NCBI RefSeq assembly: GCF_964222135.1
Contig: NZ_CAXQBR010000101.1
Coordinates: 1 to 49,538 of the forward strand
Direction: 5' to 3'
DNA from: Euzebya sp.
Lineage (GTDB): Bacteria; Actinomycetota; Nitriliruptoria; Euzebyales; Euzebyaceae
Length of the DNA: 49,538 nucleotides
Shown: positions 1 to 49,538 of the stretch, piece after piece
Position numbering within the stretch: position 1 is the first letter of the stretch
Layout: each line of letters begins with the position of its first letter
Notes under the pieces: model-generated
Seen by the model: only the letters and a program-made list of their open reading frames with translations
What the model was told of the DNA's origin: nothing
The model's database searches: none
Position numbers and translations under genes: made by a program

Positions 1-1
1 C

Positions 2-178
2 GCCGCCCGCAGCGTCGCCGGCCCGACCCCGCGCCTGCGACCGGCCCTGCCCGACATCCCCCCCGCGGTCGTCGAGGCGGCCGCGGTCGCCAGCCGCCGC
101 CTGGGCCACCGGGGTGGCCACCGCGCCGGCGCCCGCGGCGGCCAGGTCGCCGACCTCCGGAGAGGAGCCAGCGCGTGA
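2..178 (+). CDS. C-terminal end of an unrecognised protein (5' end outside window)
   Basis: An open frame enters from the left edge and ends at TGA 176-178, overlapping the GTG start of the next gene as GTGA. That is the coupling style used throughout this operon. About 58 residues are visible, with a PALPDIPPAVVEAAAVASRR segment and then a Gly/Arg/Ala-rich tail. I cannot assign a family. By position it should belong to the same aromatic meta-cleavage operon, where a semialdehyde dehydrogenase or ring-cleavage enzyme is common, but the tail does not prove that. Confidence 0.5.
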   Translation, partial: AARSVAGPTPRLRPALPDIPPAVVEAAAVASRRLGHRGGHRAGARGGQVADLRRGASA

Positions 179-975
179 GCCGCGACGCCACCGACCCCGA
201 CGCCCTGGACGAGGTGGCCGCCCGGCTGCACCGCGCCATGGTCGAGCGCACCCCCATCCCCCCGCTGACCGGAGGGGGCGCGGACCTCGACGTCGACGAC
301 GCCTACCGGATCCAGCAGGGCCTCGTCCGCCGGATCCTCGCGGCCGACGGCGGCCGCGTCGTCGGCTACAAGCTGGGGCTGACCTCCACGCCGATGCAGG
401 AGATGCTGGGCGTCGACCAGCCGGACTACGCCCCGGTCCTGAGCTCGATGGTCCACGACGACGGCCACACGATCGCGCTCGACCGGCTGATCGCCCCGCG
501 GGTGGAGGCCGAGATCGCCCTGGTGCTCGACCAGCCGCTCCGCGGCCCCGGCGTGACGGCCATGCAGGCGTGGCGTGCCGTCGGCGGTGCGGTCGCCGCC
601 ATCGAGGTGGTCGACAGCCGGATCGCCGACTGGCAGATCGGGCTCGTCGACACCATCGCGGACCTCGCCAGCTCGGGGGCGACGGTCCTCAGCCCGCGGG
701 TCGTGCCGATCGACGGGTGGGACCCCCGGCTGGTCGGGATGGCCATCAGCCGCGACGGCGTGGTCGAGGGGACCGGCGCCGGTGCGGCCGCCCTCGGCAA
801 CCCCGTCGCCGCCGTCGCGTGGCTCGCGAACACCCTGGCCCCCTACGACGTCGAGCTCGAGGCCGGTTGGTTCGTCATGACCGGGTCGCTGCACCGCGCG
901 TTCGCCGTGGCGCCGGGCGACACCGTCCGCGCCGACTTCGACCGGCTCGGCCCGGTCACCGCCCACTTCGCGTAG
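175..975 (+). CDS. dmpE: 2-oxopent-4-enoate hydratase (MhpD/DmpE family)
   Basis: 266 aa. It belongs to the fumarylacetoacetate-hydrolase-like hydratase/decarboxylase family and would hydrate 2-hydroxypenta-2,4-dienoate to 4-hydroxy-2-oxovalerate in the cytoplasm. Family motifs visible: GYKLGLTS near residue 63, a divalent-metal-binding acidic stretch around RVEAEIALVL (about 109-118), and a VDT-IAD-ASSG block after DSRIADWQ, typical of the hydratase rather than the decarboxylase branch. The GTG start is supported by a strong purine-rich site (GGAGAGGAG, 158-166) and the GTGA overlap with the upstream frame. It is first in an E-F-G-H-I gene order like the dmp/xyl lower pathway. Hydratase versus decarboxylase assignment is by motif and gene order only. 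Confidence 0.85.
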   Translation: MSRDATDPDALDEVAARLHRAMVERTPIPPLTGGGADLDVDDAYRIQQGLVRRILAADGGRVVGYKLGLTSTPMQEMLGVDQPDYAPVLSSMVHDDGHTIALDRLIAPRVEAEIALVLDQPLRGPGVTAMQAWRAVGGAVAAIEVVDSRIADWQIGLVDTIADLASSGATVLSPRVVPIDGWDPRLVGMAISRDGVVEGTGAGAAALGNPVAAVAWLANTLAPYDVELEAGWFVMTGSLHRAFAVAPGDTVRADFDRLGPVTAHFA

Positions 976-999
976 ATCCCACACAGACAAGGAGACGCC

Positions 1000-1902
1000 G
1001 TGCGCTGCGCCATCGTCGGGTCCGGGAACATCGGGACCGACCTCATGTACAAGCTGCTCCGGTCACCCGACCTCGAGCTGACCGCGGTGGTCGGCATCGA
1101 CCCGGACTCCGACGGCCTTGCCAAGGCCGCCGCGGCGGGGCTCGACACCAGCCACGAGGGGGCCGACTGGGTCATCGACCACGCTGACTCCCTCGACCTG
1201 GTCATCGAGGCCACCTCGGCGTGGGTGCACCGACGGAACGCGCCCCGCTACGCCGACGCGGGGCTGCGCGTCATCGACCTGACCCCCGCGAAGCTCGGCC
1301 CGCTGGTGGTGCCGCCGGTGAACGGCGACGCGCACGTCGAGGCGACGAACGTGAACCTGATCACCTGCGGCGGGCAGGCGACCGTGCCGATGGTCCACGC
1401 CGTCGCCCGCGTGGTGGACGTGCCGTACGCCGAGATCGTCTCCTCGGTCTCGTCGCGGTCCGCGGGGCCGGGCACCCGCCAGAACATCGACGAGTTCACG
1501 CAGACGACGTCGGCCGCGCTGGTCGCCGTCGGCGGGGCCGCGACGGGGAAGGCGATCATGGTCCTGAACCCGGCCGAACCGCCGATCCTGATGCGCAACA
1601 CGGTGTTCTGCGCGCTGCCCGACGACCACGACGAGGCGGCCGTGACCGCGTCGATCGTGGCGATGGTCGCAGAGGTGCAGGGCTACGTGCCCGGGTACCG
1701 GCTGAAGGCCGAGCCCGTGTACGAGCGGGACCGGTACGCGACGCCGGGCGGCGAGGTGGGGGCCAGGGTGGTCATCCTCCTCGAGGTCGAGGGGGCGGGG
1801 GACTACTTCCCGCCGTACGCCGGCAACCTCGACATCATGACCGCGGCGGCGGTCCGGGTCGGCGAGGCCATGGCCCGTGCCGGGGCGGGGGTGGCGGCGT
1901 GA
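1000..1902 (+). CDS. dmpF: acetaldehyde dehydrogenase (acetylating), DmpF/MhpF type
   Basis: 300 aa. It oxidises acetaldehyde with CoA and NAD+ to acetyl-CoA, receiving acetaldehyde channelled from the aldolase encoded next. The N-terminal Rossmann motif [12 protein letters not shown] is at residues 8-18. The catalytic cysteine lies in CGGQATVP (Cys123), and the NIDEFTQTT and [15 protein letters not shown] segments are characteristic of the family. Length is normal (about 300-315 aa). The GTG start is preceded by AAGGAG at a good distance. The stop overlaps the aldolase start (GTGA), consistent with the two enzymes forming one complex. Confidence 0.95.
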
Positions 1903-2930
1903 CCGGTGCGCCGGCGTTCCGGCTGACCGACTCGACCCTGCGGGACGGCTCCCACGCCGTCAGCCACCAGTTCACCGCCGAGCAGGTCCGCGGCGTCGTC
2001 GGCGCGCTCGATGCCGCCGGGGTCCCGGTGATCGAGGTCACCCACGGCGACGGGATGGGCGGGTCGTCGTTCACCTACGGGTTCAGCCACACCCCCGAGA
2101 CCGACCTGGTCCGGATCGCGGTCGAGACCGCCACGCGGGCGAAGATCGCCGTGCTGTTCGTGCCCGGCATCGGGGTGAAGGACGACCTCCGCCGCGCCGC
2201 CGAGCTCGGCGTGTCCATCGCGCGGATCGCCACGCACTGCACCGAGGCTGACATCGCGGTCCAGCACCTCGCCCTGACCAAGGAGCTCGGGATGGAGGCC
2301 GTCGGCTTCCTGATGATGGCCCACATGGTCGAGCCGGACGCGCTGGTCGAGCAGGCCAAGGTGATGGAGGCCGCCGGCGCCGACTGCGTCTACGTCGTCG
2401 ACTCGGCGGGCGCGATGACCGTGGACGCGTTCAAGCGGCGGGTCGCCGCGGTCAAGGCCGGGGTCGACGTCGAGGTGGGCGTCCACGCGCACAACAACCT
2501 GTCGCTGGCGGTCGCCAACAGCCTCGGCGCGCTCGCCGAGGGCGCTGACCAGATCGACGGGTGCACCACCGGCCTCGGCGCCGGCGCCGGGAACTGCCCC
2601 ACCGAGGTGCTGGTCGCCACCTGCGACAAGTCGGGCATCGCCACCGGCGTGGACACCTTCGCGATGATGGACGCCGCGCAGGCGCAGGTCCGGCCCCTCC
2701 GGCCCGAGATGGGGGTCATCGACGCCGACGGGCTGATGCTCGGCTACGCCGGGGTGTACGGCTCGTTCCTGCTGCACGCGAAGCGGGCCAGCGAGCGCTA
2801 CGGCGTCCCGACCCGCGACATCCTGGCCGAGCTCGGCCGTCGCGGCATGGTCGGCGGGCAGGAGGACATGATCATCGACGTCGCCCTCGGGCTGCGCCGC
2901 GACCGCGAGACCGCGGGGGCGCCGGCATGA
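1899..2930 (+). CDS. dmpG: 4-hydroxy-2-oxovalerate aldolase (DmpG/MhpE type)
   Basis: 343 aa. It cleaves 4-hydroxy-2-oxovalerate to pyruvate and acetaldehyde and partners DmpF. The N-terminus carries the HMGL-like signature [13 protein letters not shown], in which Asp16 is the expected metal ligand and His19 the expected catalytic residue. Metal-binding His residues occur in [17 protein letters not shown] Gly-rich [14 protein letters not shown] segment and the C-terminal communication domain follow. The same frame is open far upstream, but GTG 1899 is chosen because it overlaps the previous stop, gives the usual length and places the signature at the normal position. The 3' end overlaps the next gene by ATGA. 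Confidence 0.95.
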
Positions 2931-3685
2931 GCGGCGCGGATGCCCTCCCGGCCCGTCTGGCGGAGGCCATCCGGACCCGCACGGCGATCGAGCCGGATGC
3001 CGATGACCTGACCGTGGACGCGGCCTACGACCTGCAGGACGAGCTGATCGGCCTCCTCGGCCGGTCGCCCCGCGCGGCCAAGCTGGGGCTGACCAGCGTC
3101 GCCAAGCAGGAGCAGATGGGCGTCGACGAGCCTGCCCACGGCTGGCTCCTCGAGGGGTCCGAGGTCGAGGTCGGCACCGCGCTGGCCTGCGACGAGCTGA
3201 TCCAGCCGCGGTGCGAGCCGGAGATCGCCCTCCGGGTCGCACAGGAGCTGGCCGGCCCCGACGTGACCGCGAGCGATGTCCTGGCCGCCACCGACGCGGT
3301 CATGCCGGCCATCGACGTGCTGGACAGCCGCTACGCGGGCTATCGCTTCACCCTGCCGGCGGTCGTGGCGGACAACATCTCGGCCGCCCGCTACGCCCTC
3401 GGGGCACCGGTCGGTGTGGCCGGCATCGACCTGCGGCTGCTTGGGTGCGTGCTCGAGGTGGACGGGCGGTTGGTCGCCACGGCGGCCGGCGCGGCGGTGC
3501 TCGACCACCCCGCGGCCGCCGTCGCCTGGTTCGTGCGGTCCCTGCACCGCCGCGGTCGCGCCCTGGCGGCCGGCACGACCGTCCTGGCCGGGGCGCTGAC
3601 CGCCGCGGTCCCGATCGGGCCGGGCAGCGTCGTCCGGGCGACGTTCGACCGCATCGGCGCGGTGGAGCTCCGGTGCGCGCGGTGA
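2927..3685 (+). CDS. 4-oxalocrotonate decarboxylase-like protein, first of two tandem paralogues
   Basis: 252 aa, MhpD/DmpH family. It shows AAKLGLTSVAKQEQMGVDEP, the CEPEIAL metal-binding stretch, VLDSRYAGYRFTLP and VVADNISAARYALG. The VxDSRYxxFxF block is typical of the decarboxylase (DmpH) branch, which converts 2-oxohex-3-enedioate to 2-oxopent-4-enoate. It lies between dmpG and a second, better DmpH match, so it is a tandem paralogue. The N-terminal helix is shorter and lacks the V-G-x-K lead-in (it reads PRAAKLG). Its exact substrate is uncertain; it could handle a substituted analogue or be a structural partner of DmpE. ATG overlaps the dmpG stop. Confidence 0.75.
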   Translation: MSGADALPARLAEAIRTRTAIEPDADDLTVDAAYDLQDELIGLLGRSPRAAKLGLTSVAKQEQMGVDEPAHGWLLEGSEVEVGTALACDELIQPRCEPEIALRVAQELAGPDVTASDVLAATDAVMPAIDVLDSRYAGYRFTLPAVVADNISAARYALGAPVGVAGIDLRLLGCVLEVDGRLVATAAGAAVLDHPAAAVAWFVRSLHRRGRALAAGTTVLAGALTAAVPIGPGSVVRATFDRIGAVELRCAR

Positions 3686-4449
3686 CCCTCGACATCGACG
3701 CGGCCGCCGCCGAGCTGCACCGCGCCCGGCTCGGGCGGACGCCGGTCCGCCCCCTCTCCGAGCGGGTGGGGGCCTGGGACCTCGACGCCGCCTACCGCGT
3801 GCAGGCCGTCGGCATGGCGTTGCGGGAAGCTGATGGCGAGCGGGTCGTCGGCGGCAAGCTCGGCTTCACGTCGGCCGCGATGCGCCGGGCCATGGGGGTC
3901 GCGTCCCCGAACTACGGGTGGCTGACCGACGCGATGTGGCTGCGCGACGGTGTCGTCGCGCTCGACCGGTTCATCCACCCGAAGGTCGAGCCGGAGATCG
4001 CGTTCCTCCTCGGCCGCGATCTCGACGGGGCGGTGGACGTCGAGGCGGTCCTCGTCGCGACCGAGGCGGTGGCGCCGTGCCTCGAGGTCGTCGACAGCCG
4101 CTACGTCGGGTTCCGCTTCGGGGCCCTCGACAACATCGCCGACGACAGCTCGGCCGGTGGGGTGGCGCTGGGCGACCCCGTCCCGCTCGACGACATCGAC
4201 CTCCGCCTGGTCGGCGTCGTCGTCAGCGACGGCGACGAGGTCGTCCACACCGCCGCGGGCGCGGCGGCCCACGGCCACCCGGCCGCCGCCGTCGCCTGGA
4301 TGGCCGGCGCGGCCGACCAGCCGCTCCGTGCGGGTATGTGGGTGATCTCCGGCGGGCTGACCGGGCCGGTCGACCTGACTCCCGGCGCGGTGGTGACCGC
4401 AGAGTTCGACCGGCTCGGGACCGTCCGGGTCGCTGCTGAGGAGGGCTGA
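3682..4449 (+). CDS. dmpH: 2-oxo-3-hexenedioate (4-oxalocrotonate) decarboxylase, DmpH type
   Basis: 255 aa. Motifs in order: RVVGGKLGFTSAAMRRAMGV, YGWLTDAM, FIHPKVEPEIAFLL (metal-binding acidic pair), EVVDSRYVGFRFGALDNIAD and SSAGGVALG. The FIHPKVEPEIAF block is a close match to DmpH/XylI proteins. The start was chosen at GTG 3682 because it overlaps the upstream stop as GTGA; GTG 3673 would add three residues. It should decarboxylate the 2-oxo-3-hexenedioate produced by the tautomerase encoded immediately downstream, normally in complex with the DmpE hydratase. Confidence 0.8.
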   Translation: MTLDIDAAAAELHRARLGRTPVRPLSERVGAWDLDAAYRVQAVGMALREADGERVVGGKLGFTSAAMRRAMGVASPNYGWLTDAMWLRDGVVALDRFIHPKVEPEIAFLLGRDLDGAVDVEAVLVATEAVAPCLEVVDSRYVGFRFGALDNIADDSSAGGVALGDPVPLDDIDLRLVGVVVSDGDEVVHTAAGAAAHGHPAAAVAWMAGAADQPLRAGMWVISGGLTGPVDLTPGAVVTAEFDRLGTVRVAAEEG

Positions 4450-4450
4450 C

Positions 4451-4690
4451 ATGCCGCTCGTGACGATCAACCTGATGGCCGGCCGCCCGGTGGAGCGCAT
4501 CGAGGCGATGATCGCCGCGGTGTCCGAGGCGATCGCCGAGTCGCTCGACACCGACGTCGGCACCGTCCGCATCGTGGTGAACGAGATGGCGGCCCACCAG
4601 TACGGCATCGGCGGCAAGCCCTTCGGGGTCGTGCAGGCCGAGCGGGCGGCCGCCAGTGCCGCCGAGGAGCGGGGCGGCGGCCGGCCGTGA
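4451..4690 (+). CDS. dmpI: 4-oxalocrotonate tautomerase family protein
   Basis: 79 aa. Pro follows the initiator Met (MPLVTINLMAGR), giving the N-terminal catalytic proline of the tautomerase superfamily. An Arg is present at the position expected near residue 11. It should ketonise 2-hydroxymuconate. Classical enzymes are about 62 aa, so this one has a C-terminal Ala/Glu/Gly-rich tail of about 17 residues. It starts one base after the dmpH stop with a GAGGAGG ribosome-binding site inside the end of dmpH. Confidence 0.9.
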   Translation: MPLVTINLMAGRPVERIEAMIAAVSEAIAESLDTDVGTVRIVVNEMAAHQYGIGGKPFGVVQAERAAASAAEERGGGRP

Positions 4691-5067
4691 GCGTGGACGT
4701 CCGCGTCGGCCCGCTCGCCGACCTGCCCGCCGACCGGTGCATCGCCGTCGGCGACGGTCGTGCGGTCGTGGTGCGCGTGGACTCAGACGTGGTGGCGTTC
4801 GCCAACCGGTGCCTGCACAAGGACTCCCCGCTCGCCGGTGGCCGCGTGTTCGGCGGGGCGCTCACGTGCCCCCTCCACTTCTGGCGCTACGACCTGCCCG
4901 ACGGCGCACACCGGGGCGGATCCGGCCGGCTGCCGCGCTACCCCACGCGCGTGGAGGACGGCGAGGTCGTCGTCGTCCTGCCCGACCCGCCGCCGGCCAT
5001 CGGGCTCCGCGAGCAGCTGCTGGCCCGCGCCCGGGAGTGGTCGCGCGACCCTGGGGCCCGACCGTGA
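4687..5067 (+). CDS. Rieske-type [2Fe-2S] ferredoxin
   Basis: 126 aa. A single Rieske domain with ligands C42-x-H44 and C61-P-L-H64 in the usual CxH...CPxHxW layout, and no catalytic dioxygenase domain. It is therefore most likely the soluble electron carrier of a ring-hydroxylating oxygenase, or a small Rieske subunit. No oxygenase alpha subunit is in this window; one may lie upstream of position 1. GTG overlaps the tautomerase stop. An unusual basic/aromatic tail (REQLLARAREWSRD) follows the domain. Confidence 0.85.
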   Translation: MSVDVRVGPLADLPADRCIAVGDGRAVVVRVDSDVVAFANRCLHKDSPLAGGRVFGGALTCPLHFWRYDLPDGAHRGGSGRLPRYPTRVEDGEVVVVLPDPPPAIGLREQLLARAREWSRDPGARP

Positions 5068-5828
5068 GCGCGGACGGGGGGTGGGCCGTGGTCGTGGGCG
5101 CGACCGGTTCGCTCGGCTCGGCGATCACCCACCGGCTCGTCGACGCGGGCCTGGCGGTCCTCGCGGTCGCGCGCGACCGGGACCGGCTGGAGGACCTCCG
5201 GCGCGCGGCCGCGCACCCCGACCGGGTGCGGCTCTGCGTCGCCGACATCGCCGACAACGCCGCCGTCGAGGCGATCCGCTCCGCGCTAGGGGGACGCGTG
5301 CGCATGGCCGTGCTGTGCGCCGGCCTGCCCGTGAAGGGGTCGGTCGAGACGATCGACCCGGACCTGCTGGCCGTCGGCGCGCAGGTGAAGATGGCCGGCG
5401 TGGTCCGGCTGCTGCACGCGGTTCGCGACCACATGGGACGCGGGTCACGGTTCGTGGCGGTTGCCGGCACCCTCGGCCTCGAGCCCGGCCGGGACGAGGC
5501 CGGTCCAGGCGGCATCAACGCCGGGATGATCAACCTGGTGAAGCAGATCGCGAACAACCACGGTGCGGACGGGATCACGGTCCACACCGTGGTGCCCGGG
5601 CCGATGGACACCCCGCGCCTGCGGAGGATCGCGGCCACGATCGCCGCCGAGCGGGGCCTGCCGGAGGCCGACGTGTGGGCGGAGTACGAGGCGAAGGTCC
5701 CCCTCGGCCGGCTCCCCCGCGTCGAGGAGGCCGCCTGGGCCGTCGAGGTGCTGCTCGCCCCCGAGGCAGACATCCTCCACGGCACGGTCCTGCACCTGGA
5801 CGCCGGCGGTCTGCGGGCCCCGACGTAG
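5064..5828 (+). CDS. short-chain dehydrogenase/reductase-like protein with a degenerate active site
   Basis: 254 aa, last gene of the operon; GTG overlaps the ferredoxin stop. The nucleotide-binding motif VVGATGSLGSAITHRLVDAG (about 9-28) and the NAG-equivalent VLCAGLP are present, and the C-terminal GTVLHLDAGG is typical of classical SDRs. The catalytic Ser/Tyr/Lys positions are not: the strand normally ending in Ser reads FVAVAGTLG, and the YxxxK position aligns by eye to PGGIN. Fold and cofactor binding therefore look intact while ordinary SDR chemistry is doubtful. It may bind a pathway intermediate, use other residues, or be regulatory. Confidence 0.75.
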   Translation: MSADGGWAVVVGATGSLGSAITHRLVDAGLAVLAVARDRDRLEDLRRAAAHPDRVRLCVADIADNAAVEAIRSALGGRVRMAVLCAGLPVKGSVETIDPDLLAVGAQVKMAGVVRLLHAVRDHMGRGSRFVAVAGTLGLEPGRDEAGPGGINAGMINLVKQIANNHGADGITVHTVVPGPMDTPRLRRIAATIAAERGLPEADVWAEYEAKVPLGRLPRVEEAAWAVEVLLAPEADILHGTVLHLDAGGLRAPT

Positions 5829-5834
5829 CGGCCG

Positions 5835-6392
5835 TCAGCGGGGGCGGACCCCGTCGAGGAGCACGTCCACGAGCTGCTCGACGTCGACGTCGAGCCCGTA
5901 GACCATCGTGCGCCAGTGGATGGTCGAGGCGAGGGAGGAGATCGCCTGCCACCCGTCGAGGTCACGGCGGACCTCGCCGCGGGCGACCGCCCGGTCCCAG
6001 ATCACCATGAGCTGGTCGATCATCGGGCGGAACGTCCGCTCGTAGACGTCACGTGAGAACGCCGGGTCCTTGATCATCTGCCCGACCTGCTCGCCGACCG
6101 CGTCGCGGTCGAGGTGGGCCATCGAGTCGTGCAGCAGCCGGACGAGCGGGAGCAGGTCCCCCCGCAGGGTGCCGGTGTCAGGCGGGTCCGGCGGCGGGGC
6201 GCCGATCGCGACGGAGATCTCGAAGTACAGCTGCGCCTTGGTGGGCCAACGGCGGTAGAGCGCGGGCTTGCCGACGCCGGCGCGGGCCGCCACGGCCTCC
6301 ATCGTGACCGCGTCGTAGCCGACCTCGTCGCGGAGCTGGGCGGCGGCGGCCAGCAGTCGCGCGGAGATCTCGGGGTCCTGGGGGCGGGCCAT
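5835..6392 (-). CDS. TetR/AcrR family transcriptional regulator
   Basis: 185 aa, converging on the aromatic operon. The N-terminal helix-turn-helix is clear: TMEAVAARAGVGKPALYRRW (residues about 30-49), followed by a helical ligand-binding domain ending VDVLLDGVRPR. A near-perfect palindrome lies 50 bp upstream of its ATG and just ahead of a divergent lipoprotein gene, so it most likely controls itself and that gene. Control of the aromatic operon is possible, but its promoter is outside the window. The ligand is unknown. Confidence 0.9.
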   Translation of the reverse strand: MARPQDPEISARLLAAAAQLRDEVGYDAVTMEAVAARAGVGKPALYRRWPTKAQLYFEISVAIGAPPPDPPDTGTLRGDLLPLVRLLHDSMAHLDRDAVGEQVGQMIKDPAFSRDVYERTFRPMIDQLMVIWDRAVARGEVRRDLDGWQAISSLASTIHWRTMVYGLDVDVEQLVDVLLDGVRPR

Positions 6393-6441
6393 GGGCGGGT
6401 GAGTGTAGGTGGCCTCGACGAGGCCCGATCTCCACCCCAGC

Positions 6442-6466
6442 GGTTACGTACGATCGTATCGTAACC
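6442..6466. promoter_or_regulatory. TetR-type operator palindrome
   Basis: A 25-bp dyad in the TetR/lipoprotein divergent region. The outer arms GGTTACG and CGTAACC flank a perfect 10-bp inner palindrome TACGATCGTA, with one unpaired T. It is the most AT-rich part of this neighbourhood and ends 7 bp before ATG 6474. Nested dyads of this size are typical TetR-family operators, so binding should block transcription in both directions. Confidence 0.8.
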
Positions 6467-6473
6467 TGCCGAC

Positions 6474-6958
6474 ATGATGGACCTCACCCGGCGGCGCCCC
6501 ATCGCCGCGCTGCGCATGACCACCCCCTGCTGAGCGCCTGCGGCGGCAGCGACCCCGACCCCGCGGACGAGACGGCCGCGGACGATGCGGCGGCCGACGA
6601 CGCGGCAGCCGGTGCGCCCGCCGACGACGCGGCCGCGGTCAGCCCGAGCTGCACGACCGACCTGACCGTGACCACGCCCGGCGGGGAGGCGACGCTGACA
6701 TCCGCCGCCGCGGTCGACGTCGGGGCCGGTGCCGCCTACACCGCCTTCACGGCCGACTTCGACATCGACCCCGCCCAGGTCCCCTCGGGCGCGGTGACCC
6801 CACCCGACGACGGGACCCTCGCCACCATCTCGCTGACGACGTTCAACCCCGAGGGGACGGTCACGGTCACCGGGCTGGACGGCGCCCTCTGCGCCGACGT
6901 CGACTACGCCGACGACGAGAAGGCCGTCACCGGGACGATCGCCGCGGACCTGCCGTGA
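6474..6958 (+). pseudogene. small secreted lipoprotein gene interrupted by an apparent one-base frameshift
   Basis: The start region from ATG 6474 reads MMDLTRRRPIAALRMTTPC and stops at 6531-6533. The +2-shifted frame continues with a perfect lipobox LLSACGG (from 6527), an Asp/Ala-rich linker and a beta-rich domain ending GTIAADLP at 6958. No start codon exists in that second frame upstream of the lipobox. One extra base in the C5 run at 6523-6527 would join both halves (485 nt = 161 codons plus 2). It is either a genuine frameshift or a sequencing error. The mature domain (about 100 aa, two Cys) is not a family I recognise. Confidence 0.6.
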
Positions 6959-6983
6959 CCCGGCGGGCGCCCGGCCGGGCAGC

Positions 6984-7412
6984 TCAGCGCGGCAGCTGCC
7001 CGTAGACCCGGGTGGGCGTCAACCGGGCGACCAGGCGGCGGTCGTCGACCATGGCCTGGAAGAACTCCTCGGGATCCGGGTGGGGCCCCTGGACCGACTC
7101 GTAGAGCTCGAGCAGCTCGCGGCCCGGCGCGTCGCCGGGCTCGGTCGACACCGCTGACAGCTCGACGTCGCACTCCGCGGCGACGTAGGACCAGAAGTCG
7201 TCCGAGACGACGTGCAGCACCGCGAGGGGTCGGCGGCGCAGGTTGTCGGTCTTCACCCGGTCGTCGGTGAGGCTGACCCGGGCCACCCGGCCGTCGAAGC
7301 CGTAGACGACGTTCGTCGCGTGCGGGACGTCCCCCGCGGACCCCTCCGACAAGGTGACGATCACGGCCTTCGAGCGCTCGGCCAGGAACGGGACGGCGTC
7401 GCTGATCTCCAT
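6984..7412 (-). CDS. PPOX-class (F420/FMN-binding split barrel) oxidoreductase
   Basis: 142 aa. The pattern is that of actinobacterial TIGR03618-like proteins in the pyridoxamine-5-phosphate-oxidase split-barrel fold: AVIVTLSEGSAGDVPHATNV, RVARVSLTDDRVKTDNLRR and PLAVLHVVSDDFWSYVAAE. Members use F420H2 or flavin for reductions of unknown substrates. The RVKTDNLRRRP segment is where these proteins contact the cofactor phosphates. It is preceded on the same strand by an acyltransferase gene 9 bp away, so the two may be co-transcribed. Confidence 0.85.
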   Translation of the reverse strand: MEISDAVPFLAERSKAVIVTLSEGSAGDVPHATNVVYGFDGRVARVSLTDDRVKTDNLRRRPLAVLHVVSDDFWSYVAAECDVELSAVSTEPGDAPGRELLELYESVQGPHPDPEEFFQAMVDDRRLVARLTPTRVYGQLPR

Positions 7413-7421
7413 GTGGCGGGT

Positions 7422-8759
7422 CTACCCCTCCGCCGTCACGTCCACGCGCGGCGCGGCGTGGAGCAGCCACACCGCCCCGGCGAGCAGCCAGGCCGGGACG
7501 AACAGGGCCCCGAACCCGCCGAGCACGATCGCGCCGATCCCGGCGGTGACCCCGGCCACCGCGACGGCCACCCGGGCGGGCCCGTCCGGGACGATCCGCC
7601 GTGACGACCACGCGACCACCGCCGCGGTCGGGCGACGGACGACCGCCAGGAGGCCGACCGCCGCACCGCCGACGACCGCGATCCACACCGGGCGCAGGGC
7701 CCACCAGGTGCCGGTCAGCGGATCGGCCGCGACCAGGGCCGACAGCCCGGGGACCCCGCCGACGAGCGTCGCGCCGATCAGGGCGACCATCGCGGTCATG
7801 TGCCACAGGTACAGCGGCATGGACCAGGCGGCGGCGGTGGCCAGCACGGTGCGGCGGCGGGCGGTGGCGCCGACCCACCCCTCCACCCTGGGGGCGAGGC
7901 CCAGCACGACGGCGGTGTACAGCGTGCCGTGCGCGGCGAGCAGCAGGGTGGGCGGGCTGTTGTTGCCGCGCTCCGCACCGGTCAGACCGACGACGGGGAC
8001 CTCGTAGCCGGCCCACGCGAGGAGCGCAGCCGCACCGGCGGCGGCGGCCACGACCAGCACGAGCAGGTCCCACCCGCGGACCAGGCCGCGCTGCGCCGCG
8101 ACGCCGAGCAGCGTCGGGACCGACCAGACCGCCACGAAGTTCACGTAGCCGACGGCGGGGAGACCGGACAGGTGCGCGAGGTCGACGACCGCCGCGGTGG
8201 CGACCAGCGCGGCCACGAGCACCCACCAGCGCCGGCCGCCGTCGAGCAGGGCGATCCAGACGGGGATGAGCGCCTGCACCACGACGTAGACCGCCAGGAA
8301 CCACAGCGGCACCAGCGCGGTCGAGGTGGCGATCCGCAGCAGGTCCGCGTCGACGACGCCACGGAGGGCGACGGTCAGCGCCGCCCACACGGCGAGCAGC
8401 GGAAGGGCGGGGACGATCAGTCGCCGCAGCCGGCCGGCGGTCCACGTCGCCCACGCGCGGCGGTCGGTGATCCGGCGCTCGGCCAGGCTGGCCGCAGCGG
8501 CGTAGGCGCCGACGGCGAAGAACGCCGGCATGACCTGCAGCGGCCAGGTCAGCCAGTGGGTCCAGGCGGGGGTCTGGTCGAGCAGGGCCGACAGGGCCGG
8601 CTGACCGTCGTGGCCCACGTGGACGACGGCCTGCAACGTGTGGCCGGCCACGACGACGAGCAGGGCGGCGGCGCGGACGGCGTCGAGCCAGCGGAGCCGA
8701 GGTCGGCGCGCACCGGGTGCGGGCCGCGAGAGGACGGTGGTGGCGGAGGTCGTGGACAT
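7422..8759 (-). CDS. acyltransferase 3 family membrane protein
   Basis: 445 aa with about ten hydrophobic helices. The N-terminal LDAVRAAALLVVVAGHTLQ corresponds to the acyltransferase-3 opening helix with its conserved Arg and His, and FFAVGAYAAAASL followed by RLRRLIVPAL matches the second signature. The family transfers acetyl or other acyl groups to sugars or lipids of the envelope across the membrane. ATG 8759 is preferred because it sits just before the Arg-rich head of the first helix; an in-frame start 27 nt upstream is possible. The acceptor is unknown. Confidence 0.8.
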   Translation of the reverse strand: MSTTSATTVLSRPAPGARRPRLRWLDAVRAAALLVVVAGHTLQAVVHVGHDGQPALSALLDQTPAWTHWLTWPLQVMPAFFAVGAYAAAASLAERRITDRRAWATWTAGRLRRLIVPALPLLAVWAALTVALRGVVDADLLRIATSTALVPLWFLAVYVVVQALIPVWIALLDGGRRWWVLVAALVATAAVVDLAHLSGLPAVGYVNFVAVWSVPTLLGVAAQRGLVRGWDLLVLVVAAAAGAAALLAWAGYEVPVVGLTGAERGNNSPPTLLLAAHGTLYTAVVLGLAPRVEGWVGATARRRTVLATAAAWSMPLYLWHMTAMVALIGATLVGGVPGLSALVAADPLTGTWWALRPVWIAVVGGAAVGLLAVVRRPTAAVVAWSSRRIVPDGPARVAVAVAGVTAGIGAIVLGGFGALFVPAWLLAGAVWLLHAAPRVDVTAEG

Positions 8760-8868
8760 GACCCGACGGAGCGCCAACGGGCGCACCGCCGGATCCGGGG
8801 CGACCCCGGTGTCTGGCTGAACCGCCCTCGGGGTGCCTCAGGGTCCGATCTCGGGGGACCGGATCCCC

Positions 8869-10293
8869 TCAGTCGTCGAGGAGCGCCTCCATCTCGGCCA
8901 TCTCGGCGTGGAAGTCGTCCATCATCCGCCACAGGTCCGGGACCATCTCGCGGTCGGCGACCAGCCCGAACTGGAGCTCGTCGCGGTAGCTGAACAGGGT
9001 GACGTTCAACCCGATCCCGTCGTAGATCGCGCTGACCGGGTAGATCGCCTCCATCCGCGCGCCGGCGAGGTACAGCGGCACCGGCGGGCCCGGCACGTTT
9101 GACACGACCAGGTTGAACGGCGTCCGCACCCGGTTGGCCCAGCTGAGCCGGGCGACCGTCCGGGCGGCGGTGGCGGCCAGCGCCGGGGTGGCGAACTGGG
9201 TGAAGTCGCGCAGCACCGAGGCGGGCACCGCGTTGCCGCTCTTGGCCACCTCCATCGCCTGGGCGGCGGCGGCCAGCCGCTCACCGGCGGTCGGGAGGTT
9301 CGTCGGCAGCACGCCGATGAGGGCGTTCACCTGGTTGCCGTGCTCGCCGCGCTGGTCGTCGGTCCGGACGCTGATCGGGACCATCGCCTGCAGCGCGTCG
9401 GCGGTCAGCTCGCCGCGGCGCATGAGGTACCGCCGGAGCGCGCCGGCGACGAGCGCCATGACCACGTCGTTCACCTTGCAGTCGTGGGCGTCCTTCAGCC
9501 GCTTGACGGTCTTCAGCGGCACCGACCCGTAGGCGAACCGGCGGTGCGGCGAGAGGACCCCGTTGAACGGCGACGGCGGGGCCTGGAGGTGCGGCTTGGC
9601 CATCAGCCCCTCCCCCAGCCGCGAGCGCAGGGGCGCGGGCGCGGCGACCTCGGCCATCCGCCCGAGCAGCGGCAGCGCCCCGGTGGCCCGCGCCACCATC
9701 CGGCCCATGCGCAGCGGCTGCTTGATCGCCCCGCGGGCGGACCGGGCCAGCATCGCCGCAGCCGACGGCTCGGCCTCGCCGACGAGGTCCTGGCGACTGG
9801 ACGGGTTCGGCGGGGTGGGCTCGAGGTCCAGCAGCACGCCCAGGATGTCCGCGCCGGAGACGCCGTCGATCGTGGCGTGGTGGTTCTTCGAGTAGATCCC
9901 GATCCGGCCCTCGGGGAGGCCCTCGATGACGTAGGTCTCCCACAGCGGTCGCGAGCGGTCGAGGGGCCGCGCGTGGATCCGGGCGACGATCTCCGCGAGC
10001 GTCCGCTCGTCGCCCGGCGGCGGCACGGCGATGCGCCGGACGTGGTACTCGAGGTCGAAGTCGGGGTCGTCGATCCAGTACGGGTGGTCGAGGCCCAACG
10101 GCGTCTCGACCAGCCGCCAGCGGAACGGCGGCAGCAGGTGCAGCCGGTTCCGGTAGGTCTCGATCAGGTCGTCGTAGCCGAACCCGTCCCGGGCCTCGGA
10201 CGGGTCGATGATGATCAGGCTGCCGACGTGCAGGGGCGTCGAGGGGCGCTCGAGGCTCAGGAACATCGCGTCCAGACCGGTCAGCTGTCGCAT
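8869..10293 (-). CDS. wax ester synthase / acyl-CoA:diacylglycerol acyltransferase (WS/DGAT)
   Basis: 474 aa. The catalytic HHxxxDG motif is intact in KNHHATIDGVSGADI. It is preceded by RPLWETYVIEGL, and the N-terminus MRQLTGLDAMFLSLERPSTP and C-terminal SNVPGPPVPLYLAGARM are hallmarks of this actinobacterial family. It esterifies diacylglycerol or fatty alcohols with acyl-CoA for storage lipid at the cytoplasmic membrane. ATG 10293 is preferred over 10314 since the conserved N-terminus begins there. It stands alone, which is usual for the family. Confidence 0.93.
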   Translation of the reverse strand: MRQLTGLDAMFLSLERPSTPLHVGSLIIIDPSEARDGFGYDDLIETYRNRLHLLPPFRWRLVETPLGLDHPYWIDDPDFDLEYHVRRIAVPPPGDERTLAEIVARIHARPLDRSRPLWETYVIEGLPEGRIGIYSKNHHATIDGVSGADILGVLLDLEPTPPNPSSRQDLVGEAEPSAAAMLARSARGAIKQPLRMGRMVARATGALPLLGRMAEVAAPAPLRSRLGEGLMAKPHLQAPPSPFNGVLSPHRRFAYGSVPLKTVKRLKDAHDCKVNDVVMALVAGALRRYLMRRGELTADALQAMVPISVRTDDQRGEHGNQVNALIGVLPTNLPTAGERLAAAAQAMEVAKSGNAVPASVLRDFTQFATPALAATAARTVARLSWANRVRTPFNLVVSNVPGPPVPLYLAGARMEAIYPVSAIYDGIGLNVTLFSYRDELQFGLVADREMVPDLWRMMDDFHAEMAEMEALLDD

Positions 10294-10360
10294 GGCGTTC
10301 GCCCTCCACGGCATCGGCTCTGCTGGCTGAGCCTAGACATCCCCCGGAGGGCACGTCGGT

Positions 10361-10789
10361 TCACCTGCCGGCGGCACCATCCCGCAGCTGGCGCTTCAAC
10401 CGGGCGAGGATCGCGGCCATGCCGCGCATGCGGAGGGGGGAGATCAGGCGCGCCAGGCCGAGCCGGTCTCCGAAGTCGTCCTCGACGGCGAGGACCTCGT
10501 CACGGGTGGCGCCCTCCAACCCCCGGTGGAGGATCCCGGCGAACCCGCGCGTGGTCGGCGCCTGCGGCGGCGCGTCGAAGTGCAGGTGGACCGTCCCGTC
10601 GGGGTCGACCTCCGTCGCGAGGAAGAACGGGGTCTGGCACTCCGTCACCTGCTCCATCTCGCTCGAGTCCATCCCCTCGGGGAGGGGCGGCAGCTCGTCG
10701 GACATCTCGAGCAGGAGCTCGGTCCGCAGTTCGTCGGGCGCGGAGGCGAAGTCGGCGACGATGGCTTCGAGCTTCGCGGGCAGGGGCAT
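10361..10789 (-). CDS. sufE: SufE-family cysteine desulfurase sulfur acceptor
   Basis: 142 aa, normal for SufE. The sulfur-accepting cysteine is Cys51 in EQVTECQTPFFL, aligning with the active Cys of E. coli SufE, and GFAGILHRGLEGAT matches the following conserved segment. It carries persulfide sulfur from SufS to the Fe-S scaffold. The open frame extends 90 nt further upstream, but ATG 10789 starts the conserved N-terminal helix. It is divergent from a sulfurtransferase gene, and the pairing of the two is a recurring one in actinobacteria. Confidence 0.9.
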   Translation of the reverse strand: MPLPAKLEAIVADFASAPDELRTELLLEMSDELPPLPEGMDSSEMEQVTECQTPFFLATEVDPDGTVHLHFDAPPQAPTTRGFAGILHRGLEGATRDEVLAVEDDFGDRLGLARLISPLRMRGMAAILARLKRQLRDGAAGR

Positions 10790-10893
10790 CGTGACCTCGC
10801 ACGGTTGGCACTGTGCACACGGGGGGATCCACGGCCTAGCGTCGCAGTCGACACCCATCCCCGCACCGCCGACCCCCACGCAGAGGACCCCTG

Positions 10894-11781
10894 ATGCCCG
10901 CCCCCACCGACCGCACCGAGAAGTTCGCCGCCTACGCCAACCCCGACGTGATGGTCTCCACGGGGTGGCTCGCCGAGCACCTGGACGACCCCGACGTGGT
11001 GGTGGTCGAGAGCGACGAGGACGTCCTGCTGTACGACACCGGGCACATCCCCGGCGCGGTGAAGGTGGACTGGCACACCGAGCTGAACGACCCGGTCACC
11101 CGCGACTACGTCGACGGCGAGCGCTTCGCCGCGCTGATGCAGGAGAAGGGCATCCGCCGGGACTCGACGGTCGTGTTCTACGGGGACAAGTCGAACTGGT
11201 GGGCCGCCTACGCCCTGTGGGTGTTCACGCTGTTCGGCCACCCCGACGTGCGGCTGCTCGACGGGGGCCGCCAGAAGTGGGAGGCCGAGGGGCGCGACAT
11301 GACCCGCGACCGGACCGAGGTCGCCGCCGGCGACGTCGACTACCCGGTCGTCGAGCGCGACGACGCCGCGATCCGGGCGATGCGCAGCGACGTCGAGGCC
11401 CACATCGGATCGCAGGGCAAGCTCGTCGACGTCCGGTCGCCCGAGGAGTTCAGCGGCGAGAAGCTCCACATGCCCGACTACCCCCAGGAGGGCGCCCTGC
11501 GCGGCGGGCACATCCCCGGCGCGGCGAACGTCCCGTGGAAGCGCGCGGCGGCGGACGACGGGACCTTCCTGCCCGCCGACCAGCTGCGTGCGATCTACGA
11601 GGGTGAGATCGGGCTCTCGGGCGACGACGACGTCATCGCCTACTGCCGGATCGGCGAGCGCTCGAGCCACACGTGGTTCGTCCTGCGCCACCTGCTCGGC
11701 TACGACCGGGTGCGGAACTACGACGGGTCGTGGACGGAGTGGGGGAACATGGTGGGGATGCCGATCGAACGCTCCACCTGA
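10894..11781 (+). CDS. sseA: thiosulfate/3-mercaptopyruvate sulfurtransferase (two-domain rhodanese)
   Basis: 295 aa with two rhodanese domains. The inactive N-terminal domain spans about residues 17-135 ([13 protein letters not shown]). The catalytic C-terminal domain has [13 protein letters not shown] and the active-site loop YCRIGERSS with Cys251. It transfers sulfane sulfur from thiosulfate or 3-mercaptopyruvate to a thiophile. The CRxGERSS loop is of the thiosulfate sulfurtransferase type found in actinobacteria. ATG is preceded by AGAGGACCCC, a plausible ribosome-binding site. It is separated from sufE by a 104-bp divergent gap. Confidence 0.93.
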
Positions 11782-11791
11782 CATCCGGCCG

Positions 11792-11819
11792 GGCGGCGCG
11801 CCGTCGGCGGCGCGCCGTC
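11792..11819. repeat. 14-bp perfect tandem duplication
   Basis: The unit GGCGGCGCGCCGTC is present twice in direct succession just after sseA. It contains the palindrome GGCGCGCC and is followed by further GC palindromic sequence (GGGCGCGGCGCCGAGCGCC). It is one of several duplications with a 14-bp period at gene junctions in this window. Confidence 0.9.
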
Positions 11820-11846
11820 GGGCGCGGCGCCGAGCGCCGTTGGGCG

Positions 11847-11890
11847 CGATCGGGGCCTACCTCGGCTCTGGCCGAGGTAGGCCCCGATCG
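11847..11890. terminator. 20-bp perfect hairpin downstream of sseA
   Basis: Perfect inverted repeat: arms 11847-11866 and 11871-11890 with a TCTG loop. There is no T tract after it, as is common for high-GC actinobacterial terminators. It lies between the end of sseA and the convergent amidohydrolase gene and could act on both. The arm length and perfection are unusual for a plain terminator, so a repeat element or protein-binding site is an alternative. Confidence 0.7.
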
Positions 11891-11899
11891 TGGCGCACC

Positions 11900-12031
11900 C
11901 CACCGCGACGGTCACGCCGGCCGCGCGGACGTGCGCCGGCTGCTCGACCACCTCGCGGCGCGGCTCGCCGACCCGACCCCCGGACCGTGGACCTCGACGC
12001 GCTGATGACCACGGTCCTCGGCCCGGCCTGA
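11900..12031 (+). pseudogene. possible C-terminal remnant of a decayed gene
   Basis: The gap between sseA and the amidohydrolase (about 250 bp) holds protein-like text in two frames. One reads DVRRLLDHLAARLADPTPGP and stops near 12005; the other continues VDLDALMTTVLGPA to a stop at 12031. Joined by a frameshift near 11985 they would resemble a C-terminus. No start, no ribosome-binding site and no family match are visible, so this is tentative. Confidence 0.25.
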
Positions 12032-12038
12032 CCGCCCG

Positions 12039-13043
12039 TCATCCGGTCCGTCCGAGGCGGGCCTTGGTCTCCTCGACGTCCATGCCGTGCAGGCGCAGGA
12101 GGTTCTCGCCCAGGATCTTCCGCTTGGCGGTGTCGGTCAGCTGCGGGTACCCGTACCCCTCGACCAGGTCCTGGGGGATCTCGAAGTCCATGAACGCCTC
12201 GATCGCCCACTGCGGGTGGAAGATCGGGGCCTCGGAGCCGTAGACGATCCGGTCCTCACCGCACCAGAACAGCAGCTTGCCGAGGATCTCGGCGAACATC
12301 CGCGGGCTGCGGACGATGAAGTCGATCGTGGCCGCCAGCGACGCGTGGAGGTTCGGGTGGCGGATCAGCTGCCAGCACACCTCGTCGAGGAACGGCAGGC
12401 CGACGTGGTAGATGATGAAGTCGATGTCGGGGAAGTTGACCGCCGCCCCGTCCATGTCCCAGGTCTGGGTGTGCTCGACGGGCTGGGGGCCGAGCGGGAC
12501 GCCCTTGTGCACGCCGATCAGGGTGACGCCGAGCTCGAGGGCCTTCTCGAAGATCGGGAAGGCGACGACCGGGTCGTCCATCCGCCACGGGACGGGCGAG
12601 CCGTAGTCGTAGCGCGTGTTGTAGAACTTGAACGCCTTCGCGCCGAACTCGTTGACCTGGATCTCCATCTCGTCGAGGGCCTTGCGCCCCTCCATCGGGT
12701 TGACGGTGCCCCAGAAGACGATCCGCTCGGGGTCGCGCTGGGCGAGCTCGGCGCACTCCCGCCAGGGCGACAGGCCGTCGTGGAAGAGGTCGGTGAGCGG
12801 CAACGGCATCGACACGAGCATGTCGGTGTCGGACTGCTCGAAGACCATCTCGCGGATCTCGCCGATGTCCCACTGCTTCAGCCACTCCTCGGCGGGGAGG
12901 ACCGTCTGGTCGTCGGGGGTGAGGGTGGCGTGGAAGGCGTAGAGGTGGTTGATGAACGACTCGCCGCCGGGCCCGAGCGCGTTCTTGGGGTTGGCGTTGA
13001 AGGGGTGGGCCACCCCGTCGAACACGAAGGCATCACGGATCAT
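12039..13043 (-). CDS. amidohydrolase family 2 protein with altered metal-site motifs
   Basis: 334 aa, TIM-barrel amidohydrolase-2 type. Recognisable segments are VTLIGVHKG, DFIIYHVGLPF, FWCGEDRIVYGSEAPIF and the C-terminal KRKILGENLLRLHG. The usual N-terminal HxH reads FDGVAHPFN (one His) and the usual FGSD near the C-terminus reads YGSE, so metal binding may differ from ordinary members. It shares an ATGA overlap with the upstream MIP18-type gene. From memory, such an amidohydrolase plus DUF59 pair follows propane (mim/prm) monooxygenase genes in mycobacteria and rhodococci; here no monooxygenase is nearby. Confidence 0.8.
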   Translation of the reverse strand: MIRDAFVFDGVAHPFNANPKNALGPGGESFINHLYAFHATLTPDDQTVLPAEEWLKQWDIGEIREMVFEQSDTDMLVSMPLPLTDLFHDGLSPWRECAELAQRDPERIVFWGTVNPMEGRKALDEMEIQVNEFGAKAFKFYNTRYDYGSPVPWRMDDPVVAFPIFEKALELGVTLIGVHKGVPLGPQPVEHTQTWDMDGAAVNFPDIDFIIYHVGLPFLDEVCWQLIRHPNLHASLAATIDFIVRSPRMFAEILGKLLFWCGEDRIVYGSEAPIFHPQWAIEAFMDFEIPQDLVEGYGYPQLTDTAKRKILGENLLRLHGMDVEETKARLGRTG

Positions 13044-13474
13044 GGCGCAGCTCCTCTGGCGGTGGCGATGGGGAGGGGGCGGGCAGCGGGATGGCCGGAC
13101 AGGTACGCGTCGCGGTCGGCCACCTCGCCGGGGTCGGGCAGCAGGCGGAGGGACCGCCGGGCGGCGGGTGCCATCCGATCCGGCGACCAGACCTGGTCCA
13201 GGGTGATCGCGACCTCGGCCGAGCCGACCCCCGCGACCTGCTCCGCGGCGGCGGTGATCTCCTCGGTCAGGTCGACCTGGAAGGGGCACCACCCGCTGGT
13301 CAGCACGATCTCGACCCGGGCGTGGCCGGTCGCGTCGACGGTGACGTCGGAGACGAGTCCCATGTCCACCACGCTGATGCCGCGGTCCTTGCAGCAGGGG
13401 TCGATGACGGCGGTCAGGGCGGTGTGGACCGCGCGGCCCACCTCGGTCGCGGGGTCGGACGGGTCGTCGCGCAT
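13040..13474 (-). CDS. MIP18/DUF59-family iron-sulfur cluster assembly-like protein
   Basis: 144 aa. The DUF59 core is visible: AVIDPCCKDRGISVVDMGLV, VRVEIVLTSGWCPF-type strand with its conserved Cys in TSGWCPFQVDL, EEITAAAEQVAGV and AEVAITLDQVWSPDRM. Family members help mature metal or Fe-S enzymes. ATG 13474 gives the normal domain length. It is co-transcribed with and coupled to the amidohydrolase, and divergent from an IclR regulator, suggesting a small regulated unit that assists or modifies a metalloenzyme encoded elsewhere. Confidence 0.8.
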   Translation of the reverse strand: MRDDPSDPATEVGRAVHTALTAVIDPCCKDRGISVVDMGLVSDVTVDATGHARVEIVLTSGWCPFQVDLTEEITAAAEQVAGVGSAEVAITLDQVWSPDRMAPAARRSLRLLPDPGEVADRDAYLSGHPAARPLPIATARGAAP

Positions 13475-13513
13475 GGGCCCACCCAAGGGGCCGGGGTCGC
13501 CGCCGGCAAGGGG

Positions 13514-13546
13514 ACCGTTTTCAGATGGCGAACGCGGTCCTATCGT
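13514..13546 (+). promoter_or_regulatory. putative iclR promoter with overlapping operator dyad
   Basis: An imperfect dyad with arms ACCGTTTTC (13514-13522) and GAACGCGGT (13530-13538), 7 of 9 pairs matching around a 7-nt centre. It overlaps a possible -35 (TTTTCA, 13518-13523), which lies 17 bp from a -10 TATCGT (13541-13546). The position suggests autorepression by the IclR protein and possibly shared control of the divergent pair. The binding protein is inferred from adjacency only. Confidence 0.5.
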
Positions 13547-13612
13547 GAGCCGCACGCCGGCACCGGTCGGCCCCCACGAGCCGGGGGACGACGCCGGAGG
13601 AGGGCACGAGCC

Positions 13613-14392
13613 GTGGTGGACGCCCCATCCGATCTGATCCAGAGCGTCTCCCGGGCGCTCCGGATCCTCGAGGTGGTCGGCCAGCACCCCGAGGGCGTCG
13701 CGCCGAAGGTCATCGCCCACCGGGCCGGGCTCAAGCTGTCGACGACCTACCACCTGCTCCGCACCCTCGCCTACGAGGACTACCTGGCCCGCACCGCCGA
13801 GGGCGACTACGCGCTGGGCCTGTCGATCGCCGACCGCTTCGCGGACCTGCGGACGGCCCTGGACGCCCCGGCACCCGTCGCCCGGGTGCTCCGCCACCTC
13901 GCCGAGGGGATCGGCCACAGCGTCTACCTGGCCCGGTTCGTGGAGGGTCGGGTCGCGATCACGTCCGCGGTGGAGGGGCCCGGCTCACCCCACCTCGAGG
14001 ACCTCATCCCCGGCTTCGACGAGGCCGCCCACGCGACGGCGCTCGGCAAGGCGCTGCTGTCCCGGTTGCCCCGCGCCGCGCGGGACGCCTACCTCGTCGC
14101 CCAGGGCCTGCCACGCTTCACCCGCGGGACCGTGATCGACCTCGACGAGCTCAGCCACGAGCTGGCCCTGCCCGTCGACGGCGTCTTCGTGGAGGAGGGC
14201 CAGTTCAGCGGCGACGTCTCCTGCGCCGCCGCGCTGGTCGATCCGGCCGGTCGCCCGGAGGCCGACCCCGGCGGCGAGCCCCACACCTGGTGGGCCGTCG
14301 CCGTCTCCGCGTCGTCGGACGTCTTCGCCCGGCGCCGCGGCGAGCTGACCGCCGCGCTGGTCAGCGCCGCCGGCGACCTCGCGGTCGCCTGA
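13613..14392 (+). CDS. IclR-family transcriptional regulator
   Basis: 259 aa. An N-terminal winged helix (SVSRALRILEVVGQHPEG then HRAGLKLSTTYHLLRTL) is followed by an effector-binding GAF-like domain with HATALGKALLSRLP, the standard IclR signature. GTG 13613 is supported by GGAGGAGGG at 13596-13604; a second GTG at 13616 is possible. It is divergent from the MIP18/amidohydrolase pair, which is its most likely target. IclR proteins commonly bind aromatic or short-chain metabolites; no effector can be read here. Confidence 0.88.
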   Translation: MVDAPSDLIQSVSRALRILEVVGQHPEGVAPKVIAHRAGLKLSTTYHLLRTLAYEDYLARTAEGDYALGLSIADRFADLRTALDAPAPVARVLRHLAEGIGHSVYLARFVEGRVAITSAVEGPGSPHLEDLIPGFDEAAHATALGKALLSRLPRAARDAYLVAQGLPRFTRGTVIDLDELSHELALPVDGVFVEEGQFSGDVSCAAALVDPAGRPEADPGGEPHTWWAVAVSASSDVFARRRGELTAALVSAAGDLAVA

Positions 14393-14426
14393 GCCGGCCC
14401 CGCCCCTCCCCCGGGGTCGAGGGACC

Positions 14427-15440
14427 TCAGCCGTCCAGGACGGCCATCGAGTCGGCGGGGTACCGGTCGCCGGCGGCGATGCCGATCGGCGCGATGCGGT
14501 CGAGGGCGGCCAGGTCGTCGTCGGTCAGCTCGACGTCGAGGGCGGCGACGTTCTCCGCGATCCGTTCGGGCCGGGTGGTGCCGGGGATCGGCACGATCGG
14601 GTGGTCGTGGACCCGGCCCTGGGCGAGCACCCAGGCGAGGGCGAGCTGGGCGGGCGTCACGCCCTTGTCGTCCGCCATCGCGGTCACGCCGTCGACGAGC
14701 TGCAGGTTCCGCTCGAGGTTCTCGCCCTGGAAGCGCGGGTTGTGGCGGCGCCAGTCGTCCTCGGCCAGGTCCTCCGGGCGGGTGATCGCACCGGTCAGGA
14801 ACCCGCGGCCGAGGGGCGAGTAGGCGACCAGGCCGATGCCGAGCTCGCGGAGGGTCGGGAGGACCTCCTCCTCGATGTCGCGGGTCCACAGCGAGTACTC
14901 GGTCTGGACCGCGGTGATCGGGTGGGTGGCGTGGGCTCGCCGGATCGTCGCGGCGCTGGCCTCGGACAGGCCGATGTGGCGGACCTTGCCGGCCTGCACG
15001 AGCTCTGCCATCGCGCCCACGGTCTCCTCGATGGGGACCTGCGGGTCGACGCGGTGGAGGTAGTAGAGGTCGATGACGTCGATGCCGAGCCGGGCGAGGG
15101 ACGCGTCGCAGGCCCGCTTGGCGTAGTCCGGTCGGCCGTCGGGGGCGCGGCCCTGGACCTCGAGGGAGAAGCCCCCGAACTTCGTGGCGACCTCGACGGC
15201 ACCGCGGTGCTCGGCGAGCCAGCCGCCCAGCAGCTCCTCGTTGGTCCGGGGGCCGTAGATGTCGGCGGAGTCGAGCAGGGTGATGCCGGCGTCCAGCGCG
15301 GCGTCGAGGGTGGCGAGGCTCCGGTCGCGCTCGGCGCCGTCGCCCCGGAGGGACGCAGTGTCCTTGTAGGCGAACGTCATGCCCATGCAGCCGAGCCCGA
15401 GGGCCGAGGTGGTCAGGTCTCCGATGGTGGTGCGTCGCAT
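14427..15440 (-). CDS. aldo/keto reductase
   Basis: 337 aa, AKR13-like by general pattern. The catalytic tetrad is visible: Asp and Tyr in [19 protein letters not shown], Lys in VATKFGG and His in [16 protein letters not shown]. The C-terminal [17 protein letters not shown] binds NADPH phosphate. The family reduces aldehydes and ketones in the cytoplasm. ATG 15440 (MRRTTIGDL) is preferred to in-frame ATGs 9 and 33 nt upstream because the conserved first strand begins there. It is divergent from a LysR remnant that may once have regulated it. Confidence 0.9.
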
Positions 15441-15475
15441 GCGGGTCATGATCCCGGCGGTCGGGGCGCGCATCC

Positions 15476-15956
15476 ATGCCGGTCATCGCAGATCGATTCG
15501 CGGACGGCATCGCCGGGAGTAGCGTCGTCGCCGCCGACCACCGGCTCGCGGGCCGCGACGCGGTGTCGATCGACGACCTCGCCGACGAGCCGATGCTGCG
15601 CCACGAGGGTCCCCAGGCGCGGCGGTGGGACGCCTTCTGGAACCTCGACCCGCGACCCGACGGCTCGTCGGCCAGGTGGGGACCGGTGGTGCACACCCTC
15701 GAGGAGAAGCTCGAGTACGTCGCCGCCGGCCAGGCGGTGGGGGTGATCGCCGCCTCTGGCCGAGCTGCACGCCCGCCACGACGTGCGGGCAGTACCCATC
15801 GAGGACTCGCCGCCCTCCACCACGATCGTCGCGAGGTGCGATGACGCGCGGCAGCGGGGTCGGCGCCACCCGCTCCGCGACGCGCTCGTGGACGCGCTGC
15901 GCACGACGTCGCCGGATGGGCGAGACTCCTCCCCATGGCTGCTGACATCGGGTTGA
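15476..15956 (+). pseudogene. truncated and frameshifted LysR-type regulator (effector domain remnant)
   Basis: The frame begins abruptly with IADRFADGIAGSSVVAADHRL and runs through DLADEPMLRHEGP and LEEKLEYVAAGQAVGVIAAS, which is the second half of a LysR substrate-binding domain. At about 15757-15760 the frame shifts, and AELHARHDVRAVPIEDSPPS continues in another frame to TGA 15954-15956, inside gnd. The DNA-binding half is missing, as the aldo/keto reductase start lies where it would be. It is therefore non-functional. Its position opposite an aldo/keto reductase fits a former regulator-target pair. Confidence 0.7.
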
Positions 15957-17380
15957 TCGGGCTGGCCGTCATGGGCCAGAACCTCGTGCTGAACATGGCC
16001 GACCACGGGTTCGACGTGGCGGTGCACAACAGGAGCGCGGAGGTGACCCGGGCGTTCCTCGACGGTCCCGCCGCCGGGAAGTCGATCACCGGCCACGACG
16101 ACGTGGAGGGGCTCGTCGCCGCCCTCGAGCGGCCCCGCAAGGTCATGCTGATGGTCAAGGCCGGTGACGTCGTCGACACCGTCATCGACCAGGTCGCGCC
16201 CCTCCTCGACGAGGGCGACGTGATCATCGACGGGGGCAACTCCCTCTACACCGACTCGATCCGGCGGACCGAGGCGCTCGCCGACCAGGGCATCCACTTC
16301 GTCGGCGCGGGGGTCAGCGGGGGTGAGGAGGGGGCGCGCACCGGTCCGTCGATCATGCCCGGCGGTGACGTGACGGCGTGGCCGCTCGTCCGCGACATCC
16401 TCCAGTCCATCGCCGCCGACGCACCCGACGGCCGCCCGTGCTGCGACTGGGTGGGACCCGGCGGTGCCGGCCACTTCGTGAAGATGGTCCACAACGGCAT
16501 CGAGTACGGCGACATGCAGGTGATCGCCGAGGCCTACGACCTGATGCGGTGCGCCGGCATGTCCAACGCCGACATGGCGGCGACGTTCCGGACCTGGGAC
16601 GACGGCGTGCTCGACAGCTTCCTGATCGAGATCACCGCCGACATCCTCGCCCACACCGACCCCGACACCGGCGAGGCGACGATCGACGTGATCCTCGACG
16701 CGGCCGGGCAGAAGGGCACCGGCAAGTGGACGGCGATCGCGGCGCTCGACGCCGGCCAACCGCTGACGCTCGTCTCCGAGGCCGTGTTCGCCCGCGTCGT
16801 GTCGGCCCTCGTGGACCGGCGGCAGGAGGCCGCGGAGGTCCTCGCCGGACCGCACCGCGACCTGGACGCCTCCGCGCTCGACCTGGACGACCTCCGCGAT
16901 GCCCTGTACGCCTCGAAGATCGTCTCCTACGCCCAGGGCTTCATGCTGCTCGCGGACGCGAGCGACGCGCACGGCTGGGACCTCGACCTCGGCCGCATCG
17001 CGAGCCTGTGGCGGGAGGGCTGCATCATCCGCGCCGTGTTCCTCGACGACATCACGGCCGCCTTCGACGACGACCCGTCGCTGTCCAACCTCATGCTGGC
17101 CGACACCTTCACCCAGGCGCTCGCCGCCGCGCAGGACGGCTGGCGTCGGGTGGTCACCGCCGGCGTCGCCGCGGGGATCCCCCTGCCGGCGTACGCGTCC
17201 GCGCTCGCGTTCTACGACGGGATCCGCTCGGCCCGCACGCCGGCGAACCTGATCCAGGCCCAGCGCGACTACTTCGGGGCCCACACCTACGAGCGGGTCG
17301 ACCGGCCGCGCGGGGAGTTCCTCCACACCGACTGGACCGGCCACGGCGGCGACGTGACCTCGGGGTCCTACACGACCTGA
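15935..17380 (+). CDS. gnd: 6-phosphogluconate dehydrogenase (decarboxylating)
   Basis: 481 aa, the long-form enzyme. The N-terminal Rossmann GLAVMGQNLVLNMADHGF and NRS (NADP specificity) are followed by GAGVSGGEEGARTGPSIMPG, the catalytic Lys in GHFVKMVHNGIEYGDMQ, and the C-terminal signature LDAAGQKGTGKWTAIAALD. It converts 6-phosphogluconate to ribulose-5-phosphate with NADPH production. ATG 15935 lies within the decayed tail of the LysR remnant. A bidirectional terminator follows. Confidence 0.97.
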   Translation: MAADIGLIGLAVMGQNLVLNMADHGFDVAVHNRSAEVTRAFLDGPAAGKSITGHDDVEGLVAALERPRKVMLMVKAGDVVDTVIDQVAPLLDEGDVIIDGGNSLYTDSIRRTEALADQGIHFVGAGVSGGEEGARTGPSIMPGGDVTAWPLVRDILQSIAADAPDGRPCCDWVGPGGAGHFVKMVHNGIEYGDMQVIAEAYDLMRCAGMSNADMAATFRTWDDGVLDSFLIEITADILAHTDPDTGEATIDVILDAAGQKGTGKWTAIAALDAGQPLTLVSEAVFARVVSALVDRRQEAAEVLAGPHRDLDASALDLDDLRDALYASKIVSYAQGFMLLADASDAHGWDLDLGRIASLWREGCIIRAVFLDDITAAFDDDPSLSNLMLADTFTQALAAAQDGWRRVVTAGVAAGIPLPAYASALAFYDGIRSARTPANLIQAQRDYFGAHTYERVDRPRGEFLHTDWTGHGGDVTSGSYTT

Positions 17381-17397
17381 CCGTCGGCGCGGCCGTG

Positions 17398-17431
17398 CAG
17401 TCGTGACCGGCACGCAGTCGTGACCGGCACG
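17398..17431. repeat. 17-bp perfect tandem duplication
   Basis: CAGTCGTGACCGGCACG occurs twice back to back between gnd and the terminator. It is probably a replication-slippage duplication; no coding or regulatory role is visible. Confidence 0.9.
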
Positions 17432-17432
17432 G

Positions 17433-17473
17433 TGTGTCGGTAAGCCCGTCAGGTTGACGGGCCTTCCGACACA
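17433..17473. terminator. bidirectional terminator between gnd and the ctaG-like gene
   Basis: Nested stem: TGTGTCGG pairs with CCGACACA and inside it GCCCGTCA pairs with TGACGGGC around a GGT loop. Small symmetric internal loops (TAA and CTT) separate the two stems. It lies between two converging genes and overlaps the ctaG stop codon at 17449-17451. Confidence 0.8.
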
Positions 17474-18321
17474 TCGACGGGGCCGCGGGGCATCGCCGGC
17501 GCCGCGGGTGCCGCGGCGCGGTCGGTCTCGCGCATCCAGGCCGCCAGCAGCGACAGGACCGCGCCGACGTGGATGGCGCTGGCCGGCACCCACATGATCA
17601 CCCCGGCCAGCTTCTGGTCGGCGAGGTGGCTGAGCCCCCAGGCCGCCGTCGTCGTGGCGTACCCCTCGTACCAGGGCGCGGAGGCGAAGACCATCAGCGC
17701 CGACAAGAGGATCGTGGGGAGGGCGGCGGCGAACACGAGGAACATGCCCTGCCCCCGATCGACCCGGTGGCGGCCGCGGACGCCGACCGCGACGGACCAG
17801 AACACCAGGGCCGTGCCGAAGAAGCTGACGTGCTCGAGGACGTGGACGACCTCGTGGCGGAGGGCCGCGTCGTACAGCCACGCGGCGTGCCAGGTCCACA
17901 GCGCACCCACGTAGAGGAGCCACGCCACGGCGGGCCGCAGCACCGCCCGCACCCGCGGGGTGCCCAAGCGCAGCCGGACCCGCACCGCGGTGACCCCCCG
18001 GCGCAGCGCCGGCGGGCTGCCCCGGACCAGCACCACCCCCGGCCGGCTGAGCGCGAACGCGGGGGCGGCGACCCCGACGAGCAGCACGTGCTGGACCATG
18101 TGCGCCGACGCGAGCGCGCCGGACATGGCCTCGAGCGGGGACACCCGCGCGACGAACCCCGCCGCGAGCCCGACGGCGACCGCGGCGGAGCGCCACCGGG
18201 GCGGACGTCGGCGACGCCCGGACAGACCGCGCGCGTACGCGCCTCCCGCGGCCAGGAGGCCGACGACGACGAGCGGGTCGACGGACCACGCCGTCCAGAC
18301 GGCAGAAGGGCTGGTCAGCAC
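17449..18321 (-). CDS. ctaG: CtaG-like cytochrome c oxidase assembly membrane protein
   Basis: 290 aa with about seven membrane helices. It matches the Bacillus-type CtaG (caa3_CtaG) family: MVQHVLLVGVAAPAFALSRP, LWTWHAAWLYDAALRHEVVH, LEHVSFFGTALVFW and the terminal LADQKLAGVIMWVPASAIH. The several conserved membrane His residues suit copper handling for the oxidase. GTG 18321 overlaps the end of the upstream 3-helix protein by 7 nt, so the two are coupled. It is the distal gene of the oxidase locus. Confidence 0.85.
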   Translation of the reverse strand: MLTSPSAVWTAWSVDPLVVVGLLAAGGAYARGLSGRRRRPPRWRSAAVAVGLAAGFVARVSPLEAMSGALASAHMVQHVLLVGVAAPAFALSRPGVVLVRGSPPALRRGVTAVRVRLRLGTPRVRAVLRPAVAWLLYVGALWTWHAAWLYDAALRHEVVHVLEHVSFFGTALVFWSVAVGVRGRHRVDRGQGMFLVFAAALPTILLSALMVFASAPWYEGYATTTAAWGLSHLADQKLAGVIMWVPASAIHVGAVLSLLAAWMRETDRAAAPAAPAMPRGPVDVSEGPST

Positions 18322-18686
18322 GGCCGCAGCCACAGCACCGGCGCGGCGGTCGCGATGATCGCCAGCGCGAACAGGCCGTCGAGGCCGATGCCGACGAGCA
18401 GGAGCACGTCGATGCTCGGCTCCACCTCCGGCCGGTACGTCCAGGTCCTCCGCGCGGCGACCCCCGTCGCGACGAGCGCCCCGGCCGTGGCGGCGACGAC
18501 CGCCCACCCGAAGGCCGTGAGCCCGAGCCACGCCGGTCCGGCCGCACCGACCTCGCACACCACCTCGGCGAGCAGGTACACCGCCATGAAGTGCCCCCAC
18601 CACAACGACGGCCCGGCCAGCAGCGCGATCCAGACGGGGCGGGAGGTGGGGGTCACCACCTCGGGCTCGGGCAGGGGTCCGCTCAT
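18315..18686 (-). CDS. small three-helix membrane protein of the oxidase locus
   Basis: 123 aa with hydrophobic segments at about residues 17-45, 52-77 and 92-118. The first contains PSLWWGHFMAVYLLAEVVC with a membrane His. No family is recognised. It lies between the subunit I-III gene and ctaG with overlaps on the 3' side, so a role in oxidase assembly or as an accessory subunit is a reasonable inference. Confidence 0.75.
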   Translation of the reverse strand: MSGPLPEPEVVTPTSRPVWIALLAGPSLWWGHFMAVYLLAEVVCEVGAAGPAWLGLTAFGWAVVAATAGALVATGVAARRTWTYRPEVEPSIDVLLLVGIGLDGLFALAIIATAAPVLWLRPC

Positions 18687-18707
18687 GTCAGGTCACTCAT
18701 GTCAGGT
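18682..18707. repeat. tandem duplication (14-bp period) at the oxidase gene junction
   Basis: CTCATGTCAGGT occurs at 18682-18693 and 18696-18707. On the minus strand this repeats the stop/start junction of the subunit I-III gene and the next gene, leaving a five-codon mini-frame (MSDLT) between them. The ancestral genes probably had a tighter junction. Confidence 0.85.
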
Positions 18708-21258
18708 ACGGCCCGAGGTAGTCGGTGCCGATCCCGATCAGCCACACGACGACCATCACGCCGTAGAACCGCGTGACGTTCACGACGTGGGCGTGGCGGC
18801 GCTCGGAGTAGTGCCCCCGCAGCGACCAGACCAGCGTCATCGCGCAGGCGATCAGCGTCCCGGCGGCGACGGTGACGACGAAGCCGCCCAGGGAGAAGAC
18901 GATCGACCCGTACGCGTGGTCGCTCGGCCCGAAGGGCTGGCCGGCGAGGTCGATGCACAGCAGGGCGACGGCGGCGGCGCCGAGACCGAGTGCGACCGCC
19001 ACGCCGGTGCGCAGACCGGCCTGGTCGCCGACGCGGATGCGCCGCAGGCCGCGGTGCATGGCCAGGCCGCCGGCCACGGCCAGGGCCGACGTGGCTGCGG
19101 CCACAAGCAGGTCGGGACGTGGCAGGCCGGTCGGGGGCCACGCCGGCGCGTCGAGGCGCAGGTAGAAGTAGCCGAGGAGGAAGCTGGTGAACGCGATGCC
19201 GACGAACAGCGCGGCGACGGCCGTGCCCCAGCTGGCCACGACGACGCTGCCGCCGGCGCGGACGGGCACGCCGTGCTCGGTCTCGAAGGCGATCTCCTCC
19301 TCCTCGGTCATGGGGGCGGGGACCGGGCGGTTCCAGGCGATCACCGCCACGACGATGGTGAGGACCGACGGCACCACGGCCCAGCGGATGCCGGTCAGCT
19401 CGGCGGTGAAGATCCCGAGCGTGCCGAAGGCGGCGATGAGGGGCCAGATCGACGGGTCGGCCACCCGGAAGATCTCGACGGGCCTGCCGTCCGCGGTGCC
19501 GACGATCAGGGCAGCACGCCACCGGAGGGGCCAGCGCGCCATGCCCTGGACCAGCCCCTCGGTCGCGGTGTCGCCCTCGTGCAGGTCGTCCTGGTCCCAC
19601 AGCGGGTGGCGGCTGTGCACGATCGGCGCGACGGACCAGCCGTGCTCGCTCGGGGGGGAGGGGACCGCCCACTCGAGGGTGTCCGCTCCCCAGGGGTTGG
19701 GTCCGGCCTCCTCGCCGTGGCGGTAGCTGCGCCAGACGTTGAGGATGAACAGGCCGATGCCGGGGACGATGATGAACACCCCGATGGTGGAGATCAGGTT
19801 GTAGATGTCCCAGCCGGTGCCCTCGGGGTAGGTGTAGACCCGCCGCGGCATGCCGAGCAGCCCGGCCACGTGCATCGGGAAGAACGCGACGTTCACGCCG
19901 ACGAAGAGCAGCCAGAAGTTCCACCGCCCGAGCCGCTCCCCCAGCACCTTGCCGGTGAACTTGGGGAACCAGTAGTAGACGCCGGCGAAGATCGGGAACG
20001 CCACGCCGCCGATCAGCACGTAGTGCAGGTGGCCGACCACGAAGTAGGTGTCGTGGGCCTGCAGGTCGAAGGGCACCGCGGCCACCATGATCCCCGTGAT
20101 CCCGCCGATGACGAAGATCACGAGGAACCCGACGACGAACAGGAACGGCGTGTTCCAGCGCGGCCGGCCCTGCCAGATCGTGGCGACCCACGCGTAGATC
20201 TGCACCGCCGCCGGGATGCCGATGACCATGCTGGCGGCCGCGAAGAAGGCCAGCACGATCGGCGGCAGGCCGGTGGCGAACATGTGGTGGGCCCAGAGCC
20301 CGAAGGAGAGGACCGCGATGGCCACCATCGCGCCGACCAGCCACCCGTAGCCGACGATGCGTCGGCGGACCATCACCGGCAGGACCATCGACACGATGCC
20401 GGTCGCCGGGAGGAACTGGATGTACACCTCGGGGTGGCCGAAGATCCAGAAGAGGTGCTGCCACAGCAGCGACGAGCCGCCCTGCTCGGGGTCGAAGAAG
20501 TTGAAGTCGAACCCCCGGTCGAGCTCGAGCATCAGGCTGCCGACGATCAGCGGCGTGAAGGCGAAGAGGATCATCACCGACGTGATCAGCATCGCCCAGG
20601 CGTAGAGGGGGATCCGGGTGAGGGTCATGCCCGGTGCGCGCATCTTGAGCACGCCGATCACGATCTCCATCCCGGCGGCGATCGCCCCGACCTCGGCGAC
20701 GCCGAGGCCGAGCACCCAGAAGTCGAGGGCCTTGTCGGGGGAGTACTCGAGCAAGCTGAGGGGCGTGTACGCGAACCAGCCGGCGTCGGGCACCAGCTGG
20801 AAGAGCGTGCTCGAGTAGTACAGCAGCCCGCCCATCAGGAACGTGTAGTACGCGAACGCGCCCAGGCGCGGGAACGGCATCTCCCGCGACCCGAGGATCA
20901 GGGGCAGCACCATGATGGCGAACCCCTCGAAGATCGGGAGGATGACCAGGAACATGGTCACCGACCCGTGGTTGGTGAACAGCTCGTTGTAGAGCTGGGG
21001 GCTGATCAGGTCGAGCTCGGGCCAGGCCAGCTGCACGCGCATGAGCAGCGAGTCGAAGCTGCCGCCCAGCAGCAGGAAGAAGAAGCCGGTGCCCATCAGC
21101 CGCAGGCCGATGACGTCGTTCTGGACCGACTTGATCCGCCCGATCAGCCCCGGTGGGTCGGCCCACAGCCGGTCGAGGGTCTCGTGCGTCTCCGGCTCCG
21201 CCGCCGCGGGGGAGCTGGCGGTCCGGCGCGCGTCGTCGGCGCGGTCGTCGTCTGCCAC
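18697..21258 (-). CDS. ctaD: cytochrome c oxidase subunit I-III fusion
   Basis: 853 aa. Residues about 40-560 are haem-copper oxidase subunit I: His97 and His412 for low-spin haem, His275-Pro-Glu-Val-Tyr279 and His324/His325 for CuB with the His-Tyr crosslink, His410 for high-spin haem. The rest is a subunit III-like region ending YLGPYLT. It reduces O2 to water at the membrane. Two proton-channel positions look altered: the K-channel Lys aligns with Gln353 (AAVQIYAW) and the D-channel Asp aligns with Glu126 (SREMPFPRLG). GTG 21258 directly follows the ctaC stop. Confidence 0.93.
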   Translation of the reverse strand: MADDDRADDARRTASSPAAAEPETHETLDRLWADPPGLIGRIKSVQNDVIGLRLMGTGFFFLLLGGSFDSLLMRVQLAWPELDLISPQLYNELFTNHGSVTMFLVILPIFEGFAIMVLPLILGSREMPFPRLGAFAYYTFLMGGLLYYSSTLFQLVPDAGWFAYTPLSLLEYSPDKALDFWVLGLGVAEVGAIAAGMEIVIGVLKMRAPGMTLTRIPLYAWAMLITSVMILFAFTPLIVGSLMLELDRGFDFNFFDPEQGGSSLLWQHLFWIFGHPEVYIQFLPATGIVSMVLPVMVRRRIVGYGWLVGAMVAIAVLSFGLWAHHMFATGLPPIVLAFFAAASMVIGIPAAVQIYAWVATIWQGRPRWNTPFLFVVGFLVIFVIGGITGIMVAAVPFDLQAHDTYFVVGHLHYVLIGGVAFPIFAGVYYWFPKFTGKVLGERLGRWNFWLLFVGVNVAFFPMHVAGLLGMPRRVYTYPEGTGWDIYNLISTIGVFIIVPGIGLFILNVWRSYRHGEEAGPNPWGADTLEWAVPSPPSEHGWSVAPIVHSRHPLWDQDDLHEGDTATEGLVQGMARWPLRWRAALIVGTADGRPVEIFRVADPSIWPLIAAFGTLGIFTAELTGIRWAVVPSVLTIVVAVIAWNRPVPAPMTEEEEIAFETEHGVPVRAGGSVVVASWGTAVAALFVGIAFTSFLLGYFYLRLDAPAWPPTGLPRPDLLVAAATSALAVAGGLAMHRGLRRIRVGDQAGLRTGVAVALGLGAAAVALLCIDLAGQPFGPSDHAYGSIVFSLGGFVVTVAAGTLIACAMTLVWSLRGHYSERRHAHVVNVTRFYGVMVVVWLIGIGTDYLGPYLT

Positions 21259-22206
21259 CTACTCCAACCCCTCCAGGTAGGCGACGAGCGCGTCGAGGTC
21301 GTCGTCGGACAGCGGGCTCGACGGCATGTCGACGCCCTCCTTGAACGCGTCGGGGTCGTGGATCCAGTCCCGCAGGAGCGCCGGCTCGTTCGCCAGGGTC
21401 CTCGCCGCGATCGTGTCGCGGCTCGCGAGGTGCGTCAGGTCGGGGCCGCGGTCGCCGTCGACCCCGTCGACGCCGCGGATCGTGTGGCACTCGACGCAGT
21501 TGGAGCCCCGCAGCACGTCCTGGCCGCGCTGGGCGGTCGCGCCCTGCGGCGGGGCTGCCGGCTCGGCCTGGGCCGCCAGCCAGGCGTCGAAGTCCTCCCG
21601 CGGCTCCGCACGGGCGACGAGGCCCATCCGGGCGTGCTGCAGACCGCAGAACTCCGCGCACTGGCCGGGGTACTCACCGGGCTCGTCGGCGATGACGACC
21701 AGCGAGGTCGGCCCGTCGGGCAACATGTCGATCTTGCCGGCGAGCTGCGGGATCCAGAAGCTGTGGATCACGTCGGCGGACGACAGGCGGAACTCGACGC
21801 GCTCCCCGACGGGCAGGTGGACCTCGTTCGCGGTGGTCACACCGGCCTCGGGGTAGCGCACCTCGAACCACCACTGGTGCCCGATCACCTCGATGACCAG
21901 GTCCCCCTCCTCGGCCTCGGGGAGGGCCTGCATGCCGACCAGCGTCAACGCGAAGGTGATGCCGATCAGCACCGCCGGCTGGACGACGCCGGCCCCCACC
22001 AGCCAGACCCGACCGCTGCGCCGCCCGTCGTCGAGCGGGACGCCCTCGTCATCGGCCTCGCCGCGGCGGCGGAGGGCGAGCGCCAGCGCCACGGCGAACA
22101 CGACGAAGGCCGCGGTGCCGAGCCACAGCATCCACCACCACAGGTCCTCCATGCCCCGCGCGACCGGGCCGGCCGGCAACAGGGTGGCGAGGACGTGTGG
22201 GATCAC
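21259..22206 (-). CDS. ctaC: cytochrome c oxidase subunit II fused to cytochrome c (caa3 type)
   Basis: 315 aa. Two N-terminal helices (about 20-45 and 68-92) are followed by a cupredoxin domain with the CuA ligands His148, Cys183, Glu185, Cys187, His191 and Met194 (GQCAEFCGLQHARM). A C-terminal class I cytochrome c domain has CVECH at 237-241 and a probable axial Met294 in VDMPSSPLS. Such fusions take electrons directly from membrane carriers or the bc1 complex. GTG 22206 is weakly supported by GAG close upstream. A clear promoter lies about 75 bp upstream. It is first in the oxidase operon. Confidence 0.94.
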   Translation of the reverse strand: MIPHVLATLLPAGPVARGMEDLWWWMLWLGTAAFVVFAVALALALRRRGEADDEGVPLDDGRRSGRVWLVGAGVVQPAVLIGITFALTLVGMQALPEAEEGDLVIEVIGHQWWFEVRYPEAGVTTANEVHLPVGERVEFRLSSADVIHSFWIPQLAGKIDMLPDGPTSLVVIADEPGEYPGQCAEFCGLQHARMGLVARAEPREDFDAWLAAQAEPAAPPQGATAQRGQDVLRGSNCVECHTIRGVDGVDGDRGPDLTHLASRDTIAARTLANEPALLRDWIHDPDAFKEGVDMPSSPLSDDDLDALVAYLEGLE

Positions 22207-22279
22207 CTCGGCGCGGTCCCGGGACGGGGCCGTGTCTCACATGGCGGTCGCACGCGCGCTCCTCGTCGGCGTCCGCGCG

Positions 22280-22309
22280 ACGATAGGCAGACCGTCGGCG
22301 GGAGGTCAA
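22280..22309 (-). promoter_or_regulatory. putative sigma-70 promoter for the oxidase operon
   Basis: On the minus strand a -35 TTGACC (22304-22309) and a -10 TATCGT (22280-22285) are separated by 18 bp. Transcription would begin near 22273 and give a leader of about 65 nt before ctaC. Confidence 0.6.
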
Positions 22310-22352
22310 CGACTCCCTCGCGCGCCCGGGCCCGCCGCAAACCGGTTCTCCG

Positions 22353-22781
22353 TCAGGGCTCGTGCCAGCCGACCACGCCGACCTCGACCTGCTCGCGGGC
22401 CGGCGACCCGTCGAACACCAGCCCGACGGTGCCGGTGCCCCCGGCGGTGACGTAGTCGATCTCGGCGGACACCGTCGACCCGGGGTCGCCCGAGACGTGC
22501 CCCTCGACCTGCACGGCGGCCCCCGCCCTCCCGCCGGTGTTGCGCACCTCCACGAGGACGAGGTGCCCGTCACCGGCCGGCACTACCTCGACCACCGACG
22601 CGGTGAACGCGGGCGGCTCGTCCCCCCGCGTCAGGGCCGTCACGACCAGGCCGGCGAGCACCACGAGCACGATCACGAGCCCGACGCCCGCCATCGCCCA
22701 CTCGAGCGGCGGGGTGCCGGCGTCGAAGCGGACCGGGTCGCGGTCGGTGCCCGACACCTCCTCGGCGTCGCCCGTGCTCAC
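22353..22781 (-). CDS. TIGR02588-like single-pass membrane protein
   Basis: 142 aa: short acidic cytoplasmic head, one helix (LEWAMAGVGLVIVLVVLAGL, about 26-45), then an extracytoplasmic beta-rich domain (VLVEVRNTGGRAG, VGLVFDGSP). The layout matches the conserved hypothetical family TIGR02588, normally next to TIGR02587, as here. Function unknown. It lies directly upstream of the oxidase operon on the same strand but has its own terminal gap of about 150 bp before ctaC. Confidence 0.7.
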   Translation of the reverse strand: MSTGDAEEVSGTDRDPVRFDAGTPPLEWAMAGVGLVIVLVVLAGLVVTALTRGDEPPAFTASVVEVVPAGDGHLVLVEVRNTGGRAGAAVQVEGHVSGDPGSTVSAEIDYVTAGGTGTVGLVFDGSPAREQVEVGVVGWHEP

Positions 22782-22827
22782 CGCCCGACCTCCTCCGGCC
22801 TATCTGCGACCACTCGCCAGCTCGTGG

Positions 22828-23664
22828 TCACAGGATCACCCGGGCGGCGGCCGCGCCGAGGGAGCCGGGGACGGCGAGGACGACGACCTGCAGGACGACC
22901 GTGCTGAGGGGGACGGCGTCGGTCCGCCCGAACACCCACAGCAGGTAGGCGCTGATCGCGCAGGCGACCGCGTAGCCCACCACGGTGTAGCCGACGAACG
23001 TCGACCAGCCCGGGGCGTCGGCGCGGTGCTGGCCGGCGAAGCCCAGCAGGTAGACCACGGCGTGCATGCCCGCCAACGATGCGGCCATCAGGACCAGCGC
23101 GCGCGGATCGGCCACCCGAGCGGCGATCAGGACGACCTCCTCGGTCGGCGCGATCGAGACGTTCAGGCTGAGGGCGCCGACGGCCATCAGCAGCACCTCG
23201 TAGCCGTACCCGGTGGTGCCGCCCGAGGCCCCCGGCCCGTGCACGAAGTGGCTGCGGGCGATGGCGGCGCCGACGCTGGTCGGGACGGACTGGACGGCGA
23301 CGAGGGCCAGCCACTCCGCCGGCGTCCGCGCGCTGTCGGTCACCCCGAGGAGGGTCAGCACCACCACCGACGTGAGGGCGCCGACCCCGTAGGCGACCAG
23401 CGCGTCCGCGATCACGTCGCGGAGCGGCAGGCCGCGCTCGTCGCGGAAGCCGAGGTAGCGGACCAGCACCACCAGGGCGGGCAGTGCGAGGGCGACGAAC
23501 ACGACGAGGCGCCACGGCGACAGGGTCAGCGCCAGATCCCACATCTCGAGCGTCATCAGCAGCGGGAGCCCGAGGATCAGCGCGCCGGCGACCGCGCGCG
23601 CCACACCGAGCCCCAGCTCTCGTGCACCGGGGGGCTGGACGTGCGGCTGGTCGGCGGCGCTCAC
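22828..23664 (-). CDS. TIGR02587-like polytopic membrane protein
   Basis: 278 aa with about seven or eight helices. Segments ARAVAGALILGLPLLMTLEM, the loop SIAPTEEVVLIAAR and the C-terminal AVPGSLGAAAARVIL fit the TIGR02587 integral membrane family, of unknown function. GTG 23664 gives the usual start before the first helix; the frame is open further upstream but enters repetitive intergenic DNA. It is the first gene of a two-gene unit with the TIGR02588-like gene 46 bp downstream, and the repeat array lies upstream of it. Confidence 0.7.
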   Translation of the reverse strand: MSAADQPHVQPPGARELGLGVARAVAGALILGLPLLMTLEMWDLALTLSPWRLVVFVALALPALVVLVRYLGFRDERGLPLRDVIADALVAYGVGALTSVVVLTLLGVTDSARTPAEWLALVAVQSVPTSVGAAIARSHFVHGPGASGGTTGYGYEVLLMAVGALSLNVSIAPTEEVVLIAARVADPRALVLMAASLAGMHAVVYLLGFAGQHRADAPGWSTFVGYTVVGYAVACAISAYLLWVFGRTDAVPLSTVVLQVVVLAVPGSLGAAAARVIL

Positions 23665-23734
23665 GCGGTCACCCCACCCCGGGGCGGTGGCACACCACAA
23701 CCGGCCGGGCGGCCGTGCCGTGACCCGCCGACCG

Positions 23735-23926
23735 CACGGATCGACTCCGCGCTCCCACCGATCGACTCCGCGCCAGCGCGGCGCAGGCCGCTGAGCAGGG
23801 ACGACGCCCACGGATCTGTCGACCCGGTCCCCGCGCACCCCGTCTCCGGAGTCGATCCGTGCCCTGAGGGGCGTGTGACCGGAGTCGATCCGTGCCCAGG
23901 GGGGCGTGCGTCAGGAGTCGGGTCCT
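23735..23926. repeat. intergenic array A of the 15-bp repeat CACGGATCGACTCCG
   Basis: Within the 264-bp gap between the GT2 gene and the TIGR02587-like gene. Direct copies at 23735-23749 and 23756-23770 (the second has one change, CACC for CACG), 21 bp apart. Inverted copies CGGAGTCGATCCGTG at 23847-23861 and 23880-23894, 33 bp apart. Degenerate relatives lie near 23809-23826 and 23911-23926. The core CGGATCGACTCCG is itself an imperfect dyad (CGGA/TCCG around TCGA). No gene is apparent in the gap. Spacings near whole helical turns suggest protein binding. Confidence 0.8.
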
Positions 23927-23928
23927 GC

Positions 23929-24648
23929 TCACGACGCCGTGCACCGGGCGGGCGGCGCCGGTCCGCCGCGCTGCAGACCGCCGAGGTAGCCGTGGAAGCC
24001 GCCGGGTGCCCGCGCGCGCACCCGCGCGCTGGTGCGCACCGTCAACCCGGGCCGGTGCGCCCGCGGACGGCCGGTGAGGCCGAGCACGTCCCAGAGGGCC
24101 TGGTCCTCGCCGACAGCCAGGTCGGGGACGCCGCCCGCCTCGGCGAGGGCATCGGCGCGGATCGCCAGGTTCGTGCCGTAGACCTCCGGGCCGCGGGACG
24201 GTCGCTGCCGCCAGGCGTGGGCCACGGCGGGTGGGCGGAGGTGGGCGTCGATCAACTCGATCCCGCCGGCGACCACGTGCGCCCCCTCGCCGGCCACGCG
24301 CAGGTGGTCGACCAGCCAGCAGCGGGGCACCGCGCTGTCGGCGTCGCAGAACACCAGCCACGGGTGTGCTCGCGCACGCTCGAGCGCCGCGCGGGCCCCG
24401 GCCTGCCGCGCACGGCCGACCCGCCGCGCGTCGACCTCGATGACCACGTCGTCGGCGGCGGCCAGACGGGTCGCGATGTCACCGCTCGCATCACGGCAGT
24501 CGTCGAGCACGGTCACGACGCGCACGGTCGTGCCCGCCCGCCGCACCGGCGCGGCGGCGCGCGCGACGGAGCGGAGGCAGCGGTCGAGCAGGTCCTCCTC
24601 GTCGTGCACCGGGACGACGACGGCGACCTCGCGGGGGTGGGCGTTCAC
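23929..24648 (-). CDS. glycosyltransferase family 2
   Basis: 239 aa GT-A fold enzyme. The nucleotide-binding start VAVVVPVHDEEDLLDRCLRS (8-27), the metal-binding DADS after WLVFC, and GTNLAIRADALAEAGGVPDL with downstream GEDQALWDVL (ED catalytic-base region) are all present. It transfers a sugar from a nucleotide donor to an unknown acceptor. It is the last gene of a four-gene cassette; ATG overlaps the methyltransferase stop by 4 nt. Confidence 0.88.
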   Translation of the reverse strand: MNAHPREVAVVVPVHDEEDLLDRCLRSVARAAAPVRRAGTTVRVVTVLDDCRDASGDIATRLAAADDVVIEVDARRVGRARQAGARAALERARAHPWLVFCDADSAVPRCWLVDHLRVAGEGAHVVAGGIELIDAHLRPPAVAHAWRQRPSRGPEVYGTNLAIRADALAEAGGVPDLAVGEDQALWDVLGLTGRPRAHRPGLTVRTSARVRARAPGGFHGYLGGLQRGGPAPPARCTAS

Positions 24649-25217
24649 GGCGATGTCCGGCGGAGCACGGCGAGCTCGTACCCGGGGGCGGCGGTGCGCT
24701 CGCGCAGGTCGAGGGCCGGGTGGGCGGCCATGCGGTCGTGCACCGCCTCGGCGGTCAGCGGGTAGTCCGTCTCGCCGGTCCAGTGGCAGGCCACGAGGTC
24801 ACCGCCGGGCTCGAGGGACCTCGTCGCCGCGTCGAGCAGGTCGTCCAGGCCCGCGTCGTCGAAGTAGTAGGCGATCTCGGAGATGACGACCAGGTCGAAC
24901 GGACCGGCCGGCCAGCCCTCGGGCAGGGTGGCCCGCTCGATGCGGACGTGGGGCAGGTCGCGGGTGCGCTCGCGGGCCTGCGCCACGGCCGCCGGGACCG
25001 CATCGACGGCGAGGAGCGCCTCGCAGCGCGCCGCGAGGAGGGTCGTGAGCACGCCGATGGCGCACCCCGCCTCGAACGCCGAGCGGTAGCGCCGGTCGCC
25101 GAGGACGCCCACGGTGGCGGCGTACTTGTCGGCCTCGTAGTCGCTGGTGGCGAAGTCCCACGGATCGGGGTCCTCGTCGTAGCGCGCGACGAACCAGGAC
25201 GGGTCGATGCGCGGCAT
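24645..25217 (-). CDS. NodS-like SAM-dependent methyltransferase
   Basis: 190 aa class I methyltransferase. The head FVARYDEDPDPWDFATSDYE followed by motif I AFEAGCAIGVLT and the later DLVVISEIAYYFDD matches the NodS-like family, which methylates deacetylated amino sugars in Nod factor synthesis. That chemistry fits its neighbour, a PIG-L deacetylase. The start shares one base with the PIG-L stop (TGATG). The actual substrate is unknown. Confidence 0.85.
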   Translation of the reverse strand: MPRIDPSWFVARYDEDPDPWDFATSDYEADKYAATVGVLGDRRYRSAFEAGCAIGVLTTLLAARCEALLAVDAVPAAVAQARERTRDLPHVRIERATLPEGWPAGPFDLVVISEIAYYFDDAGLDDLLDAATRSLEPGGDLVACHWTGETDYPLTAEAVHDRMAAHPALDLRERTAAPGYELAVLRRTSP

Positions 25218-25966
25218 CAGAGCACGACCTCGACGGTCCGCTGGAAGCGGGCCAGGATGGCGGCCGGCAGGATCGGCTGGTCGGCGGGATCGGGGCCGTG
25301 GGGGTGGATCTGGCTGGCGAAGGCGCTGATCGCGCGGGCCTTCGCGAGCTGCGCGGCGGGGTCCAGCCGGTGCAGGCGCGCGCTGGTCCACAGCGGGGAG
25401 CCCGGCGCGGTCCAGTGCCACAGCCAGACGGGGTACTCGACGACGTCGGCGCCCACCGCCTCGACGGCCCGCAGGCCGGCTCGCGCGGCGGCCTCGTGGT
25501 CGGGGTGGCCGTCGCGGCGGTGCGGCACGGCCACGAGGTCATCCGGCCCGAGGCGCTCGACGAGGGCGTCCGCGAGGGCGTGCTCGTGGTCGGCGACCCC
25601 GCCGTCGGGCAGCCCGAGCCGGTCGATCGCCGTGGCCGGCACCCCGATCTCGGCCAGGGCCGCGATCGACTCCTCACGCCGCGTCGCGGCGAGGGACGCG
25701 CGGTCGACCCGGGTGGAGCCGGGGTGGGAGGCCTCCCCGTCGGTGACGGCGACGACCCCGACGTCCCAGCCGTCTCGGCGGAGCATCGCCACGCTGCCGC
25801 CGAGGGCGAGGACCTCGTCGTCGGGGTGGGGTGCGACGACGACGAGTCGGCGCGGCGAGCCCCAGTCAGCCGCCGGCAGCGGCTCGACGTCCAACCACGG
25901 GGTCCACTCCGCCTCCGGCGTCCCGCTGCCGGTCAGGTCCGGGCGGGCGGGTGCGACGTCAGCCAC
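25217..25966 (-). CDS. PIG-L/LmbE family deacetylase
   Basis: 249 aa. The zinc-binding PHPDDE motif follows LVVVA (about residues 34-39) and the distal zinc His occurs in RRDGHPDHEAAARAG. The family removes N-acetyl groups from GlcNAc-containing molecules (mycothiol precursors, glycolipids). GTG 25966 overlaps the upstream acyl-CoA-dehydrogenase-like gene by 8 nt. Context with a NodS-like methyltransferase and a GT2 suggests processing of an amino-sugar glycoconjugate. It is not an obvious MshB, as it lacks mycothiol gene context. Confidence 0.88.
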   Translation of the reverse strand: MADVAPARPDLTGSGTPEAEWTPWLDVEPLPAADWGSPRRLVVVAPHPDDEVLALGGSVAMLRRDGWDVGVVAVTDGEASHPGSTRVDRASLAATRREESIAALAEIGVPATAIDRLGLPDGGVADHEHALADALVERLGPDDLVAVPHRRDGHPDHEAAARAGLRAVEAVGADVVEYPVWLWHWTAPGSPLWTSARLHRLDPAAQLAKARAISAFASQIHPHGPDPADQPILPAAILARFQRTVEVVL

Positions 25967-26984
25967 GGCCGCCCCCGGAGACGATGCGCCCCAGCGCCGC
26001 GAGGTCGCGGGTCCCGTGGTGCTGGACGAGGTAGACGGGCAGGTCGGCGGCCCGCCGGACGTGCAGCGGGTCCCCCAGCGCCAGGCCCGCCCCCACCGAG
26101 TCGCGGGCGAGGTCGAGCACCCGGTCCGCGGCGCGGGCCGCCGCGGCCCGGATGCGGTGGGCGAGCTCGCGGTGGTCCGCACCGGGATCGGCGTCGATGT
26201 CCCGTGCGGTGGCGGCGAGGAGCGCGCCGACGACGCCGACCTCCACCTCGATGGCCCCGAGGGCCGCGAGGCGGACCGGGTCGTCGTCCGCGTCGAGCCG
26301 CTCGCGGACGGCATCGCGGGTGCCGACGGCCGCGCCGTGCCAGACCGCCGCCACGCCGACGCCGCCGTGGGCGAAGCCTGGCCGGTCCAGGTACCAGCGG
26401 GGCGGTCCGACGGGTTCGGCCGGCGCGTCCTCGAGGACGGCGTCGACGGTGTCGCTGGCCGCCATGCCCGCCGGGACCCAGCTGCCGTCGGCCCGCCACC
26501 CCCCGGCGTCGACGAGGAACAGGCGGTAGCCGTCCGGCGCGTGGGCGGTGACGAGCGCGGCGTCGACGACCGAGGCACCCGAGCAGAACCGCTTCGCGCC
26601 GCGGAGCCGCCAGGTGCCGTCCGGGGACCGTCGGGCCTCCACGCGGCCGTGCGGCGGATCGGCCGCCCAGACCCCCAGGACCGCGTCCGGCGCCTCGACA
26701 TCGGCCTCGTCGAGGATCGCGCGAGCGTCGAGGTGACCCTCCAGCAGGCGGGCGACGGACAGGTCACCCGCACCGGCCTCGACCAGCACGGCCCAGCGCT
26801 CGTCGGTCCGCCCGACCCCCGGTCGGGGCAGGCCATCGGCGTGGGGGCGGAGGCGGCGGACCCGGTCGATGGCGGCTGCGGCATCGGCCACCGGGCTGCG
26901 GAGGCGCCGCAGGGCGTCGACCAGGGCCTCGGCCGGCACGCGGGCGGCCAGGTCCGTGGTGGGGGGCGCATCGGTCAGCGACAT
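25959..26984 (-). CDS. acyl-CoA dehydrogenase-like protein
   Basis: 341 aa, shorter than the usual 380-400. The middle beta-domain is recognisable (WRLRGAKRFCSGASVVDAAL and FLVDAGG), and helical C-terminal segments such as AALGAIEVEVGVVGALLAATA are present. The C-terminal domain lacks the standard R...QxxGG flavin-binding sequence and the usual catalytic Glu context is not evident. It may be a divergent member acting on a non-CoA-linked substrate. First gene of the four-gene overlapping cassette. Confidence 0.75.
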   Translation of the reverse strand: MSLTDAPPTTDLAARVPAEALVDALRRLRSPVADAAAAIDRVRRLRPHADGLPRPGVGRTDERWAVLVEAGAGDLSVARLLEGHLDARAILDEADVEAPDAVLGVWAADPPHGRVEARRSPDGTWRLRGAKRFCSGASVVDAALVTAHAPDGYRLFLVDAGGWRADGSWVPAGMAASDTVDAVLEDAPAEPVGPPRWYLDRPGFAHGGVGVAAVWHGAAVGTRDAVRERLDADDDPVRLAALGAIEVEVGVVGALLAATARDIDADPGADHRELAHRIRAAAARAADRVLDLARDSVGAGLALGDPLHVRRAADLPVYLVQHHGTRDLAALGRIVSGGGRG

Positions 26985-27056
26985 GTGTGCGCCCTATCCC
27001 GCGCAGCCGTGGCGCACGCCCACCGGCTGCGTGATCACGTGCGGTCAGCCGTCCGG

Positions 27057-27323
27057 TCAACGAGGCCCGTCGGTGCGCTCGTCGGCGGTTCCCTCGGGGT
27101 CCATCGCCTCGGCGTCGGGCCCACCGGGCCGGTCCTCCGCAGGTCCGGCGTGGGAGCGGTCGACGTCCCAGGACGAGCCCGTTCCCCCCGTCAGCGGGCG
27201 GTCGGCCACGACCTCGCCGGGGGCGCCACCGCTCCCCCGCGGGGTCCTGCTGGCCACCGCGGCGGTGACGATGATCGCGAGCAGCACGATCCCGCCGACG
27301 ACGAGGAGGATGGACCCGTCCAT
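27057..27323 (-). CDS. small single-pass membrane protein
   Basis: 88 aa with one N-terminal helix (SILLVVGGIVLLAIIVTAAV, residues 3-22) and a hydrophilic Gly/Asp/Pro-rich tail. No family is recognised. A GTG immediately upstream could add one residue. Weakly supported by a purine-rich AGGGG site. It stands alone in a 500-bp stretch between the dehydrogenase cassette and the sigma-factor locus. Confidence 0.5.
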   Translation of the reverse strand: MDGSILLVVGGIVLLAIIVTAAVASRTPRGSGGAPGEVVADRPLTGGTGSSWDVDRSHAGPAEDRPGGPDAEAMDPEGTADERTDGPR

Positions 27324-27482
27324 CACGCCACCCCTGCCCGCTGGTCCTCGCGGGGTGGCGGGGCCGGTGCGCCCCCGAGTCGTTCACCCATCGGTCGCTC
27401 CAAGTCGTCGACCTGCTGCTGACGCCCTACCCCGACCCGACGGCGCAAACCGGGACCGCCCCGGCCGATCGGCCACCCCGCA

Positions 27483-28538
27483 TCAGCGGACCTCGAGCGT
27501 CCGCACGCGGTGGGCGGCCCGCCGGGGCGGTGCCGGTGCGTCGGGCAGCCGCAGCTCGATGCGCGGCAGCCCGACGCGGGTGACGACGGACTCGTAGAGC
27601 CGGGCGTGGCCCACCTCGAACGCCTGCTGGACGCGCTCGCGGTCCTGCGCGCTCGACACGAGGCGGCGGTGGTCCGGCGGGTTCGCGAGCATCGCCTCCA
27701 GCGCCGCGACGTCGAGCCCGTCACCGCCGAGCGGGATCGTGGCCACCGGGTGCTGGTCGGCGAGGACGCCGACGGGCGGGGCGAGGACCGGGACGCCGAC
27801 GTCCGCCGCCAGCTCGAGCAGGCTCGAGTGCGTGACCCGCCGGTAGGGCAGCACCAGCGCCCGACAGCGGACCAGCTCGTCAACCACCTCGGGGGTGCGC
27901 AACGCGTCGTACGGGCGGATGTCGAGCACCTCGGTGTCGACCGACCACTGCCTGAGCCTCGCCTGGCGGCTCTCGTGGACCAGGACCCGCAGGCGGGCGC
28001 GAGCCCGGACGGCGGCACGGATGGCCGTCCGCCAGTCGAGCTGGTCCCCCAGGCGGCCGACGTGGCACAGCAGGTGCCGGCCGCTCGGGGTCGTGGCGCG
28101 CTGCCGCCGGGCGCGGTGCAGCGCGGCGCCGCTCAGCACCGGTCCGTGGGGGATCACCAGGGGTCGGGTGCCGATCCGCTCGGCCAGCTCGTCGGCGGCT
28201 CCGCGGGTGTGGGTGACGACCTGGTGGGCGAGATCCACGACCGCACCGAGTGCGTCCGCGGCGCCGGGTTCGGCCAGGTCCACGTCGTGCACGGTCGCGA
28301 CGACCGCCACCCCGTCGCGGCGGAAGCCCTCGAGCACCGCCCCCAGCGGGGTGTCGGCGGCGCTCCGGCCGCCGAGGTGCGCGTGGACCACGTCCACGCG
28401 GCCGCGCTGGCGGTCGATCCAGTCGAGGTCGAGGGAGGGCGCGTCGCCGCCCGGGTGCCGGATGACGGCGGCGACGCGGTCCAGCCGGTCGACGTGCAGG
28501 CTGCGGGGTGGCAGGCAGAGGAGCCGGGGTCGGGTCAC
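27483..28538 (-). CDS. GT4-like glycosyltransferase
   Basis: 351 aa GT-B fold. Visible elements: VDVVHAHLGG (acceptor-domain strand), GTRPLVIPHGPV, LLCHVGRLGDQLDWRTAIRA (donor-domain start), VVDELVRCRALVLPYRRVTHSSLLELAADVGVPVLAPP (nucleotide-sugar binding), and GGDGLDVAALEAML. The catalytic E-x7-E motif of GT4 is only partly matched. GTG 28538 overlaps the sigma factor stop as GTGA, so its expression is tied to that gene. Substrate unknown; an envelope or exopolysaccharide role under stress control is inferred. Confidence 0.8.
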   Translation of the reverse strand: MTRPRLLCLPPRSLHVDRLDRVAAVIRHPGGDAPSLDLDWIDRQRGRVDVVHAHLGGRSAADTPLGAVLEGFRRDGVAVVATVHDVDLAEPGAADALGAVVDLAHQVVTHTRGAADELAERIGTRPLVIPHGPVLSGAALHRARRQRATTPSGRHLLCHVGRLGDQLDWRTAIRAAVRARARLRVLVHESRQARLRQWSVDTEVLDIRPYDALRTPEVVDELVRCRALVLPYRRVTHSSLLELAADVGVPVLAPPVGVLADQHPVATIPLGGDGLDVAALEAMLANPPDHRRLVSSAQDRERVQQAFEVGHARLYESVVTRVGLPRIELRLPDAPAPPRRAAHRVRTLEVR

Positions 28539-29290
28539 GTCAGGGTCACCTCCCGTGAGCGCAGCCGGTGGATGCCGCGCCGGAGCAGGCGGGACACCTG
28601 CATCTGGGAGCAGCCGATCGCCTCGGCGATCTCGAGCTGCGTCTCGTCGCAGAAGAAGTAGCGGTACACCACGGTGCGGACCTCCTCGGACAGGTGGGCG
28701 AGCCCCTCGTACACGTCCATGACCTCCTCCGGCTCGGGACCGCGGTCGACGGCCGGGAGCTGCTCCGACACGAGCCGCCCGCCCGGTGACTCGCGCAGGT
28801 CGATCGAGTCGGCTCGGTAGGCACGGAGCGCGGCCAGGCCGGTGCGGACCTCGTCCTCGCCGAGACCGGCGAAGTCGGCGAGCTCGGGCACGGTCGGGGC
28901 GCGCCCGTGGTCCTTCTCGAAGAAGGCGGTGAAGCGCTGCACCCGCATCGCGAGGTCCTTCGGGCCGCGGGTGACCTTCAGGTCCCAGGTGACGTCGCGG
29001 AAGTACCGCTTGACCGCCCCGTCGACGCTGCGGGCCACGAACGTCGACACGCTGGCACCGCCGTCGGGCGTCCAGCGCTCGATGGCGCCGAGCGCGGCGA
29101 TCCGCGCCTCCTGGTAGCAGTCCTCGAAGGACTCCTCGGTCGAGATCAGCTTCCGCACGCGGCTCCGCAGCAACCGGTCGAGGCGCTCGAGGAGCTCCTC
29201 GAGGTGCTCGGGCCTGCCGGTGCGCTGGTGGCGGAGGACCAGCTCCGACAGGCTGACGCGGTCGGTGTCGGTCGGTGCGAGAGTGCTCAC
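28535..29290 (-). CDS. RNA polymerase sigma factor of the SigB/SigF (group 3) type
   Basis: 251 aa. Region 2 contains FEDCYQEARIAALGAIERW and STFVARSVDGAVKRYFRD. Region 3 includes RAPTVPELADFAGLGEDEV. Region 4 has the helix-turn-helix QLEIAEAIGCSQMQVSRLLRRGI. Regions 2, 3 and 4 are all present, which excludes the ECF class. GTG is preceded by AGGGGGA. No anti-sigma (RsbW-like) gene is adjacent, unlike usual sigB operons; the next gene is a glycosyltransferase coupled by overlap. Confidence 0.9.
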   Translation of the reverse strand: MSTLAPTDTDRVSLSELVLRHQRTGRPEHLEELLERLDRLLRSRVRKLISTEESFEDCYQEARIAALGAIERWTPDGGASVSTFVARSVDGAVKRYFRDVTWDLKVTRGPKDLAMRVQRFTAFFEKDHGRAPTVPELADFAGLGEDEVRTGLAALRAYRADSIDLRESPGGRLVSEQLPAVDRGPEPEEVMDVYEGLAHLSEEVRTVVYRYFFCDETQLEIAEAIGCSQMQVSRLLRRGIHRLRSREVTLT

Positions 29291-29350
29291 GTTTCCCCCT
29301 AGCGGATCGGGTAGACGAACCCACGCAGGGACAAGGCGTGACTAGTCGTG

Positions 29351-29379
29351 ACCGTAGGCCCCCGCTCCGTGGGAGTCAA
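29351..29379 (-). promoter_or_regulatory. putative sigma-70 promoter for the sigma factor-glycosyltransferase operon
   Basis: On the minus strand a -35 TTGACT (29374-29379) and -10 TACGGT (29351-29356) are separated by 17 bp. The leader to GTG 29290 is about 55 nt. No obvious self-type promoter (GTTT...GGGTA) was found there. Confidence 0.5.
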
Positions 29380-29439
29380 CGTGTCCGTCAGCGGGGATGC
29401 CGAGGCGTAGACCGCGGCGGGGTCGGGGATGGGTTGGGG

Positions 29440-30738
29440 GTGCCGCCGACCGACGACGCACGACCGCCCGACCCCGTGCCCGGGCCCCGCCGTCGCGGGC
29501 GCGTGGCCGCGATCGCCGCCGAGCGGGGCCTGTGGGTCTTCCCGGCCCTCAGCCTCGTGGGCGGCGCGCTGCTCGTGCTGGTCACCCTGCAGGTCGACCA
29601 GGGGCTGCTGGCCGGGTCGCGGCTGCCCGGGCTGCCCCTCGACCTGGCGGCCGTGAGGGCGCTCGTCGGGGGCATCGCCGGCGCGTCGGTCACCGCCACG
29701 GCGGTGGTGTTCTGGGTGCGGGGGATGCTGGTGTCGCTGGCGTCGAGCCGGTTCGCACCGCGACTGCTCACCGGCCTGTTGTCCGATGCGTGGCAGACGG
29801 GCGCGACGGCGGTGATGACCGGCATGTTCGGGGTGGCGGCGACCGCCCTGCTCGGCTTCCCGGGCCCGGACGATCCCGCGGGCGTCCCGGTGCTCACCCT
29901 GCTCGTCGTGCTCGCCTGGACCGCGGTCGCCCTGGTGGTGATGGCGGGCATCATCGACGCGAGCGTCCGGGCGATCCACGGCGACCGGGTCGTCGACGAC
30001 GCGGTCGAGCGCACGGCCGTCGCCGTGGACCGCACCATCGCTCGGAGGAGCGCCCCCGGCCAGCTGCCCGTCCCCGAGGAGGCGGATCCCCGCGCCTCCC
30101 TCCGCGCCGACTGCCGCGGCTGGGTCGTCGGCATCGACCACGACGCGCTGGTGGGGCGGGGGTGGCGCTGCGTCGAGCTCAACTGCGCGGTCGGCAGCTA
30201 CGTGGAGGTCGGCACGGTGCTGCTGCAGGCCTGCCCGGACGAGGGGGAGCTGACGGCGCTGCGGTCGGCGATCCGCGTCGAGCCGGTCCGCCGGATGGAC
30301 ACCGACCCGACCGTCGGGCTCCGGGCGCTGGCCGACACCGCGGTGCGGGCGTTCACCGACTCGAGCCGCGACACGCCCACCGCGCTCGCCGCCGTCGCCA
30401 GCCTGTCGGCGCTGCTCACGAGGATCCTCATGCGCGACGGCCACCCGGTCGTCGAGCGCAGGGACGGGACGGTCGTCATCAGGCGGATCCGGTTGGTCCC
30501 CGAGGACCTCGTCGCGGTCGCGCTCGACCCGCTGCTCGCCTCTGACCTGGACGGCGCGACGATCGCCCAGGTGATCCGCCTGCTCGACTCCGCCCGCGAG
30601 TCGCTCGAGTCGGCCGGCGGCCGCCTCGATCCCCTGGAGGAGCACGTCAGGGTGCTGGTCGACGAGGGGCTCCACCGCGCCTCGCCGCGGGACCGGGAGC
30701 TGATCCTGTCCGCCGCACGGCCCTGGCAGACGACGTGA
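29440..30738 (+). CDS. DUF2254-family membrane protein
   Basis: 432 aa with four N-terminal helices (near 32-52, 68-92, 115-137 and 148-172) and a large cytoplasmic C-terminal part. The segment TATAVVFWVRGMLVSLASSRFAPRLLTGL, between helices 2 and 3, is the DUF2254 signature. Function is unknown; some members are annotated as predicted channels or transporters. GTG 29440 is chosen because it places about 30 residues before helix 1 and has GGGG upstream. Divergent from the sigma factor; a strong hairpin terminator follows. Confidence 0.75.
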   Translation: MPPTDDARPPDPVPGPRRRGRVAAIAAERGLWVFPALSLVGGALLVLVTLQVDQGLLAGSRLPGLPLDLAAVRALVGGIAGASVTATAVVFWVRGMLVSLASSRFAPRLLTGLLSDAWQTGATAVMTGMFGVAATALLGFPGPDDPAGVPVLTLLVVLAWTAVALVVMAGIIDASVRAIHGDRVVDDAVERTAVAVDRTIARRSAPGQLPVPEEADPRASLRADCRGWVVGIDHDALVGRGWRCVELNCAVGSYVEVGTVLLQACPDEGELTALRSAIRVEPVRRMDTDPTVGLRALADTAVRAFTDSSRDTPTALAAVASLSALLTRILMRDGHPVVERRDGTVVIRRIRLVPEDLVAVALDPLLASDLDGATIAQVIRLLDSARESLESAGGRLDPLEEHVRVLVDEGLHRASPRDRELILSAARPWQTT

Positions 30739-30740
30739 CC

Positions 30741-30771
30741 CGACCGCCCGGGCACGATGCCCGGGCGGTCG
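30741..30771. terminator. hairpin terminator after the DUF2254 gene
   Basis: Perfect 14-bp stem (CGACCGCCCGGGCA with its complement) and a CGA loop directly after the stop codon. No T tract. It also lies at the 3' end of the converging DUF4397 gene. Confidence 0.8.
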
Positions 30772-30798
30772 TGGGGAGGCGGCCGGAGCCGCGGTCGG

Positions 30799-31803
30799 TC
30801 AGCTCGCGGCGGCCTCGAGCAGGGAGTCGCAGACCGCCAGCTCACCACCGAGGGCCAGCACCTCGTCGGGGTCGAGCCGGTCGATCTCCTCGCCGACCTG
30901 GGCGGGGAGCTGCCCGCAGTTCGGGACCAGCATGATCGGGCCGTCGGTCAGCACGCCGGCGGCGAGGGCGTCGGCGGACTCGTCCTGGCGGGCGAGGTAG
31001 ACCACGTCGGCGCCGTCGGGGAACGCGCGCTGGCTGACGGCGATGGCGGTGTCGATGCGGCTGTCACCGGCCACGCGGCCGATCTCGCGGGTCGGCTCGG
31101 CGGGCGGGCCGTCGACGCCGAGCGGCACGCTCTGGGTCAGCGCGGTCAGGCTGCCGTCCTCCAGGGCGTAGACGGCGTAGACGATCGTGAGGGTGTCACC
31201 CGGGACGGTCAGGTCGAGGGGCCCGATCACCGCGTCGTCCGCGCCGCCCCCGGCCGGGACGACCGCGACCTCGTAGGTCCCCTCCGCCAGCTCGGCGACG
31301 GTCTCGTCGGGGTTCGACAGCTCGGTGATGGCGGCGGCACCGTCGACCAGCACGTCGACGGCCGGGGCGGCGGCGGTGTGGCGCACGGCGACGCGGCCGA
31401 TCTCGTGGTCGACCGACGAGGTGTCGTTGACGAAGACGCTCAGGGTCGGCGCCCCGTCCGCGGTCAGGTGGGCGACGACGGAGGCGTTGACGCCGGCGGG
31501 CACCTCGACGTCCTCCGCGGCGGTCACGGGGTCGTCAGCAGCCGGATCGGCGTCGGCGAGGTAGACGGCCAGGTCGTAGGTGCCGGCGGGCAGCTCGATC
31601 GGGTCGGTGACCGTCCCCGGCTCGAAGTCCTCGAGGGCGAGGCCGCCGTCGACGTACACGTCGACGACCGCCTCGGGGACGCCGTGGACGACGCTGATCT
31701 GGGCCGGGTCGGCGGGGCCGGGGTCGTCCTGGGCGGTCGCCGGCAGCGCCAGCGCGGCGGTCAGCAGGGCGATGACGGAGATCATCGCGGTCCGGGTTCG
31801 CAT
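30799..31803 (-). CDS. secreted DUF4397 protein with a C-terminal cell-wall-binding repeat 2 region
   Basis: 334 aa. Signal peptide MRTRTAMISVIALLTAALAL with likely cleavage after ATA near residue 24. Two DUF4397-type beta domains follow (VVHGVPEAVVDVYVDGG and VRHTAAAPAVDVLVDGA). The last 95 residues carry one CWB2-like copy (RVAGDSRIDTAIAVSQRAFP, then ADALAAGVL and VLALGGELAV). It is presumably displayed on the cell wall. CWB2 regions normally hold about three repeats, so anchoring may be weak. AGGAGG lies 9 nt upstream of ATG 31803. Confidence 0.85.
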   Translation of the reverse strand: MRTRTAMISVIALLTAALALPATAQDDPGPADPAQISVVHGVPEAVVDVYVDGGLALEDFEPGTVTDPIELPAGTYDLAVYLADADPAADDPVTAAEDVEVPAGVNASVVAHLTADGAPTLSVFVNDTSSVDHEIGRVAVRHTAAAPAVDVLVDGAAAITELSNPDETVAELAEGTYEVAVVPAGGGADDAVIGPLDLTVPGDTLTIVYAVYALEDGSLTALTQSVPLGVDGPPAEPTREIGRVAGDSRIDTAIAVSQRAFPDGADVVYLARQDESADALAAGVLTDGPIMLVPNCGQLPAQVGEEIDRLDPDEVLALGGELAVCDSLLEAAAS

Positions 31804-31872
31804 CGGGGGTGGTCCTCCTGGGTCGGGGTTGCACACCTCCTTCGGAGCCCGGGCGACGGCGGATGGGATGGT

Positions 31873-31888
31873 TGCTAAGAAATGCTAA
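31873..31888. promoter_or_regulatory. direct repeat TGCTAA-N4-TGCTAA
   Basis: Two TGCTAA copies with a 10-bp period, in a short AT-rich island between the LCCL lipoprotein and DUF4397 genes. It lies about 70-85 bp upstream of the DUF4397 start. One-helical-turn direct repeats are the layout used by OmpR/PhoP-type response regulators. No regulator is encoded nearby. Confidence 0.45.
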
Positions 31889-31900
31889 TTCGACGCGAGG

Positions 31901-32311
31901 TCAGCGCACGACCGTGAACGACCCGGGCCAATCGGGCCAGTCGGCCGCGGTCACCCCGTTCGCCTCGCCCCCGTCGTAGGACGTCTCGCCGTCGGCGATG
32001 CGGATCGTCACCTCGCCCCCGTCCTCGACGGTGATGGCGCCCGCGTGGACGCCCGCGGTGCAGATCGAGGAGTCGTCGGTGTACGGGTCCGTGCCCCACA
32101 GGCTGCCGACCTCCCCCTGCGCGGGGCAGTCGACGGTGACGGTGGCCCCGATCTCCCCGCGGTACTCCGCCGCAGTCGTCTGCCAGGTGAGGTCGGCGGG
32201 CGGGTCGAGGCGGGGTCCGGTGGCGGTCGCGTCGCGCTCGCGCGCGTCGTCGGCGCCACCGCACCCGGTGGCGAGGGCGGTCAGGACGAGGGTGAGCAGC
32301 ACGGCGCGCAC
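31901..32311 (-). CDS. lipoprotein with an LCCL-like domain
   Basis: 136 aa. A type II signal sequence VRAVLLTLVLTALATGCGG gives a lipidated Cys at about residue 17. The domain reads VDCPAQGEVGSLWGTDPYTDDSSICTAGVHAGAITVEDGGEVTIRI, here described by its ends, VDCPAQGEVGSLWGT and GEVTIRI. The W/YGTxxYTDDSSIC-AAVHAG-I pattern is the LCCL core, with two Cys that can pair. The role of bacterial LCCL proteins is unclear; surface binding is presumed. GTG 32311 is preceded by GGAG. Confidence 0.8.
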   Translation of the reverse strand: MRAVLLTLVLTALATGCGGADDARERDATATGPRLDPPADLTWQTTAAEYRGEIGATVTVDCPAQGEVGSLWGTDPYTDDSSICTAGVHAGAITVEDGGEVTIRIADGETSYDGGEANGVTAADWPDWPGSFTVVR

Positions 32312-32335
32312 GGGCGTCTCCGGTGTGGTCGGCGA

Positions 32336-32412
32336 GGTGGACGGCGGCGGAGTGTGCCGTCCACCCGCGCGAGCGGCGGCGGCCGTAAGCGAATCGTCCG
32401 AGGGGCTATGAT
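32336..32412 (+). promoter_or_regulatory. urc operon upstream region: inverted repeat and possible -10
   Basis: A perfect 10-bp inverted repeat, GGTGGACGGC (32336-32345) and GCCGTCCACC (32356-32365), with 10 nt between the arms. It is followed by a good -10 TATGAT at 32407-32412, 30 bp before the URC1-like ATG. A matching -35 is not obvious, which would fit activator dependence. The dyad may be an operator for the uracil operon or for the divergent lipoprotein. Confidence 0.45.
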
Positions 32413-32441
32413 CACCGACTTCGGCTCGACCCGGAGGTTCC

Positions 32442-33694
32442 ATGGACCAACGCCCCGCCCCACGTCGGGTCAGGCTGACGTCCCACACCGCCGCGATCGC
32501 GACCAACCCGGTGACCTGGGGGGCGCCCACCGCCCGGGAGCGCGGCCCCATCGTCGCGGGGCCGCCGGACACCCCGGGGCGCAACGCGATCGGCGCGCAC
32601 CACGGCGGCCTCAGCGTGTCCGGGCCGTCGCCGTCGCCGCCGGGGGGCTGGCCGCCGGCCACGTGCCCGACCTCACCGACACCGCACCCACCGACGTGCT
32701 CGGCCCGCACCCGCGGTGGGCCGACCCCGCGGCGATCGTGGCGCTGGACCCCTGGGGGGCGACGGTCGCGGCGGACTTCGCCGAGGAGCTGGCGGACGGC
32801 GCGCGGATCCAACCCACCATCGCCGTGACCCGCAGCCGCCTGCGACTGCCGGAGACCGAGGCGGCCATCGCGCTCGGGGCGCTCGACGCCGACGGCACCA
32901 TCCTCCATGAGGACGGGTCGATCGCCGTCACCAAGGCGGCCATCGAGCCGGTCTGGTACCTGCCCGGCATCGCCGAGCGGTTCGGCGTGGACGTCCACAC
33001 CCTCCGCCGGGTCCTGTTCGAGCAGACCGGCGGGATGTTCCCGGAGCTGGTCACCCGCCCGGACCTCGACGTGTTCCTCCCGCCGATCGGCGGCACGACG
33101 GTGTACCTGATCGGCGGCGCGGAGCGGCTGATGGGCGACCCGGTGACCGGCGAGAAGGCCCCCGTCACCGCCCGGGTGCACGACGAGTGCAACGGCTCCG
33201 ACGTCTTCGGCTCGGACATCTGCACCTGTCGGCCCTACCTGATCCAGGCGTTGCACGGCTGCGTGCGCGACGCCCAGGCCGGCAGCGTCGGCGTGGTGGC
33301 GTACTTCCGGAAGGAGGGGCGGGCGCTCGGCGAGGTGACGAAGTTCCTCGTCTACAACGCCCGCAAGCGCCAGGCCGGCGGGGACGTCGCGGCGGAGTAC
33401 TTCAACCGCACCGAGTGCGTCGCCGGCGTCCAGGACGCCCGGTTCCAGCAGCTGATGCCCGACGTCCTCGTGTGGCTGGGGATCGACCGGATCGAGACGC
33501 TCATCTCCATGAGCAACGCGAAGTACGACGCGATCGTCGGCGCCGGGATCGACGTCCGCCAGCGCGTCGAGATCCCCGCCGACGCGATCCCGGCCGACGC
33601 GATGGTGGAGATCGAGGCCAAGCGCGCGGCGGGCTACTACTCCACCCGCGGGGAGGCGGACCTGAGCGTCGCGGGTCGCCAGCTCGAGCGGTGA
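32442..33694 (+). pseudogene. GTP cyclohydrolase II-like URC1 homologue with an apparent one-base deletion
   Basis: The N-terminal frame from ATG 32442 (GGAGG 5 bp upstream) gives LTSHTAAIATNPVTWGAPTA and GRNAIGAHHGGLSV. At about 32616-32622 the sequence continues in another frame as RAVAVAAGGLAAGH and NTAPTD-like LTDTAPTDVLGP, then the zinc-binding HDECNGSDVFGSDICTCRP, to TGA 33694. Both halves match the long GCH2-related proteins of the URC uracil pathway. The total, 1253 nt, is one base short of 418 codons. Either the gene is frameshifted or the sequence has an error. It opens the operon whose next genes are intact. Confidence 0.75.
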
Positions 33695-34890
33695 CGGCTG
33701 CGGACGTCCCCGCCGCGGTCCGCGAGCTGCGGTCGGCCGCGGCGGTCCGGCGGCGGTGCACGGCCCTGTGGACCGCCGGGCTGGCCGGGGACCTCGGGCA
33801 CCTCCGCATCCACGAGCGGGCGTGGCCGGCCGTGCTCGATGCGGTGGCAGCGCAGGTCGTGGCGACCCGCCCCGCCGGTCCGGTCCCGATCCACGGGCGG
33901 TTGAACCACCTGCGGGGGGAGGGGTGGGACCTGGCCGCCGACCTGGTCGCCCGCGCGGGCACGGCGCAGGTGGACGCCGTGGTCATCAGCGTGCTGCTGG
34001 ACGCCGGAGCGGGATCGCGGTGGCGCTTCGAGGACCCGGTGACCGGGACGGTCCGCCGGTCCGAGGGGCTGGCAGTGGCCGCGCACCGGGCGCTCGAGGC
34101 GGGGGTCTTCGCAGGCGACGGGCGGGCGTACGGGGTTGACGCCGTGGCGCTCGCCGACCTGGACGTCGGTCGGCTCGCCGACGCGTTCCAGGTCACGGCG
34201 GACAACCCCCTGGTGGGCGTGGAGGGCCGGGCGGGCCTGCTGCGGGCGCTGGGCCGCACCCTCGTCGAGTCGGGCGCCGGATCGGTGTGGGAGCTGCTGT
34301 CGAGGGACCTGCTGGGTGGGCGCGGGACCGGGCAGGTCGCACAGGTGAGCGGGGAGGCGCTGCTCGGCTGGATCCTCACGGCGTTCGCCGATCTGTGGCC
34401 GGGCCGCCTGGACATCGGCGGGTTCAACCTGGGCGACACCTGGCACCACCCGCTCGCGGGTGGGACCTTCCCCACATCGGGCGTGGTGCCGTTCCACAAG
34501 CTGAGCCAGTGGATGGCCTACTCCCTGGTCGAACCCCTCGCATCGCTCGGCGTGGCGGTCGTCGAGGTGGAGGGGCTCACCGGCCTCGCCGAGTACCGCA
34601 ACGGCGGTCTGCTGATCGACCTCGGGTTGCTCGAGGTCCGCGGCGGCCTGCGCGCTGACCCGATCCCGCCGGACCACCCGCTGGTGGTCGAGTGGCGGGC
34701 CTGCACCGTCGCCGCCCTCGACCACATCGCGGTGCACCTCGACCGCCACCTGCCCGAGGAGCGGCGCGGGCTCGGACTGGCCCAGATCCTCGAGGTCGGG
34801 ACCTGGCCCCTCGGCCGGCGCCTGGCCGCCGAGCGCCGACCCGACGCCGCACCCCCCATCGCCGTCGAGTCCGACGGCACGGTCTTCTGA
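33691..34890 (+). CDS. DUF1688 (URC4/Urg3-like) uracil catabolism protein
   Basis: 399 aa. GTG overlaps the preceding stop (GTGA). Typical DUF1688 segments: RLNHLRGEGWDL, SVLLDAGAGSRWRFEDPVTG, RSEGLAVAAHRAL, FNLGDTWHHPL, VPFHKLSQWMAYSLVEPL, EYRNGGLLIDLGLL and HPLVVEWRACTVALLD-like WRACTVAALD. In yeast the equivalent (URC4) is required for uracil breakdown with URC1 and uracil phosphoribosyltransferase. The chemical step is not established. It is followed 20 bp later by the phosphoribosyltransferase. Confidence 0.88.
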   Translation: MTAADVPAAVRELRSAAAVRRRCTALWTAGLAGDLGHLRIHERAWPAVLDAVAAQVVATRPAGPVPIHGRLNHLRGEGWDLAADLVARAGTAQVDAVVISVLLDAGAGSRWRFEDPVTGTVRRSEGLAVAAHRALEAGVFAGDGRAYGVDAVALADLDVGRLADAFQVTADNPLVGVEGRAGLLRALGRTLVESGAGSVWELLSRDLLGGRGTGQVAQVSGEALLGWILTAFADLWPGRLDIGGFNLGDTWHHPLAGGTFPTSGVVPFHKLSQWMAYSLVEPLASLGVAVVEVEGLTGLAEYRNGGLLIDLGLLEVRGGLRADPIPPDHPLVVEWRACTVAALDHIAVHLDRHLPEERRGLGLAQILEVGTWPLGRRLAAERRPDAAPPIAVESDGTVF

Positions 34891-34910
34891 CCCCGACGAA
34901 GCGAGGACCC

Positions 34911-35486
34911 GTGGCCACCATCTCGACCCTCCGCAGCGCCGCGGTGCGGCACTACCTGGACCAGCTGAAGGACACCGGCCGGGGACGGGCGACGTTCCGC
35001 GATGCCCTGGGCAACATCACGACGCTGCTCGTGGCCCACGCCCTGGCCGAGCTCGGCGACCCCGACGACGTGGTCTTCGTCCCGATCATCCGCGGCGGCC
35101 TCGGGATGGTCGAGGGAGCCCTCGCCGCCTCCCCCGGAGCGGCGGTCGGGCACGTGGGGATCTACCGGGACCGGACGAGCCGCGACGTGATCGAGTACTA
35201 CTCGCGCGTCCCGGCCGCCGAGGGGCAGGTCGCGATCGTGCTCGACCCGATGATGGCGAGCGGCGGCACCATGCTCGCGGCGGTCGAGGCGGTCGAGTCC
35301 GCCGGCTACTCCGCCGTCGCCGTGGCCACCGTCGTCGCCGCTCGCCAGGGGTGCGACCTGCTCGCCGAGGAAGCCCCGGCGCTCACCCACCTCTTCACCT
35401 GCGAGATCGACGACCACCCGCCCGAGGTGGGGGCGCTCCGCAACGGCCTCGGCGACGCCGGCGCGCGACTGTACGGCACGGCCTGA
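34911..35486 (+). CDS. upp: uracil phosphoribosyltransferase (URC6-like)
   Basis: 191 aa, slightly short for Upp (about 208). PRPP-binding loop VLDPMMASGGTMLAAVEAV is intact and VPIIRGGLGMVEG matches the upstream conserved loop. It makes UMP from uracil and PRPP. In the URC pathway this enzyme provides the nucleotide form, so its location after URC1- and URC4-like genes points to catabolism rather than only salvage. GTG start with AGCGAGGA upstream. Confidence 0.88.
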   Translation: MATISTLRSAAVRHYLDQLKDTGRGRATFRDALGNITTLLVAHALAELGDPDDVVFVPIIRGGLGMVEGALAASPGAAVGHVGIYRDRTSRDVIEYYSRVPAAEGQVAIVLDPMMASGGTMLAAVEAVESAGYSAVAVATVVAARQGCDLLAEEAPALTHLFTCEIDDHPPEVGALRNGLGDAGARLYGTA

Positions 35487-35504
35487 CCCGGCGATGATCT
35501 GCCC

Positions 35505-36059
35505 ATGACCGACATCGCCGCCCGCTACCGACGCCTCGCCGCCCGCTTCACCGAGATCGCCGAGGCGGTGCCCGACGACCGCTGGGACGCCGCCTCCCCC
35601 TGCGAGGGGTGGACCGTCGCCGACGTCGTCGCCCACGTCGCCGACAGCCAGGTGGACTTCCTGTCCCGCCACGACCTCCTCGACGGTGCGGTCGACCCCG
35701 ACGCCCACCCCCTCGCGCGGTGGGTCGCGGTGCGGGACCGGTTCCAGGCCGCCCTCGACGACCCCGAGGTCGCCGACCGGACCTACGACGGGTACTTCGG
35801 CCCCACGACGATCGGCGAGACCGCCGAGACCTTCTACACCGGCGACCTGCTCGTCCACGGCTGGGACGTCGCCCGCGGTGCCGGGCTCGGGCACCTGGAG
35901 TCGCTGCCGGCCGACGAGGTGGACCGCGTCCTCGCGTCGATGCAGGACCTGCCGGAGGAGGCCCTCCGGTCCGAGCAGGTGTACGGCCCGGCGATCGAGG
36001 TGCCCGAGGACGCGGACCCCCAGACCCGCTTCCTCGCGTTCACCGGCCGCCGCCCCTGA
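35505..36059 (+). CDS. TIGR03086-like metal-binding protein (DinB/mycothiol maleylpyruvate isomerase fold)
   Basis: 184 aa. SPCEGWTVADVVAHVADSQ near the N-terminus and FYTGDLLVHGWDVARGAG near the middle carry the conserved His residues of the DinB-like metal site. Actinobacterial relatives include mycothiol-dependent enzymes, and most are uncharacterised. It starts 18 bp after upp and may be read from the same transcript. Confidence 0.85.
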   Translation: MTDIAARYRRLAARFTEIAEAVPDDRWDAASPCEGWTVADVVAHVADSQVDFLSRHDLLDGAVDPDAHPLARWVAVRDRFQAALDDPEVADRTYDGYFGPTTIGETAETFYTGDLLVHGWDVARGAGLGHLESLPADEVDRVLASMQDLPEEALRSEQVYGPAIEVPEDADPQTRFLAFTGRRP

Positions 36060-36109
36060 CCGCACGGCGGGTCCGGTTCGACGGCTCCCGCACGGGGGAC
36101 GGTCGGCCC

Positions 36110-36391
36110 ATGAGCTACGACTCCGCCGTCGCCCACATGAACGACGACCACGCCGAGCACGTCCTGGTGATCGCCCAGGCCTTCGGCTCGGTGCCCCACG
36201 CGACGCGGGCGCGGATCGTGGCGATGGACGACGCCGGCATGGACCTCGAGGCCGAGGTCGAGGACGGCGCGACCCGCCACACCCGCGTGCCCTTCGACCC
36301 GCCGATCACCGACCAGACGGTGCGGGAGCGGATGGTCGAGCTGACCCGTCAGGCATCCGAGGCGCTGGGCAAGGACCTGGGTGAGACATGA
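36110..36391 (+). CDS. DUF2470 domain protein
   Basis: 93 aa consisting of one DUF2470 domain: AVAHMNDDHAEHVLVIAQAF at residues 7-26 and MDDAGMDLEAEV. This domain is the C-terminal part of HugZ-like haem-utilisation proteins and also stands alone in actinobacteria; standalone function is unknown. ATG is 50 bp after the TIGR03086-like gene. Confidence 0.8.
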   Translation: MSYDSAVAHMNDDHAEHVLVIAQAFGSVPHATRARIVAMDDAGMDLEAEVEDGATRHTRVPFDPPITDQTVRERMVELTRQASEALGKDLGET

Positions 36392-36410
36392 CGGGTGAGA
36401 CATGACGGGT
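36379..36410. repeat. 14-bp perfect tandem duplication
   Basis: GGGTGAGACATGAC occurs twice in succession, then GGGT. The first copy includes the last codons and the stop of the DUF2470 gene. Confidence 0.9.
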
Positions 36411-36486
36411 CCCGGCCCGAGGGGGTCGAGGGCCTCCGCGGGACCGGGACCTCCGGCCTGAGCCCGCGGGGGGCAGGAAGCCGATC

Positions 36487-36512
36487 CTGTCGACGTCACA
36501 CCCCGTCGACAG
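36487..36512 (+). promoter_or_regulatory. inverted repeat upstream of the transporter-sdh operon
   Basis: Perfect 8-bp arms CTGTCGAC and GTCGACAG separated by 10 nt, ending just before the AGAGGAG ribosome-binding site of the DASS transporter. Position between promoter and start suits a repressor operator for the transporter-sdhCAB operon. The regulator is unknown. Confidence 0.5.
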
Positions 36513-36527
36513 AAGAGGAGCGCTCGG

Positions 36528-38015
36528 ATGAGCGCCATCGACCCGTCCCCCCACCCGCTGCAGATCGCCACCCGGGCCCCCGAACCCGTCGCACCCGCCC
36601 CGCCGCCCGGCTGGCAGATCGCCCTCCGCTGGATCGTCCCGATCGGCATCGGCGCGCTGATACGCGTGTTCCCCGTGCCGGACGGCGTCGAGCCGGCCGG
36701 CTGGTCGCTGCTGGCGGTCTTCGTCGCGACGATCGCGGCGATCATCGCCAAGCCGGCCCCGATGGGCGTCGTGTCCGTCATCGGCCTCACGTTCGCCGCG
36801 ACCGCCGGCATCCTCACGATCGACGAGGCGCTGAGCGGCTTCGGCAACTCGGCCATCTGGCTGATCGTCCTGGCGTTCTTCATCGCCCGCGGGTTCATCA
36901 AGACCGGCCTCGGCGCCCGGATCGCGTTCCTGTTCGTCAAGCTGCTCGGCAAGAGGACCGTGGGGCTGGCCTACGGGCTGGCCGCCACCGACCTGGTGCT
37001 GTCACCGGCGATGCCGTCGACGACCGCCCGCGCCGGCGGGGTGATCTTCCCGATCCTGCGGTCGCTGGCGAGCGCCTTCGAGAGCGAGCCGAACGACCCG
37101 AGCGCCACGCGGATGGGGTCCTACCTGACCAACTGCGCGATGCAGGTCAACGCCGTGACCGGCGGCATGTTCGCCACGGCCATGGCCGCCAACCCGATCA
37201 TCGTCGACCTCGCCACCGAGGGTGAGGTGCAGCTGTCGTGGGGCACCTGGGCGCTGGCCGCGATCGTCCCGGGCCTGGTCGCCCTCGCCGTCCTGCCCCT
37301 CGTCATCCTGAAGCTCGACCCGCCCGAGGTCCGCGAGAGCCCCGGCGCCACGGAGTACGCGAAGAGCGAGCTGGCCAGCATGGGCACGCTCCGCCGCGAC
37401 GAGAAGCTGATGCTCGGCGTGTTCGGCCTGCTCCTCGGCCTGTGGATGCTCGGCGACCCGCTGTTCGGCATGGGCGCGACGGTCGCCGCGATGATCGGGC
37501 TGTCCGTCCTGCTGGTGACCGACGTCCTCACCTGGGAGGACATCAAGGCCGAGAAGGGCGCCTGGGACACCCTCGTCTGGTTCGCGGTCCTGGTGACGAT
37601 GGCCAAGTTCCTGTCCGAGCTCGGCGTCATCGGCTGGTTCTCCGACGTGATGAGCGGGGCGGTCGACGGCTTCGGCTGGCCCCTCGCCCTGGCGGTCCTG
37701 ATCGGCGTCTACGTCTACGGCCACTACTTCTTCGCCTCGATGACCGCGCAGGTCACCGCGATGTACGCCGCCTTCATGGGCGCGGCCGTCGTCGCCGGCG
37801 CCCCGGCCTTCCTCGCCGCGATCGGCCTGGCCGTCGCCAGCAACCTGATGGGCGGCCTGACCCACTACGCCTCCGGCCCCGCCCCGGTGCTCTTCGGCGC
37901 CGGCTACATGTCGGTGGGCAAGTGGTGGACCGTCGGCCTGGTCTCGAGCATCGTCACCCTCGGGATCTTCGGGACCGTGGGGGTCGGTTGGACCAAGCTG
38001 CTGGGGTTGTGGTGA
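36528..38015 (+). CDS. DASS-family sodium/dicarboxylate symporter
   Basis: 495 aa with about 12-14 helices after a Pro-rich hydrophilic head. The first SNT-like region reads MPSTTARAGGVIFPI, and the second cluster is SMTAQVTAMYAAFMGAAV. The whole resembles plant/bacterial DIT1-type 2-oxoglutarate/malate translocators of the CitT/DASS family. It imports succinate, malate or related dicarboxylates. Its stop overlaps the sdhC start (GTGA), directly linking uptake of a dicarboxylate to succinate oxidation. AGAGGAGCG precedes the ATG. Confidence 0.88.
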   Translation: MSAIDPSPHPLQIATRAPEPVAPAPPPGWQIALRWIVPIGIGALIRVFPVPDGVEPAGWSLLAVFVATIAAIIAKPAPMGVVSVIGLTFAATAGILTIDEALSGFGNSAIWLIVLAFFIARGFIKTGLGARIAFLFVKLLGKRTVGLAYGLAATDLVLSPAMPSTTARAGGVIFPILRSLASAFESEPNDPSATRMGSYLTNCAMQVNAVTGGMFATAMAANPIIVDLATEGEVQLSWGTWALAAIVPGLVALAVLPLVILKLDPPEVRESPGATEYAKSELASMGTLRRDEKLMLGVFGLLLGLWMLGDPLFGMGATVAAMIGLSVLLVTDVLTWEDIKAEKGAWDTLVWFAVLVTMAKFLSELGVIGWFSDVMSGAVDGFGWPLALAVLIGVYVYGHYFFASMTAQVTAMYAAFMGAAVVAGAPAFLAAIGLAVASNLMGGLTHYASGPAPVLFGAGYMSVGKWWTVGLVSSIVTLGIFGTVGVGWTKLLGLW

Positions 38016-38719
38016 CCGCCACGCTCACCCGCAGCGAGCAGACGGGGTCGGCCACGCAGCCGGCCCCGCCCCGGCCCAGCACCGTCCTGCTCAAGGTCGC
38101 CATGGCCGTCAGCGGCGTCGTGCTGTTCGGGTTCGTGCTCATCCACATGATCGGGAACCTGAAGATCTACCTGGGCGCAGAGGCGATCGACCGCTACAGC
38201 GCGTGGCTGCTCGACCTCCTGTACCCGCTCCTGCCCCACGAGGGGCTGTTGTGGATCATGCGGATCGCCCTGCTGGCGGCCGTCGTGGTGCACATGGCGG
38301 CCGCCGTCGTCCTCACCCGCCGGAGCCGGCGGGCGGCCGGCGGCGGACGACGACCCCGCGCGCGGTCCTTCACCGCACGGACCATGCCCGTCACCGGCAT
38401 CGCACTGGCGCTGTTCATCGTCTTCCACGTCCTCGACCTGACCACCGGCACGGCGAACCCGGACTTCGTGCGCGGCGACGTCTACGCCAACGTCGTCGCC
38501 AGCTTCAGCCGCTGGCCGGTCGCGCTGGTCTACCTGTCGGCGATCGGGCTGCTCGGCAGCCACCTGCTGCACGGGCTGTGGAGCGCGTTCACCACGCTCG
38601 GCGCGACCGGGCCCCGGGTCCGCACCGCGGCCAAGTACGTCGCCGTCGGCCTCGCCGGGATCGTCGTGGTCGGCAACGCCTCGATCCCCGTCGCCGTCCA
38701 GCTCGGCCTGATCGGCTGA
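38012..38719 (+). CDS. sdhC: succinate dehydrogenase cytochrome b558-type subunit
   Basis: 235 aa with five helices, the type B (di-haem, single-anchor) architecture. Haem-ligand candidates are His in FVLIHMIGNLKIYLG, VVHMAAAVVLT, IVFHVLDLTTG and GSHLLHGLWSAF. It anchors SdhAB and passes electrons to menaquinone. Starts at GTG 38012 within the transporter stop. It is followed by sdhA after 40 bp with AGGAGCG before the ATG. Confidence 0.93.
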   Translation: MTATLTRSEQTGSATQPAPPRPSTVLLKVAMAVSGVVLFGFVLIHMIGNLKIYLGAEAIDRYSAWLLDLLYPLLPHEGLLWIMRIALLAAVVVHMAAAVVLTRRSRRAAGGGRRPRARSFTARTMPVTGIALALFIVFHVLDLTTGTANPDFVRGDVYANVVASFSRWPVALVYLSAIGLLGSHLLHGLWSAFTTLGATGPRVRTAAKYVAVGLAGIVVVGNASIPVAVQLGLIG

Positions 38720-38759
38720 CCCCGCCGGTCGTTCGACCGCCACCGCCCAGGAGCGAACC

Positions 38760-40712
38760 ATGACCGCCATCGACCTCCGCCGCACCATCGGCGCCCCGAT
38801 CGCCGGGCACGTCCCCGCCGGGGACGTCGCCGGCCTGTGGGACGCCCGCTGCGCGGACTACCGGCTGATCAACCCCGCCAACCGGCGGCGCTTCACCGTG
38901 ATCGTCGTCGGCACGGGGCTGGCCGGGGCCGGCTGCGCGGCCACCCTCGGGGAGCTCGGCTACCACGTCGAGTCCTTCACCATCCACGACGCGCCCCGTC
39001 GCGCGCACTCCGTCGCCGCCCAGGGGGGCATCAACGCGGCGCGGGCCCGCAAGGCCGACGGTGACAGCGTCACCCGGTTCGTGAAGGACACGGTGAAGGG
39101 CGGTGACTTCCGCGCCCGCGAGGCCGACGCCCAGCGCCTCGGCGAGCTGAGCGTCCGCGTGATCGACCACCTGACCGCACTCGGTGTCCCGTTCGCGCGG
39201 GAGTACGGCGGAGCGCTCGCGACCCGCTCCTTCGGCGGGGTGCAGGTCAGCCGGACCTACTACGCCCGCAGCCAGACCGGCCAGCAGCTGCAGATCGCGG
39301 GCAGCCAGGCGCTGCTCCGCCAGGTCGCGGCGGGCACGGTGCGGTTGCACACGCGCCACGAGATGCTCGACCTCATCGTCGCCGACGGTCGTGCCCAGGG
39401 CATCGTCGTCCGCGACCTGGTCACCGGCCAGGTCCGACCGGTCATGGCCCACGCCGTCGTGCTCGCCACCGGCGGGTACGGCAACGTCTACTTCAAGTCG
39501 ACCCTCGCGAAGGCCTCGAACGCCACCGCGGCGTGGCGGGCGCACCGCCGCGGCGCGCTGCTCGCCCACCCCTCCTTCATCCAGTTCCACCCGACGTCGC
39601 TGCCCCTCACCAGCCGCTGGCAGTCGAAGACGACGCTGATGAGCGAGTCGCTCCGCAACGACGGCCGCGTGTGGGTGCCCCTCGACCCCGCGGACGTCGA
39701 CCTGCCGCCCGGCGACATCGCCGAGGACCGCCGCGACTACTACCTCGAGCGGAAGTACCCCGCGTTCGGCAACCTCGTCCCCCGGGACGTCGCCAGCCGC
39801 AACGCGAAGGCCGTCCTGGACGAGGGGCGAGGGGTCGGGCCGCTGCGCAACGGCGTGTACCTCGACTTCCGCGACGCGATCGCGCGGGTCGGACGCGAGG
39901 TGATCGCCGAGCGGTACGGCAACCTGTTCCACCTCTACGCAGACGCCACCGGCGAGGACCCGTGGGAGGTGCCGATGCGCATCGCGCCCGGTCCCCACTT
40001 CACGATGGGCGGGTTGTGGACCGACTACGACGCGATGAGCTCCATCCCGGGCCTGTTCGTCGGCGGGGAGGCCAGCTGGGCCTACCACGGCGCCAACCGG
40101 CTGGGCGCCAACTCGCTGCTCAGCGCGTCCGTCGATGGCTGGTTCGTGCTGCCGTGGTCGATCCCGAACTACCTGGCGCCGCTGCTCGGGACCCCGGTGC
40201 TCGACGACGACCACCCCGCGGCGGTGGCAGCGGTCGCGGACGTCACCGGTCGGGTCGACCGTCTGCTCCGCATCGGCGGGTCCCGGGGCCCCGATCGGTT
40301 CCACGCCGAGCTCGGCGAGGCGCTGACCGACGCCTGCGGGGTGTCCCGCAGCGCGGAGGGGCTGACGAAGGGCATCGACGCCATCCGCGACCTGCGGTCG
40401 GAGTTCTGGCGCGACGTCCGGGTCGTGGGCGCGGGGTCGCGGCTCAACCAGGAGCTCGAGCGCGCCGGCCGGGTCGCCGACTACCTCGAGCTGGCGGAGC
40501 TGATGTGCGTCGACGCCCTCGACCGGGAGGAGTCCTGCGGCGCCCACTTCCGCGTCGAGCACGTCACGCCGGACGGCGAGGCGCAGCGCGACGACGACCG
40601 GTGGGCGTTCGCGTCCGCCTGGGAGACCCCGGCCGACGGCGGGCCGCCCATCCGCCACGACGAGGCGCTGACGTTCAGCGCCGTCCCGCTGCAGACCAGG
40701 AGCTACACGTGA
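38760..40712 (+). CDS. sdhA: succinate dehydrogenase/fumarate reductase flavoprotein subunit
   Basis: 650 aa. FAD dinucleotide motif VIVVGTGLAGAGCAATLGEL, the FAD-linked His in HSVAAQGGINAA, QFHPTSLPL (active site), GLFVGGEASWAYHGANRLGANSLL and the catalytic Arg-containing C-terminal segment are present. It oxidises succinate to fumarate on the cytoplasmic face. The long form with about 650 residues fits type B enzymes. The stop overlaps the sdhB start. Confidence 0.95.
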   Translation: MTAIDLRRTIGAPIAGHVPAGDVAGLWDARCADYRLINPANRRRFTVIVVGTGLAGAGCAATLGELGYHVESFTIHDAPRRAHSVAAQGGINAARARKADGDSVTRFVKDTVKGGDFRAREADAQRLGELSVRVIDHLTALGVPFAREYGGALATRSFGGVQVSRTYYARSQTGQQLQIAGSQALLRQVAAGTVRLHTRHEMLDLIVADGRAQGIVVRDLVTGQVRPVMAHAVVLATGGYGNVYFKSTLAKASNATAAWRAHRRGALLAHPSFIQFHPTSLPLTSRWQSKTTLMSESLRNDGRVWVPLDPADVDLPPGDIAEDRRDYYLERKYPAFGNLVPRDVASRNAKAVLDEGRGVGPLRNGVYLDFRDAIARVGREVIAERYGNLFHLYADATGEDPWEVPMRIAPGPHFTMGGLWTDYDAMSSIPGLFVGGEASWAYHGANRLGANSLLSASVDGWFVLPWSIPNYLAPLLGTPVLDDDHPAAVAAVADVTGRVDRLLRIGGSRGPDRFHAELGEALTDACGVSRSAEGLTKGIDAIRDLRSEFWRDVRVVGAGSRLNQELERAGRVADYLELAELMCVDALDREESCGAHFRVEHVTPDGEAQRDDDRWAFASAWETPADGGPPIRHDEALTFSAVPLQTRSYT

Positions 40713-41470
40713 TCACGCTCACCATCGACGTGTGGCGCCAGGACGGACCCGACGTCCCCGGCCGCTTCGAGCGGCATCAGGTCACCGACGCCACGCCGGA
40801 GATGAGCCTGCTCGAGCTGCTCGACCGGTTGAACGACCAGCTGGTCGGCGAGGGGCGCGAGCCGGTCGCGTTCGACCACGACTGCCGCGAGGGGATCTGC
40901 GGCACCTGCGGGGTCACCGTCGACGGCCGTCCCCACGGACCGGTGCCGAACACCCCGACGTGCCACCAGCACGTCCGGTCCTTCGCCGACGGCGACCGCG
41001 TCACCCTCGAGCCGTTCCGCGCTGCCGGGTTCCGGGTCGTCCGCGACCTCGTCGTCGACCGCTCGGCGCTCGACCGGATCATCGCGGCCGGCGGGACGGT
41101 GTCGGTCGACACCGGCACCGCCCCGGACGCCGACGCCCAACCGGTGCACCACGACGTCGCCGAGCAGGCGATGGACTTCGCCGCCTGCATCGGGTGCGGG
41201 GCCTGCGTCGCCGCCTGCCCCAACGCCGCGGCCCACCTGTTCACCGGCGCGAAGCTCGCCCAGCTCGCCCTGCTGCCCCAGGGCGCGGTCGAGCGGACCG
41301 AGCGGGCGCAGTCGATGACGGCGGTGATGGAGGAGCACTTCGGCTCCTGCACCACCTACGGCGAGTGCGTCGAGGTGTGCCCCGCCGGCATCCCGCTGGT
41401 GGCGATCGCCCGGCTGAACCGCGAGGTCGTGCGCAGCCGGTTCGGACGCCGACGGTCAGGTCGGCGCTGA
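40709..41470 (+). CDS. sdhB: succinate dehydrogenase iron-sulfur subunit
   Basis: 253 aa. The [2Fe-2S] ligands are in CREGICGTCGVTVDG with a later Cys in NTPTCHQHV. The [4Fe-4S] and [3Fe-4S] clusters use CIGCGACVAACP and CTTYGECVEVCPAGIP. It passes electrons from SdhA to SdhC. GTG 40709 overlaps sdhA. A short Arg-rich C-terminus (SRFGRRRSGRR) ends the protein. Confidence 0.95.
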   Translation: MITLTIDVWRQDGPDVPGRFERHQVTDATPEMSLLELLDRLNDQLVGEGREPVAFDHDCREGICGTCGVTVDGRPHGPVPNTPTCHQHVRSFADGDRVTLEPFRAAGFRVVRDLVVDRSALDRIIAAGGTVSVDTGTAPDADAQPVHHDVAEQAMDFAACIGCGACVAACPNAAAHLFTGAKLAQLALLPQGAVERTERAQSMTAVMEEHFGSCTTYGECVEVCPAGIPLVAIARLNREVVRSRFGRRRSGRR

Positions 41471-41529
41471 CGGGCGCACGGGCCGCGGCGCGGTCGAGGT
41501 GTCCGCCACGCCGCGCCGGCGTGCATCCC

Positions 41530-43110
41530 TCACAGCCGGATGTGCTCGAGGTGCCGGCCGGCCCAGGCGGGGTCGGCGTCGGGGTGGTCCAGCCGGTAGT
41601 GGCCGCCACGTGATTCGGTGCGGAGCCGGGCGGCGGCGACGATCAGCTCCGCGGCGCTGATGGCGAGGTCGAGCTCGACGGCGTCCGGGTGCGGGGCCAC
41701 CGGTCCGAGCTCCTGGCGCGCCGAGGCGCTCACCGCGGCGGCCTCGTCGAGGGAGGACGCGGTGCGGGCCGGGCCGGCGCCGCACCACATGCCCTCGCGC
41801 AGGCGGGTCCGCAGCGCGGCGGTCTGGTCGGCATCCGGTGTCGCACCGCGCAGCGGGGGAGGGGTGCCGAGGTCACCGTGCCGGTCCGGCAGCTCGCGGG
41901 CGATCGCCCGGGCGGCGCGACGGCCGAACACCAAGGCCTCGGCGAGGGAGTTGCTGGCCTTCCGGTTCGCCCCGTGCAACCCGGTCGAGGCGACCTCCCC
42001 CGCGGCGTAGAGGCCGGGGACCGACGTCCGCGCGTCGAGATCGGTGCGGACGCCGCCGACCATGTAGTGGGCGGCAGGGGTGACGGGCACCCGCTCGGCG
42101 GACAGGTCGAAGCCGAGGTCCCGGGCGCCGTGGAGGACGGTGGGGAACTCGTGGGCCAGCACGTCGTCGCCGATCCCCGTCGCGTCCAGCCACGCCCCGC
42201 CGTCAGCATCGAGGATGGCCTTCGCCACGATGTGACGGGGCGCGAGCTCCGCGTCGGGGTGCACGGCGACCATGAACCGCTCGCCGGCGGCGTCGTGCAG
42301 GGTGGCCCCGGCGCCGCGGAGGGCCTCGGTGAGCAGGAACCGCCACGACCCGGGCACGGCCAGGCCGGTGGGGTGGAACTGGACGAACTCGGTGTCGCGG
42401 ACCGCCGCGCCGACCCGGTGGGCCAGCGCGACCCCATCGCCGGTCGCGCCGTCCTGGTTCGTGGTGGCGGCGAAGAGCCCACCGCAGCCGCCGGTGGCCA
42501 GCAGCACCGCACGGGCCTCGACCACGACCGGCGTGCCGTCGGCGCGGAGCACCCAGGTGCCCGTGACCCTCCCCCCGCCGTCGGACGCCAGGGAGTGGAC
42601 GGAGCCGACGAGCCGGGTCACCCGCGGGGCGGCGGCGGCTCGCAGCACCCGGACCATCTCCGCGCCGGTGGCGTCGGCGCGGTGCACGGACCGGGCGACC
42701 GACATGCCACCCTCGCGGGCGAGGTGGAGGTCGCGCGGGTCCATCGACCCCTCCCGCCCCTCCACCCGGTCGAAGTCCGCGCCCATCTCGAGGACGTCGG
42801 TGACGCAGGCCGGCGCCTCGACCGCCAGCGTCCGCGCGGCGAGCGGGTCGCACAGGCGGTCGCCGGCACGGAGCGTGTCGCTCGCGTGGAGCTCCGGGGA
42901 GTCGTCCGCCCCGAAGGCGACGGCCACGCCGCCCTGGGCGTAGGGGGACGAGCCGGACTCGCCGGTCACGCCCTTGTCGACGATCAGCACGTCGAGGCCG
43001 TCGGGCAGCCGGGTCGCCGCGTACAACCCCGCGACGCCGGCGCCGACGATGACGACGTCGGCGGAGTAGCGGTCGGGGCCGGAGGGCGTGGCGTCGGGGG
43101 GGAGGGGCAT
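41530..43110 (-). CDS. nadB: L-aspartate oxidase
   Basis: 526 aa, homologous to the SdhA fold but specific for L-aspartate to iminoaspartate, the first step of de novo NAD synthesis. FAD motif VVIVGAGVAGLYAATRLPDG, SSPYAQGGVAVAF, EFVQFHPTGLAVPGS and AAGEVASTGLHGANRKASNSLAEAL are diagnostic for NadB. ATG 43110 is preferred to an ATG 78 nt upstream because the flavin motif then sits near residue 20. It converges on sdhB with a 59-bp gap. nadA and nadC are not adjacent. Confidence 0.93.
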   Translation of the reverse strand: MPLPPDATPSGPDRYSADVVIVGAGVAGLYAATRLPDGLDVLIVDKGVTGESGSSPYAQGGVAVAFGADDSPELHASDTLRAGDRLCDPLAARTLAVEAPACVTDVLEMGADFDRVEGREGSMDPRDLHLAREGGMSVARSVHRADATGAEMVRVLRAAAAPRVTRLVGSVHSLASDGGGRVTGTWVLRADGTPVVVEARAVLLATGGCGGLFAATTNQDGATGDGVALAHRVGAAVRDTEFVQFHPTGLAVPGSWRFLLTEALRGAGATLHDAAGERFMVAVHPDAELAPRHIVAKAILDADGGAWLDATGIGDDVLAHEFPTVLHGARDLGFDLSAERVPVTPAAHYMVGGVRTDLDARTSVPGLYAAGEVASTGLHGANRKASNSLAEALVFGRRAARAIARELPDRHGDLGTPPPLRGATPDADQTAALRTRLREGMWCGAGPARTASSLDEAAAVSASARQELGPVAPHPDAVELDLAISAAELIVAAARLRTESRGGHYRLDHPDADPAWAGRHLEHIRL

Positions 43111-43184
43111 GGGTCCTGGAGGTGGTCTCGGCGCGGCGGTTGCGGAGCATAGCGAGGGGCCGGTGACACCCGTCGGGCAGCCGC

Positions 43185-43211
43185 TCATGTCACCGTCCGT
43201 GGTGCCGATCA
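43185..43211 (+). promoter_or_regulatory. sigma-28-like promoter of the first chemoreceptor gene
   Basis: TCATGTCA (43185-43192) and GCCGATCA (43204-43211) with exactly 11 bp between, the spacing of FliA/WhiG-type promoters (TAAA...GCCGATAA). Predicted leader of about 30 nt to GTG 43248. Confidence 0.6.
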
Positions 43212-43247
43212 GTCCGGGACACCACTTCCGTCCCCTGGAGACACCTC

Positions 43248-44759
43248 GTGTTCCGCACCATGACCATCCAGCGCATGCTCGGCACCGCCCTCGGCGTCGC
43301 CGTCGTCGCGTACCTCGTCCTCAGCGCCTTCCTCATCAGCCGCATCGACGTCAACGAGACCGCTCTCGAGGACGTCTACACCGATCTCACGCCCGTCGTG
43401 GCCGCCGAGTCCGCCCGCGGGGACATCCTCATGGCGTACGCCGGCCTGCCGACGCTGCTCAGCACGACCGACCCGGCCGTGCTGTCCGAGGGCATCGGGA
43501 GCGCGCAGGTCAGCATCGACGCCGCCCGCGCCGACGCGGCGATCCTCGCGGCGTCACCGGATGCCGGCGCCCAGGAGATCGCAGGTGCCGTCGAGGTCGT
43601 CGTCCAGGGCATGGACGACATGCTGGCGGCGATCGCCGCCGGTGACGGCGCGACCGTCGCGGCCCAGATGGCCTCGCAGGACACCGACGGCTTCGCCGCC
43701 TTCGAGCAGCTCTCCACCTGGGTGGAGGCCCAGCGCTCGACAGTCGAGGCGAACTTCGACGACACGCTCGCCACGTCCGAGCGCAACCGGCTCGTCGGCC
43801 TGGTGGCCGCGGTCGTGACGACCCTCCTGCTCGGGCTCGGCATCGTGGTGGTCATCCGCGCGATCCGCGGGCGCGTCGCCCGGGGTGCCGCTGCGGTCGA
43901 CGGCGCCGCCCACGACCTGACCTCCATCGCGGTCGGGATGCGCGAGGACGCCGACGAGTCTGCCGCCCAGACCGGCACGCTCGCGGTGTCCGCCGACCAG
44001 GTGTCGGCGAACGTCTCCACCGTGGCGGCCGCCGTCGAGCAGATGAGCGCCTCCTCCCAGGAGATCGCCGAGCAGACCTCCACCGCCACGACGATCACCG
44101 GTCAGGCCGCCACCGCGGCGGCGGAGACCTCCAACACCGTCGCCCGCCTCGCGGCGGCGTCCGAGGAGATCTCGAAGGTCGTCGAGGTCATCACCCAGAT
44201 CGCCGAGCAGACCAACCTGCTGGCCCTGAACGCCACCATCGAGGCGGCGCGCGCCGGCGAGGCCGGCAAGGGCTTCGCCGTCGTGGCGAACGAGGTGCAG
44301 GAGCTCGCCCGCGAGACGGCCGAGGCCACCAAGGTCATCAGCCAGACGATCGAGTCGATCCAGGCCGAGTCCGGCGGCGCCACCGCGGCGATCGAGCAGA
44401 TCACCGCGATCGTCACGCAGGTCAACGACATCCAGACCACGATCGCCGCCGCCGTCGAGGAGCAGAACGCCACGACCGACGAGATCGCCCGCAGCGTCTC
44501 CGAGGCGGCCCAGGGCGCCCGCGAGATCGCCGAGTCGGTCTCCACCGTGGCCTCCGCCGCCGCCCGCGCCTCCGAGGGCGCCCTCCGCACCGAGCAGCGC
44601 GCGGCCGCCCTGAACGGCGTCGCCGCCGAGGTCGGGTCGCTCATCGGTCGCACCAGCGGGTCCGCCCCGCAGCGCCCAGCCGGCCCTCCCGCCGGTCACC
44701 AGCCCCCGGGCGACGACTGGATCGCAGAGGAGGCGCCGGTGCTCGCCGGCACCCGCTGA
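43248..44759 (+). CDS. methyl-accepting chemotaxis protein
   Basis: 503 aa. One helix at about 10-30, an extracytoplasmic helical sensing region of about 150 residues (four-helix-bundle type), a second helix near 185-205 ([20 protein letters not shown]), and a long coiled-coil signalling domain with the tip [31 protein letters not shown], given here by its start [19 protein letters not shown]. No canonical HAMP is evident, only [16 protein letters not shown] 43248 is chosen; ATG 43260 is an alternative. A strong terminator follows. Confidence 0.93.
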
Positions 44760-44776
44760 TCGAGCGACCACCTCTG

Positions 44777-44810
44777 ACGGCCCCGGACCTCCTCGCAGGT
44801 CCGGGGCCGT
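44777..44810. terminator. hairpin terminator after the first chemoreceptor gene
   Basis: Perfect 14-bp stem (ACGGCCCCGGACCT and its complement) with a CCTCGC loop, 17 bp after the stop codon; no T tract follows. Confidence 0.85.
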
Positions 44811-44853
44811 GCCACGTCTGGGCCACACCCCGCTCCCACCACCCGGGGAACCC

Positions 44854-44979
44854 CACGGATCGACTCCGCAGGCGCACGGATCGACTCCGAGCACGCGTCT
44901 CGAGCGCACCGATCCGGAGGACCGGGTGACGGATCAGCACGAGGTTGCCGTCGTGGCACGACCTCGGAGTCGATCCGTG
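44854..44979. repeat. intergenic array B of the 15-bp repeat CACGGATCGACTCCG
   Basis: Within the 319-bp gene-free gap 44760-45078. Perfect direct copies at 44854-44868 and 44875-44889, 21 bp apart as in array A, and a perfect inverted copy CGGAGTCGATCCGTG at 44965-44979. Degenerate relatives lie near 44906-44919 and 44927-44938. As in array A, the direct copies come first and the inverted copy is nearest the downstream gene, here amn. The rest of the gap holds the upstream terminator and a G-rich tract. Confidence 0.8.
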
Positions 44980-44981
44980 GT

Positions 44982-45060
44982 GGGGGTAGGGGAATGCGGG
45001 TGGGGAGGGGCCGGGGAGTGCGGGTGGGGACCGGGACGGGGCCGGGGGGCGACCGCGGGG
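44982..45060 (+). other. G-run tract with G-quadruplex potential upstream of amn
   Basis: At least ten runs of three or more G on the coding strand within 80 bp, including imperfect repeats of TGCGGGTGGGGA at 44995 and 45019. It ends 20 bp before the amn start and would be in or near the mRNA leader. DNA or RNA quadruplex formation is plausible but not shown. Confidence 0.6.
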
Positions 45061-45078
45061 GCCGTAGGCTCACGGACC

Positions 45079-46251
45079 ATGACGGACGTGGTGGTGGAGG
45101 CGGAGCCGGCGCAGGCGGCGGCGATCGTGGACGCGATGGAGGCGGCCTGGGAGGAGGGGTGGTACCCGCACGTGGTGGTGCACCGGCCGTGGTCGACGCA
45201 CAACCCGCGCATCAGCGGGGAGTTCGCACGGCCGGCGGCGATCCGGGCCTACCTGCTCCGCGAGCTCGCGGCGCTGCTGGCCGGCGGCGCCCGGGTCGAG
45301 ATCACGGCCGCCCGACGCGCGACCGGCTTCGACGACCCCGGGTTCTTCGACGCCCTGGACGAGGGCGCGGACCTGCGCGCGAAGAAGCTGTTCCTGTTCG
45401 GGCCGGAGCGGATGGCGCTCAGCCTGGACCGGTTGACGCACTACACCGGCACGCCGGCGGAGTCCTTCCAGCGCTACGTGCTGTTCACGAACTACCGGAT
45501 GCACGTCGAGGCGTTCCTCGAGCGCTTCGGCGACGCCGAGCAGCCGGACCGCGCCGGGGTCCAGATGCCGGCCTACCACCACCACCGCCCGGGCGGCACG
45601 GGGGTCAGCCTGGTGGAGATCGGCGTCGGCCCGTCGAACGCGAAGACGATCACCGACCACCTCGCGGTCCTCCGCCCCGAGGCGATGGTGATGATCGGCC
45701 ACTGCGGCGGGCTGCGGAACCACCAGGACCTCGGCGACTTCGTGCTGGCGACCAGCTACCTGCGCGCCGACCACGTCCTCGACGGGGTCCTGCCGACCAC
45801 CGTCCCGGTGATCCCGAACCACCGGCTGAACCAGTACCTCATCGCCGCGCTCGAGCGCCGGGAGGCGCCCTACCGGCTCGGGATCGTCTACACGACGGCG
45901 AACCGCAACTGGGAGCTCAACCAGGCCCAGGAGCTCGCGAGCATGAACCAGGCGCGCTGCGTCGCGGTGGACATGGAGTCGGCGACGATCGCCGCGAACG
46001 GGTTCCGCTACCGGATCCCCAACGCCACCCTGCTGTGCGTGTCGGACAAGCCGCTGCACGGCTCGCCGAAGCTGTCGACCGCCGCCCGCAGCTTCTACGA
46101 GCAGAGCAAGCGGACCCACCTCGAGATCGCGCTCGACTGCCTCGACCACGTGCGCGACGAGCACCCCGACGGGATCCCGAACGCGGACATCCGCAGCCCG
46201 GACGAACCCCTCCTCGGTGGACGGCTCACCCGCGCGGACGAGGGGTCGTGA
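45079..46251 (+). CDS. amn: AMP nucleosidase
   Basis: 390 aa. It hydrolyses AMP to adenine and ribose 5-phosphate. The N-terminal Amn domain includes RPWSTHNPRISGEFARPAAI and YVLFTNYRMHVEAF. The C-terminal phosphorylase-like domain includes VEIGVGPSNAKTITDHLAVLRP, MIGHCGGLRNHQDLGDFVLA, AVDMESATIAANGFRYRIP and LCVSDKPLHGSPK. It is shorter than the E. coli protein (about 484 aa), mainly at the N-terminus. ATG 45079 follows the G-rich leader. It converges with the GGDEF gene with no intervening base (TGATCA). Confidence 0.93.
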   Translation: MTDVVVEAEPAQAAAIVDAMEAAWEEGWYPHVVVHRPWSTHNPRISGEFARPAAIRAYLLRELAALLAGGARVEITAARRATGFDDPGFFDALDEGADLRAKKLFLFGPERMALSLDRLTHYTGTPAESFQRYVLFTNYRMHVEAFLERFGDAEQPDRAGVQMPAYHHHRPGGTGVSLVEIGVGPSNAKTITDHLAVLRPEAMVMIGHCGGLRNHQDLGDFVLATSYLRADHVLDGVLPTTVPVIPNHRLNQYLIAALERREAPYRLGIVYTTANRNWELNQAQELASMNQARCVAVDMESATIAANGFRYRIPNATLLCVSDKPLHGSPKLSTAARSFYEQSKRTHLEIALDCLDHVRDEHPDGIPNADIRSPDEPLLGGRLTRADEGS

Positions 46252-47136
46252 TCAGGCGGACAGCCGGCGGTTCCGCTTGCGGGCGTACATGTCGCCGTCG
46301 GCCTGGCGCAGCACCGAGTCGGCGTCGTCGCCCGGCCTGGCCACCGTCCAGCCGCAGCTGACCGACACCGCAGGGGAGAGCGCGCCAAGCGCGCGGTCCA
46401 GACAGGCGTCGACACCCGTCGCCGTCGGCGCCCGCCCGGGGTCGTGGCCCATGATCACGACGAACTCGTCGCCGCCGATGCGGCCGACCGCCCCCTCCCC
46501 CGCGCCGTGCGCGTGGGCGGGCGAGCCCGCGACCAGCGACTCGAGCGCGGCGGCGACCGCGACGAGGGTGGCGTCCCCCACCCCGTGGCCATCCACGTCG
46601 TTGACCCGCTTGAAGTCGTCGATGTCGACGTAGCCGACGAGGAACGGGCGGTCGCTGCGGACCAGCCGGTCACCGAGCTCGGCCAGCAGGCCGCGACGGT
46701 TCAGGACGCCGGTCAGGTGGTCGTACAGCAGGTCGTGCTCCACGGCGCTCTGGCGAGCGAGGAGCTCGGTGACGTCCCGCCCGATCGACATGAAGCCGAG
46801 CAGCGTGCCCTCGGCGTCGAAGAAGGCGCGGTCGGTCCACTCGTGCCAGTGCCCCTCACCCTCTGCCGACAGGCTCTGGTGGGTGTTGCGCCGCACGGGC
46901 TGGTCGGGGTCGGTCGCCCGCATGGCGTCCAGGGCCGCCTCGATCGCCGGCCGGACGCTGTCGTCGACGAAGTCGGTGAAGCGCCGGCCGACCATGGCCT
47001 TCGGGGTGGTGCCGTGGAAGGTGGCGTACGCCCGGTTCACGTAGCGGAGGGTGCCGTCGGGGCTGAACCGGCAGACGAGATCCGGCAGCTCGTCGATGAG
47101 CCGCCGGAGCGAGGCGTCCTCCCAGTTCTGTTCCAC
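46252..47136 (-). CDS. PAS-GGDEF diguanylate cyclase
   Basis: 294 aa. N-terminal PAS/PAC domain (LIDELPDLVCRFSPDGTLRYVNRAY-type, beginning LRRLIDELPDLVCRFS; PAC at GFMSIGRDVTE). The GGDEF domain starts DHLTGVLNRRGLLAELGDRL and has the intact active site RIGGDEFVVIMG, with the metal-binding Asp in GYVDIDDFKRVND. It should make c-di-GMP. No RxxD inhibitory site is seen five residues before GGDEF. No membrane helix, so it is a cytoplasmic sensor. GTG 47136 is the likely start, 30 nt after a sigma-28-like promoter. Confidence 0.9.
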   Translation of the reverse strand: MEQNWEDASLRRLIDELPDLVCRFSPDGTLRYVNRAYATFHGTTPKAMVGRRFTDFVDDSVRPAIEAALDAMRATDPDQPVRRNTHQSLSAEGEGHWHEWTDRAFFDAEGTLLGFMSIGRDVTELLARQSAVEHDLLYDHLTGVLNRRGLLAELGDRLVRSDRPFLVGYVDIDDFKRVNDVDGHGVGDATLVAVAAALESLVAGSPAHAHGAGEGAVGRIGGDEFVVIMGHDPGRAPTATGVDACLDRALGALSPAVSVSCGWTVARPGDDADSVLRQADGDMYARKRNRRLSA

Positions 47137-47172
47137 GTCTGCACCACGTCCCGTGAGGGTTCCGTCCCCCGT

Positions 47173-47199
47173 ACATCGGCATGCCGCGGCCCGCTCTGA
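47173..47199 (-). promoter_or_regulatory. sigma-28-like promoter of the GGDEF gene
   Basis: On the minus strand TCAGAGCG (47199 down to 47192) and GCCGATGT (47180 down to 47173) with 11 bp between, the same spacing as upstream of both chemoreceptor genes. Confidence 0.5.
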
Positions 47200-47271
47200 A
47201 GTGGCGCGGCCGCTGATCCGGCCAACCATCTGACTGCACCGCCATGCTAGGCGGAGTGCCGACGGGACGGG

Positions 47272-47295
47272 GGGTCCGGGCGGACACCCGGACCC
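47272..47295. other. 9-bp hairpin immediately upstream of the second chemoreceptor promoter
   Basis: GGGTCCGGG and CCCGGACCC with a CGGACA loop, ending one base before the -35-like element of the sigma-28-type promoter. It could be an operator or insulating terminator. Confidence 0.45.
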
Positions 47296-47322
47296 TCAAG
47301 CGGGCGGGGGATCGGCCGATGA
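47296..47322 (+). promoter_or_regulatory. sigma-28-like promoter of the second chemoreceptor gene
   Basis: TCAAGCGG (47296-47303) and GCCGATGA (47315-47322) with 11 bp between; the second element matches GCCGATAA in 7 of 8 positions. The leader to GTG 47393 is about 63 nt. Confidence 0.65.
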
Positions 47323-47392
47323 GGAGCGAACGCGTGCAGGTCCCGCGCGCGTCCCGGGCGTCTGCCCCCCTCCCCCAGAAGGAACCCCCGTC

Positions 47393-48940
47393 GTGTCGAA
47401 CCTCACCATCCAGCGCCGCCTGGCGCTCGGATTCGCCATCCCCGTCATCGCGCTGGTCATCATCGGCGTCGTGTCGTTCAACGCCGTGTCCAGCCTGGAC
47501 CAGACCGCAGGGTGGGTCGAGCACACCCACCAGGTGCTCGGGGGGGTCGACCGCATCACCAGCGGCCTGACGGACGCAGAGACCGGGCAGCGCGGGTTCC
47601 TGCTGGTCGGTGACGACGCGTACCTCGAGCCCTACGACGCCGGCGCCGCCGAGGCGCGCGGCGCGGTCGACGAGATCGCCGAGCTCACCGCCGACAACCC
47701 GGTGCAGCAGGACCGCATCGCCGAGCTCCGGCCGCTGGTCGAGGCGAAGCTCGCCGAGATGCAGGAGACCATCGACCTCTACCGCGCCGAGGGCGCCGAC
47801 GCCGCGCTCGCCGTCGTCCTGGAGGACCGCGGTCGGGTCGTGATGGACCAGATCCGCGACCTCATCGGCCAGATCCAGGCCGACGAGGAGGCCCTCCTCG
47901 CCGAGCGCGACGCCGACGCGGCGTCGACCGCCTCGACCGCCCGCACGACCATCATCGTCGGCAGCATCCTCGCCGTCGCGGCCGCCGGGGGGATCGGCGC
48001 CCTGATCGCCGTCGGCGTCTCGCGGCGGGTCCGCCGGTCGGCCACGTCGGTCGCGGGATCCGCTGAAGACCTCGCCGCGGTGTCGTCCCAGGTGGCGGCC
48101 GCGTCCGAGGAGACCGCCGCCCAGGCGTCGGTCGTCGCCGAGGCCGGACAGCTCGTCAGCACGAACGTGACCACCGTCGCCACCGCGATGGAGGAGATGT
48201 CGTCGTCCGTCGCAGAGATCTCGTCGTCCTCCACCGAGGCGGCCCGCGTGGCCGCCGAGGCCGTGCAGACCGCGTCGCGGACGTCCGAGCAGATCGTCGA
48301 GCTCGGGCACACCTCGGCCGAGATCGGGAAGGTGATCGAGGTCATCACCACCATCGCGGAGCAGACCAACCTGCTCGCCCTCAACGCGACCATCGAGGCG
48401 GCCCGCGCCGGCGAGGCCGGCAAGGGCTTCGCCGTCGTGGCCAACGAGGTCAAGGAGCTGTCGGAGGAGACCGCCCGCGCCACCGAGGAGATCGGCGAGC
48501 GCATCCGGCTCGTGCAGAGCGAGACCTCCCAGGCCGTCGAGTCGACCGCGGCCATCCAGGAGGTCATCAACCGCATCGCGGACATGCAGAACACGATCGC
48601 CTCCGCGGTCGAGGAGCAGACCGCGACCACCAGCGAGATCACCCGCAGCATCAACGAGGCCGCGACCGGCGCCCAGGACATCTTCGCCAACATCAAGGCC
48701 GTCGCCACCGCCGCCGGTGAGACCTCGGCGGGCTCCGCGCGGACCCAGGCCGCCGCCGCCGCGCTGCGCGAGGTGTCGGGCGAGCTCGAGAGCCTCGTGG
48801 GCGGCAAGGACCAGCCCGTCCCGGCGTCGGGCACCCCGACGCGCGGCTCGCGGACCGGTCGGGCCCAGCAGGCCCGCGACCTGGCCGCACAGCAGCCCGC
48901 GGAGGTCGCCGAGGCGCCGTTCCTCGAGACCTCGCGCTAG
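47393..48940 (+). CDS. methyl-accepting chemotaxis protein with a CHASE3-like sensor
   Basis: 515 aa. Helix 1 at about 10-30, then a CHASE3-like extracytoplasmic helical domain ([21 protein letters not shown] with downstream [20 protein letters not shown]), helix 2 near 185-207, and the signalling domain with tip [19 protein letters not shown] and adaptation helices. The N-terminus [12 protein letters not shown] parallels [11 protein letters not shown] of the first receptor. GTG 47393 is preceded by AGAAGGAAC. The C-terminal 45 residues are a hydrophilic tail without the NWETF pentapeptide. Confidence 0.94.
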
Positions 48941-48973
48941 CCCCGGGAGGGGGACCGGCCGGCGCGGCCTGCG

Positions 48974-49378
48974 TCAGGCGCGCCGGCGCAGGCCCACGCC
49001 GATCAGGACCGCCCCCACCGCCACGTAGGTCGGGTGGAACCACGAAAGCTCGCGGAGGAACGCGATCTGCACGGCGATCCAGCCGACCAGCAGGACGCCG
49101 ACCAGCACCGACGCGCGGTCGGCGCGGGGGTCGTCGACCCAGGCCAGCCAGGCCAGCAGGGTGAGGGGCGCCGCCACGACGACCATCAGGGCGAGTCCGC
49201 CGAGCACGGGGCTGTCGAACGGCAGCCGCCGGTTCAGCTCGTCACCCAGGTCGATGACGCCGTCCATGAGGGCGATGCCGCCGATCCACGCCAGGACGGC
49301 GTTGAGGGCGGCGAAGCCCGAGAGCAGGGGGCGGGGGGTGCGCACCGACGTCGGCGCGCGAGGAGCGGTCGTCTTCAT
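48974..49378 (-). CDS. small four-helix membrane protein
   Basis: 134 aa with four hydrophobic segments (about 22-42, 58-82, 90-107 and 114-130). No family is recognised. Sequence between helices 1 and 2 (DLGDELNRRLPFDSPVLGG) is polar. It converges with the second chemoreceptor gene. Function unknown. Confidence 0.7.
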   Translation of the reverse strand: MKTTAPRAPTSVRTPRPLLSGFAALNAVLAWIGGIALMDGVIDLGDELNRRLPFDSPVLGGLALMVVVAAPLTLLAWLAWVDDPRADRASVLVGVLLVGWIAVQIAFLRELSWFHPTYVAVGAVLIGVGLRRRA

Positions 49379-49422
49379 GCGCCGAGCATCCGCCGCCGGC
49401 GTCCCCGCGTGGAGGGCCGTCC

Positions 49423-49456
49423 GTCCCGGTGGGAGCAGCCGTTGGTCCCACGGGAC
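49423..49456. terminator. possible terminator hairpin
   Basis: GTCCCGGTGGGA pairs with TCCCACGGGAC with one bulged base. It lies between a gene reading in from the right edge and the small membrane protein gene, on the minus strand of both. Confidence 0.4.
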
Positions 49457-49477
49457 CGCAGGGAGGCGGCCGGGCCG

Positions 49478-49538
49478 TCAGCCGGAGGGCCGGGACGGCC
49501 CGGCCGCGTCGCCGGCCTGGGCGCCGCGGCGGCGGGAG
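49478..49538 (-). CDS. possible C-terminal end of a gene entering from the right edge
   Basis: On the minus strand an open frame runs from the edge to TGA at 49480-49478 and reads SRRRGAQAGDAAGPSRPSG. It is followed by a hairpin. Twenty codons of low-complexity sequence are not enough to prove a gene or name a family. Confidence 0.3.
   Translation of the reverse strand, partial: SRRRGAQAGDAAGPSRPSG

Follow-up and report, generated by a model that had tools for sequence, protein, structure and literature searches.

In REP/BIME elements the unit site forms an imperfect palindrome whose 5' end is usually GTAG or GTGG, and transposon ends of the Tn7 and Mu kind can have tandem sites spaced by about 22 bp. 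BIMEs and REPs are bound by IHF, gyrase and Pol I, and they assist termination by Rho (PMC2817692). A REPIN consists of an inverted pair of conserved ~16-mers that are a fixed distance apart and enclose a spacer of lower conservation; clusters of REPINs exist, and the unit behaves as a whole (PMC3116915).

The locus described here, array A, lies in a window of 49,538 nucleotides (the whole stretch of DNA that was analysed) from a Euzebya draft genome of 5.06 Mb in 111 contigs, G000. Array A belongs to a family of interspersed elements, about 130 bases long, that occurs throughout the genus in intergenic DNA and has not been named before. The arrays have no match in Rfam at the gathering score, and no paper on Euzebya repeats was found in the literature collection searched. 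The same window contains a second unit of the same class, array B. The features of both are listed below; R2 is one of two sequence-only models, R1 and R2, of two classes of the element, and the E-values of both models are rough.

23735..23861, plus strand: the 127-bp basic unit of array A, with its four sites and the core, found by R2 with an E-value of 1.4e-23 (array A is in the R2 training set)
23735..23749, plus strand: array A site a, CACGGATCGACTCCG, exact
23756..23770, plus strand: array A site b, CACCGATCGACTCCG, one mismatch; a to b 21 bp
23792..23799, plus strand: array A core, TGAGCAGG; family consensus TGACCTGC/G
23809..23819, plus strand: array A site c, CACGGATCTGT, a degenerate copy; form in the family CACGGATGTGCAC
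23847..23861, minus strand: array A site d, exact, inverted; a to d 112 bp
23880..23894, minus strand: array A extra outer inverted copy, exact, 33 bp outside d
44854..44979, plus strand: array B, second unit
44854..44868, plus strand: array B site a, exact
44875..44889, plus strand: array B site b, exact; a to b 21 bp
44928..44938, plus strand: array B site c, GACGGATCAGC, degenerate
44965..44979, minus strand: array B site d, exact, inverted

A sequence-only reading of this stretch had described array A as a 15-mer present in two direct and two inverted copies, without mention of a second array. Both inverted copies and the direct copy at 23735 are exact, but the direct copy at 23756 has one mismatch. 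The 21-bp direct and 33-bp inverted spacings and the order of direct and then inverted copies along the minus strand were described correctly, as was the gene-free gap; a degenerate copy, site c, lies between the direct and the inverted copies. This gap lies between two minus-strand genes, a glycosyltransferase gene that ends at 23929 and a DUF2391 gene that starts near 23604; array A is 34 bp past the stop codon of the former and about 130 bp ahead of the latter. The imperfect dyad that was seen in the core of the 15-mer amounts to a three-base GGA/TCC pair; it is weak, and we do not count it as real. Elsewhere in the window, a tRNA-Met (2883-2966) and a tRNA-Leu (14492-14584) called by ARAGORN overlap protein-coding calls and may be false.

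In the window alone, 10 occurrences of CACGGATCGACTCCG with three or fewer mismatches were found against 7.9 expected, which is not unusual; the significance of the motif comes from its exact copies, their clustering and the whole-genome counts, and not from the window count alone. G000 has 35 exact copies, and the genome-wide search with two or fewer mismatches that the earlier reading had proposed gave 111 matches (58 + 53) versus four (2 + 2) for the backwards control. These copies form about 16 intergenic arrays, A and B included, which we refer to as class I, and about 18 further G000 arrays belong to a sister class, class II, with CACGGATCGACCAC as its site. The copies lie between genes, and other loci keep the same spacing and orientation; the outcome that the earlier reading had named as refuting, copies scattered in coding sequence at chance level or without conserved arrangement, was thus not observed. 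Several CTCAGATCTGAG-like copies are also present between genes in G000 (L233 17940-18100), possibly a further class.

The units are 127 bp long in G000 and about 132-143 bp in its congeners, and they contain four asymmetric sites of 15-18 bp in a fixed order. In class I, site a (+0) is followed by b (+21), the core (+57), the degenerate c (+74) and the inverted d (+112); a and d form terminal inverted repeats of 15 bp. In class II the unit is the same, but b has been lost and c is retained. All arrays have plus copies first and then minus copies, and in some of them further copies at 23-75 bp form an outer shell, in most cases close to whole helical turns; outer copies of the same class stay in helical phase with the inner unit. 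The site spacings are whole helical turns, as the spacings in array A had suggested earlier. For example, the best period of the same-strand site distances is 10.75 bp (R 0.89) in class I and 10.5 bp (R 0.93) in the congeners, the two classes with the best sampling, and 10.95 bp for the 12 distances of class II, and the distinct site distances pooled give an R of 0.69 versus 0.58 at the 99.9% level of the null. Furthermore, the b-c distance in the congeners is either 53 or 64 bp, a difference of one helical turn. This one-turn difference and the helical phasing are the best evidence that the units would work as protein-bound double-stranded DNA.

The Euzebya arrays resemble the BIMEs of enterobacteria in that they are intergenic and dispersed, with conserved sites in both orientations, unrelated sequence between them and hybrid forms. 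Unlike the REP/BIME site, however, CACGGATCGACTCCG has no palindrome, stem-loop or GTAG, the four sites have a single, helically phased order, and there are some tens of arrays per genome as opposed to hundreds of BIMEs. They are like REPINs in having inverted conserved sites at a fixed distance, a poorly conserved spacer and a unit that acts as a whole. They differ in the terminal distance (112-117 or 128 bp versus 71 bp) and in the addition of two internal sites and a core; pairing has no clear covariation support in the few pairs that vary. A search for RAYT/Y1_Tnp (PF01797) detected the positive controls and gave no match in the four Euzebya genomes. Because palindromic sites and a RAYT are both defining features, and neither was found, the Euzebya units are not members of the BIME/REPIN group.

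The setting of the arrays was determined with our own codon-bias gene caller. All 34 of the G000 arrays are intergenic or, in a few cases, extend slightly into gene ends (30 bp at most), with one exception, a class II array that overlaps a low-scoring gene call. Convergent gene pairs flank 16 of 31 arrays in G000 and six of 25 in the congeners, together 22 of 56 versus 117 of 672 control pairs; the excess comes from G000 alone, since the congeners have none. Many of the units lie directly past stop codons and fill the convergent gaps, and eight of the 56 are flanked by divergent pairs. Reading inwards, the flanks of the units are C-rich on both sides regardless of gene orientation (mean skew of 0.24 and 0.35 versus 0.04 and -0.05 in the controls), and this skew of C over G is equally strong by gene starts and gene ends. 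The flanking genes are unrelated and include those for IMP dehydrogenase, UppS, RpiB, SerA, kynureninase, ABC transporters and a chemoreceptor, among others.

The genus comparison covered four Euzebya species, G000, E. pacifica (G001), G002 and G003, which share the site geometry and differ in the site letters. E. pacifica and G002 have GGATGGAATCGMCTC units with a geometry of 0/22/75/117, and additional units with TGACGGATCTTGACCCA, TGACGGAATCGTCCCCAC or CGACGGAATCGCCTCG in which the geometry is unchanged; G003 has a single unit with other letters, GGTCGTTCCGCCTCC (L263). The two models recognize arrays across these groups, R1 finding class I arrays (E 9.7e-6) and R2 finding congener arrays (E 3.1e-5), and this cross-recognition suggests that the classes are probably one superfamily. 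In a search of 66 genomes of the class Nitriliruptoria, R1 and R2 gave strong matches in G000, E. pacifica and G002 only; the matches in other genera all had E-values above 1e-4, and seven such loci that were examined lack the geometry. Likewise, when 84,980 species were scanned for exact inverted pairs, nothing was found outside G000. As a sequence control we use only shuffled DNA, with one cluster in 702 kb; reversed sequence is unfit as a control because reversal keeps the repeat geometry.

Other intergenic repeats are present in these genomes. E. pacifica has a different family, GGTCGACTGGNNCGACACGCC, with a 50-bp period (L073 2616-2780 and L068 3219-3297), located downstream of the IMP dehydrogenase gene and another gene; the G000 counterparts carry arrays at these places. 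G003 has an intergenic CGACTCTCGGTACAC array in both orientations with unrelated letters (L206 16880-17060).

The presence, absence and identity of units at orthologous places show that whole units come and go. For eight of 14 E. pacifica loci, G002 has a unit of the same class at the orthologous place. In six aligned E. pacifica/G002 pairs the sites, which were defined in one species only, are 90% identical and the spacers 59% identical. Non-orthologous spacers are about 57% identical by a similar alignment, and so the spacers are nearly saturated; the difference between sites and spacers indicates that the sites are kept by selection. Four loci are empty in the sister species (L087/L111, L078/L114, L104/L117 and L108/L118), with intergenic flanks too diverged for any target-site duplication to be read. 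Four other aligned pairs have a unit of other letters at the same place and in the same orientation. The spacers of these switched pairs have no similarity (0.51-0.52 versus a null of 0.57), which makes replacement of the whole unit more likely than a change of letters in place at all four sites, an alternative that was also considered. In one of these pairs, L099/L116 (CGACGGAATCGCCTCG), the other letters may have arisen from the main class by drift. The polyphosphate kinase locus has a class II unit in G000 and other letters in E. pacifica, and L100, like its orthologue L088, has units of two different classes, one nested inside the other. An apparent inversion of a unit between congeners (L086/L106) was rejected, as the flanking genes show that the loci are not orthologous.

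Two further observations concern the E. pacifica loci. The nested array at L088 (near 1.957 Mb) contains a transposase gene at 2898-4130 that is absent from the sister locus L100. From the protein itself we take it to be of the IS256 type, and identical copies of this IS elsewhere in the E. pacifica genome mark it as a separate IS. At L078, tandem 25-bp repeats (CCTCAGGCGCCTTCGGCGCTCTACA, 5482-5581) adjoin the array, and the sister species has neither.

On balance, and with slightly better than even confidence, we predict that the element is a BIME/REPIN-like interspersed element that serves as a phased multi-site platform for a putative DNA-binding protein, may form a protein boundary and may spread by a non-RAYT route. 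Judging from the phasing and the site conservation, each site would be bound by a sequence-specific protein. Helical phasing would align the bound protein copies along a single face of the helix, where they could interact and fold both arms round the core. With less confidence, such a nucleoprotein complex might then act as a BIME-like boundary, through termination, supercoiling or a roadblock, often at the 3' ends of genes, a role at which the position of the arrays and their C-rich flanks hint. With the same lower confidence, the empty, nested and replaced units suggest that some enzyme other than a RAYT could spread them. Against this reading we count the origin of the convergent excess in G000, the flanks too diverged for a target-site duplication to be read, and the letters themselves: identical letters within a class, and different letters in a co-resident class, need several binders or a spreading process, and neither was found among the four species compared. 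A related idea, which we consider distinctly unlikely, has the host maintaining a new class of chromosomal nucleoprotein site whose geometry is conserved and whose letters are replaceable, with coexisting classes that each have their own binder and a whole-unit class switch that leaves position and orientation constant. Of the sequence-only reading, the spacing by helical turns, the ordering of direct and inverted copies and the suggestion of a small non-autonomous repeat or protein-bound site all hold up, and its overall interpretation of array A is partly supported.

The empty sites in the sister species, the replacement of whole units without spacer similarity and the nesting at L088/L100 would all be expected of a purely selfish miniature element. 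In such an element a and d would serve as the terminal inverted repeats and b and c as transposase sites in the interior, a DDE or other transposase would be the mover, and the sites would be conserved only because the spread was recent. Terminal inverted sites, internal sites about 22 bp apart as in Tn7/Mu-kind ends, and gain and loss as a whole are likenesses to MITEs and such end arrays. However, the orthologous sites have stayed conserved long after insertion, unlike those of MITEs, the same-class outer copies hold their phase with the inner unit, and the Y1 transposase is absent as noted above. Moreover, all of the motif copies inspected in the complete E. pacifica genome (one or no mismatch) are in short arrays, none of them flanks its own transposase gene and none belongs to an autonomous relative with the same ends; we regard this explanation as rather unlikely. 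A bidirectional terminator, in which Rho loads at the inward C-rich flanks of either side and the array with its bound protein forms the roadblock that ends transcription of both neighbours, is tentative and seems to us rather improbable. It would account for the skew on both sides, for the many units just past stop codons in convergent gaps and for array A itself, in which a scan found neither an intrinsic terminator nor a sigma-70-like promoter. Beside gene starts, though, the skew is equally strong, some units lie between divergent genes and the congeners have no convergent excess.

Repeated short sites in helical phase are also found in clustered operator and nucleoid-protein sites such as parS and DnaA boxes, and multiple phased sites resemble operator arrays. 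The Euzebya arrays differ in being chromosome-wide at unrelated genes, with an asymmetric site and several letter classes. An operator of one regulon, proposed earlier, is very unlikely: the unrelated, housekeeping nature of the flanking genes gives a regulon no support, few arrays lie between divergent genes and convergent pairs are the commonest setting in G000. The earlier suggestion of a partition site is not supported either, as copies are dispersed over the E. pacifica chromosome and do not clearly gather near the origin (Rayleigh test, p 0.28 with the main class alone and 0.04 with a second class added). The long inverted repeats can pair, and so a structured RNA with a-d or c-d stems was considered, but the covariation score was reached by 36 of 500 shuffles for c-d and 249 of 500 for a-d, few pairs vary, the numbers of plus and minus sites are unequal in many arrays and, again, Rfam has no match; this explanation is extremely improbable.

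In conclusion, if the prediction of a phased platform with its putative binder is true, a lineage without REP transposases would have its own BIME-like elements, in which phased protein sites replace the palindromes. The near-identical natural copies, the classes with differing letters and the species pairs with filled, empty or replaced loci would make the binder, the role at gene ends and the mobility of these elements directly testable.
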